64,000 bases of DNA. Source: Pararhizobium sp. IMCC21322 (GTDB taxonomy: Bacteria > Pseudomonadota > Alphaproteobacteria > Rhizobiales > GCA-2746425). Below are positions 1 through 64,000 of the stretch, in pieces. The position numbers and the translations under genes are program-made. The stretch lies in assembly GCF_030758295.1 (NCBI RefSeq), contig NZ_CP132335.1, positions 2,022,412 through 2,086,411 of the forward strand, given 5' to 3'. The first letter of the stretch is position 1; every line of letters begins with the position of its first letter. Under the pieces are notes generated by a model. It was not told the origin of the DNA. It did not search any database and saw only the letters and a list, made by a program, of their open reading frames with translations.

Positions 1-248
1 CCGCATGGCGGGTCATCGACGAGGCCGGGTTTCGGGGCCACCGCGTTGGCGGTGCGCAAATGTCCGAAAAACACTGCAATTTCATGATCAATGTTGACGG
101 CGCCACCGGCCATGATCTGGAAACACTCGGTGAAACTGTCCGCGCTGGCGTAAAAGCGCATTCCGGTATTGAACTGGAATGGGAAATCAAGCGGCTGGGC
201 ACATTCAGGCCTGGCGAATCTGTGATTCCCTTAATGGGCCAGTCGTAA
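1..248 (+). CDS. murB: UDP-N-acetylmuramate dehydrogenase, C-terminal part
   Basis: This is the 3' end of murB; the gene begins before the window and the frame is open from base 3. MurB is the FAD enzyme that reduces UDP-GlcNAc-enolpyruvate to UDP-MurNAc in peptidoglycan precursor synthesis in the cytoplasm. The visible residues include the conserved tail segment with [11 protein letters not shown] followed by [10 protein letters not shown], where the SEKHxNF block carries the family's conserved substrate-binding region. An ATG at 60 is internal, not the start. The following ddl, ftsQ, ftsA and ftsZ fit the mur-fts cluster. Frame and ending are certain; only the N-terminal part is missing. 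Confidence 0.93.
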
Positions 249-361
249 CCTTTCATTAATCATATTTGTCAGTTCTTTGGTCACGGAATCGGTCTGATTT
301 CGTGGCTTTTGGTACACAAATCGTAAATCAGTCACGCAATCTGCAATTCGTAAACTAAACT

Positions 362-376
362 TTTACCTGTTCTTAA
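362..376 (+). promoter_or_regulatory. CtrA-like box upstream of ddl
   Basis: In the 253-bp gap between murB and ddl the sequence TTTA, seven bases, TTAA (then CC) approximates the CtrA binding consensus TTAA-N7-TTAA known from alphaproteobacteria. It lies about 125 bases before the ddl start in a place where a cell-cycle promoter for ftsQAZ would make sense. The first half-site has one mismatch, so this is a weak candidate. Nothing else of note is visible in the gap. Confidence 0.3.
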
Positions 377-501
377 CCATGATGGGTTGGAACAGAGGTT
401 CATAGAAGTTTGTGACGCGCCCGAAAGCGCATCGCTGAGGCAGAACCGCCAAAGAGAGTTCAGGCCCGATCTGATTTGGGTGAACGCGGATTAGGAATTG
501 C

Positions 502-1422
502 ATGACGCAGGCAAAACATATTGCTGTTTTGATGGGAGGGTGGTCTTCAGAGCGCCCGGTCAGCCTTGCGTCTGGAAAACCCTGCGCTGAGGCCTTGCGC
601 ACATGCGGCTACGATGTGACCGAGATCGACGTGGATCGCGACATCGCTTCTGTGCTCACGAAGCTCTCACCTGACGTGGCATTCAATGCGCTTCACGGTC
701 CCTTTGGTGAAGATGGCACCATTCAGGGTGTTTTGGAGATACTGAACATCCCATACACCCATTCCGGCGTTTTGGGCTCGGCACTGGCCATGAACAAGGA
801 AAAAGCAAAATTTGTGATGGGTGCGGCCGGCGTACCAATTGCTGATTCCAAAGTGCTGCACCGGCTGGAAGCTGCAAAGAAACATGTTCTGCAGCCGCCT
901 TACGTTGTGAAGCCTGTCAATGAGGGCTCCAGCTTTGGTGTTTTGATCGTGTCTGCTGAAGCGGCTCATCCACCACAAGAGCTTTATTCCAATGAGTGGC
1001 CTTACGGCGATATCGTTATGGTCGAAAGCTATGTTGCCGGTCGCGAATTAACTTGTGGCGTGATGGGCAACTCCGCGCTGGGCGTAACCGATATTATTTC
1101 GCAGGGCAGCCCGTTCTACGATTTCGATGCCAAATATGCTGATGGCGGTTCCCGGCACATCTTGCCAGCTGAATTGCCAACCGATCTTTATGAGGCAATT
1201 CAGAACCATGCGGTAACTGCGCATAACGCCCTTGGGTGTCGTGGAGTTTCGCGGGCGGACTTCCGCTTTGACGAAGCGACAGAGGAATTGATCTGTCTGG
1301 AAGTTAACACCCAGCCGGGCATGACGCCGACATCGTTGGTTCCCGAAATGGCCGCACATGCTGGTTTCGACTTTCCTGCACTCATGAACTGGATGGTGGA
1401 GGACGCGTCATGCAATCGTTGA
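502..1422 (+). CDS. ddl: D-alanine--D-alanine ligase
   Basis: ATP-grasp ligase that joins two D-alanines for the peptidoglycan stem peptide. At 306 residues it is of normal length. Near the N-terminus [15 protein letters not shown] and then [12 protein letters not shown] are the family signatures; NEGSSFGV contributes to the ATP site and [10 protein letters not shown] near the C-terminus holds the Mg-binding residues. An AGGA sequence six to seven bases ahead of the ATG supports the start. It overlaps ftsQ by 13 bases, so the two are probably translated together in the ddl-ftsQ-ftsA operon. Confidence 0.96.
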
Positions 1423-2351
1423 TCCGCCGCGCCATGGGGCGTCCAGCACTTCAGCCAACTGTAACCGTGTTGGACTTTTCCTTCCTCCAACGAATGCTGG
1501 CAGCAGAGAAAACCATATTGCCGCGCGCACTGCGCAAACCTGTTCGCATGCTGTCGCGTCTGCAATTTGAAGTGCCGCAATGGATCGGGAAAAAAGCTGC
1601 GATCGGCTTGCTCGCATCAACTGCGGTCTATGGATTGATCATCGGGGGGCATGCCACCGCTCTGGTTGGGCATGCGACGTCTCTGACCGGCCTGAAAGTT
1701 CAGGAAGTGCGCATCAAGGGCCAGGTCGAAGCATCAGAAGGCGATATTATTCGCTCGCTGGATCTGAAGACACATGCGTCAATGGTATTGTTTGATGCAG
1801 CCGCTGCGCGCAGTCGCATTCGATCCATGCCATGGATCGAAGAAGTCAGCATTCGCAAGACCTATCCTGGCAGCGTTGATATCGTCATCAAGGAACGTCA
1901 GCCGTTCGCCCTGTGGCAAAGCGGAAAAGTCGTCTCCATTCTGGATGCGGACGGCCGGATCATAACCGGTCTTGAAGACAACAAATTTGCCTCTCTTGTG
2001 CTGCTGGTTGGTGACGGTGCGGACATGGCGGGCCCTGCCTTCTTGGAGACATTATCGGACTTCACCATTGTCGAATCACGTGTTCGTGCAGCCGTGCTGG
2101 TTGCAGGCCGCAGATGGAACCTTGTCTTGGATAATGGTCTGGAAGTGAAACTACCGGAATCCAACATGGAGCAGGCGCTGTCGAGAATGGCGATGCTGCA
2201 GTCCGACGATGAACTTCTGGACCGCGACATTCAGACCATTGATCTGCGTATTGCAGGCCGTATGGCTGTGCGTTTGCCAGAGACTGCAATGGAAGAGCAC
2301 AAAAAGGCCTTCGACAAGCGTGTCAAAGAGCTAAAGGCAGGGGCAATCTGA
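1410..2351 (+). CDS. ftsQ: cell division protein FtsQ
   Basis: Bitopic inner-membrane divisome protein linking FtsA/FtsZ-side assembly to the periplasmic FtsB/FtsL complex. The 313 residues show a cytoplasmic N-terminal tail, one hydrophobic segment near residues 55-75, then a POTRA-like domain (VQEVRIKGQ ... IRSLDL ... [17 protein letters not shown]) and the beta domain. GGAGG six to seven bases before ATG 1410 supports this start, inside the ddl 3' end. Its stop codon shares an A with the ftsA start (TGATG), a sign of translational coupling. Confidence 0.95.
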
Positions 2352-3676
2352 TGATGCAATTCGGTTCTGCCAAACCAAACACATTCCGGCCATTGTCGCC
2401 GAAAAAATCCGCAGTGGTATCTGTGCTCGATATCGGCTCCAGCAAAGTCTGTTGCCTGATTGCGCGTCTGCGCCCTCTTGAGGGGTTTGATGTGCTGCCT
2501 GGCAGAACGCATTCTGTTGAAGTGCTTGGCATCGGTCATCAACAATCTCGCGGTATCAAGACGGGCGTCGTGGTTGATCTTGACGGAGCGGAGCAGTCCA
2601 TTCGGCTGGCGGTTGACGCCGCTGAGCGCATGGCGGGCATCACGGTTGAGAGCCTGATTGTCAGCGTAACCAGTGGGCGTGTTTCGAGCGAATCCTATTC
2701 TGCCAATATTGGTTTGTCGGGTCACGAAGTGTCGGACTACGATATTCAAAAGGTGCTTCAGGCCGGCAGTACTCATTCGGTTGGTGACGATCGCAGGGCC
2801 ATCCACTCTCTGCCAATCGGTTATGCGCTGGACGGCAATCGCGGCATTGATGATCCACGCGGTATGATCGGCAAGGACCTTGGGGTCGACATGCATGTGG
2901 TGACCGCTGATACAGCGCCGCTGCGCAATTTGGAACTGTGCATCAATCGCTGTCATCTGAGTGTTGAGACGATGGTGGCGACACCTTATGCCAGCGGGCT
3001 TGCATCGCTTGTGGAAGATGAAGCTGGTCTTGGTGTGACCTGCGTCGATATGGGCGGTGGCACCACAACAATGTCGATCTTTATGGACGGGCATTTTGTC
3101 CACGCTGATGCGATTGCCGTTGGTGGGCACCACGTGACCATGGATATTGCACGCGGCCTGTCTACGCGCATGGTCGATGCTGAACGCATCAAAGCGCTTC
3201 ATGGCAGTGCTCTGCCAAGCGTGTCTGAAGATCGTGACATCTTGTCAATTCCGCAGGTTGGCGACGGCGATGATGATGTTCCCAATCAGGTGCCGCGTTC
3301 CACGTTGACACGCATTATCCGCCCCAGGGTGGAAGAAATTCTTGAACTCATTCGCGATCGCCTCAGCGCATCCGGCTATGCCCCCCATGTGGGTCGCCGT
3401 ATCGTTCTGACCGGCGGCGCGTCACAGCTGACTGGCATGACAGAAGCCGCCCGACGAATTATCGGACGCAATGTCAGGCTTGGACGCCCATTGGGCGTTG
3501 TCGGACTGCCGGAGGCGGCCAAAGGACCGGCATTTTCGGCAGCGGTAGGTCTTCTGATCTATCCCCAGATTGCGCAACTGGAGCAACTTCGCCCCCGCGC
3601 AACAACCAAGGTTCTGCTGAATGGCACGGACGGGTATTTTTCCCGTGTCGGACAGTGGTTCAAAGAGAGCTTTTGA
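2351..3676 (+). CDS. ftsA: cell division protein FtsA
   Basis: Actin-like ATPase that tethers FtsZ to the membrane and recruits later division proteins. At 441 residues it is of usual alphaproteobacterial length. The phosphate-1 motif VLDIGSSKVCCLIAR is near residue 25, the 1C-type SHS2 insertion follows, the phosphate-2 motif CVDMGGGTT is near residue 233, and an adenosine motif LTGGASQLTG is near residue 355. The C-terminal end VGQWFKESF is an amphipathic helix expected to bind membrane. The start overlaps the ftsQ stop. ftsZ follows after 127 bases. Confidence 0.96.
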   Translation: MMQFGSAKPNTFRPLSPKKSAVVSVLDIGSSKVCCLIARLRPLEGFDVLPGRTHSVEVLGIGHQQSRGIKTGVVVDLDGAEQSIRLAVDAAERMAGITVESLIVSVTSGRVSSESYSANIGLSGHEVSDYDIQKVLQAGSTHSVGDDRRAIHSLPIGYALDGNRGIDDPRGMIGKDLGVDMHVVTADTAPLRNLELCINRCHLSVETMVATPYASGLASLVEDEAGLGVTCVDMGGGTTTMSIFMDGHFVHADAIAVGGHHVTMDIARGLSTRMVDAERIKALHGSALPSVSEDRDILSIPQVGDGDDDVPNQVPRSTLTRIIRPRVEEILELIRDRLSASGYAPHVGRRIVLTGGASQLTGMTEAARRIIGRNVRLGRPLGVVGLPEAAKGPAFSAAVGLLIYPQIAQLEQLRPRATTKVLLNGTDGYFSRVGQWFKESF

Positions 3677-3803
3677 TGCGTAATTTCAGGAGCATAACGA
3701 TGACGAGGTCGCCGGACGGGAACGCTGAATGCCTTCACCACCGGCTTAGAGAAATGGAGCGACCCGATAGCAACCGGTCGACCGAGACATTAACGAGGGT
3801 AAA

Positions 3804-5657
3804 ATGACGATTAACTTGCAAATGCCTGAAATTACCGAATTGAAGCCACGGATCACCGTGTTCGGCGTGGGTGGAGCCGGTGGTAACGCCGTCAACAACA
3901 TGATCCGAGCCGGTCTGCAAGGTGTGGACTTTGTAGTTGCCAACACCGACTCCCAGGCGCTTTCCATGTCCCATGCTGAACGGGTTGTTCAGATGGGTGT
4001 TGCCGTAACCGAAGGGCTTGGTGCTGGTTCTCAGCCTGAAGTCGGTCGTGCGGCAGCAGAAGAGGTCATGGATGAAATCAATGACCATCTGAACCAGGTT
4101 CATATGGCCTTCATCACGGCTGGCATGGGCGGCGGTACCGGCACTGGTGCTGCACCCGTAGTTGCCCGTGCGGCGCGCGAATCCGGAATTCTGACGGTTG
4201 GTGTCGTAACCAAGCCATTCCATTTTGAAGGCAAGCGGCGCATGGCGCTGGCGGAAGCCGGCATCGAAGAGCTGCAAAAACATGTGGATACGCTGATTGT
4301 CATTCCCAATCAGAATCTGTTCCGCATTGCCAATGAGAAAACCACCTTTGCCGATGCGTTCGGCATGGCCGATCAGGTGCTTTACTCCGGTGTTGCCTGC
4401 ATTACCGATCTGATGGTCAAGGAAGGCCTCATCAATCTTGATTTTGCCGATGTGCGCTCCGTGATGCGCGAAATGGGCAAAGCCATGATGGGAACCGGCG
4501 AAGCGGGCGGCGAAGGCCGTGCGGTTCAGGCGGCAGAAGCCGCGATCGCCAATCCGCTTCTGGATGATGTATCGATGCGCGGTGCCAGAGGTCTGCTGAT
4601 CTCGATCACTGGTGGCAATGATTTGACCCTGTTTGAGGTTGATGAAGCAGCGTCCCGCATCCGCGAGGAAGTTGACGATGATGCAAACATCATTCTGGGT
4701 GCGACTTTTGATGAATCCATGGAAGGCGTCATTCGGGTTTCCGTGGTTGCCACAGGCATTGATTCCATTGCTGAATTAAATGCTGCGCCAGCTGATGTTC
4801 GCATGGCAGAGCTGACCCAGCGCCTTCGCGGTGGAGCAGGTGCTGCTATCACAACATCAAACCAGACTGCCGAAGGGCAACAGCCGCAACTGGCGGCTCC
4901 AGCCCCTCAACAGCCTGAACATGCGCCCGCACAGGCATCAAATGAGCTGGAAGAAGATTTGCGAATTGCACGGCCAGCGCCACAGGCGGCTCAGCCGATG
5001 GCACGTCCTGCAGCATCTGATCCAAATGTGACATTGGCTCCGCTGAGAGCGCCTGCTCCTCAGCATCCGCCACATGACGCCTATGAACAACCACCTCAGG
5101 AAGCCCCGCGCACTGCCGGGTTTGTGCCTGCGGCAGCTCAGGTGCCGGAAAGCACCACGCCGCGGATGCCAAAAGTGGAAGACTTCCCGCAAGTGGCGCA
5201 GCGTCAGATGCGGGCACATGAGGGTGGCGCAGAAGACCGGACCCATGATGGCGATGATCGTCGCCCAATGGGCCTGCTGCGCAGACTGGCAAATGTTGGT
5301 CTGGGACGTAGCGAGGAAGAGCAGGGACATCCCGCTCAACCACAGCAACCGCGTCAGCCACAGGTTCCTGTAGCCCAGCAGCCAGCGGCACCACAACATG
5401 CGCCTGCGCCTCAGCACGCACCAATGCCGCAAGCCGCCCACCCACGTCAGGCGGCACCTGAGCCAATGATGCAACAGTCGGCTCCGCGCCCTGCTGCACC
5501 ACAGCCAGCTGCAGGCCAACTTGATGCACATGGTCGGGCACCTGCACCAAACTACGGTCAGAATCCGGCTCAGAATCATGGCCACAATCCGGCCAATTCA
5601 CCGCAGGAAGATGATCAACTGGAAATTCCAGCCTTTCTGAGACGCCAGGCAAACTGA
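3804..5657 (+). CDS. ftsZ: cell division protein FtsZ
   Basis: Tubulin-like GTPase that forms the Z ring. GGGTGTG at residues 109-115 is the tubulin signature and the GTPase core runs to about residue 320. A long, disordered linker rich in Pro, Gln and Ala occupies roughly residues 330-600, making the protein 617 residues, far longer than the about 380 of E. coli but usual for Hyphomicrobiales. The conserved C-terminal peptide [10 protein letters not shown] binds FtsA and other partners. GAGGG just before the ATG is the ribosome binding site. A strong hairpin follows directly, so the division operon ends here. Confidence 0.97.
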
Positions 5658-5675
5658 TCCTCGATCAATTTGTGT

Positions 5676-5720
5676 AACAATTAACCCCGCTGCGTGAGCA
5701 ACGCAGCGGGGTTAATTGTT
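5676..5720 (+). terminator. terminator hairpin after ftsZ
   Basis: A perfect 20-bp stem (5676-5695 with 5701-5720) around a five-base loop GAGCA. The lower stem is AT-rich and the upper stem GC-rich, so transcripts in the plus direction end in UUAAUUGUUUGG. It starts 18 bases after the ftsZ stop. Confidence 0.85.
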
Positions 5721-6050
5721 TGGTTTACCACCAAAAATTCGAAAAAGCGGCGAATGTTACGTAATATTACAAACATGACACATTAGGTTAAAAAGCGTGA
5801 TTTTCGTTTCCGATGGCAAAACCCTATTGTCTGTGGCGAAAGCAAGGCAAATTGACTCGCGCTTACGATCTGCCAGATGGCGATAACATGTACCATTTGG
5901 TTTGATCACACGATGTCATGGTCTTGAAATCGAGGAAGTCAACAGAATCCATCAGGATCGGGGCTTTTGAGATCAGGTGACAGGGATGCGGGCCAGGTAC
6001 CGCATTTTAGATGCACGTTGGAGTTTACGTGCAGGTTTATTGGGGCTGAT
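5721..6050 (+). promoter_or_regulatory. non-coding leader before lpxC
   Basis: About 330 bases without a convincing gene between the ftsZ terminator and lpxC. The only structure I see is the 10-bp perfect palindrome GTAATATTAC at 5761-5770, framed by ATGTT at 5754-5758 and AACAT at 5772-5776, which looks like an operator. The frame of lpxC is open back to a TTG at 5967, but this upstream part has no LpxC similarity. Confidence 0.35.
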
Positions 6051-7073
6051 ATGACGATGTTTGATGTGAAGACAACCGCGCGGAATATAACTGCCGGAAA
6101 GACGTCCACCAGGACGGCACGTCAGACCACTTTGAAGGACAGTATTGGCATTGCGGGCATCGGTGTTCATTCCGGCAAGCCATCCAGTATTGTTTTGCAT
6201 CCGGCCAAGAGTGGCAGCGGAATTACATTCCTGCGCAAGGCTGACGGAAATGCCATCGACCAACTGATTCCTGCTCATGTAAACAATGTTGGCGACACAC
6301 GCCTTTGCACCGTTTTGGGCAATCCCGAAGAATTATATGTTGCGACTGTTGAGCACCTTCTGGCTGCGCTGCGCGGCATGAATGTTGATAATGTGCTTAT
6401 AGAGATTGATGCCGCTGAAGTGCCCGTGATGGATGGCAGTTCCCGTCCGTTTGTCGAAGCCATTCGTGAAGTGGGAACAATCAGACAATCTGCACCACGG
6501 CGCTATATTCGTGTGTTGCGGGAAGTAAAAGCAGCTCATGGCAAAGCACATGCTGTGTTGCGCCCACATGATGGGACACGTTTTGACGTGGAAATCGACT
6601 TTGAATCAGAAGCGATTGGTCGCCAACGTTTTATCGCAGAATTGACACCTGAAGTTTTTGCCAAAGATATCTCCCGTGCCCGGACATTCGGCTTTCTGGC
6701 CGAAGCAAAGCAGTTGCGGGCCATGGGCTTGGCTCAGGGCTCTTCCTTCGATAATTCGGTTGTGATTGATGATGATGATCGCGTCATGAACGAAGAAGGC
6801 CTGCGTTATGAAGACGAGTTTGTGCGTCACAAGCTGTTGGATGCCATCGGGGATCTCGCTTTGGCTGGTTCACAAATTCTGGGCGAGTACAAATCCATTT
6901 GCGGCGGCCACAAGCTCAATGCGATGATTTTGGAAGCTCTGTTCGCGGATTCGAAAAACTGGTGCTTTGAAGATGCAGCTCCCGTTGAAGATCAGCCTAT
7001 GTTTTCAACGCCTGTTGGAGCACCTGTTGGCCTCGAAGCTGCCAGTCAACCGGTCGCCGCTGCCAAGGCGTAA
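6051..7073 (+). CDS. lpxC: UDP-3-O-acyl-N-acetylglucosamine deacetylase
   Basis: Zinc enzyme for the committed step of lipid A synthesis. The core shows TLKDSIGIAGIGVHSG, the zinc ligand segment VEHLLAALRGMNVDN, and HKLLDAIGDLALAG with the second His and the Asp ligand, all in order. ATG 6051 gives 340 residues; another ATG lies at 6057, and the open frame reaches a TTG at 5967. The weak ribosome binding site leaves the exact start uncertain. The position between ftsZ and bamD is the usual one. Confidence 0.95.
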   Translation: MTMFDVKTTARNITAGKTSTRTARQTTLKDSIGIAGIGVHSGKPSSIVLHPAKSGSGITFLRKADGNAIDQLIPAHVNNVGDTRLCTVLGNPEELYVATVEHLLAALRGMNVDNVLIEIDAAEVPVMDGSSRPFVEAIREVGTIRQSAPRRYIRVLREVKAAHGKAHAVLRPHDGTRFDVEIDFESEAIGRQRFIAELTPEVFAKDISRARTFGFLAEAKQLRAMGLAQGSSFDNSVVIDDDDRVMNEEGLRYEDEFVRHKLLDAIGDLALAGSQILGEYKSICGGHKLNAMILEALFADSKNWCFEDAAPVEDQPMFSTPVGAPVGLEAASQPVAAAKA

Positions 7074-7120
7074 GTTTGGGCCAAAATTTGGGACCTAAGT
7101 TCAGGATCTGAGAAGGCGGA

Positions 7121-7135
7121 TTAAGCGGAGCTTAA
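7121..7135 (+). promoter_or_regulatory. CtrA-type box TTAA-N7-TTAA between lpxC and bamD
   Basis: TTAA, GCGGAGC, TTAA matches the full CtrA consensus spacing and is also a perfect palindrome (TTAAGC, GGA, GCTTAA). It lies about 195 bases before the bamD start. CtrA is the cell-cycle master regulator of alphaproteobacteria. The match is exact for the two tetramers, but such short sites occur by chance; the base after the second half is G, not the preferred C. Confidence 0.35.
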
Positions 7136-7329
7136 GGGCTTGTAATATATAGCTTGCTGCTGTTGGACACCGTTTTGCCATTCTTGCTTGTCAGAACATG
7201 GTTCGGTTGCGGTGGATGAAACTGATCACACATGAAATCCGATTGCCTTATTGAGGTGGTTTCATAGGAAGTTTTCCGGTATAAACCGCTGGTGAACAAT
7301 TTAAGTCGCGCTTACAAGACAGTCTGATT

Positions 7330-8211
7330 ATGGCCTTTATCAATATGTCTCCATTCGTGCCCGGTATGAGTCGCAATTCTATGAACATGATTTCGCGCCT
7401 GTTTCTGGTGGCAGGGCTTGGCCTTGCAGTTGCTGCCTGTGCGTCCAAGGCAGACGATTACAATCAGCTTGCTTTTGAAGAGCCAGATCCCGCTGATGCT
7501 ACCTATAATGAAGGTCTGTCTCTGCTGAACGCAGGCCGGATTGGCAAAGCCGCTGACAAGTTCCAGGAAGTCGATAAGGCACACCCTTATTCAGACTGGG
7601 CACGTCGCTCGCTCATTATGTCCGCTTATTCCAGTTACAAGACCGGCGACTATGATACGACGGTGACGTCGGCCAGACGCTTCGTTTCGCTTTATCCAAC
7701 AAGTCCTGATGCTGCCTATGCGCAATATCTGATTGGCGAGAGCTATTTCCGGCAAATCCCGGATATCACCCGTGACCAGGAAATGTCGGCGCGTGCGCTC
7801 AGAGCCATGGATGAGGTGGTCAAGAAATACCCCGAGAGTGAATATGCCGATGATGCCCGCCGCAAGACCCAGGTCGCGCGGGATCAGATCGCCGGTCAGG
7901 AAATGATGGTTGGCCGGTATTATCTGGAGCGCAAGAATTTTTCAGGCGCCTTGAATCGCTTCAAAACCGTCGTCAACAAATATCAAACCACACGCCACAT
8001 CGAAGAAGCGCTGATGCGTTTGGTCGAAACCTATCTGGCCATGGGGATTGTAAGCGAAGCACAGACCGCAGCAGCCGTTCTTGGCCACAACTATCCTGAC
8101 AGCGAATGGTACAAAGATGCGTACGCTTTGCTGGATACTGGTGGTTACAAACCTGAGCGCAATGCCGGCTCTTGGATTTCTCGGGCATTTGGTGCTGTTA
8201 TTCCCGGGTAG
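7330..8211 (+). CDS. bamD: outer membrane assembly lipoprotein BamD
   Basis: Lipoprotein of the BAM complex that inserts beta-barrel proteins in the outer membrane. A signal peptide with lipobox VAAC (Cys about residue 37 counted from 7330) is followed by TPR repeats: DATYNEGLSLLNAGRIGKA, a second unit YKTGDYDTTV with YPTSPDAAYAQYLIGESYF, and VVKKYPESEYADDAR. Alternative starts at ATG 7366 or 7381 would give a more usual short signal peptide; no start has a clear ribosome binding site. The neighbours lpxC and recN are the standard ones for this family in Hyphomicrobiales. Confidence 0.93.
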   Translation: MAFINMSPFVPGMSRNSMNMISRLFLVAGLGLAVAACASKADDYNQLAFEEPDPADATYNEGLSLLNAGRIGKAADKFQEVDKAHPYSDWARRSLIMSAYSSYKTGDYDTTVTSARRFVSLYPTSPDAAYAQYLIGESYFRQIPDITRDQEMSARALRAMDEVVKKYPESEYADDARRKTQVARDQIAGQEMMVGRYYLERKNFSGALNRFKTVVNKYQTTRHIEEALMRLVETYLAMGIVSEAQTAAAVLGHNYPDSEWYKDAYALLDTGGYKPERNAGSWISRAFGAVIPG

Positions 8212-8251
8212 GGATATCACCTGCTGTGGAGCCTGGGGGAGCCGACCGTAA

Positions 8252-9928
8252 ATGCTGGCGAATCTTTCGATCCGCGACATCGTTCTCATCGATCAATTGC
8301 AAATCAACTTTGAATCCGGCCTGACCGTTTTGACCGGCGAGACCGGTGCAGGCAAATCCATCTTGCTGGACTCCCTCTCTTTGGCGCTTGGTGCGCGTGG
8401 TGATGGCAGCCTTGTGCGTGAGGGGCAGGAAAAAGGGTCAATCACAGCCAGCTTCGACCTGCCGCCATCTCACCCGGTTTTTTCCACCATGAAGGCTCAT
8501 GATCTGGACGTCAGTGGAGATTTGATTCTGCGCCGGGTCCAGTCTGCCGATGGCAGGACACGGGCATTCATCAACGATCAGCCAGTCAGTGCCACCTTGC
8601 TGCGGCAAATTGGCGAAAACCTCATTGAAATCCATGGCCAGCATGATGACCGTGCGCTGGTTGATCCGGCAACACATTTGCTGCTGCTGGATGCTTTCGG
8701 TGGTCTGGACGCCGCCTGTGCAGATGTAGCTGCCTTGTACAAGGACTGGCGCAGCAAGAAAGACGAATTGGCAGAGCTCAGCCGCAAGTCAGAGGAAGCC
8801 AATCGCGAGGCTGACTATCTGCGTGCCAGCGTTGAACAATTAAGCACCTTGTCACCTGAAGAGGGCGAAGAAGAGGAACTTGCAGACAAGCGCCAATCCA
8901 TGATGCAGGCGGAAAAGGTCGCTGGCGACATCCATGAAGCCTATGAGGCCGTTGCCGGACCGCAATCACCGGTTCCTGTCATTGCCAGTCTGATGCGTCG
9001 TCTTGAGCGCAAGGCGGAACAGGCCCCCGGGTTGCTGGATGAAGCGTTGGCAGCGCTTGATCGCGCCCTTTTGGCGTTGGATGAAGGGGCTTCATCATTG
9101 GGACTGGCCCTGCGAGCAACAGAGTTTGATGCAACCGTTTTGGAAAGCTGCGAAGAGCGGCTGTTTGCGCTGCGGGCCGCAGCACGTAAATACAATGTGC
9201 CTGTGGAAAGTCTCAATCATCTTGCGATCAAAATGGCAGATGAGCTGGATACATTGGACAACAGTGCGGAGCGTCTTGTTGCGCTGGAGAGGGAAACCAA
9301 AACGGCTGAAGCCGATTTTGTCTCTGCGGCCCGCGCTTTGTCTGAGCAGCGCCAGCATGTCGCCCACGCACTGGAAGAAGCTGTTGCCAAAGAACTGCCA
9401 TCTCTGAAGTTGGAACATGCGCGTTTTCTTGTGGATTTCCAAAGTGACGAAACTCAGCGCAATGAGCGCGGAATTGATCAGGCTGCCTTCTGGGTTCAAA
9501 CCAACCCAGGCACACGACCAGGACCCATGTTGAAAGTGGCCTCTGGCGGGGAATTGTCACGCTTTCTATTGGCGCTGAAGGTTGCGCTTGCCGATAAGGG
9601 ATCTGCGCCTTGTTTGATATTTGATGAAATCGATACCGGTGTTGGTGGCGCAGTGGCAGAAGCAATCGGTCGCCGGCTCGCGCGACTGGCTGAAAGCGTT
9701 CAGGTGCTTTCCGTCACTCATGCGCCTCAGGTAGCAGCACGCGCGTCAGGACATTTGCTTATTGAAAAGGCTGGTGTCTCCGGGCAGAACAGGGTGGAAA
9801 CCGCTGTCCACCCAATTGGTGGCGACGCGCGCAAGGAAGAAATTGCGCGTATGCTGGCCGGTGCCACAATCACCAATGAAGCAAGAGCGGCAGCGGAAAA
9901 GCTCATTGCTGGAACAAGCGAATCCTGA
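8252..9928 (+). CDS. recN: DNA repair protein RecN
   Basis: SMC-like ATPase acting early in double-strand break repair. Walker A GETGAGKS is at residues 29-36, a long coiled coil fills roughly 160-390, the ABC signature SGGELSRFLLALK is near 430 and Walker B LIFDEIDTGVGG near 452. The length of 558 residues is typical. The ribosome binding site GGGGGAG precedes ATG 8252. It forms the usual bamD-recN-ligA run, with only 15 bases to ligA. Confidence 0.96.
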   Translation: MLANLSIRDIVLIDQLQINFESGLTVLTGETGAGKSILLDSLSLALGARGDGSLVREGQEKGSITASFDLPPSHPVFSTMKAHDLDVSGDLILRRVQSADGRTRAFINDQPVSATLLRQIGENLIEIHGQHDDRALVDPATHLLLLDAFGGLDAACADVAALYKDWRSKKDELAELSRKSEEANREADYLRASVEQLSTLSPEEGEEEELADKRQSMMQAEKVAGDIHEAYEAVAGPQSPVPVIASLMRRLERKAEQAPGLLDEALAALDRALLALDEGASSLGLALRATEFDATVLESCEERLFALRAAARKYNVPVESLNHLAIKMADELDTLDNSAERLVALERETKTAEADFVSAARALSEQRQHVAHALEEAVAKELPSLKLEHARFLVDFQSDETQRNERGIDQAAFWVQTNPGTRPGPMLKVASGGELSRFLLALKVALADKGSAPCLIFDEIDTGVGGAVAEAIGRRLARLAESVQVLSVTHAPQVAARASGHLLIEKAGVSGQNRVETAVHPIGGDARKEEIARMLAGATITNEARAAAEKLIAGTSES

Positions 9929-12082
<2,154 letters not shown>

Positions 12083-12193
12083 CGAGCATCTGATTCATTC
12101 GATTCACTGATTACAGCTTTCAATACAATGCGTGTGTGTTTGAACCCGTATGGTAGTATAAGACAGCATTGCTGACTTATTTATGAGGTGTGC

Positions 12194-12949
12194 ATGTCTG
12201 TTGAAACACCACTGATCAACGAACGGCGAGAGTTCAAAGACGGTGTGAAAGCATCGCTGCCGATTGTTGCTGCCGTCAGTCCCTTCGGTGCTGTTTACGG
12301 CGCAGCGGCAATTTCCAATGGCATGAGCTTTTTTGATACCGTTTTCATGAGCGGCATTGTCTTTGCCGGAGCCAGCCAGATGGTTGCTGTTGATCTACTG
12401 GCAACGCCCCTGCCATTCTGGACAATTGTTCTGTCAGTATTCGCAGTCAATTTCAGGCATATTCTCTACAGCGCTTCGCTGGGGCGCAAAATGCATCGGT
12501 TTGGACCAATCCAGAAAGCATTGGCATTTATGCTGTTGATCGACCCGCAATGGGCGATTTGTGAAAAACGGACCCAGTCGCGGCCACTGACCGCCGGATT
12601 CTACTTCGGCCTCGCCATGCCTCTTTGGATTGTCTGGTTAGTGTCCAGCGGCTTTGGTGCCGTTTTTGGAAAGCTTGTCACCAATCCACAAGCGATTGCG
12701 TTTGATTTCATCTTGCCGATTTATTTCATAGCCCTGCTGATGGGATTTCGGGAACGGTATAGTTGGCTCCCGGTGGTTTTTGTCTCGGGCAGTGCAGCTT
12801 TGGTTGCTTTCTGGGTAATAGGCCCACCCTGGCATGTGGCCAGTGGCGCGTTTGCCGGTATTTTCTATGCTGCATGGCGTGGCAAGCCAAAGGACTTGAT
12901 GGCGTTGTCCCCAAACGCAAATCAATCCGGAGAGGGTGCCAATGTCTGA
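12194..12949 (+). CDS. azlC: AzlC family branched-chain amino acid exporter, large subunit
   Basis: Membrane protein of 251 residues that with AzlD exports branched-chain amino acids or analogues across the inner membrane. The family block PFGAVYGAAAISNGMS is near the N-terminus, and several hydrophobic segments follow. A GTG at 12188 is in frame, but GAGG at 12185-12188 sits ideally for ATG 12194, so I prefer that start. It overlaps azlD by eight bases. Function is inferred from family; substrate specificity is not visible in the sequence. Confidence 0.88.
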   Translation: MSVETPLINERREFKDGVKASLPIVAAVSPFGAVYGAAAISNGMSFFDTVFMSGIVFAGASQMVAVDLLATPLPFWTIVLSVFAVNFRHILYSASLGRKMHRFGPIQKALAFMLLIDPQWAICEKRTQSRPLTAGFYFGLAMPLWIVWLVSSGFGAVFGKLVTNPQAIAFDFILPIYFIALLMGFRERYSWLPVVFVSGSAALVAFWVIGPPWHVASGAFAGIFYAAWRGKPKDLMALSPNANQSGEGANV

Positions 12950-13235
12950 CATGATCTGGCTTATTCTGACCCTGGCGGTCCTGACCTATGCCACCCGATT
13001 TGGCGGGCATGTGGTCTTGTCGCGACTCAAACGGATCAACCCACGGCTTGAAGCTGCGCTTGATGCCGTTCCCGCAGCTGTCATTACGGCACTTGTGGTT
13101 CCCGCTGCCTTCACGACCGGCATTCCGGAATTTATCGGGGCCGCAATGGCAGTTGCGCTGAGCTTCCGGCTCTCAATGATCAGTGTTTTAATATTGTCCA
13201 CTGGCACCGTGGCCGCTTTGCGCTATTTGCTGTGA
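12942..13235 (+). CDS. azlD: AzlD family transport subunit
   Basis: Small integral membrane partner of AzlC, 97 residues with about three to four hydrophobic segments (LILTLAVLTYATRF at the start and AVITALVVPAAF in the middle). GAGAGGG just before ATG 12942 supports that start rather than the in-frame GTG at 12936. Its 3' end overlaps the convergent aminopeptidase gene by 13 bases, which leaves no room for a separate terminator. Confidence 0.85.
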   Translation: MSDMIWLILTLAVLTYATRFGGHVVLSRLKRINPRLEAALDAVPAAVITALVVPAAFTTGIPEFIGAAMAVALSFRLSMISVLILSTGTVAALRYLL

Positions 13236-15085
13236 GCTTTGCGCATCATTGGTGATGTTGCCCGTGACAGCCAGGCCGTCTCGTCCGGTGTCAGCAGATC
13301 AGTGTGAACCAGTTTTTCAAAGACTTCGTGATGGTATTCATTGAGCCACTCCAATTCCTGGTCGCTGAGACCATCAGCATCAACAGCACGTAGATCAAAA
13401 GGGCAGAATGTGATGGTCTCAAATCCCATCATGAGCATATCGCCGCCCTCAATTGGTTGCGGCTCTTCAACGATGATGAGGTTTTCCAGACGAATGCCAA
13501 AATGGCCGGGCTTGTAGTAACCGGGTTCATTGGACAGGATCATGCCCGGCTCAAGCGGCACATGACCGGTTTTGGCAATTCTTGCCGGCCCTTCATGAAC
13601 ATTCAAATAGGCACCAACGCCGTGGCCGGTTCCATGGCCGAAATCACAACCCGATTGCCAAAGCGGCAGCCGTGCTAGCGTATCCAATTGCGCGCCGCTG
13701 GTGCCTGATGGAAAGCGTGCGGTAGAAATGGCGATGTGGCCACGCAAGACCTGGGTGAAGCGCTGTTTGCGTTCCGCATCGACAGAACCGATGACGATTG
13801 TTCGCGTAATGTCGGTGGTGCCATCTTGATATTGCCCGCCTGAATCAACCAGATAGAGAGAGTCATCCTCAATACCCGCGTTGTGATGTTCCATAACCCG
13901 GTAATGCGGCAGCGCCGCGTTGCTGCCGGCTGCTGAAATCGTATCAAACGAAATTTCCTGCAACTGTGAGCTATCGGCCACCGCAGTTTCGCGCCTGATA
14001 TCTTCAAGTTGGCGGGCAGCATCAATTTCCGTCAGACTTCCTGCCGGTTGCTGATCAAGCCAGCATAAAAACTTCACCATGGCAGCCCCATCACGCAAAT
14101 GCGCCCGGCGCATGCCATCCAGTTCAACAGCGTTCTTTGTCGCCTTCATGGCCACCACCGGGTCTTTGCCTTCAACCAGTGTCGCACCACCTTGCTCAAG
14201 AACTATGCGCACAGCGTCTGCACAACTGTCTGGATCAAGCAAAATGGAAGGATTGGCGCTGGAAATACGTTCTATGGAGGCGCTGAAATCTGACATCTCT
14301 TCAATCTCGGCTATCTGAGACAGTGCATCACGAACGGAATTTGAAAGCTTTTCTCCATCGACCCAAAGAATCGGTTTTTCATTTTTTCGCAACAACGCAA
14401 AGGCAAGGGCAACCGGGTTGTGAACCACATCATTGCCTCGCAGATTGAAGGTCCAGGCAATTGAATCCGTCAGTGTGATAAGAGCCGCATCGGCGTTCAT
14501 TCCATCCAGATGCTCCGAGAGGCGCTGTAGCTTGGCGGGGGCGCTCTCGCCTGCAAATGAAATGTCCTGCAGGACAATGCGACCTTTGGCAGGGGCGGGC
14601 CGGCCGCCTTCTTCCCAGATTTGATCAACCGGGTCGATAGGGCATGAAACCAGTTCTGCACCGGCTGTTTCGCAGGTTTTTTTGAAGTTGCGTACCTGTG
14701 AGACGGTCAAATAGAAGGGATGATACCCCACACGATCACCCGGTTTAAGATTGGTCTTCAGCCATTTGGCTGGACCTGTCATCACAACATCAACAGTTGA
14801 AAAAGTGTCAGGGTCAATCTGCTGAGAGGACTGTTCTGTATACCGCCCGTCAATGAACAGATATCCCCGGTCAGCCATCGCAATGGCCCAACCGGCAGAG
14901 CCAGTGAACCCGGTTATATACGACAGTCGCTCCTGATCAGCCGGCAGGTACTCGCTTTGATGTGCATCAGCGTGAGAGATGATGTAGCCATCAAGACCAT
15001 TGCCTTTCAGAGCTTTTGCAAAGCGCGCAAATCTCTCTCCAAGCAGGTTCTTTCCAACGGGTGGCTGAGCAAAAGACTGAAACAT
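13223..15085 (-). CDS. aminopeptidase P family protein (Xaa-Pro aminopeptidase)
   Basis: Cytosolic dimetal peptidase that removes N-terminal residues preceding proline. At 620 residues it is of the long type with two creatinase-like N-terminal domains and a C-terminal pita-bread domain. Metal ligands are visible in YLVDSGGQYQDGTTDITRT (two Asp), GHGTGHGVGAYLNVHEGP (His) and LSNEPGYY (Glu), with a last Glu in ENLIIVEE. AGGAG lies ahead of the ATG. The gene is divergent from the DUF1127 gene across a 270-base regulatory region. Confidence 0.93.
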   Translation of the reverse strand: MFQSFAQPPVGKNLLGERFARFAKALKGNGLDGYIISHADAHQSEYLPADQERLSYITGFTGSAGWAIAMADRGYLFIDGRYTEQSSQQIDPDTFSTVDVVMTGPAKWLKTNLKPGDRVGYHPFYLTVSQVRNFKKTCETAGAELVSCPIDPVDQIWEEGGRPAPAKGRIVLQDISFAGESAPAKLQRLSEHLDGMNADAALITLTDSIAWTFNLRGNDVVHNPVALAFALLRKNEKPILWVDGEKLSNSVRDALSQIAEIEEMSDFSASIERISSANPSILLDPDSCADAVRIVLEQGGATLVEGKDPVVAMKATKNAVELDGMRRAHLRDGAAMVKFLCWLDQQPAGSLTEIDAARQLEDIRRETAVADSSQLQEISFDTISAAGSNAALPHYRVMEHHNAGIEDDSLYLVDSGGQYQDGTTDITRTIVIGSVDAERKQRFTQVLRGHIAISTARFPSGTSGAQLDTLARLPLWQSGCDFGHGTGHGVGAYLNVHEGPARIAKTGHVPLEPGMILSNEPGYYKPGHFGIRLENLIIVEEPQPIEGGDMLMMGFETITFCPFDLRAVDADGLSDQELEWLNEYHHEVFEKLVHTDLLTPDETAWLSRATSPMMRKAHSK

Positions 15086-15141
15086 AAATATCTCCTTTTA
15101 TGCGCGTATGACCCGCCATCGGTCGAATGTCAAAACAGACA

Positions 15142-15156
15142 GCAATGCTGCATTGC
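15142..15156. promoter_or_regulatory. operator-like palindrome GCAATGC-T-GCATTGC
   Basis: Perfect palindrome with seven-base arms in the region between the aminopeptidase gene and the DUF1127 gene. A related palindrome lies 48 bases further on with the same CAATGC half-site. Two matching palindromes suggest a dimeric regulator bound at both; the regulator is not identified. Confidence 0.45.
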
Positions 15157-15186
15157 GAAATAAATTCTTCGCATATGCAAAAAACG

Positions 15187-15207
15187 CAATGCTGACATGC
15201 AGCATTG
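15187..15207. promoter_or_regulatory. operator-like palindrome CAATGCTG-N5-CAGCATTG
   Basis: Perfect eight-base arms around ACATG. It shares the half-site CAATGC with the palindrome at 15142. It lies about 150 bases before the DUF1127 start and about 100 bases behind the aminopeptidase start, so it could serve either promoter. Confidence 0.45.
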
Positions 15208-15250
15208 GCCCTTTTCTTATGCGCCGTGATCCCTAAATTCTAAAACATCA

Positions 15251-15325
15251 GAGCGGCGCACTTTACTCCCTCCCAGATGTTGAAAGCGATCTCCTCCCAC
15301 GCTGACAACGCAAGGTGCGCCGCTC
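15251..15325 (+). ncRNA. structured RNA leader with CUCCUCCC loops before DUF1127 gene (candidate)
   Basis: Eleven bases GAGCGGCGCAC at 15251-15261 pair perfectly with GTGCGCCGCTC at 15315-15325. Inside lie two pyrimidine tracts, CTCCCTCCC (15266-15274) and CTCCTCCC (15291-15298); the second sits in the loop of a small hairpin AGCG/CGCT. Such anti-Shine-Dalgarno loops are known from alphaproteobacterial stress sRNAs, including the CcsR RNAs linked to a DUF1127 gene in Rhodobacter. There is no U-rich terminator after the outer stem, so it may be a 5' leader instead of a separate sRNA. Confidence 0.45.
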
Positions 15326-15356
15326 GAAACCAATTTTAAAGCTAAGGACAAAGATC

Positions 15357-15575
15357 ATGGCTACAACTGCCTCTTTTAATAAAGTCCCCGCTCGTGCCGC
15401 CGGTTCAAACTCCGTATTTCGTCGCGCAATGGACCGCATGGTATCTGCACGGGAACGTCAGGTATCCCGCTATGTAAACGGTTACCTTCTGACACTTGAC
15501 GACCAGACACTGGCCGAAAATGGCTATAACCGCAAAGCGCTTGAAAAAGCAGGTTCTTCCATTTACCCGTTCTAA
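15357..15575 (+). CDS. DUF1127 domain protein
   Basis: Small basic protein of 72 residues. The C-terminal part with ERQVSRYVNGYLLTLDDQTL and GYNRKALE is the DUF1127 region, a short helical, arginine-rich module that in other alphaproteobacteria binds RNA and influences sRNA turnover and phosphate or stress responses. ATG 15357 has AAGGA eight bases upstream; the frame extends upstream to 15315 through the leader hairpin, but that part looks non-coding. A strong terminator follows, so the transcript is short and monocistronic. Confidence 0.85.
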   Translation: MATTASFNKVPARAAGSNSVFRRAMDRMVSARERQVSRYVNGYLLTLDDQTLAENGYNRKALEKAGSSIYPF

Positions 15576-15597
15576 ATCAGTCGCTTAAATCGAAATT

Positions 15598-15634
15598 AAA
15601 AACACCGGATGGTCTTACCATCCGGTGTTTTTTT
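15598..15634 (+). terminator. rho-independent terminator after DUF1127 gene
   Basis: Fifteen-base-pair stem (15598-15612 with 15618-15632) around TCTTA, followed by a run of T. The A-rich left arm also allows it to work for the convergent prmA transcript. Confidence 0.9.
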
Positions 15635-15670
15635 GTATGGAGTTTGGATTCGGATGAACAACACAGGGCT

Positions 15671-16561
15671 CTAAAGCACGGCGCAAAAGGTCAGCGTTGT
15701 CCAGCCCTCGCGAGAAGCGCGCCGCTGCAACGCCAGACCATGTGCCACATAGGCTGCAACCACCCGGTTTGCCTGCGCATCCAGAATTCCCGAGAGTATC
15801 AGCGTTCCGCCAGCAGCCAGCTGACCGCCAATTTCTCCCGCCATTGTCATCAATGGCCCAGCCAGAATATTGGCAACAATCAGATCAAACGGTGCGGTAA
15901 TGCGAATGGCCGCGTGATGCATCCCGTTTGCTTCGACTACGTGAATTCGGTTTGCGACCTGATTCAGTTGGGCATTTTCGCGTGCAACGACCACCGAAAC
16001 CACATCAATATCGCTGGCCAGAACAGGTTGGTGACAGGCTTTGGCAATCGCAATGGCCAGAAGGCCTGTTCCCGTACCCATGTCAAAAATTCGTTCAAAA
16101 GAACGGCGCCTAAGAACATATTCCAGTGCCTCAAGACAGCCGGCGGTTGTGCCATGATGGCCGGTACCAAATGCCTGTCCCGCCTCAATTTCCACGCCAA
16201 CCGCGCCGGCGGGAATAAGAGCCTTGTCATGGGCGCCGTGAACAAAGAATCGCCCGGCAGCAACGGGTCGCAAGCCTTCAAGGCTCATGGCCACCCAATC
16301 CTCATCGCCAACGTCTTCATGGGTCAATTTCAGACCTGACATATCGTTGGTACGCAGACCTTCGATTCGGTCCAGAACTTCTGTCAGCTCCTCTTTGGGA
16401 ACATAAATATCGATGGTCCATTCCAGCGAATCGGGATTGTCGGGCTCCACCTCGAAATGCGAGATGGCATAGCCGTCTTCTTCAAACGCAGCTTCAAGCA
16501 ATAAGAAGAGGTCGCTGGCTTCCGGAGTATCCAGCCGCAGCATAATACGGGATTGGTTCAT
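15671..16561 (-). CDS. prmA: ribosomal protein L11 methyltransferase
   Basis: SAM-dependent enzyme that trimethylates residues of ribosomal protein L11. The N-terminal half is the substrate recognition domain; the SAM site is seen in the post-I region IFDMGTGTGLLAIAIAKAC near residue 155, and PFDLIVANILAGPL is the family's NPP-like motif IV region. It starts two bases after the stop of the upstream helicase gene, so both are in one transcript. Length of 296 residues is normal. Confidence 0.93.
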   Translation of the reverse strand: MNQSRIMLRLDTPEASDLFLLLEAAFEEDGYAISHFEVEPDNPDSLEWTIDIYVPKEELTEVLDRIEGLRTNDMSGLKLTHEDVGDEDWVAMSLEGLRPVAAGRFFVHGAHDKALIPAGAVGVEIEAGQAFGTGHHGTTAGCLEALEYVLRRRSFERIFDMGTGTGLLAIAIAKACHQPVLASDIDVVSVVVARENAQLNQVANRIHVVEANGMHHAAIRITAPFDLIVANILAGPLMTMAGEIGGQLAAGGTLILSGILDAQANRVVAAYVAHGLALQRRASREGWTTLTFCAVL

Positions 16562-16563
16562 GA

Positions 16564-18933
16564 TCAGTGGGTTTCCAGAAAACTGTCGACGACTTTTTTG
16601 CGTCCGGCCTTGTCGAAATCCACTGTGAGTTTGTTGCCGTCGATCTGCGCCACCAGCCCATAGCCAAACTTCATGTGGAACACGCGTTCGCCAAGTGCAA
16701 AACTTGATGATGCAGCAGAACCGCTTTTGGCCACCAACTCACCTTCAATGGTGCGTGGGCCGCCGCTATTGCGTTTGGCGCCTTCGGTCTTGTGATGTTG
16801 TTGTGCACGCTGCCAGCCGGGGGTGGAATAAGTGTTGCGAAACGTATCCTGAGTGTCGAACCGACTGGCGCCATAGGCACCACCACCGGACGATCCATAG
16901 CCGCCATAGCTGCTGTTGCTTTCATTGATTTGGGCATGGGTCTCCGGCAGTTCGTCCAGAAAACGCGATGGAATAGAGGATTGCCAGGTACCGTGAATGC
17001 GCCGGTTTGAGACAAACCAGATCTTTGCGGCTTTCTTGGCACGCGTCAGGCCCACATAGGCCAGCCGCCGTTCTTCCTCCAGCCCGGAGCGCCCGGATTC
17101 ATCCAGCGCGCGTTGATGGGGGAACAGGCCTTCTTCCCACCCGGGCAGATAGACAGTGTCGAATTCCAGACCTTTTGCAGAATGCAGCGTCATGATGCTG
17201 ACCGCATCGTAATCTTCCTTCGTGTCGACATCCATAACCAGAGAGATATGCTCCAGAAAGCCGCCCATGCTTTCAAATTCTTCCATGGAGCGGATCAGCT
17301 CTTTCAGGTTTTCCAGACGGCCGGGCGCATCTGCGGATCGATCATTCTGCCACATCTCCGTGTAGCCGCTCTCATCCAGAATGATTTCGGCAATTTCCGT
17401 GTGGGGCAGATTGTCGGCCTGTTCGCGCCAGCGCGACAGGCTGGTGACCAGATTGGACAAGGCTTTGCGTGGTTTGGGCTTTAACTCTTCGGTCTGGCAC
17501 AGTTCGTGCGCTGCTTGAATCAGCGGTATCGCGCGTGCCCGCGCAAAGGCGTGCAACAGATTGAGTGTTGCATCACCAAGGCCGCGGCGCGGCGTGTTGA
17601 CGATCCGCTCAAAGGCCAGATCATCAGCCGGTTGCAGCATGGCGCGGAAATAGGCCAATGCATCGCGAATTTCCATGCGTTCATAAAAGCGCGGGCCGCC
17701 GATCACACGGTAATTCAGTCCTAACGTTACAAAACGATCTTCAAATGAGCGCATCTGGAACGATGCTCGTACCAGTATCGCCATGTCGTTCAGTGCATGG
17801 CCATCGCGTTGCAGTTGCTCGATATCTTCGCCAATGGCCCGGGCTTCTTCTTCTGAATCCCAGACGCTGGAGACGATAACCGGATTTCCCATTTCAGCGG
17901 TATCAGTGAACAGGGTTTTCCCAAGCCGGTCTTCATTGTTTTCAATCAACCCGGCAGCAGCGCCCAGAATATGGCCCGTCGAGCGATAATTACGCTCCAG
18001 TCGAATGACCTTGGCACCCGGAAAATCTTTCTCAAACCGCAGAATATTATCCACCTCGGCACCGCGCCAGCCATAGATCGACTGATCATCGTCGCCCACA
18101 CAGCAAATATTGCTGTTGCCCTGTGCCAGAAGGCGGAGCCACATATATTGCGCCACATTGGTATCCTGATACTCGTCCACCAGAATGTATTTGAAACGGC
18201 TGTGATACTCTTTCAGTACGTCCGGATTCTTGCGGAACAAATTGAGACATTCCAGCAGCAAATCGCCAAAATCAACCGCGTTCAGGGCTTTCAAGCGGTC
18301 TTGGTAGGCCTGATACAGCTCGCCTCCTTTGCCATTGGCAAAGCTGCCCACATCGCCTTTGGGTACCTGATCTGGGGACCAGCCACGGTTTTTCCAGCTA
18401 TCAATGATATTGGCCAATTGGCGTGCCGGCCAACGCTTCTCGTCAATGTTGTCCGCCTTGATGATCTGTTTCATCAGGCGAATCTGATCATCTGTGTCGA
18501 GGATCGTGAAATTCGATTTCAGGCCGACCAGCTCTGCATGTCTGCGCAGCAATTTGACGCCGATGGAATGAAAGGTGCCAAGCCAGGGCATGCCCTCTAC
18601 CGCGCCACCAATCAGTTTCCCGATCCGTTCTTTCATTTCCCGTGCAGCTTTGTTGGTAAAGGTGACAGACAATATCTGCCCCGGATGTGCACTTCCCGTT
18701 GCAAGAATGTGGCCGATGCGTGTGGTCAGAACCCGTGTCTTGCCGGTTCCCGCACCAGCCAACACCAGCAGCGGCCCGTCAATGCTCTCCACAGCGTCGC
18801 GCTGTTCTGCATTCATGCCGTCCATATAAGGCGCAACCGGACGTGAAGCCGCCGCCTGTTTGCTGGCGCGCGCCGCCAGACCACCCGCCTTGGGTGTGTG
18901 CGGCGTAACAGAAGGATTTTGACGTGTGGCCAT
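16564..18933 (-). CDS. uvrD: UvrD/PcrA-type DNA helicase
   Basis: Superfamily 1A 3'-5' helicase of 789 residues for excision or replication repair. Q motif region MNAEQRDAV is near residue 40, Walker A GAGTGKT at 60-66, Walker B VDEYQDTN near 250, and CVGDDDQSIYGWRGA, ERNYRST, TLHSAKGLEFD and VGLTRAKK follow in order. The C-terminal tail has a glycine-rich linker and a Tudor-like end (GERVFHMKFGYGLV) typical of PcrA/UvrD that contacts RNA polymerase. It could be named pcrA; the two are not separable here. Confidence 0.94.
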   Translation of the reverse strand: MATRQNPSVTPHTPKAGGLAARASKQAAASRPVAPYMDGMNAEQRDAVESIDGPLLVLAGAGTGKTRVLTTRIGHILATGSAHPGQILSVTFTNKAAREMKERIGKLIGGAVEGMPWLGTFHSIGVKLLRRHAELVGLKSNFTILDTDDQIRLMKQIIKADNIDEKRWPARQLANIIDSWKNRGWSPDQVPKGDVGSFANGKGGELYQAYQDRLKALNAVDFGDLLLECLNLFRKNPDVLKEYHSRFKYILVDEYQDTNVAQYMWLRLLAQGNSNICCVGDDDQSIYGWRGAEVDNILRFEKDFPGAKVIRLERNYRSTGHILGAAAGLIENNEDRLGKTLFTDTAEMGNPVIVSSVWDSEEEARAIGEDIEQLQRDGHALNDMAILVRASFQMRSFEDRFVTLGLNYRVIGGPRFYERMEIRDALAYFRAMLQPADDLAFERIVNTPRRGLGDATLNLLHAFARARAIPLIQAAHELCQTEELKPKPRKALSNLVTSLSRWREQADNLPHTEIAEIILDESGYTEMWQNDRSADAPGRLENLKELIRSMEEFESMGGFLEHISLVMDVDTKEDYDAVSIMTLHSAKGLEFDTVYLPGWEEGLFPHQRALDESGRSGLEEERRLAYVGLTRAKKAAKIWFVSNRRIHGTWQSSIPSRFLDELPETHAQINESNSSYGGYGSSGGGAYGASRFDTQDTFRNTYSTPGWQRAQQHHKTEGAKRNSGGPRTIEGELVAKSGSAASSSFALGERVFHMKFGYGLVAQIDGNKLTVDFDKAGRKKVVDSFLETH

Positions 18934-19020
18934 GATGGATGAATTGATTCGCTGTGTTGTTATTCAATGAAGATAGGACAGCTAAAGCGCGAACCCAATA
19001 AATTCTGTTCTATTGATGTT

Positions 19021-20721
19021 CTAGCGATGTTCTTCCACATTTGCATCAATCAGCGCATCATTGAAATAGGCCAGTGCCTTGACCTGAACAGCCCAACCGA
19101 CAAAAGCTCTGTTTTTACCGCTTGAAACCACCGGAATGCGGCCCAGACCCGTCTCGTCGAAGGCTCGCAGGGCTGTTTCTAATGTATCGGTCAACGTCAT
19201 AACCCGCATATCATCGCCAAAGCTGAATCCGTCTTTCAGGAATTCTGCATCGTCTTCGGGATTTGGCGGCTGAAGAAATTCGGCGACACGCACTGTCTGA
19301 ACCAGATATTTGTGCGGCCCCACATTCACAAACAGCCCACGCATTTCCAACTGCCAGTGGAAATAGGAGCGCCCATGGATGGCCATGTTCAATCCGACCG
19401 CCACAGACACAGTCAACAAAAGCGCGATAGTGAGGCCGTAGCCGCCAGTGAGTTCAAATACGATCATAGTTGTGGAAATTGGTGCGCCAATGACTGCAGC
19501 CGACACAGCACCCATGCCCAGAATGGCATAGAGGCCCTGACTTGAGGCCATTTCCGGGAAGGCACTGGCGGCGATGATACCGAAGGCACCGCCAGCCATG
19601 GCACCCACATAAAGGGCAGGGGAGAATATGCCACCGCCAAAGCGCGACGCCAGCGTGATGGAGGTTGCAGCAGTTTTTGCAACAATCAGGGCCAGCATTA
19701 ACGTCAACGGCAGTTGCTGTCTCAACGCCTGATCGGTTGCCTCATATCCCACACCCAGAACCTGCGGGAACCACAGTGCAATCAACCCAACCAGAAATCC
19801 TCCAACGACCGGCCGCAGAAAAAACGGAAAGGTCAGTCGGCGCGTGAGATAATCTGTACCGATCAGGGAAAACTGGAAAATCACAGCAACCAGAGCGCAG
19901 ACAATGCCAAGAAGGAAGAATGCTGGAAATTCCAGATAAGAGGTAATCTGATAGACCGGGATCTCAAATGCCGCGACATCGCCAATCCAGACCCGTGAAA
20001 GAATTGTGCCGCAAACAGAGGCAATGACGATGGGCACAAAGGCAGTCGTTGCATAATGGCCAAGGATCACTTCCAGCGCGAACAGCACACCTGCAATGGG
20101 GGCATTGAAGCTGGCAGAGACCGCGCTTGCAACACCGCAGGCCAAAAGCGTGCGGCGGCTGGTTTCGGGCAGGCCCACGCGGCGGGTGATTGCCGTTGCA
20201 AGTGTTGCACCAAGATGAACGATTGGGCCCTCACGCCCGGCGCTAGCTCCGGAACCAAGGGAAATAGCCGTCAAAATCGCACTGCGAATTCCAGATCGCA
20301 GCCCCAGGCTTTCTGTACCGGATACGCGTGCCTCTATAACATCTGCTACGCCGCCGGTGCGCCGTCCCGGGTGAAGATATTGCAGCGCCAGCCCAACCAC
20401 CAGACCGCCCGTCATGGGTGCCGCCAGTATCACCCACCAGGGCAATGCTGCAGCCGTAGACGCTACGCGTTCTGACATATCGCCCAGCCAGACCCATTGC
20501 ACCGCGCCAATTGCCAGGCGAAACAGAATGGCGACAACGGCAACACCAAAGCCGATCATAGCTGCCAGAATCCACAATTCCGGCTGTCTTGTGCCAGCAA
20601 ACACCCGCCAGTTCGGCTCTATCCAACTATGGGCAATTCCATAAAGACGCTTGATGTGGGAGCTCACGAAACCGGTTCCGAATTTATGGAGCCGCTGGAT
20701 TTTCTTGTGAAAAAGCCGCAA
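19021..20721 (-). CDS. ClC family chloride channel/transporter with CBS region
   Basis: Integral membrane protein of 566 residues. The ClC selectivity motifs are GSGASAGREGPIVHLGA (GREGP with the gating glutamate) near residue 158, GGGIFSPALYVGAMAGG near 370 and a later GAPISTTMIVFELTGGY. A C-terminal soluble segment with VMTLTDTLETALRAFDETGLGRIPVV resembles a CBS domain. The frame begins at TTG 20721 and has a GTG 54 bases further in; neither has a clear ribosome binding site, so the start is uncertain. Whether it is a channel or H+/Cl- exchanger cannot be told. Confidence 0.9.
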   Translation of the reverse strand: MRLFHKKIQRLHKFGTGFVSSHIKRLYGIAHSWIEPNWRVFAGTRQPELWILAAMIGFGVAVVAILFRLAIGAVQWVWLGDMSERVASTAAALPWWVILAAPMTGGLVVGLALQYLHPGRRTGGVADVIEARVSGTESLGLRSGIRSAILTAISLGSGASAGREGPIVHLGATLATAITRRVGLPETSRRTLLACGVASAVSASFNAPIAGVLFALEVILGHYATTAFVPIVIASVCGTILSRVWIGDVAAFEIPVYQITSYLEFPAFFLLGIVCALVAVIFQFSLIGTDYLTRRLTFPFFLRPVVGGFLVGLIALWFPQVLGVGYEATDQALRQQLPLTLMLALIVAKTAATSITLASRFGGGIFSPALYVGAMAGGAFGIIAASAFPEMASSQGLYAILGMGAVSAAVIGAPISTTMIVFELTGGYGLTIALLLTVSVAVGLNMAIHGRSYFHWQLEMRGLFVNVGPHKYLVQTVRVAEFLQPPNPEDDAEFLKDGFSFGDDMRVMTLTDTLETALRAFDETGLGRIPVVSSGKNRAFVGWAVQVKALAYFNDALIDANVEEHR

Positions 20722-20950
20722 TGATTTTCATATCTGACAAGCTCAGGGAAGGGTGTGTTCTGCGCAGACACAAGTTGATTCTGACCAATGAGGCGGATGC
20801 GAGCATTGGCTCGATCCTCTAGGACATTCAGAAACCACAAGAAATTGGACTGCGTCAAGGGACAATGCCCCCTATATGGCAAGAATGGCTTGGTCTGCGT
20901 GTGGTGCTTTGCTACCCAGACCGGGCGACAGAAATTAACAGGATAAGAAA

Positions 20951-22363
20951 ATGTCAGCTGACCTGGTTGCACCGAATGCCGAACGCGGAGATTTTGAGAC
21001 AGTCGGCGCTGTTTTAAAGCAGCGCTTCGGTGAGCGATTTTCAACAGCGCAGGCTGTACGCGAGCAGCACGGGCATACAACAAGCTGGATAAAGAACCAG
21101 CCGCCTCAGGGGGTGGTCTTTGTTGAAACGACTGAAGATGTATCCGATGTCGTGTCCATTTGTGCGGATCATAATATTCCCATCATCCCTTATGGAACCG
21201 GCACGTCGCTTGAAGGCCATGTGAATGCACCGGAAGGCGGCGTGTCGCTGGACATGTCCAGAATGAACCGTGTGCTGAAAGTAAACGCGGAAGATCTGGA
21301 CTGTGTGGTTGAACCGGGTGTGACCCGCAAACAATTGAATGATCATCTTCGCGACACCGGGCTGTTCTTCCCGATTGATCCAGGCGCTGATGCCAGCCTA
21401 GGTGGCATGGCGGCTACCAGGGCCTCTGGCACCAATGCGGTGCGCTATGGCACGATGCGCGACAATGTTATCAATCTCACGGCTGTCCTGCCGGATGGCC
21501 GGATTTTGAAAACCGGCAATCGGGCCCGCAAAAGCTCTGCGGGTTACGATCTTGCCAGATTGCTGATCGGCTCTGAAGGTACGTTGGGCATCATCACGGA
21601 ACTGACCCTGAAATTGCAGGGCATCCCGCAGGCGATTTCAGGCGGCGTCTGTCCCTTCCCGACCATTGAGGACGCCTGTAACGCTGTGATTCAAACCATC
21701 CAGTATGGCATTCCGGTGGCCCGGATTGAGTTTCTCGACACCCTTCAGGTGAAAGCCTGCAATGCCTATTCCAATTTGCATTTGAGTGAACAACCAACCT
21801 TGTTCCTCGAGTTTCACGGCAGCGATGCGGGCGTTGCTGAACAGGCGGAAATGTTTGGCGAAATTGCAGACGACTGCAATGGCGGCGCGTTTGTCTGGAC
21901 GGCGCAGGCAGAAGAACGGACCAAACTTTGGCAGGCGCGTCATGATGCTTATTGGGCGTCGATTGGATTGCGCTCCGGCTGCGAGGGTATCTCAACGGAT
22001 GTCTGTGTGCCGATCTCCCGTCTTGCGGAATGCGTCACGGAAACGTTTCATGACATTGAGGAAATGGAACTTGTGGCCCCCATGGTTGGACATGCGGGCG
22101 ATGGAAATTTCCACGTGCTGGTCTTGCTGGATATGGATGATGCCGATGAAGTGGCGCGCGCCGCCACATTTGTATCAAAGCTGAACAGGCGCGCAATTGC
22201 GATGGATGGTACTTGCACCGGCGAGCATGGCATAGGCCAGGGAAAGATGCCCTATCTTGAGGCCGAAATAGGACATGGGGTTGATCTGATCCGCCAAATT
22301 AAAGCCGCTATCGATCCGCAGAATATCATGAACCCTGGGAAAATCGTGTCTCAGGTAAAATAG
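20951..22363 (+). CDS. FAD-linked oxidase, D-lactate dehydrogenase/GlcD type
   Basis: Flavoenzyme of 470 residues that oxidises a D-2-hydroxy acid, probably D-lactate or glycolate. The PCMH-type FAD domain shows IPYGTGTSLEGHVNAP and VEPGVTRKQLNDHL, then PGADASLGGMAATRASGTNAV; the C-terminal oxidase domain contains GHAGDGNFHVLV and ends with CTGEHGIGQGK and ALDPQNIMNPGK-like AIDPQNIMNPGK. AGGATAAG stands before the ATG. It is transcribed away from the ClC gene. The precise substrate is not determinable from sequence alone. Confidence 0.9.
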   Translation: MSADLVAPNAERGDFETVGAVLKQRFGERFSTAQAVREQHGHTTSWIKNQPPQGVVFVETTEDVSDVVSICADHNIPIIPYGTGTSLEGHVNAPEGGVSLDMSRMNRVLKVNAEDLDCVVEPGVTRKQLNDHLRDTGLFFPIDPGADASLGGMAATRASGTNAVRYGTMRDNVINLTAVLPDGRILKTGNRARKSSAGYDLARLLIGSEGTLGIITELTLKLQGIPQAISGGVCPFPTIEDACNAVIQTIQYGIPVARIEFLDTLQVKACNAYSNLHLSEQPTLFLEFHGSDAGVAEQAEMFGEIADDCNGGAFVWTAQAEERTKLWQARHDAYWASIGLRSGCEGISTDVCVPISRLAECVTETFHDIEEMELVAPMVGHAGDGNFHVLVLLDMDDADEVARAATFVSKLNRRAIAMDGTCTGEHGIGQGKMPYLEAEIGHGVDLIRQIKAAIDPQNIMNPGKIVSQVK

Positions 22364-22495
22364 TGCCAGCCAATTGATCTTGCAGGCCGAAACTGTCCCA
22401 TTTGTATGCGGATAAGCAAAGAAATCGGTTGAATTCGATATGAGGCGTCTTAACGTGGTGCAAGCGTCTTTCACCGGCACCTTTGGAGCGCTGCC

Positions 22496-25400
22496 CTGAA
22501 TAAATTATACATCTTCGTTGGAAGTTTTATCATTCTGATCCTTGTGGGCGGGTTGATAGGACCGTTTTTTATCGACTGGACTGCCTATCGGCAGATTTTT
22601 GAAGATGAGGCCTCCAAGGCGCTCGGGCATCCGGTGCGTGTAACCGGCGCAGCTGACGCCCGATTTCTGCCAATGCCGGCCATCACCTTTACCGATGTGC
22701 GCGTTGGCGAATCGGAAGGCGAAGCACTTGCGCGGATTGACGAAATTCGCGTGAGAATGGAACTGATGCCACTGCTGCGTGGCGAAATCCATATCACGGA
22801 TTTGGTTGCGGAACGGCCCGTCGTTTCCGCCGCTATCGACGATTCTGGTCGTCTGGACTGGCTTTTGACTACAGATAATCGGACCCCGATTGATCCCGAC
22901 AAGGTAATTTTCAACAGTGTGCGGGTTTCAAATGGGACCTTGCGGCTGATTGACGGTCGGCGTGACAATCTGTGGCAGTTGGACGATGTGAATTTTGAAG
23001 GCAATGCCCGCTCGTTGCTGGGCCCTTTCCGTGTTGAGGGTGGCTTCACTTATGAGGGGCAGCCCAATTCGTTCCGCGTTGCCACTGGCCGAACAGATGA
23101 TCTGGGCAATTTGCGTGTCACCTTGCAGGTCAATCCGCTTGAAACGCCCGTGTCTCTGGCGCTTGATGGAATATTGTCGAACTCCGAAGGCGGCCCGGTC
23201 TATGAGGGCACCTATACTTTCAGTGCCTATGCCGCGGAGGAAGAGGATGATGCGCCACGAGAAGAGCCTCCAATCCGCTCACAGGGCCGCTATTCGCTGA
23301 CCTCCGCCGATTTGGAATTGCCTGAATTTATCATTGCCATGGGCCCGCCAAGTCTTGCTTCCACTCTGGAAGGGACAGGACGTATTCTGTTCGGCGACAC
23401 GCCGAGCTTTGATTTGAGCCTGCGCACGGATCAAATTGATCTGGACCGTTCCATCGGACGCGGCCCCTCCGAGCCGGCACGACCATCTCAGGTATCTGCC
23501 CTGCTCGGTCAGCTGGCTTTGGCAACACCAACGGAATTGGGAGTCGCTGGACGTTTGCGAATGGATGTCGGCTCAATTGTTTTGGGCGGCAGTATTGTGG
23601 AACGGCTTGCCCTCGACGCTTCAAATGATCGGGGCGGCTGGCAGATTGACAAATTTGAGGCACGGTTTCCCGGCAGGACGGCCTTCATAGCGTCCGGGCG
23701 TGTTGCGCGAAACGAGGAAACTCGGACACCGCAATTTGATGGATTTATGCGCGTTGCTTCTCTGGAGCCGGGGAACTTTGCCGTCTGGGCACGGCCAGAT
23801 CAACCAGTACCGGGTACGCCGCCGCCAGCAGTGCAATTTGAAGCGCGTACCGAATTTGGCCGCGAGCATCTGGTTCTGGAAGAAATCACGGGTACGCTTG
23901 GAAACGACGCCCTGTCCGGTAATCTGGATTTGAGAACGCCTCTGGGTGCACGCAGCCAATTGGATATGACCATTGATGCAGAACTGCTGGATCTGGACGC
24001 CATCAATGATCTGACCCGGCTTCTGTCTGGCCGCGATGCGGTTGCAGCTGCAGCTGTCACGGACAATGTGTCACTGAACCTGCATGCAAACCGGCTGGTC
24101 AGCGAAGGCGTGAATGCACGTGACGTCATCGTTGAAGCGTCACTGGCAGACGAAGTGCTGGAGTTAAAACGTTTTCAGATTGACGCCGTTGCCGGTGCTA
24201 ATATTACAGCCATTGGACGGCTGGAAAACGTGTTCAGCAGTCCGATTGGCACAATGACTGCCGAGCTTGAGGCACCGGATTTGTCTGGCCTGCTGCGGCT
24301 TATGACACCCTATCTGGAAGATCTGCCAGTCTTCAATGCGATCACCATTGCCGCGCCTGCTTTGGCTCCGGCAGATCTGGATATTCGCTTTTCCTCTGAA
24401 ACAAAAGCAGAAGGCATTCAGGCCAATCTTCAGCTGGGTGGAACAGCTGGCGGGTCCCCGCTGTCTTTCAAGGGCGAGTTCAATGGTCGTCCTGACGTGA
24501 TGGAAAGTGGCGAAGTGACCTTCACATTGGCCGCTGATTCAGAGGATTCCGCACAATTGCTGCGGCAATTCTCAATCCCGGCTGAGCCAACTTTGGAGCC
24601 GGTTTTCGGGGCGTTGAGCATGTCCGGTCAAGGGTCGCTGGATGCAGGAATATTCTCCAGTCTGATCGCCGATCTTGCTGGCACGCGCATAAATGCTGAA
24701 GGTTTTATCCGCCCCGGCAACGGCGCAGCCCTTGGATTTGACGGGTCGTTGACCCTGAAAACGAATGCGGTCAATCCGCTGTTGAAGATGGCAGGCATCA
24801 CCTTCGCCGGCGCTTTGCAGAGCGAAGTGGGACTGGTCAGAGACCTGCCGCTGGAATTGGCCGGTCAGATCAGCCTGGATGGTGCGCGAATGGACGCGGA
24901 AATTTCCAGCGCCAGAATTGACGGCGAGGATATCACGGGAAGCGGAACACTGGATTTGTCAGACGACACCCCCAGTCTTGTCGGCGATTTTTCAGTGGAT
25001 CGGCTGAGCTTGCCGTGGCTGCTGTCACTTGGTCTTGGAGAAGACCCGCTGGCAATTGTCATTGACGAAACAATCTGGTCCGAAAATCCGTTCAACGTGA
25101 CAGCCCTTCGTGATTTGGAACTGGCAGTTGGATTGCGGGCAAAAATCATTGAGTTATCAGATCGCCTGGTTGCTGACTCTGGTGGTGTGACCTTGACCGC
25201 GCGCACCGGTAGCCTGGGTGTAGAGATAATCGAGGCGGGCTTTGCAGGTGGTCTTCTGTCAAGCGTCATCAACATTCGCAACACGCTTGGCTCGGTCGTC
25301 TTGGATGGTCGGGTGAGATTGCAGGAAGCTGCTCTGGAAGAACTGGTCTGGCGTCCCGAAGGCCGCGCTTCTGCCTTGGGTGGACTGAATTTCTCGGCCA

Positions 25401-26071
25401 ATTTCGAAGGCAATGGCGACACCATGAAGGAGCTTGTCTCCAGCCTGACAGGCGGTGGTACTCTGCTGGTTGAAAACGGCGAGTTTCGCAGCATCAACCC
25501 TTTGGCCTTCAAAAAAACCATGAGGGCGGTGGATGCCGGGCTTGAACTTGAAGAAGAGAAAATCACCGAGGAATTCCTGAAGCACATCAATGATGGTGTG
25601 CTGCCCTTCAATTCTGCGGAAGGCGTGTTCTCCATCGTCTCCGGTTCTGTCCGCGCGGGTTCAGTCTCTGTAGATGCCGGGGAGGCGTCGGCGCTTGGCG
25701 GCGGCACAATTGATCTCATCAACTTGTTGCTTGAAAGCGACTGGACCTTGCGAATGGACCCAGGCACTGAAGCTGTTATTGGCGCTGAACCTCAGATCGA
25801 CATCAGCTTTGGTGGCACTTTGGAAAACCCCGAACGTGAGTTTGATGTCTCAGCTTTGACAGGTTTTCTGACCCTGCGGGAATTCGAGCGCGAAGTGGCG
25901 CGTATTGAAAATCAGGAAGAAGACATTCTGGAAAAGGAATGGTTTGGACGTCAACTGCGCATGTTGCGTGAACGCCGCCAGAAGCGTGAGGCCGCAAATG
26001 CTGTGCCGCCAGCGCCTCAAATCAATCTGGAAAACCAGATTCGCGATGCGTTGCAGAATCCGCTCCAATAA
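22496..26071 (+). CDS. AsmA family protein, probable CTG start
   Basis: Very long envelope protein (1191 residues from this start) of the AsmA/TamB-like group thought to take part in phospholipid transport and outer membrane assembly. It has one N-terminal membrane segment and then a long beta-rich periplasmic part ending in an AsmA C-terminal domain (LTGGGTLLVENGEF) and a coiled tail. The first ordinary start, GTG 22544, falls inside the membrane segment and has no ribosome binding site. The frame is open upstream, contains no ATG, GTG or TTG, and has CTG at 22496 seven bases after GGAG (22485-22488). This restores LNKLYIFVGSFIILILVGG, a normal AsmA N-terminus. Confidence 0.85.
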   Translation: MNKLYIFVGSFIILILVGGLIGPFFIDWTAYRQIFEDEASKALGHPVRVTGAADARFLPMPAITFTDVRVGESEGEALARIDEIRVRMELMPLLRGEIHITDLVAERPVVSAAIDDSGRLDWLLTTDNRTPIDPDKVIFNSVRVSNGTLRLIDGRRDNLWQLDDVNFEGNARSLLGPFRVEGGFTYEGQPNSFRVATGRTDDLGNLRVTLQVNPLETPVSLALDGILSNSEGGPVYEGTYTFSAYAAEEEDDAPREEPPIRSQGRYSLTSADLELPEFIIAMGPPSLASTLEGTGRILFGDTPSFDLSLRTDQIDLDRSIGRGPSEPARPSQVSALLGQLALATPTELGVAGRLRMDVGSIVLGGSIVERLALDASNDRGGWQIDKFEARFPGRTAFIASGRVARNEETRTPQFDGFMRVASLEPGNFAVWARPDQPVPGTPPPAVQFEARTEFGREHLVLEEITGTLGNDALSGNLDLRTPLGARSQLDMTIDAELLDLDAINDLTRLLSGRDAVAAAAVTDNVSLNLHANRLVSEGVNARDVIVEASLADEVLELKRFQIDAVAGANITAIGRLENVFSSPIGTMTAELEAPDLSGLLRLMTPYLEDLPVFNAITIAAPALAPADLDIRFSSETKAEGIQANLQLGGTAGGSPLSFKGEFNGRPDVMESGEVTFTLAADSEDSAQLLRQFSIPAEPTLEPVFGALSMSGQGSLDAGIFSSLIADLAGTRINAEGFIRPGNGAALGFDGSLTLKTNAVNPLLKMAGITFAGALQSEVGLVRDLPLELAGQISLDGARMDAEISSARIDGEDITGSGTLDLSDDTPSLVGDFSVDRLSLPWLLSLGLGEDPLAIVIDETIWSENPFNVTALRDLELAVGLRAKIIELSDRLVADSGGVTLTARTGSLGVEIIEAGFAGGLLSSVINIRNTLGSVVLDGRVRLQEAALEELVWRPEGRASALGGLNFSANFEGNGDTMKELVSSLTGGGTLLVENGEFRSINPLAFKKTMRAVDAGLELEEEKITEEFLKHINDGVLPFNSAEGVFSIVSGSVRAGSVSVDAGEASALGGGTIDLINLLLESDWTLRMDPGTEAVIGAEPQIDISFGGTLENPEREFDVSALTGFLTLREFEREVARIENQEEDILEKEWFGRQLRMLRERRQKREAANAVPPAPQINLENQIRDALQNPLQ

Positions 26072-26084
26072 CCAGCTTTACTGA

Positions 26085-26324
26085 TCACCGCGCCGCGCCG
26101 CTTTCCTGCTGATAATAGCGCAACACCATCACCCGGATGGCACTGGACAGATTTTCTGACGGTAGATCAGTCAGACCAGCGGTACGGGCCTCATCAATCT
26201 CCCGGATTAAGGATTGCAGCGATACATCGCGTTCGCGTGCAATGTGCTGCAGCCCATTCCAGAAAGCATCCTCAAGAGAGATGCTTGTGCGGTGGCCCTC
26301 AATGGAAATCGAGTGCTTTTTCAA
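26085..26324 (-). CDS. ribbon-helix-helix domain protein
   Basis: Small protein of 79 residues. The start KKHSISIEGHRTSISLEDAFWNGL has the beta strand followed by helices of the alphaproteobacterial ribbon-helix-helix family (RHH_4), with ARERDVSLQSLIREID as helix two. Such proteins are usually DNA-binding or partner-binding; the target is unknown. It lies six bases after fumC on the same strand, so it is likely co-transcribed. Confidence 0.8.
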   Translation of the reverse strand: MKKHSISIEGHRTSISLEDAFWNGLQHIARERDVSLQSLIREIDEARTAGLTDLPSENLSSAIRVMVLRYYQQESGAAR

Positions 26325-26330
26325 GACACA

Positions 26331-27722
26331 TCATCCCGGCGAGATCATCTTCGAAGGCACGACAATCTCATCATATTCCGCTTCCGTCACAAGTCCGGTC
26401 GCCAGCGTCTCCTCTTTCAGCGTGGTGCCGTTCTTGTGGGCTGTTTTGGCGATTTTCGCTGCATTGTCATAGCCGATTTTTGGCGCCAGTGCCGTGACCA
26501 GCATCAGTGAGCGTTCCAGCCCGCTTTGAATGTTTTCCAGCCTTGGCTCCAGGCCAACAACACAATTGTCAGCAAAGGAAACCGCCGCATCGGACATCAG
26601 GCGGACGGATTGAAGGAAATTATAGGCCATCACAGGGTTGAAGACATTCAATTCGAAATGGCCCTGACTGCCGGCAAAGGTCAGCGCTGCATTATTGCCG
26701 AAAATCTGCACACAGACTTGCGTCAAGGCTTCGCATTGTGTCGGGTTGACCTTGCCCGGCATGATGGATGATCCGGGCTCATTTTCCGGAAGTGACAACT
26801 CGCCAAGGCCGGCACGCGGGCCAGAGCCTAAAAAGCGGATATCATTGGCGATTTTAAACAGCGAAGCGGCAACGGTGTTGATCGCGCCATGAGAAAAGAC
26901 CATCGCATCATGGGCGGCCAGGGCCTCAAACTTATTGGGTGCGGTGGTGAACTTCATGCCGGTAATACTGGCAATCTCGTCAGCCACTTTTTCCGCAAAA
27001 CCAATGGGTGCATTCAGCCCTGTACCAACGGCAGTGCCGCCTTGCGCCAGCTCCATCAGCTTGGGCATGGCGCTTGTGATGCGTTCAATGCCATTATCAA
27101 GTTGCTGCACATAGGCGGAAAATTCCTGACCCAGTGTCAGGGGCGTTGCGTCCTGCGTATGGGTTCGGCCAATCTTGATGATCTTGTCCCAGGCCTGTGC
27201 CTTGTCATTCAGCGCATTGCGCAATTGCTGCAGGGCAGGGAGCAAACGATGCTCGATTTCCTCAGCGCAGGCCACATGCATAGCAGTGGGGAATGTGTCA
27301 TTGGAGGATTGCGACATGTTGCAGTGATCATTGGGATGCACAGGTTTTTTGGACCCCATCTCACCGCCCAGAATTTCGATGGCGCGGTTGGAAATCACTT
27401 CATTGGCATTCATATTGGATTGGGTGCCGGAACCGGTCTGCCAGACCACAAGCGGGAAATGAGCGTTCAGCTTGCCTTCAATAACTTCCTGCGCCGCAGT
27501 CACAATGGCATCGCCAAGTTTTGGATCGAGCCGATCCAGCGACATATTGGCCCGCGCTGCAGCCTGTTTGACAATACCAAGCGCCCGAACAATTGGCTCT
27601 GGCTGTTTTTCCCAGCCGATTTTGAAATTACCAAGAGACCGTTGCGCCTGTGCGCCCCAATACCGGTCGCTCTGGACTTCAATCGGGCCAAACGTATCAG
27701 ATTCCGTACGTGTTGCGGTCAT
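26331..27722 (-). CDS. fumC: fumarate hydratase, class II
   Basis: Iron-independent TCA cycle enzyme interconverting fumarate and malate. The signature [15 protein letters not shown] is near residue 315, with [18 protein letters not shown] near 100 and [19 protein letters not shown] near 130 holding the catalytic His and substrate residues. I choose ATG 27722 (463 residues), which gives the usual [13 protein letters not shown] start; an ATG four codons upstream is also open. sspB lies 34 bases upstream on the same strand. Confidence 0.96.
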
Positions 27723-27756
27723 GGCGTGTTCCATCCAGTCATATAATCAGTGAAAA

Positions 27757-28473
27757 TCAGTTCTTTTTGCGGAAGGAGTCCAGCGAAACAACATCAGCGC
27801 CTTTGGTGTCGTCCTCATCAGTCACATCATCACCCTCAACGTCGGGCAGGTCTGACGGCTCACCATCTGCGTCTTCGTCATTGTCGGCTTCCGCCGTGGC
27901 CTTGGCGGCTTCCTCAGTCTCGCGCTTGGCAGCTTCTTCTGCCATGCGCGCCGCTTCTTCGCGCTGCTTTTCCCGCTCGCTTGGGAGCATTGGACGGGTG
28001 GCATGCAATTCTTCTACCTGAGCCGGGGCCGTTGGCACTGCAGCCAGCTCAACAGCATCGCTGCCTTCGCCTGCAACATCGTCATTTGTCTCAGCATCTT
28101 CATCTGCCGATTTGGCCATTTCAGGATCAAACTGAAGACCGAATTGCACCGACGGGTCATAAAACGCCTTGATGGCGGCAAAGGGAACATGCAGGCGTTC
28201 GGGAATGGCATTGAAGGACAAGCCAATCTCGAACGATTGCTCACCAACAATCAGATCCCAAAATTGGTGCTGCAGCACAATCGTCATTTCTTCAGAGTAT
28301 TGAGACTTGAGCCGGTTGGAGATTCGCACCCCCGTTGCCGTGGTGCTGAAGGTGATGAAAAAATGGTGTTCGCCGGGAAGGCCGGTCTGAGAGACTTCCA
28401 CAAGGAGTTTCCGAAGCATTCCGCGCAGCGCCTCCTGCGCCAGCACGTCGTAACGGATCATGTCTTTTGCCAT
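27757..28473 (-). CDS. sspB: SspB-like ClpXP adaptor
   Basis: Adaptor that grips ssrA-tagged proteins and hands them to the ClpXP protease. The 238 residues start with an alpha-type SspB fold (MIRYDVLAQEALRGMLRKLL, then HHFFITFSTTATGVRIS and MTIVLQHQFWDLIV) and end in a long acidic, Glu/Ala-rich tail expected to be disordered with a terminal ClpX-binding motif. ATG 28473 has GGAG ten bases upstream; the frame stays open to 28644 across non-SspB sequence. The ssrA gene lies just upstream on the same strand, so tag and tag receptor are neighbours. Confidence 0.9.
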   Translation of the reverse strand: MAKDMIRYDVLAQEALRGMLRKLLVEVSQTGLPGEHHFFITFSTTATGVRISNRLKSQYSEEMTIVLQHQFWDLIVGEQSFEIGLSFNAIPERLHVPFAAIKAFYDPSVQFGLQFDPEMAKSADEDAETNDDVAGEGSDAVELAAVPTAPAQVEELHATRPMLPSEREKQREEAARMAEEAAKRETEEAAKATAEADNDEDADGEPSDLPDVEGDDVTDEDDTKGADVVSLDSFRKKN

Positions 28474-28589
28474 AGGAATCGCAGCTCCGGTGTTCGCCCA
28501 GTTACCAAGGTGATAAAGCGTCACTGCGGGGTAGGGCAAGAGCCTAATGGAGATATTGCAGTTACGGCACGACCGATCCGGAAATGCGG

Positions 28590-28936
28590 ACACGGATAAG
28601 TGGAGGCTTCTGTTGCCAGGTGCCTCCGAACCCCGCCAGTTCATGCGAATGAACTGGGCTTCAGTTGAAGTTGTCGAACCGCATTACGCAGCCAGACGAA
28701 CCTCCGCATAGTTGTCATTTGCAACTACTAAAATGGTCCGATATCGGTGGTACCATGCCGAGCGAAAACACAATTTTTACACCCTCGTCGAAGCTGTTTC
28801 GCCCCCGCCGAAGCACACTTGCACTGAATCACATACATTGTGTCAAATGCGCTTTGGTGGAGGCGCCGGGTACCGCCCCCGGGTCCGAGTAGCTTATTAC
28901 AGAGGCCATTTATCGCCATAGTCGGCTTGCACCGAC
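28590..28936 (-). ncRNA. ssrA: transfer-messenger RNA, permuted two-piece alpha type
   Basis: On the minus strand the acceptor piece comes first and ends in CGCCTCC-ACCA at 28865-28855, preceded by a T-arm with five-base stem CCGGG/CCCGG and a seven-base loop. After a 48-base spacer the coding piece begins GGGGGCG at 28806-28800, which pairs with CGCCTCC to form the acceptor stem, and goes on AAACAGCTTCGACGAGGG. The resume codon GCA is at 28722; the frame to the TAA at 28686-28684 reads ANDNYAEVRLAA. Hairpins follow, the last at 28602-28627. The outer ends are estimates. It rescues stalled ribosomes and tags the products. Confidence 0.92.
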
Positions 28937-29118
28937 AAAAGGAGATATAACAACTAAGCGGCGTTCTTTAAAGGCCTGTCATCAGGACAGTGCAAAACTC
29001 CTGTATAAACAAAACAGGTTCTGACGCGCTGCTCGCGGAAATGTGCATTGCAAGTGAACTGTGGATTTCTTTTATTGTTGCGGAAATCAGTCATCACTTC
29101 AGCAGATCGGGAATCGAC

Positions 29119-29598
29119 ATGCCCTCATTCAACCGCCGCAACTTCTTGACCCTCACAGCCTCTGCAGCCGTGGCTGCATCGCTGGGCCTTATTTCCAGCA
29201 GCGCCTTTGCCGCCAAGCCAGACATCTTTACCGGCCTGGTTAAAGGTGTCGCCGTTGCGGGTTACGATCCGGTCGCCTATTTCACCCAAGGCAAGCCTGT
29301 TAAAGGCAGCACAGAGCACAGCCTTTCGCATGAAGGCGCGGAATGGCGTTTTTCCAGCGCTGACAACAAAACCATGTTCGAGGCCAATCCAGCCAGATAT
29401 GCCCCACAATATGGCGGCTATTGCGCTTATGCTGTGTCACAGGGCTACACTGCCAAGGGCGAGCCTGATGTCTGGAAAGTCGTCGATGACAAGCTTTATC
29501 TGAATTTCAGCCGTGGTGTTCAGCGCCGCTGGGAAAAAGACATTCCGGGCCACATCGTACAAGGCGATGGCAACTGGCCAACAGTTCTGAATAATTGA
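29119..29598 (+). CDS. exported YHS domain protein
   Basis: Protein of 159 residues with a twin-arginine-like signal (FNRRNFLTLTASAAVAASLG, then SSAFA). The mature part holds a YHS domain: AVAGYDPVAYFTQGKPVKG, WRFSSADNKTMFEANPARYAPQYGGYCAYAVSQG. Similar proteins occur alone in many proteobacteria; a metal-binding role is suspected for YHS domains but unproven. ATG 29119 is chosen because the upstream open frame (to 28990) has no similarity and the signal peptide begins here. A tandem 15-base repeat starts in its stop codon. Confidence 0.85.
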   Translation: MPSFNRRNFLTLTASAAVAASLGLISSSAFAAKPDIFTGLVKGVAVAGYDPVAYFTQGKPVKGSTEHSLSHEGAEWRFSSADNKTMFEANPARYAPQYGGYCAYAVSQGYTAKGEPDVWKVVDDKLYLNFSRGVQRRWEKDIPGHIVQGDGNWPTVLNN

Positions 29599-29655
29599 GT
29601 TTTGGCCAACTGAGTTTTGGCCAACTGAGTTTTGGCCAACTGAGTTTAAACTAAC
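29596..29655. repeat. 15-bp tandem repeat, four units
   Basis: The unit TGAGTTTTGGCCAAC occurs three times exactly (29596-29640) and a fourth time with changes (29641-29655). The first TGA is the stop codon of the YHS gene, and because 15 is divisible by three every unit repeats that stop in the same frame. Each unit holds the palindrome TTGGCCAA. Probably a replication-slippage product. Confidence 0.9.
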
Positions 29656-29687
29656 TGATCCTCCAAAGATCTTATCAGCAGCAATGG

Positions 29688-30191
29688 CTACGGATTCCGG
29701 TCAAACACCAGAAACGTAGCCATTGCTGTATCTTTTGCGCCTTGCGGCAACTTTTGACTGTCGCTCTTTATCCAGTCCTGCTCTGAAAGGCCGGGGAAGA
29801 ACGTATCCCCCTCGGGCTCAATATGTATGCGCGTTAAGTAAATGCGAGAGGCCAGGGGCAGGGCCTGTGCATAAATCTCGCCGCCACCGATAATCATGAT
29901 TTCAGCCGCGTTGCCAGCAAGCTCCAGTGCCGCGTCCAAAGTGGCCGCAACATCCACCCCGTCAGCCTGCCAGTCCGAATTACGCGTCACCACAATATTT
30001 TGACGGCCCGGAAGCGGGCGACCAATCGACTCAAACGTTTTTCGGCCCATGACAATCGGTTTTCCGCTTGTGATGGCTTTAAAGTTCTTCAAATCACCCG
30101 ACACATGCCAGGGCATCTCGCCCTGATGGCCGATCACGTTGTTTTCAGCCGCGGCTACAACAATGCTGATTTTCGAACTATCGGAAATCAT
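29688..30191 (-). CDS. dfrA: dihydrofolate reductase
   Basis: NADPH-dependent reduction of dihydrofolate, which regenerates the cofactor used by thymidylate synthase. The 167 residues show [21 protein letters not shown], then [20 protein letters not shown] and the [14 protein letters not shown] nucleotide motif, all in order; an Asp/Glu for proton transfer is in the GDLKNFKA helix. The start overlaps the thyA stop by four bases, so the two are translationally coupled. Confidence 0.95.
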
Positions 30192-30982
30192 ACAGCAATC
30201 GGTGCCTTTATATGCGGGTGCGGGTCATAGCCGGTGATTTTAAAATCCTCGAACTGGAAGTCAAAGATCGAATCGCGGTCATTCAACAGGTTCAGTTTTG
30301 GCAGTGGTTTTGGTTCCCGGCCCAACTGCAATTCGGTCTGCTCCAGATGATTGAGATACAAATGCGCATCGCCCAGCGTATGGACAAAATCACCAACCTG
30401 CAGATTGCAGACTTCCGCAACCATATGGGTCAACAGGGCGTAAGACGCGATGTTAAACGGCACACCCAGAAAAATATCGGCGGACCGTTGATACAATTGG
30501 CAGGACAAGCGCCCGTCAGCCACATAAAACTGAAACAGACAATGGCACGGCGGCAGCGCCATTTCGGGCACATCTGCCGGGTTCCAGGCGCTGACAATCA
30601 ACCGGCGGCTGTCCGGATTGGTACGGATCATCTCAATCAACTGCGATATCTGATCAATCGTGCCGCCCTTATTATCGGGCCATGATCGCCATTGATGCCC
30701 ATAAACCGGCCCCAGATCACCAGCTTCATCAGCCCAGTCATCCCAGATCGAAACACGGTTTTCATTGAGATAGGCAATGTTTGTATCGCCGTTCAAAAAC
30801 CACAGCAATTCATAGATGATGGAGCGCAGATGCAGTTTCTTGGTGGTGACCAGCGGAAACCCTTTGGATAAATCAAAGCGCATTTGATGCCCGAACACCG
30901 ATTTTGTGCCGGTTCCGGTGCGATCTTCCTTGCTGTGCCCCGTGTCCACAACGCGTTGCATGAGATCAAGATATTGCTTCAC
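30188..30982 (-). CDS. thyA: thymidylate synthase
   Basis: Methylates dUMP to dTMP using methylene-tetrahydrofolate. The 264 residues include the catalytic cysteine in [23 protein letters not shown] before it, and [20 protein letters not shown] after it. The C-terminal end IKAPIAV closes the active site. It forms the classic thyA-dfrA pair. The promoter should lie in the 183-base gap shared with divergent glcB, in which I see no clear operator. Confidence 0.97.
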
Positions 30983-31165
30983 AATTGAGCGCTTTCACGA
31001 ATCTGTTTTGATCGCGCCACAATACATGTCTCTGCCGCAAATGGGGAGCCGATACGGGAGCTGGATTCACAGCTTTCAGATAGGGTCTGGTCACGGCGCA
31101 CTTCGACCTTTAAAAAGCACAGCTTCTGCCTCTGCAATACACAAGAAATTATGGGAAGAGATTCT

Positions 31166-33328
31166 ATGGCTCACCGCGTCACAGATCATGATCTGCAAAT
31201 CGACGAAAAACTGCATCAATTCATTGAAGAAAAGGCGTTGCCCGGCACTGGCGTCAGCAGCGAATCCTTCTGGGGTGGTTTGAGCAAACTGATCCACGAA
31301 CTCGGTCCCAAAAACGCAGCTCTTCTTGCAAAACGCCAAGACATTCAGACTGAAATCGATAATTGGCATCTGACACACAAAGGTCAGGCGCAGGACATGG
31401 AAGCCTACAAGGCGTTCCTGACCGAGATTGGCTATCTGGTGCCGGAAGGCCCCGCTTTTGAAATTGAGACCGAAGCCGCCGATCCGGAAATCTGCGATAT
31501 TGCCGGGCCGCAGCTGGTCGTGCCGGTTATGAATGCACGCTATGCCCTGAATGCCGCCAATGCGCGCTGGGGTTCGCTTTATGATGCGCTGTACGGCACC
31601 GACGCCATGGGCGATTTGCCAGCATCAAAAACCTATGATGCGGAACGCGGTGCCCGTGTCATCGCCTGGGCGCGTGATTTTCTGAATGATGCTGTGCCTC
31701 TGGATGGTGATTGGACAGAAGCCACCGGCCTGTCCATCAAGGATGGCAAATTGTCTGTTGCCACCAGCGCTGGCGACATTGGCCTGAAATCCGCCGACCA
31801 GTTGGTTGGCTTTCTGGGCGATGCAGGCGCGCCTTCCTCCGTGGTTCTGAAGAACAATGGTCTGCATGTGGAAATCGTGGTCGATGCTTCCAGCCCCATT
31901 GGCAGCTCTGACAGCGCCAGCATTTCTGATGTGCGTCTGGAATCAGCCATGTCCACCATAATGGATTGCGAAGATTCCATCGCTGCGGTGGATGCGGAAG
32001 ACAAAATTGCCGTTTACACAAACTGGCTTGGCCTGATGAAGGGCGATCTGACCGAAGAAGTCAGCAAGGGCGGCAAAAGCTTTACCCGCAAGCTCAACCC
32101 GGATGTCACCTATCAGTCCGCTGATGGTGGTTCGGTCACGCTGAAAGCCCGCTCACTGATGCTGGTGCGCAATGTGGGTCACTTGATGACCAACCCTGCA
32201 ATCCTCGACAAGGATGGCAATGAAGCCCCCGAAGGCATGCTGGATGCAGCCATCACAGTGCTGATCGCCATTCATGATCGCAACCGCGACGAAAACAAGA
32301 ATTCTGAAGTCGGCTCCGTCTACATTGTAAAACCCAAAATGCACGGCCCGGAAGAGGTCGCTTTTGCCGATGAAATTTTCACGAATGTTGAAAATTTCCT
32401 GGGCCTGCCTGCCAACACGGTCAAAATGGGCATCATGGATGAAGAGCGCCGCACCACGGTGAATTTGAAAGAGTGTATTCGCGCCGCCAAAAACCGGGTT
32501 GTCTTCATCAACACCGGCTTCCTCGATCGCACAGGCGATGAAATGCACACCTCCATGGAAGCTGGTGCCATGATCCGCAAAGCGGATATGAAAACACAGC
32601 CATGGATCTCCGCTTATGAAGACTGGAATGTCGATGTCGGTCTGGCCTGCGGTCTGCGCGGCAAAGCCCAGATCGGCAAAGGCATGTGGGCCATGCCCGA
32701 TTTGATGCAGGACATGCTGGAACAAAAGATCGGCCATCCCAAAGCCGGTGCCAACTGCGCCTGGGTGCCATCGCCAACAGCCGCCACACTGCACGCCACC
32801 CACTACCACAAGGTTGATGTCAGCGAAGTTCAGGCCGGGCTTGCCAAAGGCGGACCGCGTGCAAAACTGGACGATATTCTGACCATCCCGCTGGCCGACC
32901 GGCCCAACTGGTCCCCGGAAGATGTGAAGGCCGAACTCGACAACAATGCACAGGGCATTCTCGGCTATGTTGTGCGCTGGGTTAATCAGGGCGTTGGTTG
33001 TTCAAAAGTTCCCGACATCAACAATGTCGGCCTGATGGAAGACCGCGCCACCTGCCGCATCTCCTCGCAACATCTGGCCAACTGGCTGCATCATGGCGTG
33101 GTGACGCAGGAAAAGGTCATGGAAACCATGAAGCGCATGGCAGCCGTGGTCGACGGCCAGAATGCCGGCGACCCGGATTACACTCCCATGGCCCCCGATT
33201 GCGACGGCATTGCCTTCGGCGCTGCCTGCGATCTGGTGTTTGAGGGCCGTGTGCAGCCGTCCGGTTATACGGAGCCGATCCTGCATCGCAGACGGCTGGA
33301 GCTGAAAGCTCAGCAGGGTCTGAATTGA
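31166..33328 (+). CDS. glcB: malate synthase G
   Basis: Condenses glyoxylate with acetyl-CoA to malate in the glyoxylate and glycolate pathways. At 720 residues it is the large G isoform. [36 protein letters not shown] and [19 protein letters not shown] carry the Mg ligands and catalytic region. ATG 31166 follows GGAAGAG; an ATG five codons upstream is less well placed. I see no isocitrate lyase in this window. A terminator follows at once. Confidence 0.96.
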
Positions 33329-33330
33329 TT

Positions 33331-33357
33331 AAAGGCGCAACTTCGGTTGCGCCTTTT
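33331..33357 (+). terminator. terminator after glcB
   Basis: Eleven-base-pair stem AAAGGCGCAAC / GTTGCGCCTTT around a TTCG tetraloop, followed by TTGTCTT. It begins three bases after the glcB stop. Confidence 0.9.
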
Positions 33358-33705
33358 GTCTTCTCGGGAGACCCGCAGGACCCAGATTCAGGAACGCCTG
33401 AACATCGCTGGTAAACCAGCGTCCTCTTGGCATATCAGCAAGATATGAGCGCATTGCAGAATGTTGGTTTCAAGCAGGCGGTCACGTGTTGGGACGAGGC
33501 CGTTTTGACCAGATGTTTGGGTGAAATAGATTTTGCCGGAACACTGTGTCTCAAACTCCGGCTTGAGACTGCATGACCGTTTCCTCAAAAGCCTGAACTG
33601 ATATCTCGCGCAGTGTAAGTTCGCTTCCCGCAAGAAACGGGTGGTCACTTTAAGATCGGTCGCGGTACTGGAACGCAGCAACCCATGCCTCTGGAGCCGT
33701 TCGAC
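33358..33705 (+). other. gap without recognisable gene
   Basis: About 350 bases between the glcB terminator and the transporter gene. Short open frames are present on the minus strand but none shows a family signature or ribosome binding site. I see no repeat or clear operator. Confidence 0.5.
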
Positions 33706-34650
33706 ATGACCAACGCCACATCGCCCACACTGGATGTGAAATCGACAAGCTTGTTGTTAATGCTGGCAGCGATTTGGGGTGGATCGTTTTTCTTCAATGA
33801 AATAGCGCTGCGTGAAGTGCCACCGCTCACCATTACCCTCCACAGAGTCATCTGGGCCGTGCCAATCCTGGCCGTGATTGTGTATCTGAAGCGGGTTGCC
33901 GTTCCCCGTTCCAAAAGTGTTTGGGGCGCTTATCTTGTCATGGGCGCACTTAATAATGCGGTTCCATTTTCGTTGATCGTGTGGGGGCAGACACAGATTG
34001 AAAGCGGATTGGCCTCTATTCTGAACGGGACCACAGCCATGTTTGCGGCGGTGGCCGCAGGGTTGCTGCTGAAGGATGAGCCTTTGACGGCAAAGAAAAT
34101 ACTTGGTGCGGTGCTGGGTCTTGCCGGTGTGGCTTTTATCATGGGCCCCAATGCGCTGACTGAATTCAATCTCACCAATCTGGCTCAACTCGCCATTCTC
34201 GGCGCAACACTGTCTTACGCATTCGCCAGTGTTTGGGGAAAAGCAGCACTGGCTGGCCATCCGCCGCTAATGAACGCACTCGGAATGTTGATCGGCAGCA
34301 CCGTGTTGATGATCCCGATTGTGCTTGTTGTCGACGGCCCGCCAAACCTTGCACTGTCCGCAAGCGTCTGGGGTGCACTGCTGGGCCTGGCAACTTTGTC
34401 GACGGCGATGGCCTATGTCCTCTATTTCGCCATTCTCGCACGGGCCGGAGCCGCCAATTTGATGCTGGTCACATTGCTCGTTCCCCCCTTCGCAATTGCC
34501 CTTGGAGTGCTGTTTCTGGGGGAGCGAATGGGACCAGAGGCGTGGATCGGCTTTGCCATCATCGGCCTGGGCTTCGCAGTGACGGACGGACGGTTGTTGT
34601 CGTTTTTCATTCGAAAGTTCTCTGCGGACGCGGGCAGGGGGCAATCTTAG
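33706..34650 (+). CDS. DMT superfamily transporter (EamA type)
   Basis: Inner-membrane permease of 314 residues with about ten hydrophobic segments arranged as two EamA repeats (AIWGGSFFFNEIALREVPP in the first; GATLSYAFASVWGKAALAG in the second). Substrate is unknown; relatives export amino acids or metabolites. ATG 33706 with GGAG nine bases upstream is preferred to ATG 33685. A second, only distantly similar EamA gene lies 4.9 kb downstream on the other side of the defence module. Confidence 0.87.
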   Translation: MTNATSPTLDVKSTSLLLMLAAIWGGSFFFNEIALREVPPLTITLHRVIWAVPILAVIVYLKRVAVPRSKSVWGAYLVMGALNNAVPFSLIVWGQTQIESGLASILNGTTAMFAAVAAGLLLKDEPLTAKKILGAVLGLAGVAFIMGPNALTEFNLTNLAQLAILGATLSYAFASVWGKAALAGHPPLMNALGMLIGSTVLMIPIVLVVDGPPNLALSASVWGALLGLATLSTAMAYVLYFAILARAGAANLMLVTLLVPPFAIALGVLFLGERMGPEAWIGFAIIGLGFAVTDGRLLSFFIRKFSADAGRGQS

Positions 34651-34916
34651 GCAGGCGTTTGTTTCGGCCCATAACCGACTTTCAAGTCATGCCCACCAGT
34701 CCTCAAAATGTGAGGATGAGCTCCGCTCAAAAGTAGCGGAGGTTGCCGGGTTGAGGTCAAAGGTGAAATTCCAAAAAGGTCGACACCTATATCATCGGAT
34801 TATTGAAACAGGCATCAAAAAATGAGTCAATGGAACCGTGAATTGACAATAGATTGCTGGCGTGATCGGAAAATTGGTCATACTATTAATACTGGATCGG
34901 GAGATAAGAGCAGACA
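34651..34916. other. AT-rich left border of the accessory module
   Basis: This gap of 266 bases leads into the AAA ATPase gene. The sequence becomes visibly more AT-rich towards its end and stays so through the following two genes. No integrase, tRNA or att-like repeat is recognisable. The AAA gene promoter is likely near the AT-rich stretch at 34855-34900. Confidence 0.4.
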
Positions 34917-35906
34917 ATGGCACGCGGTGAACTCATGAAGAAACTCTTAGCCAGCTTTGGCCGAGAGGATGAATTTAGGGCCGTGGCCGAACAAATCATC
35001 GGTGAGGAGGAGAAAAAGAACAACAGAGTTCTCGCAGATTCCCTTCGTAAGTCCCTTGATGCGCCTCTTGCCGGTAGGAAGCCAAAGCGCCATTCGGCTT
35101 TAGCTCCTCTTCTGCCATTTCCTGACGCAGCGGGTGATTTTGTAGAGCGCATCGAACCAGAAAAATCCAAGTCAGACATCGTATTGAGCGCACCCAATGT
35201 TCGAGTTTTATTAGGCCTTCAAAAAGAATATCGTAAATCTGATGAGATACGTCGACACGGTTTACCCGTTAGATCCAAATTGCTGTTTTGCGGCCCTCCG
35301 GGTAACGGCAAGACACTGGCAGCGGAAGTCTTTGCTGCGGAACTGGGATTGGTGCTCTATATTGTAAAGCTTGATCGATTGATTTCGTCATATCTGGGAG
35401 AGACCGCTAGTAATCTTCGTAAGGTTTTTGATATGGCACGCACGCAACCCTGTGTAATTTTCTTTGATGAATTTGATGCACTTGCAAGATCGCGTTCAGA
35501 CGAGGGTGAACACAATGAGCTCAGACGCGTAGTCAATAGCCTTTTGGTATTCATTGATAGACTGCAACCGAAAGGTTTTCTAATAGCGGCCACCAATCAC
35601 GACAAAGCACTGGACCCAGCGGTATGGAGACGATTTGACGAGGTTATCTGGTTCGAAAAACCTGAACTGCCCATGGTCCGCCGTTATTTGATAATGAAAT
35701 TCAAGAATGTGAAAACTGAATTCAACCCTGCAGACTGGTCTCGAAAATTGGAAGGATTTTCATATGCTGAGATCGAGCGTGTTTGCCTACAATCGATAAA
35801 GTCTATGGTGATTGAAAGTCGTTCAAAGGTACGCGAGCGTGATTTCAACCGCGCCTTAACAGATGAAGTAAGGCGCAGATCCAAAAACCAAGCCCTTCAG
35901 TCGTAA
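34917..35906 (+). CDS. ietA: AAA ATPase of an IetAS-like defence pair
   Basis: Protein of 329 residues with one AAA module: Walker A GPPGNGKT at 126-133, Walker B IFFDEFDA at 181-188, sensor 1 AATNHD at 224-229 and arginines in VWRRFDEV near 238. The N-terminal 110 residues are a helical, charged domain. The next gene, 15 bases on, encodes a subtilisin-like protease; an AAA ATPase followed by a subtilase is the arrangement of the IetAS antiviral system. Codon use is more AT-rich than in the neighbours, as in transferred genes. The family assignment is from domain architecture only, so the symbol is provisional. Confidence 0.75.
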   Translation: MARGELMKKLLASFGREDEFRAVAEQIIGEEEKKNNRVLADSLRKSLDAPLAGRKPKRHSALAPLLPFPDAAGDFVERIEPEKSKSDIVLSAPNVRVLLGLQKEYRKSDEIRRHGLPVRSKLLFCGPPGNGKTLAAEVFAAELGLVLYIVKLDRLISSYLGETASNLRKVFDMARTQPCVIFFDEFDALARSRSDEGEHNELRRVVNSLLVFIDRLQPKGFLIAATNHDKALDPAVWRRFDEVIWFEKPELPMVRRYLIMKFKNVKTEFNPADWSRKLEGFSYAEIERVCLQSIKSMVIESRSKVRERDFNRALTDEVRRRSKNQALQS

Positions 35907-37577
35907 CGGAAACATTTCAACATGGCGCGTTATGATCACTTGAAACTCGTGCGTCTTCCTGAGCGCTTGGAGCGCAGGAAAACTGGCGGTGGTGGACCAC
36001 CCCCAGCTAGAGATAGAGCAACTCACCCGGGGAAAGTTCGAGAGCAACTTGATCAGGCTATTGAGGTTCAACGGCAACGCCGCAAACCGGAAATGGTTGA
36101 CCCGTCATTGATCTTGCGCGTCTCAATGACCGGCGCGTCGATGGAAGAAGAATGGGCAAAGCTTGGACTCACAGTTGTATCAAGTGACATGGATAAATCT
36201 CTCATCTTGTTTTCCTCAAGAGAGGAAATGGACCAGTTAATTGCTCGAATTGATGCTTATTCAGGTGAAATCCCAAAGGGGCAGAAGAACCCTTCGTATC
36301 AAGGGTTCATCCATGCAATCGATTCCATCGGTGTGGTTCAACCGAAGGATCGTGTTGGCCCGCGATTTCAGGAAGATGGTTTTGCGGAGATTGCTGATTT
36401 CGTTGCTGACGAAATGTACTGGGTCGATATAGAGGTTTGGCAAATTGGAAGGCGCGAAGCACGGGAAAGGAAACTCAACCAGATTGAAGACTATATAATA
36501 GCCAAGAGTGGCGAAGTTACAGACCGGTACGTAGGCCCTTCCTTAACCGTTGCAAGAGCTCATATCTCGGGCGCGTTACTTGTATCGCTTTTGAAAATCG
36601 AAGAAATTGCCACAATTGATTTGCCGCCACAACCTGACTTCGAAACGGAAGAAGCACTTGAGATGGAACTGGGTGGTATGCCCGTTCCGAACTCATTGCC
36701 GGATGACGCGCCAATTATTGGTATTATCGATAGCGGTATAAATGATCATCCAATGTTGGCCGATATTTTAGTCGGATCAATTGCTGTCCCGGCAACACTA
36801 GGAACCGCAGACGATTTTGGGCACGGAACCAGGGTTGGATCAATTGCTGCCTTCGGGGATATAAGAGCGCAAATCAACGCTGGCACAATGAACCCTGGCG
36901 CACGATTGTGTTCTGCAAAGGTAGTCAATGGAAACGGTCAATTTGACAATCGTCGCCTTGTTCCAACGCAGATGCGCGATGCTATCACTGGCCTGAATGA
37001 ACAATTTGATTGCCGAATATTTGTCATATCATTGGGGGACAGAAAACTTCCATACAAAGGGGGTAAAGTTGGAATATGGGCAGCAACTCTCGATGAGCTC
37101 GCGCGCGAACTTGATGTTGTTATCTTTGTATCTTCTGGCAATCGAAGGCCACGGAGCGGCAACCGTGTTGAGGAGGGAATCACCGATTATCCGCTTTATT
37201 TGATGGAAGACTCAAACCGTTTCTTTGAACCGGCAGGTGCCATGAATGTAATGACAGTTGGTTCCATTTCTCACGGCGAAGGTATCGATGGAAACTTAGC
37301 TGCATTTCCGAATGTCAGAGCTATTACACGCGAAGGAGAGCCTTCGCCATTTTCCCGAATTGGGCCAGGTATGGCAGGATCAATCAAACCAGATCTCGTG
37401 GAGGTCGGCGGAACAATGGTTTACGACGCCACGGTTATGCGGTTGAGGCAGGGTGATGATCTACCAAGTGCGGGTGTACTGGCACTTCATCACGCTTATC
37501 TAGGTTCAGGACCCATTAAAATTTGGGATTCCCATCGGCAGTGATTTGTGATTCCTTCCAATCGAGGAGGATCACAG

Positions 37578-38338
37578 ATGAGCACTTTGTTTTGGCTTTC
37601 CGAAGAGCAACTTGAGCGGATGAAACCACATTTTCCACTTTCGCACGGCATCCCGCGTGTCGATGACCGTCGTGTACTGAGTGGCATCATCCACGTTATC
37701 AGAAACGGCCTTCGATGGTGCGATGCGCCAGTTGATTATGGGCCGCATAAGACGCTGTACAATCGGTTTGTGCGGTGGAGCGGACTGGGCGTTTTTGATC
37801 GTATATTCAGCAGTTTGGTGGCCGAGGAAGGTCCGCCAGATACATTGATCATTGATGCCACACACCTGAAGGCTCATCGCACTGCGGCAAGCCTTCAAAA
37901 AAAGGGGTTCTTCCCCGTCGCATCGGTCGCACCAAAGGCGGGTTAAATTCCAAGCTTCACGCTGTCACCGATGGCAAGGGACGGCCCATCATGATGGCCT
38001 TGAGCGAAGGGCAAATGTCGGATCATCTGGGTGCCAAGCTGCTGTACCCAGCCATGCCAAGCGCCCAAACGCTGATCGGGGACAAAGGATACGATAGCGA
38101 CGAGTTCCGCGCAGCATTGAAAGCAAAAGGCATCAAGCCCTGCATTCCGCCAAGATCAGGCAGGAATAATCCGGCCACATATTCAAAGGCATTGTACAAA
38201 CAGCGCAATCTGATCGAACGCATGTTTGGCAAACTCAAGGACTGGCGCCGTATCGCGACCCGCTACGACCGATGCGCCCATACCTACTTCTCAGCAATCT
38301 GCATCGCCGCAACAGTGATCTTCTGGATCAATCAATGA
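37578..38338 (+). CDS. IS427-type transposase, made by -1 frameshift
   Basis: DDE transposase in two frames. The first frame (37578-37946) starts MSTLFWLSEEQLERMKPHFP and contains the first catalytic Asp in LIIDATHLKAHRTA. The second frame is open past 37904 to 38338 and contains the second Asp in LIGDKGYDSDEF and the Glu in RNLIERMFGKLKDW. They meet at A-AAA-AAG (37898-37904), a classic -1 slippery heptamer; after the slip the protein reads KKGVLPRRIGRTKGGLNS, as in uninterrupted relatives. The second frame also has an ATG at 37991 but no ribosome binding site there. Confidence 0.9.
37898..37904 (+). promoter_or_regulatory. programmed -1 frameshift site A-AAA-AAG
   Basis: Slippery heptamer in the transposase gene, in the correct phase for tRNA slippage from frame one (AAA AAG) into the frame that carries the remaining catalytic residues. 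GC-rich sequence follows, but I did not find a strong downstream hairpin. Confidence 0.75.
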
Positions 38339-39103
38339 GTCCTGACCCTAGATAGGTTGGTGACCTCTGGATCCGGAACATCCTACTCGACACCGCTAGC
38401 TGCATATAGCGCTTCCCAAATATTAACACGGTTACCCCAAGCTTCTGCAAATTTGGTTAGAGCATTGATGGTGGGTTCGGCGAGTATTCCTGAGGCTGCC
38501 GCCATACGATTGTCTGGATTGACGGGAGACGCTGCGCAAAAAATTTGTGGCCACGGACTACCCAATCTTGAGCGCGCTGCATTTTCAGATGATGATCGAG
38601 TTGTACTATACGCTGAAGACAGTTTACAAATTGATCATTTCGCGATTTACAAGGTACCCATTCCAGCGCCATTTAAGACTGGTGAAGGACGCCGGACTAT
38701 CAAGGTGACGATGGCATATGATCCGCCAGTTCGTCATACTCGCGCAGATTATTTGGATACAGGGATGAGTTTCCGTCTTATACGTGGCTGTCCCGACGAT
38801 GTGATTAGAGATCATTTTCGTAGAAGAGCCCAAGTCGAAGGAAAGCGGCCCGAATTAGCAGGAAGATTTCAATGTAATTTGGAGCCAGGCCCGAATGCGC
38901 GTGAAAAGGGAACAGTCCAGACGGCAACGGTGACGTTTCATCGTGAAGTGGAACGTTATGGTGATGAGTATCACCTGGTGGTCCGCTGCGAGTCAGGCTG
39001 GTTCGGCGATGCGGGTAATCAAGCGTATTCTATTGTTGTCGAAATTGCGCAGGAAGCGGAAGTGCGCTTGTACGAACGACTACGTGCACGTGTTTCGGTA
39101 TAA

Positions 39104-39512
39104 GAACCAATGAGTATTTCCTCATTGAGATGTTCCACACGCCGGTCCCTCAGGAAGTATACCCAAAACTATTGCTTTCACGGAGCTCAGATGAAAACGG
39201 ACATTCGGTCATAGCGCCGTGAATGCCCGCTTCCCGCCCAACATTGCAATTGAAAGAGCATTTGTGAATGTTTCTGCTTACGACGAAACCGTAAACACAT
39301 GAGAAACGGTTGAATTCTCCAGAAACCCAGAAAGCCGCAATTCTTTACATCTCAAAATACGCAATCAAAGCCGCGAACATTCAATTTCAATCGTTTGAAA
39401 AGTCAGTTCTTTGTCCACCAAAGCGTTGGAGCGATTCAAGGGCCCTTGCCGGTTTTGGAACTTCAATGCACGTTCCCAATAGGGCAGGCCGCCGTGGCCC
39501 TGATTTTCCAGT
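39104..39512. other. gap with a decayed ilvC 3'-end fragment
   Basis: Right border of the defence module, about 400 bases without a convincing gene. At 39396-39450 the minus strand encodes SNALVDKE and matches the last bases of the intact ilvC (42444-42495), with about 40 of 47 aligned bases identical and two small gaps. The rest shows no family signature. Confidence 0.5.
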
Positions 39513-40445
39513 TCACGTCGGTGCGGTATGCCCTTTGCCTGCCGCTCGCCTTGCAATGACTCCGCCACAAATAATCGCCGCCAAACCAATCAGCGAGAGC
39601 GCTGTCAAAACGTCACCGAACAGCAGCGCAGCAAGCACGACGCCGAAACCTGTTCCCCAATAGCCGATCTGGCTGAAGACGACGGGACCGGCAACTTTCT
39701 GAAGCTGAAAATTCAGAACGTAGGAAATGGCCGATACGGCAATCATGAGGGCGATCCAGCCCCATAGAACCGGCAGGGAGAATTCCCAAGTGCGAGGGTC
39801 TTCGAACAGGGGCGCCATGCATAAGACCAGCACGCTGGATGTCAGAAGGGTGGCACCGGCAAATGCCAGTGCCGAAGTGCCTGCTGGCCAAAATTTTGAC
39901 CTGATGACATTCCCGATGGCCGCAAATGCGGGGATCAGAAGGCCGAGTGCGACCCATAATGTTGCATCAGTATCTATCTGCGTGAATTGCTGTTGAACCA
40001 AAATCAACATGCCGGTCAGGCCGATTAATATCCCCAGGAACCGTCGCAGATACATCCGCTCGATGCCCAGACCCGCCGCGAAAGACATGGTGAGAATGGG
40101 CGAGAGCGCGTAGACGGTGGACGTATAGGCCGGGCCGACGCGGTCCACGACGGCGTATGACAGCACGGTTGGTGCCGCAAAGCTGATGATGCCCAGCCCA
40201 AGATAGAGCAATATGTGGGCGCGACTGGTCGGAATGCGCTCCCCCGACCTCAGAATAAGGCCAAAGACCAGTAGGCCGGCACCAAGATTCCCCACAAATG
40301 CCAATTGGAACGGCAGAGCCCCCGCAGAAAGGGCAGCTTTTGCGACCATGATTTTTGTCGCAAACACGAAACTGCTGCCGACCAGAAGCAACATTGGAGA
40401 TCTGGCCATAAGCGTCAGACGGTTTTTCATTTTGGCATAATCCAT
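39513..40445 (-). CDS. DMT superfamily transporter (EamA type)
   Basis: Permease of 310 residues with about ten membrane segments in two EamA repeats (PTVLSYAVVDRVGPAYTSTV in the first half; YVLNFQLQKVAGPVVFSQIGYW in the second). The frame begins at ATG 40445; ATG 40430 is a possible alternative and would place the operator palindromes wholly in the leader. It is divergent from a marR gene, with two matching palindromes between them, so it is probably the target of that regulator. Substrate unknown, possibly a toxic compound or metabolite export. Confidence 0.85.
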   Translation of the reverse strand: MDYAKMKNRLTLMARSPMLLLVGSSFVFATKIMVAKAALSAGALPFQLAFVGNLGAGLLVFGLILRSGERIPTSRAHILLYLGLGIISFAAPTVLSYAVVDRVGPAYTSTVYALSPILTMSFAAGLGIERMYLRRFLGILIGLTGMLILVQQQFTQIDTDATLWVALGLLIPAFAAIGNVIRSKFWPAGTSALAFAGATLLTSSVLVLCMAPLFEDPRTWEFSLPVLWGWIALMIAVSAISYVLNFQLQKVAGPVVFSQIGYWGTGFGVVLAALLFGDVLTALSLIGLAAIICGGVIARRAAGKGHTAPT

Positions 40446-40466
40446 TTGTCTTTACCGAAAGATAAA
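40445..40466. promoter_or_regulatory. MarR-type operator 1
   Basis: TTTGTCTTT-N4-AAAGATAAA, arms matching at eight of nine positions, in the divergent EamA/marR region and touching the EamA start. The same half-site occurs again 26 bases further on. Confidence 0.6.
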
Positions 40467-40470
40467 TGGA

Positions 40471-40492
40471 TTTGTCTTTATGTAAAGGTAAA
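40471..40492. promoter_or_regulatory. MarR-type operator 2
   Basis: TTTGTCTTT-N4-AAAGGTAAA, 26 bases from operator 1 in the same orientation and 15 bases before the marR ATG. The two sites lie on nearly the same face of the helix, which suggests cooperative binding and autoregulation. Confidence 0.6.
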
Positions 40493-40507
40493 ACTATTCT
40501 GTCAGTC

Positions 40508-41026
40508 ATGATTGATTCCAAAAAACCAGATCATGTCGACCGGTTGCGTGCCCAATGGGCGGAACAACGACCTGATATCGACACATCGCCAATGGCTGTG
40601 CTGGGGCGCATCAACCGCATTGCACATCTCACCGGCCCGGCCATTCTGGCCTCAATGCAAAAACATGGTCTGGATCGCGGCGAGTTCGATGTTCTGGCGA
40701 CATTGCGCCGGTCCGGTCCCCCTTTTACCCTGTCTCCGACCAATCTTTACACAAGCCTGATGCTCTCCTCGGGTGGTCTCAGCAACAGGCTTAATCGGAT
40801 GGAACAAAAGGGATTTATTCAGCGATCAGACAACAAAACTGATGGCCGAAGCCAGCTTGTCAGCTTGAGTGAAAAGGGATTGATTATGGTTGATGAGGCG
40901 TTTGAGGCTGACATGAGTTTGGAATTGGACATGCTGTCGGGTCTGGATGAGACTGAGTTCAAACAAGCCGAGGCCGCCCTGCGCATGCTGTGCCAATCCA
41001 TAGAGGCGGCGCTTTCAAAGCGATAA
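40508..41026 (+). CDS. MarR family transcriptional regulator
   Basis: Winged-helix dimeric repressor of 172 residues. DRGEFDVLATLRRSG leads into the DNA recognition region NLYTSLMLSSGGLSNRLNRMEQKGFI, followed by the wing with RSDNKTDGRSQLVSLSEKG, which carries the conserved DxRxxxxxLT-like pattern. ATG 40508 is chosen; the frame extends upstream to 40466 through operator sequence. It faces the EamA transporter gene and probably controls it and itself. Confidence 0.9.
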   Translation: MIDSKKPDHVDRLRAQWAEQRPDIDTSPMAVLGRINRIAHLTGPAILASMQKHGLDRGEFDVLATLRRSGPPFTLSPTNLYTSLMLSSGGLSNRLNRMEQKGFIQRSDNKTDGRSQLVSLSEKGLIMVDEAFEADMSLELDMLSGLDETEFKQAEAALRMLCQSIEAALSKR

Positions 41027-41144
41027 TGCGGGTCGCCTCCAAATGCTTTGGCCTATTTGAACGTCAAGCAATCTGCTATGCCTGCGGTTCAAACGCATTC
41101 ATATGTCTTCGCAAGTATCGTCACCAGCCTATCCCGGAGTTGTT

Positions 41145-42338
41145 ATGTGGTTTCGCCTTTTGAACGTTATCTGCATCGTGTTTTTGCTTTTGTCTCCAGC
41201 CAGAGCTGACATCAAAGACCAGATTGCTGCCCTTGCACCGTCCGGGCTGGTGCTGGTGCTGGATGAAAAAGGCGAGGCACTGGTGGCTCAAAATGCTGAT
41301 CAGCCATTTGTCCCGGCCTCCGTTGCCAAGATCGCCACGGCATGGCTGGCGATGGAAGTGCTCGGCAGGGATCACCGGTTTCAGACGCAATTTTACCTCG
41401 ACAAAAAACGGGTGCTTTACGTGCGCGGTGGGGGAGACCCCTTTTTGATTTCTGAGGAGCTGGCTCTGCTTGCACCAAAACTTCTTGAAGCGACCAATAC
41501 GGACCCGTTCAGTGGCATTGTCCTGGACACCAGCTACTACCCCGATGATCTGCGCATTCCCGGTATTGAAGACACTGACGAAGCGTATGATGCCTTGAAT
41601 TCGGCGCTCGCGGTGAATTTCAATACCATCTATGCGGTCCGTAGGGGCAAGACCGTCCATTCGGCGGAAAAGCAGACGCCGATCACGCCTTTGGCCATCA
41701 GCCAGTTTCGCGCAAGGGGGCCAAATGGCAAGGGGCGCATCAGCCTGGCGCAACAGGACCGGCATGTCAGCGCGCTTTATGCAGGAGAGCTTCTCGCGGC
41801 GTTTATCCGCAAGGCAGGCGGAGAGGTTGAGGGAGACATATCGATTGGCGCGCTGCCTTCAAGGCAAAAGCCCATCTATGTGCACCGGCAATCGCGCGCG
41901 CTGCCGGAAATTCTGGCTGCCATGCTGCTTGGTTCGAATAATTATATCACCAATCAGGTTTTCCTGGAGATTGGCGCTTACCGTCTGGGTGGTCCGGTCA
42001 GTCTGAAGAAATCGTTGAAGGTCACTCAGGACATTCTTGCCAAACACAAATTAGCCGACGCAATTTATCTGGTCGAGGGATCCGGCATCAGCCGCGAAAA
42101 CCAATTCACGGCGGCAGGTCTTGCAAAAATGCTGCATCTGTTTGCGCCACATGCAAATCTGCTTCGAAAGACAAAGGCAGGCTCGCGATACAAGACTGGC
42201 ACGCTCTCCGATGTAAGTACTTTGGCAGGCTACGCCAAAACATCGGAACATGGTCTGGTGCGGTTTGTCATTTCACTGGGCGGTGGCAAGGGCAAGTTGA
42301 GATTTCGGCTGTTGCGCGCCATCGAACGCGGGTTGTGA
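41145..42338 (+). CDS. dacB: D-alanyl-D-alanine carboxypeptidase/endopeptidase, PBP4 (S13) family
   Basis: Periplasmic penicillin-binding protein of 397 residues. ATG 41145 gives a signal peptide WFRLLNVICIVFLLLSPARA; an upstream ATG at 41103 would only add residues before it. The active-site motifs are SVAK (SxxK, near residue 59), SNN in LLGSNNYITNQ and KTG in YKTGTLSDVSTLAGY, in the S13 order with a large insertion between the first and second motif. It trims or cleaves peptidoglycan cross-links. It does not sit with other wall genes. Confidence 0.9.
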   Translation: MWFRLLNVICIVFLLLSPARADIKDQIAALAPSGLVLVLDEKGEALVAQNADQPFVPASVAKIATAWLAMEVLGRDHRFQTQFYLDKKRVLYVRGGGDPFLISEELALLAPKLLEATNTDPFSGIVLDTSYYPDDLRIPGIEDTDEAYDALNSALAVNFNTIYAVRRGKTVHSAEKQTPITPLAISQFRARGPNGKGRISLAQQDRHVSALYAGELLAAFIRKAGGEVEGDISIGALPSRQKPIYVHRQSRALPEILAAMLLGSNNYITNQVFLEIGAYRLGGPVSLKKSLKVTQDILAKHKLADAIYLVEGSGISRENQFTAAGLAKMLHLFAPHANLLRKTKAGSRYKTGTLSDVSTLAGYAKTSEHGLVRFVISLGGGKGKLRFRLLRAIERGL

Positions 42339-42400
42339 GCCATTAGGCTCAAGAGATCAATTAAAGTCGGCAAACCCGCCAAGCGCTATGTATTGCCATT

Positions 42401-42428
42401 AAAAAAGGGCGCAGCCAAAGCTACGCCC
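42401..42428 (-). terminator. terminator after ilvC
   Basis: Read on the minus strand, GGGCGTAGC-TTTG-GCTGCGCCC forms a nine-base-pair stem followed by six T. It lies about 25 bases after the ilvC stop. Confidence 0.85.
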
Positions 42429-42450
42429 CTTCATTGTCAAAACTGAAAAA

Positions 42451-44159
<1,709 letters not shown>

Positions 44160-44230
44160 ACGTCAGGATCCAAATCCGGGAGGCTTCTATTGCGCCAAAC
44201 CTTTTGGCAACTTCTAAAAATAGACTGTAC

Positions 44231-44246
44231 CGTACCGTACGGTACG
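44231..44246. promoter_or_regulatory. perfect 16-bp palindrome, TetR operator candidate
   Basis: CGTACCGTACGGTACG is a perfect palindrome, preceded by another partial unit TGTAC. It lies in front of the TetR gene in an otherwise AT-rich stretch, which is the usual place for an autoregulatory operator. Confidence 0.6.
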
Positions 44247-44420
44247 CAATTTCTATAGTTTTCCCGTTGCAGATGCAAGTAGGGAATCAAAAAACTTGGA
44301 TGATGGAATGCAGGCTGATGTCTGGCGCTCGACGTCATCGCATCTATCGTGAAAAAAATCTTGTATTTTGAAAGCTGTCAGAGCCAGTTTGGATAGCGCA
44401 ATTGTCAGGCTGATATGTGG

Positions 44421-44443
44421 ATTCCCGGAATAAATCCGAGAAT
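44421..44443. repeat. REP-like hairpin, left
   Basis: ATTCCCGGA-ATAAA-TCCGAGAAT, nine-base arms with one mismatch. It has a mirror-image partner at 44524-44546. The remaining part of the 440-base gap between the TetR and GST genes shows no gene. Confidence 0.55.
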
Positions 44444-44523
44444 GACTGCGTGTGTTGTGGGCGCGTAATTTGGGTAAAAGGTGTCGGCGTATAGTCAGTC
44501 CTGTTGAAGACGCTCTCCGCGTC

Positions 44524-44546
44524 GTCCTTGGATTTATTCCGAGGAC
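44524..44546. repeat. REP-like hairpin, right
   Basis: GTCCTTGGA-TTTAT-TCCGAGGAC, nine-base arms with a G-T pair. Its centre GGATTTATTCC is the exact reverse complement of the centre GGAATAAATCC of the left hairpin. Paired inverted REP units of this kind form BIME-like structures. Confidence 0.55.
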
Positions 44547-44600
44547 CCACGGAACCAGCCGGCATGGTCAGACAATCGATAAGACCAAACTTGCCTTGCG

Positions 44601-45245
44601 CTAATCCTCAACAGCCAACTCGTCATAGGGAACCATGACGTGGTCAGCGTATGCCGCACGGTCTGTCAGCGCATTGTAGTAAGCCGTCAGGACGGGGCGG
44701 TCGCGACGCTCAATATCAATGGTGAAATAGCGGAAGAGGCAATGTCCGAACTGGATGTCCGCAAGGGTCAGTTCTGGTCCGGAGAGATAGGGTGTTTTCG
44801 CCAACTGCGCTTCGGCAATGTCCAGCTTCTTATCAAGCGTGGCGAGAGCGTTTCTGATCGCCACCGGGTCACGCAGGGCAGGGGCTGTGCGCACAACCCG
44901 CCAGAAAATCGGTCCGGTGAAACTTTGTGTGAAATTGACTTTTGACCATTCCGCCCATTGATCCACAAAAGCACGGGCAGCCGGGTCTGCAGGCCAGAAA
45001 GTCTCCGGCGCATACATATTGGCCAGGTAACGCAGAATAGCGCCACTTTCCCACAGCGGCGGGTTTGTGCCGTCAACAAGCGTCGGCACCGTGCCGTTGG
45101 GGTTCATGGCCAGATAGTCTGGCGTATTCACCACACCATATTTGAACCCGGCATCAATGCGCTCAAAAGGCAATCCAAACTCGGCAATGCACCACATCAC
45201 GGCCTGCACGTTTGACGATGTTTTTCGACCCCAGATTTTCAGCAT
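44601..45245 (-). CDS. glutathione S-transferase family protein
   Basis: Cytosolic protein of 214 residues. The thioredoxin-like N-terminal half runs from LKIWGRKTSSNVQAVMW to NPNGTVPTLVDG and the glutathione-binding ESGAILRYLAN; the all-helical C-terminal half begins near residue 85 and includes PYLSGPELTLADIQFG. The Ser in the SSN segment is the probable catalytic residue. It conjugates or reduces using glutathione; the substrate is unknown. It follows the CFA-like methyltransferase by 21 bases and is likely co-transcribed. Confidence 0.9.
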   Translation of the reverse strand: MLKIWGRKTSSNVQAVMWCIAEFGLPFERIDAGFKYGVVNTPDYLAMNPNGTVPTLVDGTNPPLWESGAILRYLANMYAPETFWPADPAARAFVDQWAEWSKVNFTQSFTGPIFWRVVRTAPALRDPVAIRNALATLDKKLDIAEAQLAKTPYLSGPELTLADIQFGHCLFRYFTIDIERRDRPVLTAYYNALTDRAAYADHVMVPYDELAVED

Positions 45246-45266
45246 GATATATCAGATCCTCACAGC

Positions 45267-46586
45267 CTATCGATACAGATCAGCCCGGCTTGGCGGCACG
45301 CTTGATGGGCCTTTGGCATTGTGTCCCGCAAGTGTCTGGTAGATGCGGGCAGAGCCACGCGTGAAAGCGAGAGAACAGCCTGCCAGATAGGCCACCCAGA
45401 TGCGATAGGTCTGTTCGCCCACTATCTCGATGGCTTCTTCACGCCGGGCTGTCAGGCGCTCACACCAAAATCTTGTTGTGAGCGCGTAATGCTCGCGCCA
45501 GCCTTCCACATCATGCACTTCAAACCCGGCGTGTTCCAGTTCCTGCAAGGTGTTGCCAATGTCATCCAATTCGCCACCGGGAAAGATGTACCGCACCAAT
45601 GCGCGCTGTTCAGGGCGGTTGGCAAAGCGTGTTGCCTTGCGTTTGGCGCGTCTCGTAATGCCATGGTTGAGGAACAATCCGTCAGGTTTCAGCAATGAGC
45701 GTATCTTGGACATATACTCCGGCAGTGCTGCAACGCCGACATGTTCATACATGCCGATGGAAGAAATTTTATCGTATTTGTCTGTGACGTGCCGGTAGTC
45801 AATCAGGTCAATGGATACCTTGTCCTGCAAGCCGTCATCGGCAATGCGTTTGACCGCATAATCATATTGGTCCTGAGACAGGGTCACGCCGTGTGCATGG
45901 ACACCATAATGCCTGGCTGCATGGCAGATCAGTGCGCCCCATCCGCAGCCAATATCCAGCATGGTTTCCCCGGGCTTCAGCCGCAGCTTTCGGCAAATCA
46001 TATCCAGCTTGTCGAACTGCGCCTTTTCCAAATCATGCGACCAGTCCGAAAAATAGGCACAGGTGTAGACCATCGCCTCATCCAGAAACAGCTTATAGAA
46101 TTCATTGCTGACATCGTAGTGAAAGCCGATATTGTCGCGCTCATTGCGTGTCTTGCGGTTGCTGCCCGTCTCATCGCCTTCAAAGCTGCGGGAAGCGGAA
46201 ACATTTGCTCCCGGCATGGTGACAAACGGCAGCAGGGTTTTGAGCAATTTTCGTTTCGAGATGGCCTTCAGTCGCTTTCGGCTGCTTTTGCCGCCCAGAA
46301 CCTCGCCGATATCAATGAGTGTGCCACCCTCAAAATCGATCTTGCCATGGGCATAAAGCCGGATGATCCGGTCCAGTGTCGGACGCCGCAGCAGCGATGG
46401 CACCGCGCCTGGATCCGCTATGACAAGTGCCAGTTGCGGAGTGGAGCCATTGGTGGATTGCGTGCCAAGAGAAAACGAAGACCCGTCCCACAATTTCAGG
46501 CAAAGAGGCGCGTCCAGATGAGGGGCAATGTAAGAGGCAACCTCTTCCAGAGCCTGGCGCAGTTTTGAAGTTTGTTTGGAATTCAT
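45267..46586 (-). CDS. cfa: cyclopropane-fatty-acyl-phospholipid synthase family methyltransferase
   Basis: SAM-dependent enzyme of 439 residues that modifies double bonds of membrane phospholipid acyl chains. IGFHYDVSNEFYKLFLDE leads the catalytic domain, MLDIGCGWGALICHAARHYG is the SAM site near residue 205, and KISSIGMYEHVG and FLNHGITR follow as in the family. The N-terminal 150 residues are the lipid-binding region. ATG 46586 is preferred; ATG 46619 adds 11 residues. Whether it makes cyclopropane rings or another modification cannot be settled. Confidence 0.88.
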   Translation of the reverse strand: MNSKQTSKLRQALEEVASYIAPHLDAPLCLKLWDGSSFSLGTQSTNGSTPQLALVIADPGAVPSLLRRPTLDRIIRLYAHGKIDFEGGTLIDIGEVLGGKSSRKRLKAISKRKLLKTLLPFVTMPGANVSASRSFEGDETGSNRKTRNERDNIGFHYDVSNEFYKLFLDEAMVYTCAYFSDWSHDLEKAQFDKLDMICRKLRLKPGETMLDIGCGWGALICHAARHYGVHAHGVTLSQDQYDYAVKRIADDGLQDKVSIDLIDYRHVTDKYDKISSIGMYEHVGVAALPEYMSKIRSLLKPDGLFLNHGITRRAKRKATRFANRPEQRALVRYIFPGGELDDIGNTLQELEHAGFEVHDVEGWREHYALTTRFWCERLTARREEAIEIVGEQTYRIWVAYLAGCSLAFTRGSARIYQTLAGHNAKGPSSVPPSRADLYR

Positions 46587-46700
46587 TTGGGAATAGAGCC
46601 CCGGCCCGTATGGCGACATTTGTGTCGGATAATCATAGGGTCAAATAATCAGGCGCGCAAATGGCGGAATAAAGGTCGCATCCCATGCAGGACATGTATT

Positions 46701-48323
46701 CTAGCTGGCTTGGGCAGTTAGTTCCAAAGGTACCGCGTCAGCTTTCGGCAAAATAATTTTGTCATTCGCAGGCTTGACGATCGTCAGTTCTTTGACTTGC
46801 TCCAAAAGCTGCTCTGCCGGAACCGGGCGTGAGAAATAGAAGCCCTGAGCTTCATGTATACCCATAGCCATCGTAACCGCTGCCTGCTCGGCAGTTTCAA
46901 TGCCTTCGGCCACAACATTCATATTGTATTCTTTGGCCAACTGACAAAGCATCTCCACCATGAGACGGGATTTTTCGTTTTCCACAATTCCGTCAATGAA
47001 GAATTTATCGAGCTTTAGAATACCCGCTTCAAGAGTTTGAATGGAGGACAGGCCATTATGGCCGGTTCCTACATCATCAATCGCAATGCGAATTCCTTTT
47101 TCCGCATAGCGCTGTACGGTCTTGCGGGCCAATTCCAGATCGGCCATCTCCTGACGCTCGGTTATTTCCAGCACCACACAATTCATCGGGAAGTTTCCGA
47201 CGATCAGAACTTCCTGCAAATCAACAAAAAAACGTGGGCTGAGAAATTGATCAGTCGTGACATTGAAAGTGAACTTCAAATTGGGATTTTCGTGCAGCAG
47301 CGGCACAATTTCTGCGCCAGCCTGGCGCAACAAGGCAAACGTCAGTCGGTCAACCCGATTCAAATTTTCAATAAGCGGAATGAATTTCAGCGGCGTTACC
47401 ATCTCGCCTGATTTCCGCTGCCACCGCGCCAGCATTTCAAAACCGACTATTTTGCCCGAATTCAGGGCAACAATCGGCTGATAATGGGGAATGAATTCGC
47501 GGTTCTTGAGGGCTGCATCAATCTCTCCGACCGCACCGGTGGGCCGGAAAACAGCGCGTCCGACCAAAAAACCGATAATGATGCTGAACAAAACAATCAA
47601 AAGCTCAACTTCTAGCGATGTGAAATTACGCCAGTTCCAGAGAAAATCCGGAGAAACCGAAGTATAGGCCGTTATGGGATAGCGCTGGGATTCCGCGTTA
47701 ACCAGAAAATCCGGCTCCCAATCTGCAACCAAATCCGGTTCGGCAGCGATTTGCTGGTAAGCTGCAACTGTCCGGCCATTGTTGAGAACAACTTTCATGG
47801 AAACCTGTTCGCGCAGCGCCGCAGGTATAATATCGTCCAGAAGGCCACCGGTGCTCAGAACAGCAACAACATCAAACTCGTCACCCGCCCAGCGGATTTT
47901 GAAGCGGGAATCTTTGGGAGCGCCGGTTGCCGCAAATTGCAATGTTGGATTGGTGGCAGACTCCCAATCAGCTGTTTCTGCAAGGTCTTGTGAAACAGTA
48001 TCAGCGTTAAAGCCTGCACATGTCTGTTGTCCGTCCGAGAGCCTGATATCTTTAATGCTCGCGACCGAAAAAATCAGCTTCCGATATTCTTCGATTGTGC
48101 TGGGGGAACATTGCGTCAATCCATTGATGTGAATTTCAGCAATGGTTGTTACGGCTCTGTCCGCTGCCAGTTCCATGCGCACAATGCTGCGGTCCGTCAG
48201 ATCGCGCAATTGAGCCTTGTTCCAGCTGCTCATTATGTTCCCAAGGATGAGATGCACGGATACGACGAGAAGCACAGACACTGCGACTGTGAGCAATATT
48301 TGGCTGAGTAGGCGGTTCAACAT
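46701..48323 (-). CDS. membrane-anchored EAL domain c-di-GMP phosphodiesterase with CSS sensor region
   Basis: Protein of 540 residues: N-terminal membrane segment (residues 8-28), periplasmic region of about 200 residues with the CSPS motif typical of CSS-domain redox-sensing phosphodiesterases and a second Cys in TCAGF, a second membrane segment near 240, and a C-terminal EAL domain. The EAL core is visible as GFEMLARW, VVLEITER, DDVGTGHNGLSSI and LDKFFID. The first motif reads EML rather than EAL, a common variant. It should degrade c-di-GMP in response to periplasmic thiol state. Confidence 0.88.
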   Translation of the reverse strand: MLNRLLSQILLTVAVSVLLVVSVHLILGNIMSSWNKAQLRDLTDRSIVRMELAADRAVTTIAEIHINGLTQCSPSTIEEYRKLIFSVASIKDIRLSDGQQTCAGFNADTVSQDLAETADWESATNPTLQFAATGAPKDSRFKIRWAGDEFDVVAVLSTGGLLDDIIPAALREQVSMKVVLNNGRTVAAYQQIAAEPDLVADWEPDFLVNAESQRYPITAYTSVSPDFLWNWRNFTSLEVELLIVLFSIIIGFLVGRAVFRPTGAVGEIDAALKNREFIPHYQPIVALNSGKIVGFEMLARWQRKSGEMVTPLKFIPLIENLNRVDRLTFALLRQAGAEIVPLLHENPNLKFTFNVTTDQFLSPRFFVDLQEVLIVGNFPMNCVVLEITERQEMADLELARKTVQRYAEKGIRIAIDDVGTGHNGLSSIQTLEAGILKLDKFFIDGIVENEKSRLMVEMLCQLAKEYNMNVVAEGIETAEQAAVTMAMGIHEAQGFYFSRPVPAEQLLEQVKELTIVKPANDKIILPKADAVPLELTAQAS

Positions 48324-48507
48324 ATTGCTGTGGACCTTAAGCGTTCAGATTTCAGCATTGTAAAAAAGATATATGCACCATACACATAGTCGAGAAACCA
48401 GAATCTTAATCTCAACATTTATGCAATAAAACCATTAGGTTTACGTAAACGTTGCCATATAAGTTGGAGGCAACTGCAAAAAGGGTCTTGATCCCGGCCC
48501 GCAATTA

Positions 48508-48771
48508 GGGTGCGGACCCTTTATGGGTGGTGAAATAGTCGGGATCGGTTTGTTTGCAGACCAGGAGCAAAGAAGCAGGAAGTCTGAAGACTTTCAAGTC
48601 TTTGCGACGCGGGCTGCGGGCAAAAAGGCCCGATCCCCGATGGACAGAAAAATGGCTGCGACCTGCGGCGTCAAAGCGCTTGACCGGGCAGAAAGCCCGC
48701 TCTGCGCGCATTTCCTTGCATCTCTTTGCCATTTGTTCTGCTATTTCGTCACCCATAAAGGGTCCGCACCC
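48508..48771. mobile_element. MITE-like element with 31-bp inverted ends
   Basis: Element of 264 bases. Bases 48508-48538 and 48741-48771 are inverted copies matching at 29 of 31 positions and starting GGGTGCGGACCC. TA flanks both sides (48506-48507 and 48772-48773). No transposase is encoded; two small open frames inside it end in the same peptide because of the inverted ends. Ends and TA duplication resemble those of IS5/IS427-type transposition. The right end lies in the ccmB stop codon. Confidence 0.8.
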
Positions 48772-49451
48772 TAGTCCCTTGCAAGCCTCAGGGCTGCGGC
48801 GCCCGCAACCGGTCCAACAACCAGACTGATCAGCGACAGCGCGCACAGAACCAGAAAAGGCGTGGAAAAGGGGGTGGAGATGGTTGCGCTTGCACTGTTC
48901 AGCGCATTGGCGGCCGAGACACCAAAAATCAGCACCGGGATGGTGAGTGGCAGCACCAGAATGGATAGCAACATACCACCACGCTGCAGGGCAACCATCA
49001 GCGTTGACCCCACGATGCCGATAAAGACCAGCGCCGGGGTTCCAACAAGCAGGGTCAATGTGACGCCCGCAATAGCGGTCCCATCCAGATTGAGGAAAAG
49101 AGAAAAGACAGGCGCTCCGATGATCAGGGGCACGCCGGTTGCAATCCAGTGGCCAAGGCCTTTGGCCAAAACTGCCAATTCCAGCGGCAGGGGGCTGAGA
49201 TAGAGAATATCCAGCGAGCCGTCTTCAAGATCCGCCTGAAACAATCTATCGAGGCCAAGCAGCGTTGCCAGCAATGCACCAATCCACAGAATTGCGGGGC
49301 CGATGCGCGCCAGCAGCTTCAAGTCCGGCCCAACCGCAAATGGCATGATGATGACAACCGCCAGAAAAAACAGCAGTCCAAGCAGCGCGCCGCCGCCAAC
49401 GCGCCAGGCCAGTTTGAGGGATTGACCCAGGATTGCATTAAAACCGCTCAC
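48771..49451 (-). CDS. ccmB: haem exporter protein B
   Basis: Membrane component of the CcmAB(C) ABC complex of system I cytochrome c maturation, which releases holo-CcmE. The 226 residues form six hydrophobic segments, and the family block LEDGSLDILYLSPLPLELAV is near residue 70. The start overlaps ccmA by four bases. The TAG stop is formed by the target TA and the first G of the inserted MITE. ccmC, which often follows ccmB, is not present next to it. Confidence 0.92.
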   Translation of the reverse strand: MSGFNAILGQSLKLAWRVGGGALLGLLFFLAVVIIMPFAVGPDLKLLARIGPAILWIGALLATLLGLDRLFQADLEDGSLDILYLSPLPLELAVLAKGLGHWIATGVPLIIGAPVFSLFLNLDGTAIAGVTLTLLVGTPALVFIGIVGSTLMVALQRGGMLLSILVLPLTIPVLIFGVSAANALNSASATISTPFSTPFLVLCALSLISLVVGPVAGAAALRLARD

Positions 49452-50098
49452 AGCCAGACCTCTTCCGCCAAGCTTGTATCCGCCATTGCCGGCTCCAGGT
49501 TCAGGACAGTTTCACTGCCGCCGGGCAGCGGCAGATGGGTGGCCGCAATAATTATTCCACCGGCGTCAAGGTGAGCCCCCATCATTACGCCAAGGCGCTC
49601 TTGAGAAGCGGTATCCAGCGCCGAAGTCGGCTCGTCCAGAAGCCACACTGGTCGCCTGTTCAAAAGCAAGCGCGCTAAAGCCACACGCTTGCGCATGCCC
49701 GCTGAAAGATAGGCGACGGGCAGCGAAATTGTATGCGCAAGTGCGACTTGTTGCAGAGCCTCCTCTATGGATAACATAGAGGAGCCAGTGCCATAGAGCT
49801 GTTTGAAGAAACTCAAATTTTCTTCCACACTCAAAGCACTCTTCAACCCATCGAGATGTCCGAAATAGTGACAGTGTTCGCCGCGCGGCGTGTCATCATC
49901 GATCTCCTGTCCCGCCAGATTTATGGTTCCGCTTTCAACAGGCAGCAATCCGGCAAGGGCGCGCAAAAGGGTTGATTTCCCGGCGCCATTGGGCCCGCGC
50001 ACGGCAATGGACTGACCTTTTGACAGGTCAAAGTTGACAGGCCCAACAACGCGGCGTTCCCCGCGCACGAGAACGACATCTATGACGTTTAAACGCAT
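49448..50098 (-). CDS. ccmA: haem exporter ATP-binding protein A
   Basis: ATPase subunit of the cytochrome c maturation ABC complex. Walker A GPNGAGKST, signature YLSAGMRKRVALARL and Walker B WLLDEPTSALD are all present in 216 residues, the usual CcmA length. ATG 50098 is chosen because the 14 residues upstream in the open frame lie outside the fold. The gene is divergent from acnA, a pairing common in Hyphomicrobiales. Confidence 0.93.
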   Translation of the reverse strand: MRLNVIDVVLVRGERRVVGPVNFDLSKGQSIAVRGPNGAGKSTLLRALAGLLPVESGTINLAGQEIDDDTPRGEHCHYFGHLDGLKSALSVEENLSFFKQLYGTGSSMLSIEEALQQVALAHTISLPVAYLSAGMRKRVALARLLLNRRPVWLLDEPTSALDTASQERLGVMMGAHLDAGGIIIAATHLPLPGGSETVLNLEPAMADTSLAEEVWL

Positions 50099-50380
50099 TG
50101 CAACGGTCCACGAAATTTCTGGTTCCGGCATCCATTGCATCTCATTATTCTGAACACGTTCACTGTTTAACTCGCCCTAACGGGTTTCCTGGCACATGCG
50201 CCATACCAAAGGTGATAGCCGGGTCTCTGGTCACAGCGCAATATATCTATTATAAGCCAATCGACTCTCGTTATAGAATATGGCGCAGCAGCATGTCCCA
50301 CTCTCCGGGTCATGCAGTGATCACCATTGATTTTCCGCCACCGGACAGGGCTGGTCGGAACCAATTTAAAGGAGCCGCCC

Positions 50381-53068
50381 ATGGCTAAATCTCTAGACAG
50401 CTTCAAATCGCGAAAACAGCTTACCGTCAAAGGCAAGACTTACACCTATTTCAGCCTGACGGAAGCCGAGAAAAACGGTTTGGCCGGAATTTCTCGCCTG
50501 CCAATTTCATTGAAAGTTCTGCTGGAAAATCTGCTGCGATTTGAAGATGGCCGCACAGTGACTGCAGATGACATCAAAGCCATGGCCGAATGGCTGGTTG
50601 ATCACAAATCCACGCGCGAAATCGCCTATCGCCCGGCCCGTGTGCTGATGCAGGATTTCACCGGCGTTCCTGCTGTTGTCGATCTGGCCGCCATGCGCGA
50701 TGCAACAGCGATGCTCGGCGGAGATCCTGCCAAGATCAACCCGCAGGTCCCGGTTGATCTGGTCATCGATCACTCAGTGATGGTCGACAATTTCGGCAAT
50801 GTAAAAGCGTTCCAGCAAAATGTTGATCGCGAATATGAGCGCAATGGTGAACGTTACACCTTCCTGAAATGGGGACAGGAAGCCTTCGAAAACTTCCGTG
50901 TTGTGCCACCAGGCACCGGTATCTGCCACCAGGTCAATCTGGAGTATCTGGCACAGACCGTCTGGACCAGGGAAGAAGGCGGCGAAACCATTGCCTACCC
51001 TGATACGCTGGTCGGTACTGACAGTCACACAACAATGGTCAACGGCATGGCCGTTCTTGGCTGGGGTGTTGGTGGCATTGAGGCTGAAGCCGCGATGCTG
51101 GGTCAGCCGGTTTCCATGCTGATACCGGAAGTGATCGGCTTCAAGCTGACCGGCAAGCTGCTTGAAGGCGTCACTGCTACTGATTTGGTTTTGCGGGTCG
51201 TTGAAATGCTGCGCGCTAAAGGCGTGGTCGGCAAGTTTGTTGAATTCTATGGTCCGGGTCTTTCCAACATCTCGCTGGAAGATGCGTCCACCATCGCAAA
51301 TATGGCGCCTGAATATGGTGCCACTTGTGGCTTCTTCCCGGTTGATGATGATACTTTGCGTTATCTGGAAATCTCCGGCCGTGAAGAAGACCGTATTGCA
51401 CTTGTGGAAGCCTATTCCAAAGACCAGGGCATGTTCCGCAGTGATGACACGCCGGACCCGGAATTCACCAGTTCGCTTGAACTGAACATGGATGATGTTG
51501 TTCCTGCGATCGCCGGACCAAAACGACCTCAGGATCGTGTTGAATTGTCCAATGCAGCGCCCGCTTTTGCGGATGCCATGCAGGGTGAGTTCAAAAAGTT
51601 TGCCCGTACTGATCGTGTTGCTGTCGAAGGCCGTGAACATGATCTTGGCAATGGTGACGTGGTTATTGCAGCCATTACGTCGTGCACCAACACATCCAAC
51701 CCAAGCGTGATGATTGGTGCCGGCCTGCTGGCACGCAACGCACACGCCAAAGGCCTGAAGGTCAAGCCATGGGTCAAAACGTCCTTGGCACCTGGCTCTC
51801 AGGTCGTGACGGAATACCTGAAAGCCGCCAATCTTCAGGATGATCTGAATGCCATGGGCTTCAACCTCGTTGGTTACGGTTGCACAACCTGCATCGGTAA
51901 CTCCGGCCCGCTGCCGGAAGAAATCTCTGAAGCGATCAACGAAAACGATCTGGTCGCGACATCTGTCCTGTCCGGCAATCGCAACTTTGAAGGTCGCGTC
52001 AATCCGGATGTGCGTGCCAACTATCTGGCATCACCGCCACTGGTCGTGGCCTATGCCATTGCCGGTTCGATGACGATTGACATCACCACGGAATCTCTCG
52101 GCGATGATCAGGACGGAAATCCTGTTTATCTGAAAGACATCTGGCCATCTTCCCAGGAAATCGCGGATCTGGTCCGCACGTCAATCACGCGTGCCATGTT
52201 CCGCGAACGCTATGGCGATGTGTTCAAGGGCGATGAGCAATGGCAGAACATCAAGATCTCCGGCGGCATGACCTATGGCTGGTCCGATGGCTCAACCTAT
52301 GTCCAGAACCCGCCTTACTTCGACGGTATGGAGATGGAACCTGCTGATGTGTCCGACATCAAGAATGCCCATGTGCTGGGCCTGTTCCTGGACAGCATCA
52401 CCACTGATCACATTTCACCGGCTGGTTCCATCAAACGCGATGGTCCGGCTGGCGATTATCTCATCGAGCATCAGGTGCGTCCGACCGACTTCAACTCCTA
52501 CGGCGCACGCCGCGGCAACCATCAGATCATGATGCGCGGCACCTTTGCCAATATCCGCATCAAGAACCAGATGCTGGATGGTGTTGAAGGTGGCATGACC
52601 CGCATGGAGCCGGCTGGCGAAGCTATGCCCATCTATGATGCGGCTATGGCCTACAAGGAAGCTGGCACGCCGCTGGTTGTCTTCGCGGGCAAGGAATACG
52701 GCACGGGCTCATCCCGTGACTGGGCCGCCAAGGGCACACGCCTTTTGGGTGTGCGGGCCGTGATTGCTGAAAGCTTTGAGCGTATTCACCGCTCAAACTT
52801 GGTTGGCATGGGCGTTCTGCCATTGGTCTTTACCGGTGGTGACAGCTGGCAGTCTCTGGGCATCACAGGCTCCGAGCAGGTCAGCATCAGCGGCCTTGAC
52901 GATCTGAAACCTCGCCAGAACCTCAATGCCGAGATCACATTCTCCGATGGCACGGAAAAGACGGTGGAATTGTTGGTTCGGATCGATACGGAAGACGAGT
53001 TGGAATACTACCGCAATGGCGGCATTCTGCACTATGTTCTGCGTAATCTGGTCAAAGCTGCCGCTTAG
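50381..53068 (+). CDS. acnA: aconitate hydratase A
   Basis: TCA cycle [4Fe-4S] enzyme converting citrate to isocitrate; apo-forms bind RNA in other bacteria. The 895 residues include cluster cysteines in [10 protein letters not shown] and [13 protein letters not shown], and the C-terminal swivel domain with [20 protein letters not shown] 50381 follows AGGAG at a good distance; the frame is open a further 18 codons upstream. A strong terminator lies behind it. Confidence 0.97.
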
Positions 53069-53090
53069 ACAGCACCTTAATCAGGACTAT

Positions 53091-53118
53091 AAAAACGGCC
53101 CCGTTCGGGGCCGTTTTT
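53091..53118 (+). terminator. terminator after acnA
   Basis: Perfect 13-base-pair stem AAAAACGGCCCCG / CGGGGCCGTTTTT around TT. The A and T runs make it usable in either direction. The next 256 bases up to the DUF533 gene hold nothing that I recognise. Confidence 0.92.
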
Positions 53119-53374
53119 GTATCCGGCGTCGACCCAGTATTGATCAATGCTGCGATCCTCCAAACACGGCAGGAAACGCGTTGAGGACATTTTGCACAAC
53201 GCTCCGTAACGATTGTGATGCATGAGTCTTGACTGTGGAATTTCAGAAATTGCTGGAGCTGATCCAGGCGACGGAAAGCACACTCAAAACACCCGCTCAT
53301 TCTCGCACGCCATCGCTTGAACCAGGCCTGATCATCGCCATATCTGGAGGACAAACCCAACAGGAGAGTGCCTA

Positions 53375-54058
53375 ATGCAGATGAAGTCCCTTCTCGACCA
53401 GTTCCTTGGATCCAATAGCGATGAGAATGCGCAAGGGGGAGGCTCCAATAAGGGGGCGCTCGCGAAAGGGGCTCTGGCCGGTGGTTTGCTGACACTATTG
53501 ATGAGCGGCGGTTCCCCAAAAAAGATGATTAAACGCGCGGTCAAGGTTGGCGGTGCGGCCGCTATCGGCGGGCTTGCCTACAAGGCCTATTCCGACTGGC
53601 AAGCTGGTAAAGACCCGCAGGCGGTCACCAGGACTGATGCGGCGCCAGAGCTCCCGTCGCCTGAAGGCACGGCCTTCATGCCGACAGATCCTGTTGCTGC
53701 CGAGGATTTGTCGCTGCGCCTCGTGCGCGCCATGGTTGCTGCGGCCAAGGCCGACGGCCACGTGACCAGCGCCGAACGCCGGCGTATTCAATCGCAACTG
53801 CCGCAGCTTGGCCTTGGCACTGAAGCTGAAGCGTTGATCGCGGAAGAACTTGATGGTCCATTGGATGTGGGCCGTGTGGCCGATATGGCCAATGGTCCCG
53901 AGGACGCTGCCGAGATTTACGCCGCCTCGCTTCTTGTGGTCGACCACGAAGCTCCGGCCGAACGCGGCTACCTTGCCATGCTCGCTGCCCGCCTCAAGCT
54001 TGACCCGCGCCTCGTTGAGCATTTGCACACCAACGTCCACGCATTGGTTGAACTCTAA
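53375..54058 (+). CDS. DUF533 (TerB-like) membrane-associated protein
   Basis: Protein of 227 residues. The N-terminal 70 residues are glycine/alanine-rich with a weak hydrophobic segment (GALAGGLLTLLMSGG and GGAAAIGGLAYKAYSDW), and the C-terminal half is a helical TerB-like domain (LVRAMVAAAKADGHVTSAE, then AASLLVVDHEAPAERGYLAMLA). Function is unknown; the TerB fold binds metal in some relatives through acidic residues such as those in KADGHV. AGGAGAG precedes the ATG. It seems to stand alone. Confidence 0.85.
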   Translation: MQMKSLLDQFLGSNSDENAQGGGSNKGALAKGALAGGLLTLLMSGGSPKKMIKRAVKVGGAAAIGGLAYKAYSDWQAGKDPQAVTRTDAAPELPSPEGTAFMPTDPVAAEDLSLRLVRAMVAAAKADGHVTSAERRRIQSQLPQLGLGTEAEALIAEELDGPLDVGRVADMANGPEDAAEIYAASLLVVDHEAPAERGYLAMLAARLKLDPRLVEHLHTNVHALVEL

Positions 54059-54093
54059 AGCACTCTTTCTCACCACCCATTATACAAAACGCT

Positions 54094-54126
54094 GTCCACA
54101 AAGCTTGGTATTTTAGCTTTGTGGAC
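54094..54126. terminator. 12-bp perfect hairpin between convergent genes
   Basis: GTCCACAAAGCT (54094-54105) pairs perfectly with AGCTTTGTGGAC (54115-54126) around a nine-base loop. It lies between the DUF533 gene and the convergent regulator gene and so is probably a shared terminator, although a T run is missing on both sides. Confidence 0.5.
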
Positions 54127-54181
54127 CCCAAGACAGGCAAGACTTGGCAGGGCATTGCCCGCTGTGATCCTGTCTGTATCA

Positions 54182-54589
54182 TCAGTCGACTTTTGCAATG
54201 ATCAACTGATCAAGAGTGCAGTCATCCAGCACTGCAAGAAATGCATTGGCTGCGTTGTGTACAACGCCCCGCAACAGGCATTGGGGCATGAAGGTGCAGG
54301 TTGATGTCTCTGCTTTCATGCACTCGACAATAGCAAAGTCGGCTTCGATCAGTCGAACCACGTCTCCAACCGAGATTTGATCTGGCGTGCGCCCCAGCAG
54401 GATGCCACCATTTCTGCCGCGCTGCGTTTCAACAAAGCCTGCCTGCGCCAATTTGGCAGTAATCTTCATGATATGAGACTTCACCAGGCTCAGACGCGTG
54501 GCGACCGCATCAATTGTCATGGGATCATCTTCCGATGCCAGAAGCATGAGAATGCGAAGAGCGAAATCGCTTGCCTGATTGAGACGCAT
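54182..54589 (-). CDS. nsrR: Rrf2 family regulator, NsrR-like
   Basis: Iron-sulfur winged-helix repressor of 135 residues. The N-terminal part MRLNQASDFALRILMLL with LVKSHIMKITAKLAQAGFV is the DNA-binding region. Three cysteines C90, C98 and C104 with C-x7-C-x5-C spacing match the NsrR cluster site, which senses nitric oxide. It diverges from a truncated haemoglobin gene, a common NO-detoxification target. An NsrR-like palindrome lies 15 bases before its start, which suggests autoregulation. Confidence 0.87.
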   Translation of the reverse strand: MRLNQASDFALRILMLLASEDDPMTIDAVATRLSLVKSHIMKITAKLAQAGFVETQRGRNGGILLGRTPDQISVGDVVRLIEADFAIVECMKAETSTCTFMPQCLLRGVVHNAANAFLAVLDDCTLDQLIIAKVD

Positions 54590-54603
54590 GGTCTGATTTC
54601 CAA

Positions 54604-54626
54604 ATGATGCATTTAATATGTTGCTT
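54604..54626. promoter_or_regulatory. NsrR-like operator
   Basis: The half-site ATGATGCATTT matches the NsrR consensus half AAGATGCATTT at ten of eleven positions; after one base the other half ATATGTTGCTT fits at seven of eleven. It is in the divergent nsrR-globin region. Confidence 0.6.
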
Positions 54627-54653
54627 TTACCGCATGGTCTGCTAAAAATATAG

Positions 54654-54674
54654 ATACATATTAAATGAATGTAT
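54654..54674. promoter_or_regulatory. second palindrome before the globin gene
   Basis: ATACAT-N9-ATGTAT, directly in front of the globin start. Its size and AT-rich centre resemble the NsrR site, but the half-sites deviate from the consensus. No Shine-Dalgarno sequence fits between it and the ATG. Confidence 0.4.
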
Positions 54675-54678
54675 TATC

Positions 54679-55149
54679 ATGACATCCAATCAAATGAACA
54701 TTAGAATTATTCCCGCACCGCCAGCACGCACGCTCGCACATGACACCATCACAGCTGAGCAAGTGTCTCATTTGGTAGACAGCTTTTATGAGCGCGTGCG
54801 ATCCGATGAACAGCTGGCGCCCTTGTTTCTGCAGCATATGAGCCTAGACTGGCCGGAGCATCTGGGTCGAATGAAAGCATTCTGGCGCTCGGTTCTTCTG
54901 AAAACCGGAGAATATAAGGGTAAGCCAGTCCCTGCACACACCAAGATGCAGAATGTCGGGACTGAAGATTTTGCGCATTGGCTGGATCTGTTTGGAATGA
55001 CGGTGAAGGAGGTGTTTGTGCCCGCTGCACAACCCATTGTCATTCAAGCCGCAGAAAGGATTGCCACAAGTCTGTGGCTGGCCATGAAAGCCGATCCGTT
55101 TGCAAAACCACCAATTTGGCCAAAGGTCGGAAGAGGCGATTCAAAATGA
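54679..55149 (+). CDS. group III truncated haemoglobin
   Basis: Small globin of 156 residues with the group III pattern: VSHLVDSFYERVRSDEQLAPLF, then MKAFWRSVLLKTGEYKGKP and the proximal histidine H87 in PAHTKM. HWLDLFGMTVKEVF follows in helix G. Likely binds oxygen or nitric oxide; its divergent NsrR-like regulator supports an NO role. ATG 54694 is an alternative start. The stop overlaps the start of a 55-residue membrane protein gene (ATGA). Confidence 0.88.
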   Translation: MTSNQMNIRIIPAPPARTLAHDTITAEQVSHLVDSFYERVRSDEQLAPLFLQHMSLDWPEHLGRMKAFWRSVLLKTGEYKGKPVPAHTKMQNVGTEDFAHWLDLFGMTVKEVFVPAAQPIVIQAAERIATSLWLAMKADPFAKPPIWPKVGRGDSK

Positions 55150-55313
55150 TTATTCTCAAAAGGTTGTTGGCCGTATTTTTGTGGCCCGGAAACGCAATCA
55201 GCCGGGCACTTTCAATCGATATATCAGCGGATGGTGGTCAGGTAAGGTCCCTGGTGAATGGCCTTTTCTGGGGCACGCTTTTGCTCATCCTGACGCTTAT
55301 CTTTCACGGCTAG
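55146..55313 (+). CDS. small membrane protein coupled to the globin
   Basis: Short gene of 55 residues whose ATG overlaps the globin stop by ATGA. The sequence has a hydrophobic start (IILKRLLAVFLWPGNAISRA) and a C-terminal membrane segment (LFWGTLLLILTLIFHG). I do not recognise a named family. The overlap and the tight spacing suggest co-translation with the globin and a partner role at the membrane. Confidence 0.65.
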   Translation: MIILKRLLAVFLWPGNAISRALSIDISADGGQVRSLVNGLFWGTLLLILTLIFHG

Positions 55314-55470
55314 CCCGCGCCTTGCTGAGACAGCTTACGATAGTTTTTCGGGGATAAAACAACGAATTCACAGTTGAAACCCGCATCAGCTGAGAAGGGA
55401 TGCAACTAATTGGGGTCATTTGACGTATCTGAAACAGTGCAGCATTCTATTTCAGTTGATGATCCTCTTT

Positions 55471-56418
55471 ATGACCGCTCTCAAAATCGTACTTCTGGCT
55501 CTCGCAGCCCTTACCCTTGTTCTGGCAGCCTACACCTATGCCACAAGCCGCTGGCTGGAGCGTGTATACCCGCCTTCGGGCGCGTTCATTGAGGTGGGTG
55601 ATGAGCAACTGCATTACCTGGCAAAAGGGGAAGGGCAGAGCATCGTCCTGCTGCATGGCGCGAGTGCGTCGTTGCGTGACTTTGAAGCCAGCCTGTTTGA
55701 CGGCCTGGCACAAGACCATCAGGTTATTGCATTCGACCGACCGGGTTACGGATACAGCACCCGGACATCTGAGAATTGGCCCAATCCGGAAGTTCAGGCA
55801 GACCTGATCCATCAGGCACTTGAAAAACTGAATGTTGAGAACCCGGTGATCATCGGCCACTCACTGGCTGGCTCCGTGGTGATGGCCTATCTCCTCAAAT
55901 ATCCTGACCAGGTGTCTGGCGGTGTTCTATTGGCGGGTGCAACGCATTCCTGGACTGATGGTGTCAGTGCCAATGTGCAATTGGCGGGAATCCCTGTTCT
56001 GGGTAAATTGTTTGCATCCACAGTGGTCATGCCAATTGGCCAATTGGTGTTTGATGGAGCGGTCAAAAACGTCTTTGAACCGGAGCAGCCGACGCAAGAT
56101 TATCGCGAGCGCACTGGTGCCATACTGGCCTTGCGGCCCAATGCGTTCCAGGCCAGCGCCGAAGATGTGCGCAATTTGAGCGACTTTCTGGAACAGCAGT
56201 CCAAACGCTATGGCGAAATCAACAAGCCACTACTCATGATTACGGCGGAAAAAGACACGATTGTGCCCGCATGGAACCATGCTGACAGGGTGGAGAAACA
56301 AGTGCCGCAATCTGTCCAGATATCGCTTCCCGGTGCCGGCCATGCTCTCCATCATAGCCAAAGGGAGGAAGTGGAAAGCCTGATCCGAAACTTCATCTCA
56401 GACCTTCCATCAGATTAA
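55471..56418 (+). CDS. alpha/beta hydrolase, membrane-anchored
   Basis: Hydrolase of 315 residues. An N-terminal hydrophobic segment (TALKIVLLALAALTLVLAA) is followed by an alpha/beta fold: LLHGASASLRDF, AFDRPGYGYS, the nucleophile elbow GHSLAGS, an acid in TAEKDTIVPAW and the His in GAGHALHH. Substrate unknown. The frame opens at TTG 55420, but ATG 55471 is the best start directly before the hydrophobic segment. No obvious partner gene. Confidence 0.88.
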   Translation: MTALKIVLLALAALTLVLAAYTYATSRWLERVYPPSGAFIEVGDEQLHYLAKGEGQSIVLLHGASASLRDFEASLFDGLAQDHQVIAFDRPGYGYSTRTSENWPNPEVQADLIHQALEKLNVENPVIIGHSLAGSVVMAYLLKYPDQVSGGVLLAGATHSWTDGVSANVQLAGIPVLGKLFASTVVMPIGQLVFDGAVKNVFEPEQPTQDYRERTGAILALRPNAFQASAEDVRNLSDFLEQQSKRYGEINKPLLMITAEKDTIVPAWNHADRVEKQVPQSVQISLPGAGHALHHSQREEVESLIRNFISDLPSD

Positions 56419-56457
56419 GCCAGTATTTTGTGAAACCGGCCCGTTGCAATTGGCTTG

Positions 56458-56976
56458 TTACAAGCGACAGGCGTTCAGCTCAATGTTTGTGCGCGCATTT
56501 GAACCAAAAGTGCCGGATGCGGACTTGCTGTCCAGAGAAAAAGCCACTTTTGCGCCGACAATTTCAGAGCCGGACACAGTAATCTCCCGACCACCCATCG
56601 TGTCGTCCACATCAATGGTAAAGGAGATGCTTTGGCCCGCATCAAGCTGATTTATGTCCAGAGTAATCTGATTGTCGCCATCCTTCACGGTGGGAACACT
56701 GTGCAAAGCATTTGCGCCGGAGACGATTTCCAAGGGTTGAAACACCTCAACGCCTGCACCGCTTCCGGTCACATCAAATATCAGACCTGACTTCGAGCCA
56801 GACAGATCCAGCGTCACTTTTGCATTTGCGATTGTGCAAGAGCCCTTGTTCGCGAACGTGAACCGATCTTTCGGCGCGCCCTCATCAAATTCTACGGCCA
56901 TATCGGCAAAGGCCAGCGATGTTGCGCAGGCGCAAACTCCGGCAGCAATCGTCAGGGTTTTCATCAAGGAATTCAT
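56458..56976 (-). CDS. secreted aggregation-factor-core-like protein
   Basis: Secreted protein of 172 residues with a signal peptide ending near SLAFA. The mature part begins MAVEFDEGAPKDRFTFANKG, continues with a Cys in GSCTIANAKVTLDLSG and repeats of beta strands, and ends in a Cys-containing tail NACRL, so one disulfide is likely. Marine alphaproteobacteria have similar proteins annotated as aggregation factor core, an inferred name with no experimental role known to me. ATG 56964 is a second possible start. It lies 75 bases after a secreted lectin-like gene on the same strand. Confidence 0.7.
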   Translation of the reverse strand: MNSLMKTLTIAAGVCACATSLAFADMAVEFDEGAPKDRFTFANKGSCTIANAKVTLDLSGSKSGLIFDVTGSGAGVEVFQPLEIVSGANALHSVPTVKDGDNQITLDINQLDAGQSISFTIDVDDTMGGREITVSGSEIVGAKVAFSLDSKSASGTFGSNARTNIELNACRL

Positions 56977-57050
56977 CGTCTGGTATCCAGTTGTTGCGTC
57001 CAAAGAAATGCCGCTGATCCGATAGGTTTGGGATCAGCGGCAGGAACAAA

Positions 57051-57695
57051 TCAGTTCGTGGCAAAGCACATGAACAGACCAGCACCGCCGGTCGAGACCA
57101 ACGCTTCGGCTGAGCAGCCTCTGGAGTTATGAGCAGAATTCCAGGACGTGTTGCCACCACCATGGCGATCATGATGACCGACAGTTGCGCTGCCTTCGCC
57201 AGAGCTCGTCCAGTTACCGCAGGTCCGGTCTTCTGTGACGTTTGGGAAATATGCAGTTCCATCCATCATCGTGCCTGTCAGCAGATCATGCTGGTTTGGA
57301 CTGTCACCTCTGCCGTTGACAAGGTTGCCGGCTTCATCCAGCGCTGTGGTCTTGATGATGTTCGGGCTTAGATGCAGCACATCCAGGTCGTCCGCGATCA
57401 AAACACCCTTTGCGTTGTGCCATGGGCCACTGCCGATGCGATCACGCGCTGAAACGCCACGCTTTCCATCTTCTTGGGTACTGAGATAAGCCTTCCATGT
57501 CTTGCCGGTCACGCCAGCCGCTTCTGCAAGCTGGGTGCAGTGCGCATCCGCACCGTCAAGGCCGCCAAGGTCTCCACCATTGCCGGGCCCGGCACTGGTA
57601 ACGAAAAAGCTCATTGAGGTGTCCTGCGCATGTACCGCCGGAGCGCTAAAGGCGATCAATGGCAGGGCAGCGAGTGCAAGTTTTGCTAGTTTCAT
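57051..57695 (-). CDS. secreted lectin-like protein
   Basis: Exported protein of 214 residues. The signal peptide KLAKLALAALPLIAFSAPAVHA ends near residue 23. The mature part resembles DUF1554/lectin-like proteins: FVTSAGPGNGGDLGGLDGAD, HCTQLAEAAG, WKAYLST, and the C-terminal CGNWTSSGEGSATVGHHDRHG with paired Cys residues and a final CFATN. ATG 57695 with GGAGA upstream is preferred over the open frame back to 57878. Likely co-transcribed with the following secreted protein gene; divergent from a LytTR regulator. Confidence 0.78.
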   Translation of the reverse strand: MKLAKLALAALPLIAFSAPAVHAQDTSMSFFVTSAGPGNGGDLGGLDGADAHCTQLAEAAGVTGKTWKAYLSTQEDGKRGVSARDRIGSGPWHNAKGVLIADDLDVLHLSPNIIKTTALDEAGNLVNGRGDSPNQHDLLTGTMMDGTAYFPNVTEDRTCGNWTSSGEGSATVGHHDRHGGGNTSWNSAHNSRGCSAEALVSTGGAGLFMCFATN

Positions 57696-57728
57696 CGGAA
57701 ATTCTCCACATTGGTTGGACCGTCCATG

Positions 57729-57741
57729 CGCACTTTGTGCG
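57729..57741. promoter_or_regulatory. palindrome CGCAC-TTT-GTGCG
   Basis: Perfect five-base arms 34 bases upstream of the lectin-like gene start, in the region shared with the divergent LytTR gene. Short, so only a candidate operator. Confidence 0.3.
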
Positions 57742-57881
57742 ACGTGATCGAAACTAGCCTGATTTTCTGCCGCCTCAAGTCGCCATGAGCGCCGTTTCGC
57801 CAGTGGCATCGATGGGAGTGAGGATTGTTCCGGATAATCCCTTTGATTCAACGGTTTTGAAGGCCATAATGCATTCAAGAA

Positions 57882-57903
57882 GCATGAATGGATTGCATGA
57901 ATG
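57882..57903. repeat. direct repeat GCATGAATG around the LytTR gene start
   Basis: GCATGAATG at 57882-57890 is repeated at 57895-57903, where it contains the start codon. A half-related GCATTCAAG lies just before. Direct repeats with a one-turn period are typical of LytTR binding, but the sequence does not match the general LytTR consensus. Confidence 0.35.
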
Positions 57904-58683
57904 AAGCATATCGAAGAGCGCTATATGGCTTTGATTGCCCTGTTTGCCGCGTGCCTCATTGCAGCTCACAGTGCTGGCGGTGGCCCTGCAGCATTTCTTG
58001 GCACCTATTTCTACTGGCTTGTCCGCATTGGAGCGGAGAGCCTGCTGTTCTTCGGGGTCCGGTCCAATATCGAGAGCTACGCACCAAAATCCCTTTCGCT
58101 GACAATGATTACCATACTCGCAATCCTGATAAGCCATCTGCCCTTTGTTCTGTCAGTCACGGCCATGGATATTGTTCTGGGATATCCTGAATTGGGTATC
58201 AACGGGTCAGGAACTGGCGAAACATCACGGATAGCAGAGCTGGCACTGGAGATGATTTATCTCTTTGACAACCATTTGGCGCTTTGTTTGCTCCTGAGCG
58301 TGCCACGACTTGTTCAGCGCTCTTTATCCCGGCAGTCATTGCCTCATGAGGGGGGTAACAATGGCGCCTTCCTGTCTGCAATTGATCCTGCGCTGAACGG
58401 GGAAATCTTGTGGGTTGAGGCGCAGGAGCATTATGTGCGCATCACAACCGAACACGAAAACCGCATGGTGCTGGCGCGGTTTTCGGATATTGTCCGGGAG
58501 CTGTCACAGATGGACGGAATGCAGGTTCATCGATCCCACTGGGTGGCAAATTCAGCCATTGTCAAAGAACAGAAGAATGGACAAAACCTGACCCTGCTCC
58601 TGAGTACAGGCGATAATGTGCCGGTGAGCCGGTCATTCAAAAGCAAATTAGCGGCAATCAGAAACGACGAGGCGCAGGGCTGA
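57901..58683 (+). CDS. membrane-bound LytTR transcriptional regulator
   Basis: Protein of 260 residues with about four membrane segments in the first 145 residues (LIALFAACLIAAHSAG, WLVRIGAESLLFFG, MITILAILISHLPFVLSV, ALEMIYLFDNHLALCLLL) and a C-terminal LytTR DNA-binding domain (ILWVEAQEHYVRITTEHENR, then GMQVHRSHWVANSAIV). The sensor part resembles other membrane LytTR proteins; the signal is unknown. It diverges from the two secreted protein genes and could regulate them. Confidence 0.85.
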   Translation: MKHIEERYMALIALFAACLIAAHSAGGGPAAFLGTYFYWLVRIGAESLLFFGVRSNIESYAPKSLSLTMITILAILISHLPFVLSVTAMDIVLGYPELGINGSGTGETSRIAELALEMIYLFDNHLALCLLLSVPRLVQRSLSRQSLPHEGGNNGAFLSAIDPALNGEILWVEAQEHYVRITTEHENRMVLARFSDIVRELSQMDGMQVHRSHWVANSAIVKEQKNGQNLTLLLSTGDNVPVSRSFKSKLAAIRNDEAQG

Positions 58684-58798
58684 AACTGAAAGATTGGCAG
58701 GTCTGGGCACGCGATTTGCTCCGACCCACGGTTGCCATGCTACCGGACAGTTTAAAACACTATTGGGCCACGCCCCCGCAAAGGTGCGGCCCATTGAC

Positions 58799-59377
58799 TT
58801 ACATCGCTTCTGGGCCACGGCTGAGCGCCGCAATGCCGGTCCGTGAGACCTCGACCAGACCCAGGGGACTCATGATCTGGATGAACTGTTCAATCTTTGA
58901 ACTACGACCGGTAATCTCAAACACGAAATGGTTGATATTGGCGTCGATAACCTGCGCACGGAAGGCATCGGCAAGACGCAGGGCTTCAACACGCTGGTCA
59001 CCTTTTCCGGCCACTTTGACCAGAGCCAGTTCTCGCTCCAGCGGTTTATCGTAGCCAAGTTCATCCGCCAGCCGGGTCAGGTCAACCACACGATGGACCG
59101 GGACAAGTCGTTCCAGCTGTGAGCGAATCTGACGCAGGACCTGCGGTGTGCTGGTTGTCACAATGGTGATGCGCGACAGATGCTTCTCATGCTCGGTCTC
59201 AGAGACCGTCAGACTGTCAATATTATAGCCACGGCCGGAAAACAGGCCGATAACCCGCGCCAGAACACCCGGCTCATTGTCCACCAGAACTGACAGAGTG
59301 TGTGTCTCGAGCGTATCGAGAAATTCGGGAATGAAATAGGCTGATCCCGGTTGGTCTTTAAGATTTGTATCGCTCAT
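58799..59377 (-). CDS. ilvN: acetolactate synthase small (regulatory) subunit
   Basis: ACT-domain subunit that binds valine and controls the catalytic subunit. The 192 residues begin with the ACT core HTLSVLVDNEPGVLARVIGL and FSGRGYNIDSLTV, then continue with a C-terminal regulatory domain. Length places it with the long IlvH/IlvN type. It is 44 bases downstream of the large subunit gene on the same strand and follows the same attenuator. Confidence 0.95.
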   Translation of the reverse strand: MSDTNLKDQPGSAYFIPEFLDTLETHTLSVLVDNEPGVLARVIGLFSGRGYNIDSLTVSETEHEKHLSRITIVTTSTPQVLRQIRSQLERLVPVHRVVDLTRLADELGYDKPLERELALVKVAGKGDQRVEALRLADAFRAQVIDANINHFVFEITGRSSKIEQFIQIMSPLGLVEVSRTGIAALSRGPEAM

Positions 59378-59421
59378 AAGTGTCTCAATTCATCTCTTTC
59401 AGAAGACGCAAAAGCGCTGGA

Positions 59422-61203
59422 TTACACCAGCGCTTTGCCTTCTTCATCAATTGCGGAGCCCATGGCTTCATCGCTGGCTTCATCCGGCAGAAGCATTTCA
59501 TTATGTGCCTTGCCCGATGGGATCATCGGCAGGCAGTTTGCCAGACTGGCAACACGGCAATCAAAGATAACCGGCCGTTTCACCGCAATCATTTCCTTGA
59601 TCGCATCATCCAGCTCATCTGGTTTTTCCGCACGCATGCCAACGGCACCATAAGCTTCTGCCAGTTTGACAAAGTCAGGCATGGCTTCCGTATAGCTGTT
59701 CGACAGGCGGTTGCCATGAAGCAATTGCTGCCACTGCCGCACCATGCCCATATACTGGTTGTTCAGGATGAAAATCTTGATCGGCAATTCATGCTGAACC
59801 GCTGTTGCCATCTCCTGAATGTTCATCTGAACAGAGGCATCACCGGCCACACACAGACAAAGACTGTCTGGATGCGCAACCTGCGCGCCAATCGTTGCAG
59901 GCAATCCATAGCCCATTGTACCCAGCCCACCGGAGGTCAACCAGTGGTTCGGTTCTTCAAAGCCATAATACTGGGCTGCCCACATTTGATGCTGGCCCAC
60001 TTCGGTGGAAATATAACTGTCCAGATGCTTGGTCAGCTCATAGATGCGCTGAATGGCATATTGCGGCATGATGACATCATTATTTGGCGCGTAGGCCAGC
60101 GAGTTGCGGTCGCGCCACTGGTCAATCTGTTTCCACCAAATTTTCATTGCGGCTTTGTCCGGTTTGCGGCTGCTGCCACGCACCAGTCGGATCATATCTT
60201 CCAGAACATGGGCGATATCGCCAACGATCGGCACATCAACGCGTACGTTCTTGTTGATGGAAGAGGGATCAATATCGATGTGGATCTTCTTCGCATTGGG
60301 CGCAAACGCGTCCAGTCTGCCGGTGATGCGGTCATCAAACCTTGCGCCAACACACACCATGACATCGCAATCATGCATGACCATATTGGCTTCATAGGTT
60401 CCGTGCATGCCCAGCATGCCCAGCCAGTTATCGCCGGAAGCCGGATAGGCCCCAAGACCCATCAATGTCGAGGTGATGGGAAAGTCTGTCAGGGCAACCA
60501 GCTCGCGCAGCAAATGCGTCGCTTCCGGGCCGGAATTGATGACGCCACCACCGGTATACAGGACCGGCTGTTCGGCATTCATCATCATGTCAACGGCGCG
60601 GCTGATCTCGCTCAACTCGCCTTTGACCTGCGGATGATAGGTTTTATGCGCAACATTTTTGGGTCCGGTGTAGATGCCTTTTGCAAACTGCACATCCTTT
60701 GGAACATCAACAACAACCGGTCCGGGACGTCCGGTTGTGGCAACGTAAAAGGCTTCATGCAGAATGCGCGACAGATCATTCACATCGCGTACCAACCAAT
60801 TATGTTTGGTGGCGGGGCGCGTAATGCCAACCGTATCGCATTCCTGAAAGGCATCATTGCCGATGAGGTGCGTTGGCACCTGGCCGGTAATGCAGACAAG
60901 GGGAATGGAATCCATCAGCGCATCGGTGAGGGCGGTCACCATATTGGTGGCACCTGGGCCGGATGTCACCAGAACGACGCCTGGCTTGCCGGTTGAGCGC
61001 GCATAGCCTTCGGCTGCGTGTCCTGCGCCCTGTTCATGACGCACGAGGTAATGGCGCACGTCACTTTGCTGGTGAAGTTCATCATAAATTGGCAGCACAG
61101 CGCCGCCCGGATATCCAAACAAATCTGTAACACCCTGATCTTTCAGGGCCTGAATGACCATTTCTGCTCCGGTCATTTCTTTGCCGTCCATATTGCGCGT
61201 CAC
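59422..61203 (-). CDS. ilvI: acetolactate synthase large (catalytic) subunit
   Basis: Thiamine pyrophosphate enzyme for the first common step of branched-chain amino acid synthesis. [20 protein letters not shown] near the N-terminus holds the TPP-activating region, [15 protein letters not shown] and [12 protein letters not shown] the middle domain, and [16 protein letters not shown] with [13 protein letters not shown] the TPP-binding C-terminal part. I prefer GTG 61203, which has GGGAG eight bases upstream, giving 593 residues; ATG 61191 or 61248 are alternatives. An attenuator with a leader peptide precedes it. ilvB would be an equally good symbol. Confidence 0.95.
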
Positions 61204-61271
61204 GATGCTACTCCCGTATGTCTGTGCGCCGAAAACCAATTCATGCAATTTCTGTATTCTGATCGGGCAAC

Positions 61272-61295
61272 AAAAAAGGCCCCGTTCGGGACCTT
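61272..61295 (-). terminator. ilv attenuator terminator
   Basis: On the minus strand AAGGTCCCG-AA-CGGGGCCTT forms a nine-base-pair stem followed by TTTTG with four more U after the stem. It lies between the leader peptide and ilvI, where an attenuator should be. Confidence 0.8.
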
Positions 61296-61299
61296 AGCT

Positions 61300-61345
61300 G
61301 CGCGTTACCATTCGGTGCGATTGTCAAATCGCCCCGGCAACGCGC
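61300..61345 (-). promoter_or_regulatory. ilv leader alternative stem
   Basis: Bases 61300-61309 and 61336-61345 pair as GCGCGTTACC and GGCAACGCGC on the plus strand, nine of ten positions matching. The arm nearest the leader peptide overlaps its last codons, so a ribosome stalled there would prevent this stem. It probably acts as the pause or anti-terminator-related hairpin. Confidence 0.55.
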
Positions 61346-61377
61346 CTCATCACCACAAGAATAACAGACTTCAACAT
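61324..61377 (-). CDS. ilv leader peptide
   Basis: Seventeen codons, MLKSVILVVMRRVAGAI, with four Val, two Ile and two Leu. GGAG lies six bases before the ATG. It stands upstream of the acetolactate synthase genes and of a terminator hairpin, so charged-tRNA supply for branched-chain amino acids would set whether ribosomes stall in it, as in classical attenuation. Confidence 0.8.
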   Translation of the reverse strand: MLKSVILVVMRRVAGAI

Positions 61378-61427
61378 CAAATGCTCCGTTTCAAGTGTGG
61401 GCAAGTTAGATGCGGCACGATATGTGG

Positions 61428-62390
61428 TCAAGCCTGTTTTTCCAATTCTTGCGCGATTTGCTGCAAATCTTTCAGCATCTTATCACTGTCGTTAACCCAT
61501 TCCATCGGATCAAGCCGGGGCCAGTCTTTCATCTGGTTGCGAAACCACGTCATTTGCCGCTTGGCATAGCGCCTGGTATCACGCACCGACTTCTCAACAA
61601 CACCGGCGCGGTCAATTGTCTCGGGATCGTTCACATGTGTCGCGTAGTGCGGCAGGCTGATGGCGTTCATGACTGGCAGACCGGTCGCCAGGTTTTTCCG
61701 CAACAGGTTCAAAGCCTCAGCTTCCCCGCCGTCATCCAGCATGGCTAAAAACCGCTTTTCGATACGTGCATAAAGCCAAGACCGGTCGGCGGGCATCAGA
61801 ACCCGATGAACTGTCTGTGCCAATGGCAGAAGCGCCTGCTGCTCAGCACTGCGTTGCCAGTCCGACAGGCTCTGCCCGGTCTGTTCCAGCACCATCAGGG
61901 CACGCAGGGTTCGCTGTCGGTCATTGCGCTCGATCTTGTTGGCCGACACCGGATCAAGCCGGGCAAGGCGTTCCTGCAAATCCTGAATGTCGATATCGGC
62001 ATGATCCGCCACAAATGCTGCGTGTTCGGCCTCGGAAATGTGAGGTGTTTCTGCAATGCCTTCTGTCAACGCTTTGAAATAGAGCCCAGTACCACCAACC
62101 AGGATAGGCAATTGTTTGTTGTCCCAAATGTCCTGCAGTGTCGGCGAGACATCCCGCAGCCAGCCGCCGACCGAGTAGCGCGTGTCCGAAGAGACATGGC
62201 CATAAAGCCGGTGAGGCAGGGCCTGTTCATCCTCTTCAGAAGGGCGCGCAGTCAAAATCCGCAACCCATCATAGACCTGCATGGAATCTGCATTGACAAT
62301 GACACCGCCCAACTGCTTTGCCAGCGCCATGGCAAAGCCGGACTTGCCGCTGGCCGTTGGTCCGGCTATCAACACCGCGCGTTTTGTCAC
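61428..62390 (-). CDS. miaA: tRNA dimethylallyltransferase
   Basis: Adds a dimethylallyl group to A37 of tRNAs that read codons starting with U. The P-loop GPTASGKSGFA is near residue 12, then DSMQVYDGLRILTARP with the catalytic Asp, and DRQRTLRALMV and GTGLYFKAL follow. I prefer GTG 62390 with AAGG upstream; the open frame starts three codons earlier at TTG 62399. The C-terminal end has the usual RRYAKRQMTWFRNQ. It is divergent from serB by 39 bases. Confidence 0.95.
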   Translation of the reverse strand: MTKRAVLIAGPTASGKSGFAMALAKQLGGVIVNADSMQVYDGLRILTARPSEEDEQALPHRLYGHVSSDTRYSVGGWLRDVSPTLQDIWDNKQLPILVGGTGLYFKALTEGIAETPHISEAEHAAFVADHADIDIQDLQERLARLDPVSANKIERNDRQRTLRALMVLEQTGQSLSDWQRSAEQQALLPLAQTVHRVLMPADRSWLYARIEKRFLAMLDDGGEAEALNLLRKNLATGLPVMNAISLPHYATHVNDPETIDRAGVVEKSVRDTRRYAKRQMTWFRNQMKDWPRLDPMEWVNDSDKMLKDLQQIAQELEKQA

Positions 62391-62429
62391 CTTGTCCAAC
62401 CTTGAATTCTTTATAGCTCTGGAGTTTCC

Positions 62430-63311
62430 ATGCCATATGTTCTGACGTTAATTGCCGCCCCCGACTTCGTGGATTTTTCCGGCTTCGTCACAACAATCAG
62501 GCAACGTCTGGCTAGCACGCAGGAACCGGTCTGGCTACATCCCGGTCAGGCTGTTGATCTGTCGTTGCCCGAAAGTGATTTTGTGGTGGCTGAAGGGCTT
62601 CTTCAGGGGCAGGCCATCGACTATGCCTTTCAATCATCACATGCGCGCCGTCGTAAATTGCTGATCGCAGACATGGACAGCACAATGATTGGTCAGGAAT
62701 GCATTGATGAACTGGCCGCAGAAGTGGGCCTGAAAGAAAAAGTGTCTGCCATAACCGCAGCTGCCATGCGCGGCGAAATCGAATTTGAACCGGCATTGCG
62801 GGAACGCGTCGCTTTGCTCAAAGGTCTGCCGGAATCGGTTGTCGATGAAGTCATCCAGAACCGCATCACCCTGACGCCCGGCGGCGCAGCGCTGGTCGCC
62901 ACCATGAAACAGCATGGGGCTTACACGGCGCTTGTATCAGGTGGCTTTACGGCCTTCACAAGCCGTATCGCCAGCCGTATCGGCTTTGATGAAAACCGCG
63001 CCAATATTCTGAACGTTGAAAACGGTTTGCTGACCGGTACGGTTCAGGAACCTATTTTGGGACGGCAGGCAAAAATTGAAGCGCTTGAGCACATCACTGC
63101 GCGCCTTGGCACAACACCACAACAGGCTATTGCCGTTGGGGACGGAGCCAATGATCTCGGCATGATTCGTCTGGCCGGTCTTGGGGTCGCAATCCACGCA
63201 AAGCCCGCTGTCGCAGCTGAGGCAGATGTGCGTATCGAGCATAATGATCTGTCAGCATTGTTGTATCTTCAGGGTTACGCCCGGGACGAATGGGTCACAG
63301 AAGCGACATAA
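62430..63311 (+). CDS. serB: phosphoserine phosphatase
   Basis: Last enzyme of serine synthesis. The N-terminal about 75 residues are a short ACT-like region; the HAD core starts with DMDSTMIGQECIDELA near residue 87 (DxDST nucleophile motif), then ALVSGGFTAFTSRIA, and ends with GDGANDLGMIRLAGLGVAIHAKP carrying the K/D-D motifs. The 293 residues are normal for this form. GGAG precedes the ATG. A bidirectional hairpin follows. Confidence 0.96.
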   Translation: MPYVLTLIAAPDFVDFSGFVTTIRQRLASTQEPVWLHPGQAVDLSLPESDFVVAEGLLQGQAIDYAFQSSHARRRKLLIADMDSTMIGQECIDELAAEVGLKEKVSAITAAAMRGEIEFEPALRERVALLKGLPESVVDEVIQNRITLTPGGAALVATMKQHGAYTALVSGGFTAFTSRIASRIGFDENRANILNVENGLLTGTVQEPILGRQAKIEALEHITARLGTTPQQAIAVGDGANDLGMIRLAGLGVAIHAKPAVAAEADVRIEHNDLSALLYLQGYARDEWVTEAT

Positions 63312-63312
63312 A

Positions 63313-63350
63313 AAAAGACCGCAACTTCAATAGGAAGCCGCGGTCTTTTG
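63313..63350. terminator. bidirectional terminator between serB and degP-type gene
   Basis: AAAAGACCGC pairs with GCGGTCTTTT (ten base pairs) and an inner CTTC/GAAG helix adds to it. A run of A on the left and T on the right make it effective in both directions. Confidence 0.85.
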
Positions 63351-63377
63351 AATCAGTTCGTTAAAAACGGCTGACGT

Positions 63378-64000
63378 TTACTCGGTCTCTTCTTCTTCAA
63401 GCCGAACAGCGACAAAGCGCAGTTCGTTTTCCTTGTTCACCAGCAACAGCAGCGCTGATCGGCGACCGCCTTCTTCCTGCAGTTCTGCAATGCGCTTTAC
63501 CACATCATCGACAGTGCTGACTTTCTGCTGAGAGACCTCTTGAATGACATCGCCTGCACGAACCTGCTTTTCAGCCGCATTCGAGTTTTCAATAACATCA
63601 ATAACCAGAACGCCTTCGGCATCATCAGCAAGTTCGAACTTGGCGCGGGCATCATCGTCGATTTCGCCAAGCATCATGCCCAGAACTTCAACAGGTTTTG
63701 ACGCATCATCCTCGTCCGCGTCTGTCTGAGCCGCGATCAGCTTCTCACCTTCTTCCAATCGACCAAGCGTGACGGCAATCTCAACGGCCTGACCATCACG
63801 AAGCACAGTCACGGAAACTGCTTTGCCAACAGCCGTATCGGCCACGATGCGAGGCAGTTCACGCATGCTGGGCACTACTTTGCCATCAAAAGTCAGAATC
63901 ACATCACCCGGCTGGACACCAGATTTTTCAGCGGGACCGCCCGCAGTCACACCTGCCACCAGCGCACCGGTTGCTTCTTCCATATCCAGGCTCTCGGCGA
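63378..64000 (-). CDS. DegP/HtrA-type periplasmic serine protease, C-terminal part
   Basis: Only the end of the gene is inside the window; the frame is open through base 64000 and continues beyond. The visible part holds two PDZ domains: the first from AESLDMEEATGALVAGV through SGVQPGDVILTFDGK, the second from VLGMMLGEIDDDAR through RAGDVIQEVSQQKVSTVDDV. The ending EEEETE is acidic. The Do/DegP family degrades or refolds misfolded periplasmic proteins. The protease domain with the catalytic triad should lie past the window edge; which Deg paralogue it is cannot be told. Confidence 0.9.
   Translation of the reverse strand, partial: AESLDMEEATGALVAGVTAGGPAEKSGVQPGDVILTFDGKVVPSMRELPRIVADTAVGKAVSVTVLRDGQAVEIAVTLGRLEEGEKLIAAQTDADEDDASKPVEVLGMMLGEIDDDARAKFELADDAEGVLVIDVIENSNAAEKQVRAGDVIQEVSQQKVSTVDDVVKRIAELQEEGGRRSALLLLVNKENELRFVAVRLEEEETE

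What the first reader, a model, noticed from the sequence alone, without database searches (positions are those of the whole stretch)
34917..39103. IetAS-like antiviral pair, its protease split by an insertion sequence
An AAA ATPase gene and a subtilisin-like protease gene stand 15 bases apart in an AT-rich accessory segment between two unrelated transporter genes. This architecture matches the IetAS class of predicted antiviral systems (AAA ATPase plus S8 protease). The protease gene is interrupted between the Asp270/His301 motifs and the Ser538 motif, so the defence pair is presumably off while the ATPase gene remains intact. A defence system silenced by an IS is of interest for the cost of such systems and for phage sensitivity.
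Basis: partly seen in the sequence, partly recalled or inferred. Interest (0 to 1): 0.75.

Follow-up and report, generated by a model that had tools for sequence, protein, structure and literature searches.

The report
Toxin-antitoxin defence pair with broken toxin
A known bacterial two-gene module (a potentially self-poisoning protease and the ATPase that restrains it, also listed as an anti-virus system) has had its protease gene cut in two by a recently jumped piece of DNA, and relatives suggest that the protease is the half that usually breaks first.

Summary
ietA (34917-35906) is intact. ietS is split after codon 527 by an 846-bp IS5-family element (37503-38348, TA target duplication), between the Asp270/His301/Asn407 residues and Ser538. 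Two further copies of the IS in the genome are identical over the element, so the insertion is young. Profiles, gene order, 15-bp spacing and conserved catalytic residues place the pair in the IetAS family.

Experiments in print on pairs of this type show a toxin-antitoxin module: the S8 protease is the toxin, the AAA ATPase the antitoxin, and only loss of the ATPase is lethal. An IS in the protease is the tolerated hit.

I tested that in nature. Among 77 genome loci found by IetA, 63 pairs are intact, 9 have only ietS broken, 3 have both broken, 2 are undetermined; none has only ietA broken. With plasmids and IetS-first genomes: 20 ietS-only events against 0-2 doubtful ietA-only ones (length-null p 0.0009-0.02; strict set 11:0, p 0.02). 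Remnants look mostly young, so lasting selection on lone ietA is not shown. Defence context is supported in relatives. New member of a known kind; interest modest.

The parts
34917..35906 (+). ietA: AAA ATPase (antitoxin-type partner), intact, 329 aa; Walker A GPPGNGKT, Walker B, sensor-1 Asn and WRRFD all present
   Evidence: PADLOC IetA 1.4e-82; PF00004; motif columns over 73 rows
35907..35921 (+). 15-base gap between ietA stop and ietS start
35922..37502 (+). ietS 5' part, 527 codons: N-terminal region plus catalytic Asp270 (36729-36731), His301 (36822-36824) and Asn407; runs 13 codons into the IS and stops (ORF 35922-37544)
37501..37502 (.). TA target duplication, left copy
37503..38348 (+). 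846-bp IS5-family insertion sequence; one of three copies identical over the element in the genome
37548..37946 (+). IS transposase, first ORF (DUF4096)
37991..38338 (+). IS transposase, second ORF (DDE domain), other frame
38349..38350 (.). TA target duplication, right copy
38351..39103 (+). ietS 3' part with the catalytic Ser538 motif (38381-38383) and the C-terminal domain
33685..34650 (+). EamA-family transporter, conserved left neighbour (also in G003)
39513..40445 (-). second EamA-family transporter; no DNA match at this spot in G003
41103..42338 (+). D-alanyl-D-alanine-carboxypeptidase-like gene (name from reading the protein, no profile run), right border of the variable spot, also in G003

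Best explanation
The locus is a chromosomal IetAS module in a variable gene spot. SHOWN: a recent transposition of an IS5-family element split ietS inside its subtilase domain, leaving ietA intact. INFERRED from homologues: IetS is an S8 protease that is toxic to its own cell when free, and IetA, a classical AAA ATPase, restrains or remodels it until a trigger (loss of the element, phage) upsets the balance. With Asp/His/Asn on one fragment and Ser on another, no active protease is expected, so module and defence output are off and the lone ATPase is harmless. Insertions of this polarity survive because the opposite hit (ietA broken, ietS active) would be lethal.
For: Identity. Insertion and its youth. 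In 18 aligned intact IetS, Asp270, His301, Asn407 and Ser538 are invariant; in 73 IetA including the window, the Walker, sensor-1 and WRRFD columns are invariant apart from one free position in Walker A and conservative changes at two positions of Walker B. IetS model of a relative (pLDDT 72.9): subtilase plus C-terminal domain, best match KP-43 (1wmd), Z 25.1, rmsd 3.2, 372 aligned, model 262-759; the insertion point lies inside it, in a stretch of low confidence. Toxin-antitoxin behaviour in print: SGI1 S026/S025 in E. coli, 100- to 1000-fold lower transformation by the protease, not seen when the ATPase is present (PMC5006074, section 4 read); JCVI-syn3A: antitoxin knockout lethal, toxin knockout without noticeable effect (PMC6755753, passages); mycoplasma pair functional (PMC8562856, abstract and passages). 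Natural asymmetry: 20 ietS-only loss events against 0-2 doubtful ietA-only (tests). Order: plasmid CP140869 carries an ietA frameshift on top of the ietS frameshift of the lineage of L042; six related records have that two-piece ietS with one-piece ietA.
Against: Toxicity and defence were not tested for this pair; window IetA/IetS are far below NCBIfam's equivalog cut-offs (231.5 of 510; 82.5 and 29.1 of 900), as are the three intact pairs tested. PSK was not seen for SGI1 S026/S025 under its own promoter. The asymmetry is modest once length is allowed for, p 0.02 at worst. ietS remnants mostly have dN/dS not far above intact genes, so most breaks are young or some are sequencing errors in drafts.
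Confidence: 0.8

Rival explanations
1. Pure anti-phage module: IetAS serves defence only, and the IS was kept because defence was costly or phage pressure absent.
For: PADLOC profiles. In a sample of 13 loci (every 4th of the 51 of 77 with enough flank) 8 have at least one nearest neighbour ORF matching PADLOC at 1e-10 or better, one of them weak and two by methyltransferases alone. Four hand-picked plasmid loci lie beside Septu, short Argonaute with TIR, a type III-A retron RT and a Dsr1-like SIR2 protein (7 of 8 proteins tried matched).
Against: Published tests of such pairs show toxin-antitoxin behaviour. Defence and toxin-antitoxin are not exclusive. The window's own near neighbours are transporters and housekeeping-type genes.
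Confidence: 0.3
2. Neutral decay: ietS is simply the larger target (779 against 329 codons) and the IS hit it by chance.
For: Length alone predicts 70% of single breaks in ietS. The five IS insertions into ietS with ietA intact (window, L095, L110, L154, NGR234), taken alone, give p 0.17. dN/dS of ietA shows nothing special.
Against: 20 of 20, 20 of 21 or 20 of 22 events give p 0.0009, 0.006 or 0.022; the strict 11 of 11 gives 0.021.
Confidence: 0.3
3. ietA is kept after ietS loss because it has its own use (immunity to incoming ietAS plasmids, or another partner).
For: ietA intact in 9 ietS-broken genome loci, with dN/dS 0.022-0.096 against a control median of 0.049 (n 41). In one locus (L081) the ietS remnant is relaxed (0.387) while ietA is not (0.043).
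Against: Eight of the nine loci had a remnant to measure (not L110). Besides L081, six give 0.030-0.152, three of them above the upper quartile of intact ietS (quartiles 0.053 and 0.094, 29 control pairs), and L111 is saturated; so most breaks look too young to tell. L081 is an uncultured bin.
Confidence: 0.1
4. The two ietS pieces still work together as a split protease, or the IS excises.
For: Both pieces are open frames without other lesions.
Against: The break lies inside the subtilase domain; the second piece lacks Asp and His. Excision was not and could not be looked for here.
Confidence: 0.03

Closest known systems
IetAS (PADLOC/NCBIfam name; pTiC58 stability module, Yamamoto et al. 2009, not held, known here from citations in PMC5006074, PMC6755753, PMC8562856)
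   Same: AAA ATPase gene followed by S8 protease gene, same profiles and same catalytic residues
   Different: here on a chromosome, and ietS is interrupted by an IS; below NCBIfam's equivalog cut-offs, like the three intact pairs tested
sgiAT (S026-S025) of Salmonella Genomic Island 1 (PMC5006074)
   Same: AAA antitoxin plus subtilisin-like toxin; that paper aligns it with IetA/IetS of pTiC58
   Different: not compared directly with the window here; on a mobilizable island and functional
JCVI-syn / Mycoplasma TA132/133 (PMC6755753, PMC8562856)
   Same: AAA ATPase upstream of an S8 peptidase; loss of the protease gene tolerated, loss of the ATPase gene lethal
   Different: distant host; relation to the window pair is by described domains, not tested here by sequence
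ietAS loci with natural IS lesions in ietS: NGR234 plasmid (IS21 ISRsp2), Phenylobacterium zucineum plasmid (IS21), Rhodovulum visakhapatnamense (IS66), Novosphingobium bin (IS21)
   Same: ietA intact, ietS interrupted or cut short by an IS
   Different: other IS families and other positions in ietS

Membership tests
IetAS | ATPase matches IetA profile | tested here: met
   PDLC02196 1.4e-82, residues 17-321
IetAS | protease matches IetS profile over its length | tested here: met
   PDLC02198 in two consecutive pieces, profile 1-521 and 528-779 of 795; pieces searched apart
IetAS | genes adjacent, ietA first, same strand | tested here: met
   15-bp gap; 63 of 77 related loci keep both genes intact side by side
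IetAS | complete S8 catalytic residues in one protein | tested here: not met
   present in the DNA but divided between two reading frames by the IS: it is a broken member
IetAS | NCBIfam IteA/IteS equivalog cut-offs | tested here: not met
   231.5 of 510, 82.5 and 29.1 of 900; intact pairs L073, L116 and L181 also miss, so the cut-off marks a narrower group
AAA ATPase/subtilase toxin-antitoxin module | free protease toxic, ATPase neutralises | not testable with these tools
   shown for other pairs in PMC5006074, PMC6755753, PMC8562856 only
AAA ATPase/subtilase toxin-antitoxin module | toxin lost before antitoxin in nature | tested here: met
   20 ietS-only against 0-2 doubtful ietA-only events; modest after length correction
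anti-phage defence system | defence neighbourhood | tested here: inconclusive
   8 of 13 sampled related loci; the window's two flanking genes tested are EamA transporters
anti-phage defence system | protects against phage | not testable with these tools
   no phage assay possible
IS5 family insertion sequence | IS5-type transposase, terminal repeats, short duplication, multiple copies | tested here: met

The most novel reading that the evidence does not exclude
IetAS loci pass through a regular 'antitoxin-only' stage: ietS is knocked out first, often by IS elements, and the ietA left behind is kept for a while as an anti-addiction gene that lets the cell ignore the killing of incoming ietAS plasmids. 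Chromosomal remnants such as this one would then shape which plasmids can settle.
Probability: 0.1. Interest if true: 0.55.

Novelty: new member of a known kind. Interest (0 to 1): 0.32.

Why it matters
It is a clean natural knock-out of the toxin half of a module counted both as toxin-antitoxin and as phage defence. Annotation that counts an intact ietA, or half-matching ietS profiles, as a working defence system would be wrong here and in about one in eight related loci (9 of the 72 genome loci with intact ietA and determinable ietS). The recurrent ietS-first loss is what the toxin-antitoxin model predicts, and it gives that model a test by comparative genomics.

Tried and rejected
First genome-contig scan with the window IetS fragment as single query found nothing. 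Rejected: that IetA is FtsH or another housekeeping AAA protein (own-genome search gave one other weak match, 33% identity over 187 residues in a 644-aa frame; L148 and L149, which match only residues 123-314 at 32%, were dropped from the census). Rejected as evidence: L136, whose ietA break is at an N-run assembly gap. G212, whose ietA frame begins near residue 60, was treated as divergence, not a lesion; counting it as a second ietA-only case gives 20 of 22, p 0.022. L157 (CP140920) has an ietA frameshift near codon 19 while its sister record CP140882 matches from residue 1; it is counted as the one ietA-only candidate. Plasmid rows below about 49% identity were left out of the count, among them H68 (3 pieces) and H70 (2 pieces), which may be further broken ietS; their ietA was not examined, nor were 9 unlisted rows. 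Selection test on lone ietA: mostly uninformative because remnants look young. Structure: IetA and IetS models are of middling confidence (pLDDT 73.0 and 72.9). PDB sequence searches returned subtilisin-type proteases (58 of 58 rows shown) and, among the 60 of 264 rows shown for IetA, CDC48/p97-type and related AAA ATPases. Foldseek and VIA-align rows cover the subtilase and C-terminal domain; the N-terminal 250 residues were barely tested. Paper searches for a mechanism of IetAS or a survey of its decay showed none in their listings; most listed papers were not opened. The founding papers (Yamamoto 2009; Gao 2020) are not held and are cited from recall or through other papers. In PMC8765062, PMC10286901 and PMC10194956 I saw passages only.
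Full report
What is there. The window holds ietA (34917-35906) and, 15 bases on, ietS, which is open for 527 codons (35922-37502), then interrupted by an 846-bp element (37503-38348), then open again to 39103. The element has imperfect inverted ends, a TA duplication, and two ORFs that are halves of an IS5-family transposase. Two more copies in the same genome are identical over the element; the only difference in the compared stretch lies outside it, in the flank. The three targets read CTAG, CTAG and CTAA. So the insertion is recent. Asp270, His301 and Asn407 are on the first piece and Ser538 on the second; all four are invariant in 18 intact IetS proteins.

Setting. The locus lies between two EamA-family transporter genes. 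A same-genus genome, G003, keeps the left EamA gene and the carboxypeptidase-like gene at the right, but has other genes between them, one with a Schlafen/AlbA_2 domain. None of the other four held genomes of the genus has an IetS match. The host belongs to the order that also holds the genomes of loci L013 and L014, whose genes are identical to those of named Pseudovibrio and Rhodomicrobium records; I did not name it further.

What it is. Both genes match the IetAS profiles of PADLOC. They miss NCBIfam's equivalog cut-offs, but so do the intact pairs L073 and L116 and a distant pair L181; L073 and L181 match the PADLOC profiles over their length. Relatives are common on rhizobial plasmids: 84 plasmid records match the ietS fragment, 43 of them typed conjugative.

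What such pairs do. PMC5006074 (section 4 read) shows for SGI1 S026/S025 that the subtilisin-like protein lowers transformation of E. coli 100- to 1000-fold and that the AAA protein cancels this; the operon under its own promoter gave no post-segregational killing. PMC6755753 (passages read) shows for a mycoplasma pair that the antitoxin knock-out is lethal and the toxin knock-out has no noticeable effect. PMC8562856 (abstract and passages read) confirms that pair in E. coli and in mycoplasmas. These papers trace the type to IetA/IetS of pTiC58. That IetAS was tested as an anti-phage system (Gao et al. 2020) is recalled; the paper is not held. PMC10286901 lists ietAS in a table of systems tied to phage proteins (passage seen).

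Census, genome loci found by IetA. One search returned 79 loci; 2 other AAA proteins were dropped. Of 77: 63 both intact; 9 ietA intact and ietS broken (L072, L081, L089, L095, L110, L111, L113, L132, L137); 3 both broken (L141, L144, L145); 2 undetermined (L078 contig end; L136 assembly gap and contig end). Two of the nine are IS insertions (L095 IS21, L110 IS66); in L095 no later piece of ietS was found in the stretch held. One is a deletion of about 480 codons (L111). L132 reaches a contig end 126 bases after the homology stops, so an IS there is only suspected. L113 is a late lesion near the C-terminus. The patterns used lie in the first 37 residues of IetA, so breaks further on in ietA would be seen, as they were in L141, L144 and L145.

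Census, plasmids. One search listed 60 of 69 records. Of the 37 of the close clade (about 49% identity or more, plus three partial rows), by my reading of the rows, 22 have full-length one-piece ietS and 15 do not. The 22 all have ietA among the 60 of 408 rows, one of them (CP140920, L157) with a frameshift near codon 19. I fetched 14 regions from 13 plasmids (L041-L043, L150-L160). ietS-only events: the R. ruizarguesonis/leguminosarum frameshift lineage (6 records, one inspected as L042), L150, L151, L152, L153, L154 (IS21, and a shift near codon 15-20) and NGR234. In NGR234 ietS is cut near residue 283: the 5' part runs into one ISRsp2 copy (L156), the 3' part starts beside a second copy with identical istA-istB (L155), and the two places are about 350 kb apart one way and 185 kb the other on the 536-kb circle. 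Both broken: L158, L159, L160. In L160 the ietA frameshift sits on top of the lineage's ietS frameshift, so ietS broke first there.

Census, genomes found by IetS. From (397 genomes; only its 8 matches with E below 1e-100 were used, the 22 weaker ones were not; 385; 398; both at 1e-40) come 23 different genomes. ietS is broken in 5: the window, G187 (an element with an IS3-type HTH_Tnp_1 protein at a contig end; no ietA at E 1e-30, so not counted), G825, G912 and G796, the last three draft genomes with ietA intact. Of the 18 with intact ietS, 17 have a full-length ietA frame; G212's begins near residue 60.

Weighing it. ietS-only events: 9 + 7 + 4 = 20; ietA-only: none clear, one candidate (L157), two if G212 is counted. 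With a null of 0.703 for ietS by length, p is 0.0009, 0.006 or 0.022. A strict set (IS, large deletion, several lesions, or the same lesion in several records: window, L095, L110, L111, L072, L137, L042 lineage, L151, L153, L154, NGR234) is 11 of 11, p 0.021. The p values treat events as independent, and the strict set was chosen after seeing the data. dN/dS of ietA in the 9 ietS-broken loci (0.022-0.096) is like controls (median 0.049, n 41). Of 8 ietS remnants measured, six give 0.030-0.152 (three above the upper control quartile of 0.094), L081 is clearly relaxed at 0.387, and L111 is saturated. So toxin-first loss is supported, and lasting use of lone ietA is not shown.

Defence context. 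Every fourth of the 51 related loci with enough flank (13 loci) was checked with its nearest ORF of 150 aa or more on each side: 8 of 13 have a PADLOC match at 1e-10 or better (L079, L089, L093 weak, L099 and L115 by methyltransferases only, L108, L126, L139). Four plasmid loci picked by eye gave Septu, short Argonaute plus TIR, a retron RT and a Dsr1-like protein; these were chosen for their annotation and are no sample.

Mechanism, shown and inferred. Shown here: the insertion, its youth, intact ietA motifs, a predicted subtilase fold in an intact relative with the break point inside it. Inferred: free IetS cuts host proteins, IetA holds it in check by ATP-driven binding or remodelling, and phage or loss of the element frees it. 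The target of IetS is unknown to me and to the papers seen.

Verdict. An ordinary but well-resolved case: a broken member of a known module, in which the break falls where the toxin-antitoxin model says it may.

Noticed in passing
L155 and L156 (plasmid pNGR234a, NC_000914): ietS of NGR234 is cut near residue 283 and its halves lie far apart, each beside a copy of ISRsp2 with identical istA-istB, as if recombination between IS copies had rearranged the plasmid.
   Followed up: partly
L144 1506-2982: In a Nitrobacter bin ietA residues 4-109 are followed almost directly by ietS from residue 157, a deletion taking the end of ietA and the start of ietS.
   Followed up: no
L160 (CP140869) 5001-7177: ietA frameshift stacked on the ietS frameshift of six related plasmids, an ordered two-step decay.
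   Followed up: partly
L194 4369-7961 (G003): Same genomic spot in a same-genus genome holds other cargo, including a Schlafen/AlbA_2 protein and two genes without Pfam match at 0.001.
   Followed up: partly
L068, L069 (IMG/VR contigs): Intact ietA-ietS pairs on contigs filed as viral; whether these are phages or plasmids was not checked.
   Followed up: no
L151, L152 (Bradyrhizobium plasmids): Nearly the same neighbourhood with VapBC and PrlF-YhaV modules beside ietAS, yet different lesions in ietS on the two plasmids.
   Followed up: no
window 37503-38348 and G000:C1 2427176, 4437607: Three copies of the IS identical over the element, all at CTAR targets; further copies about 70% identical in the same genome.
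   Followed up: partly
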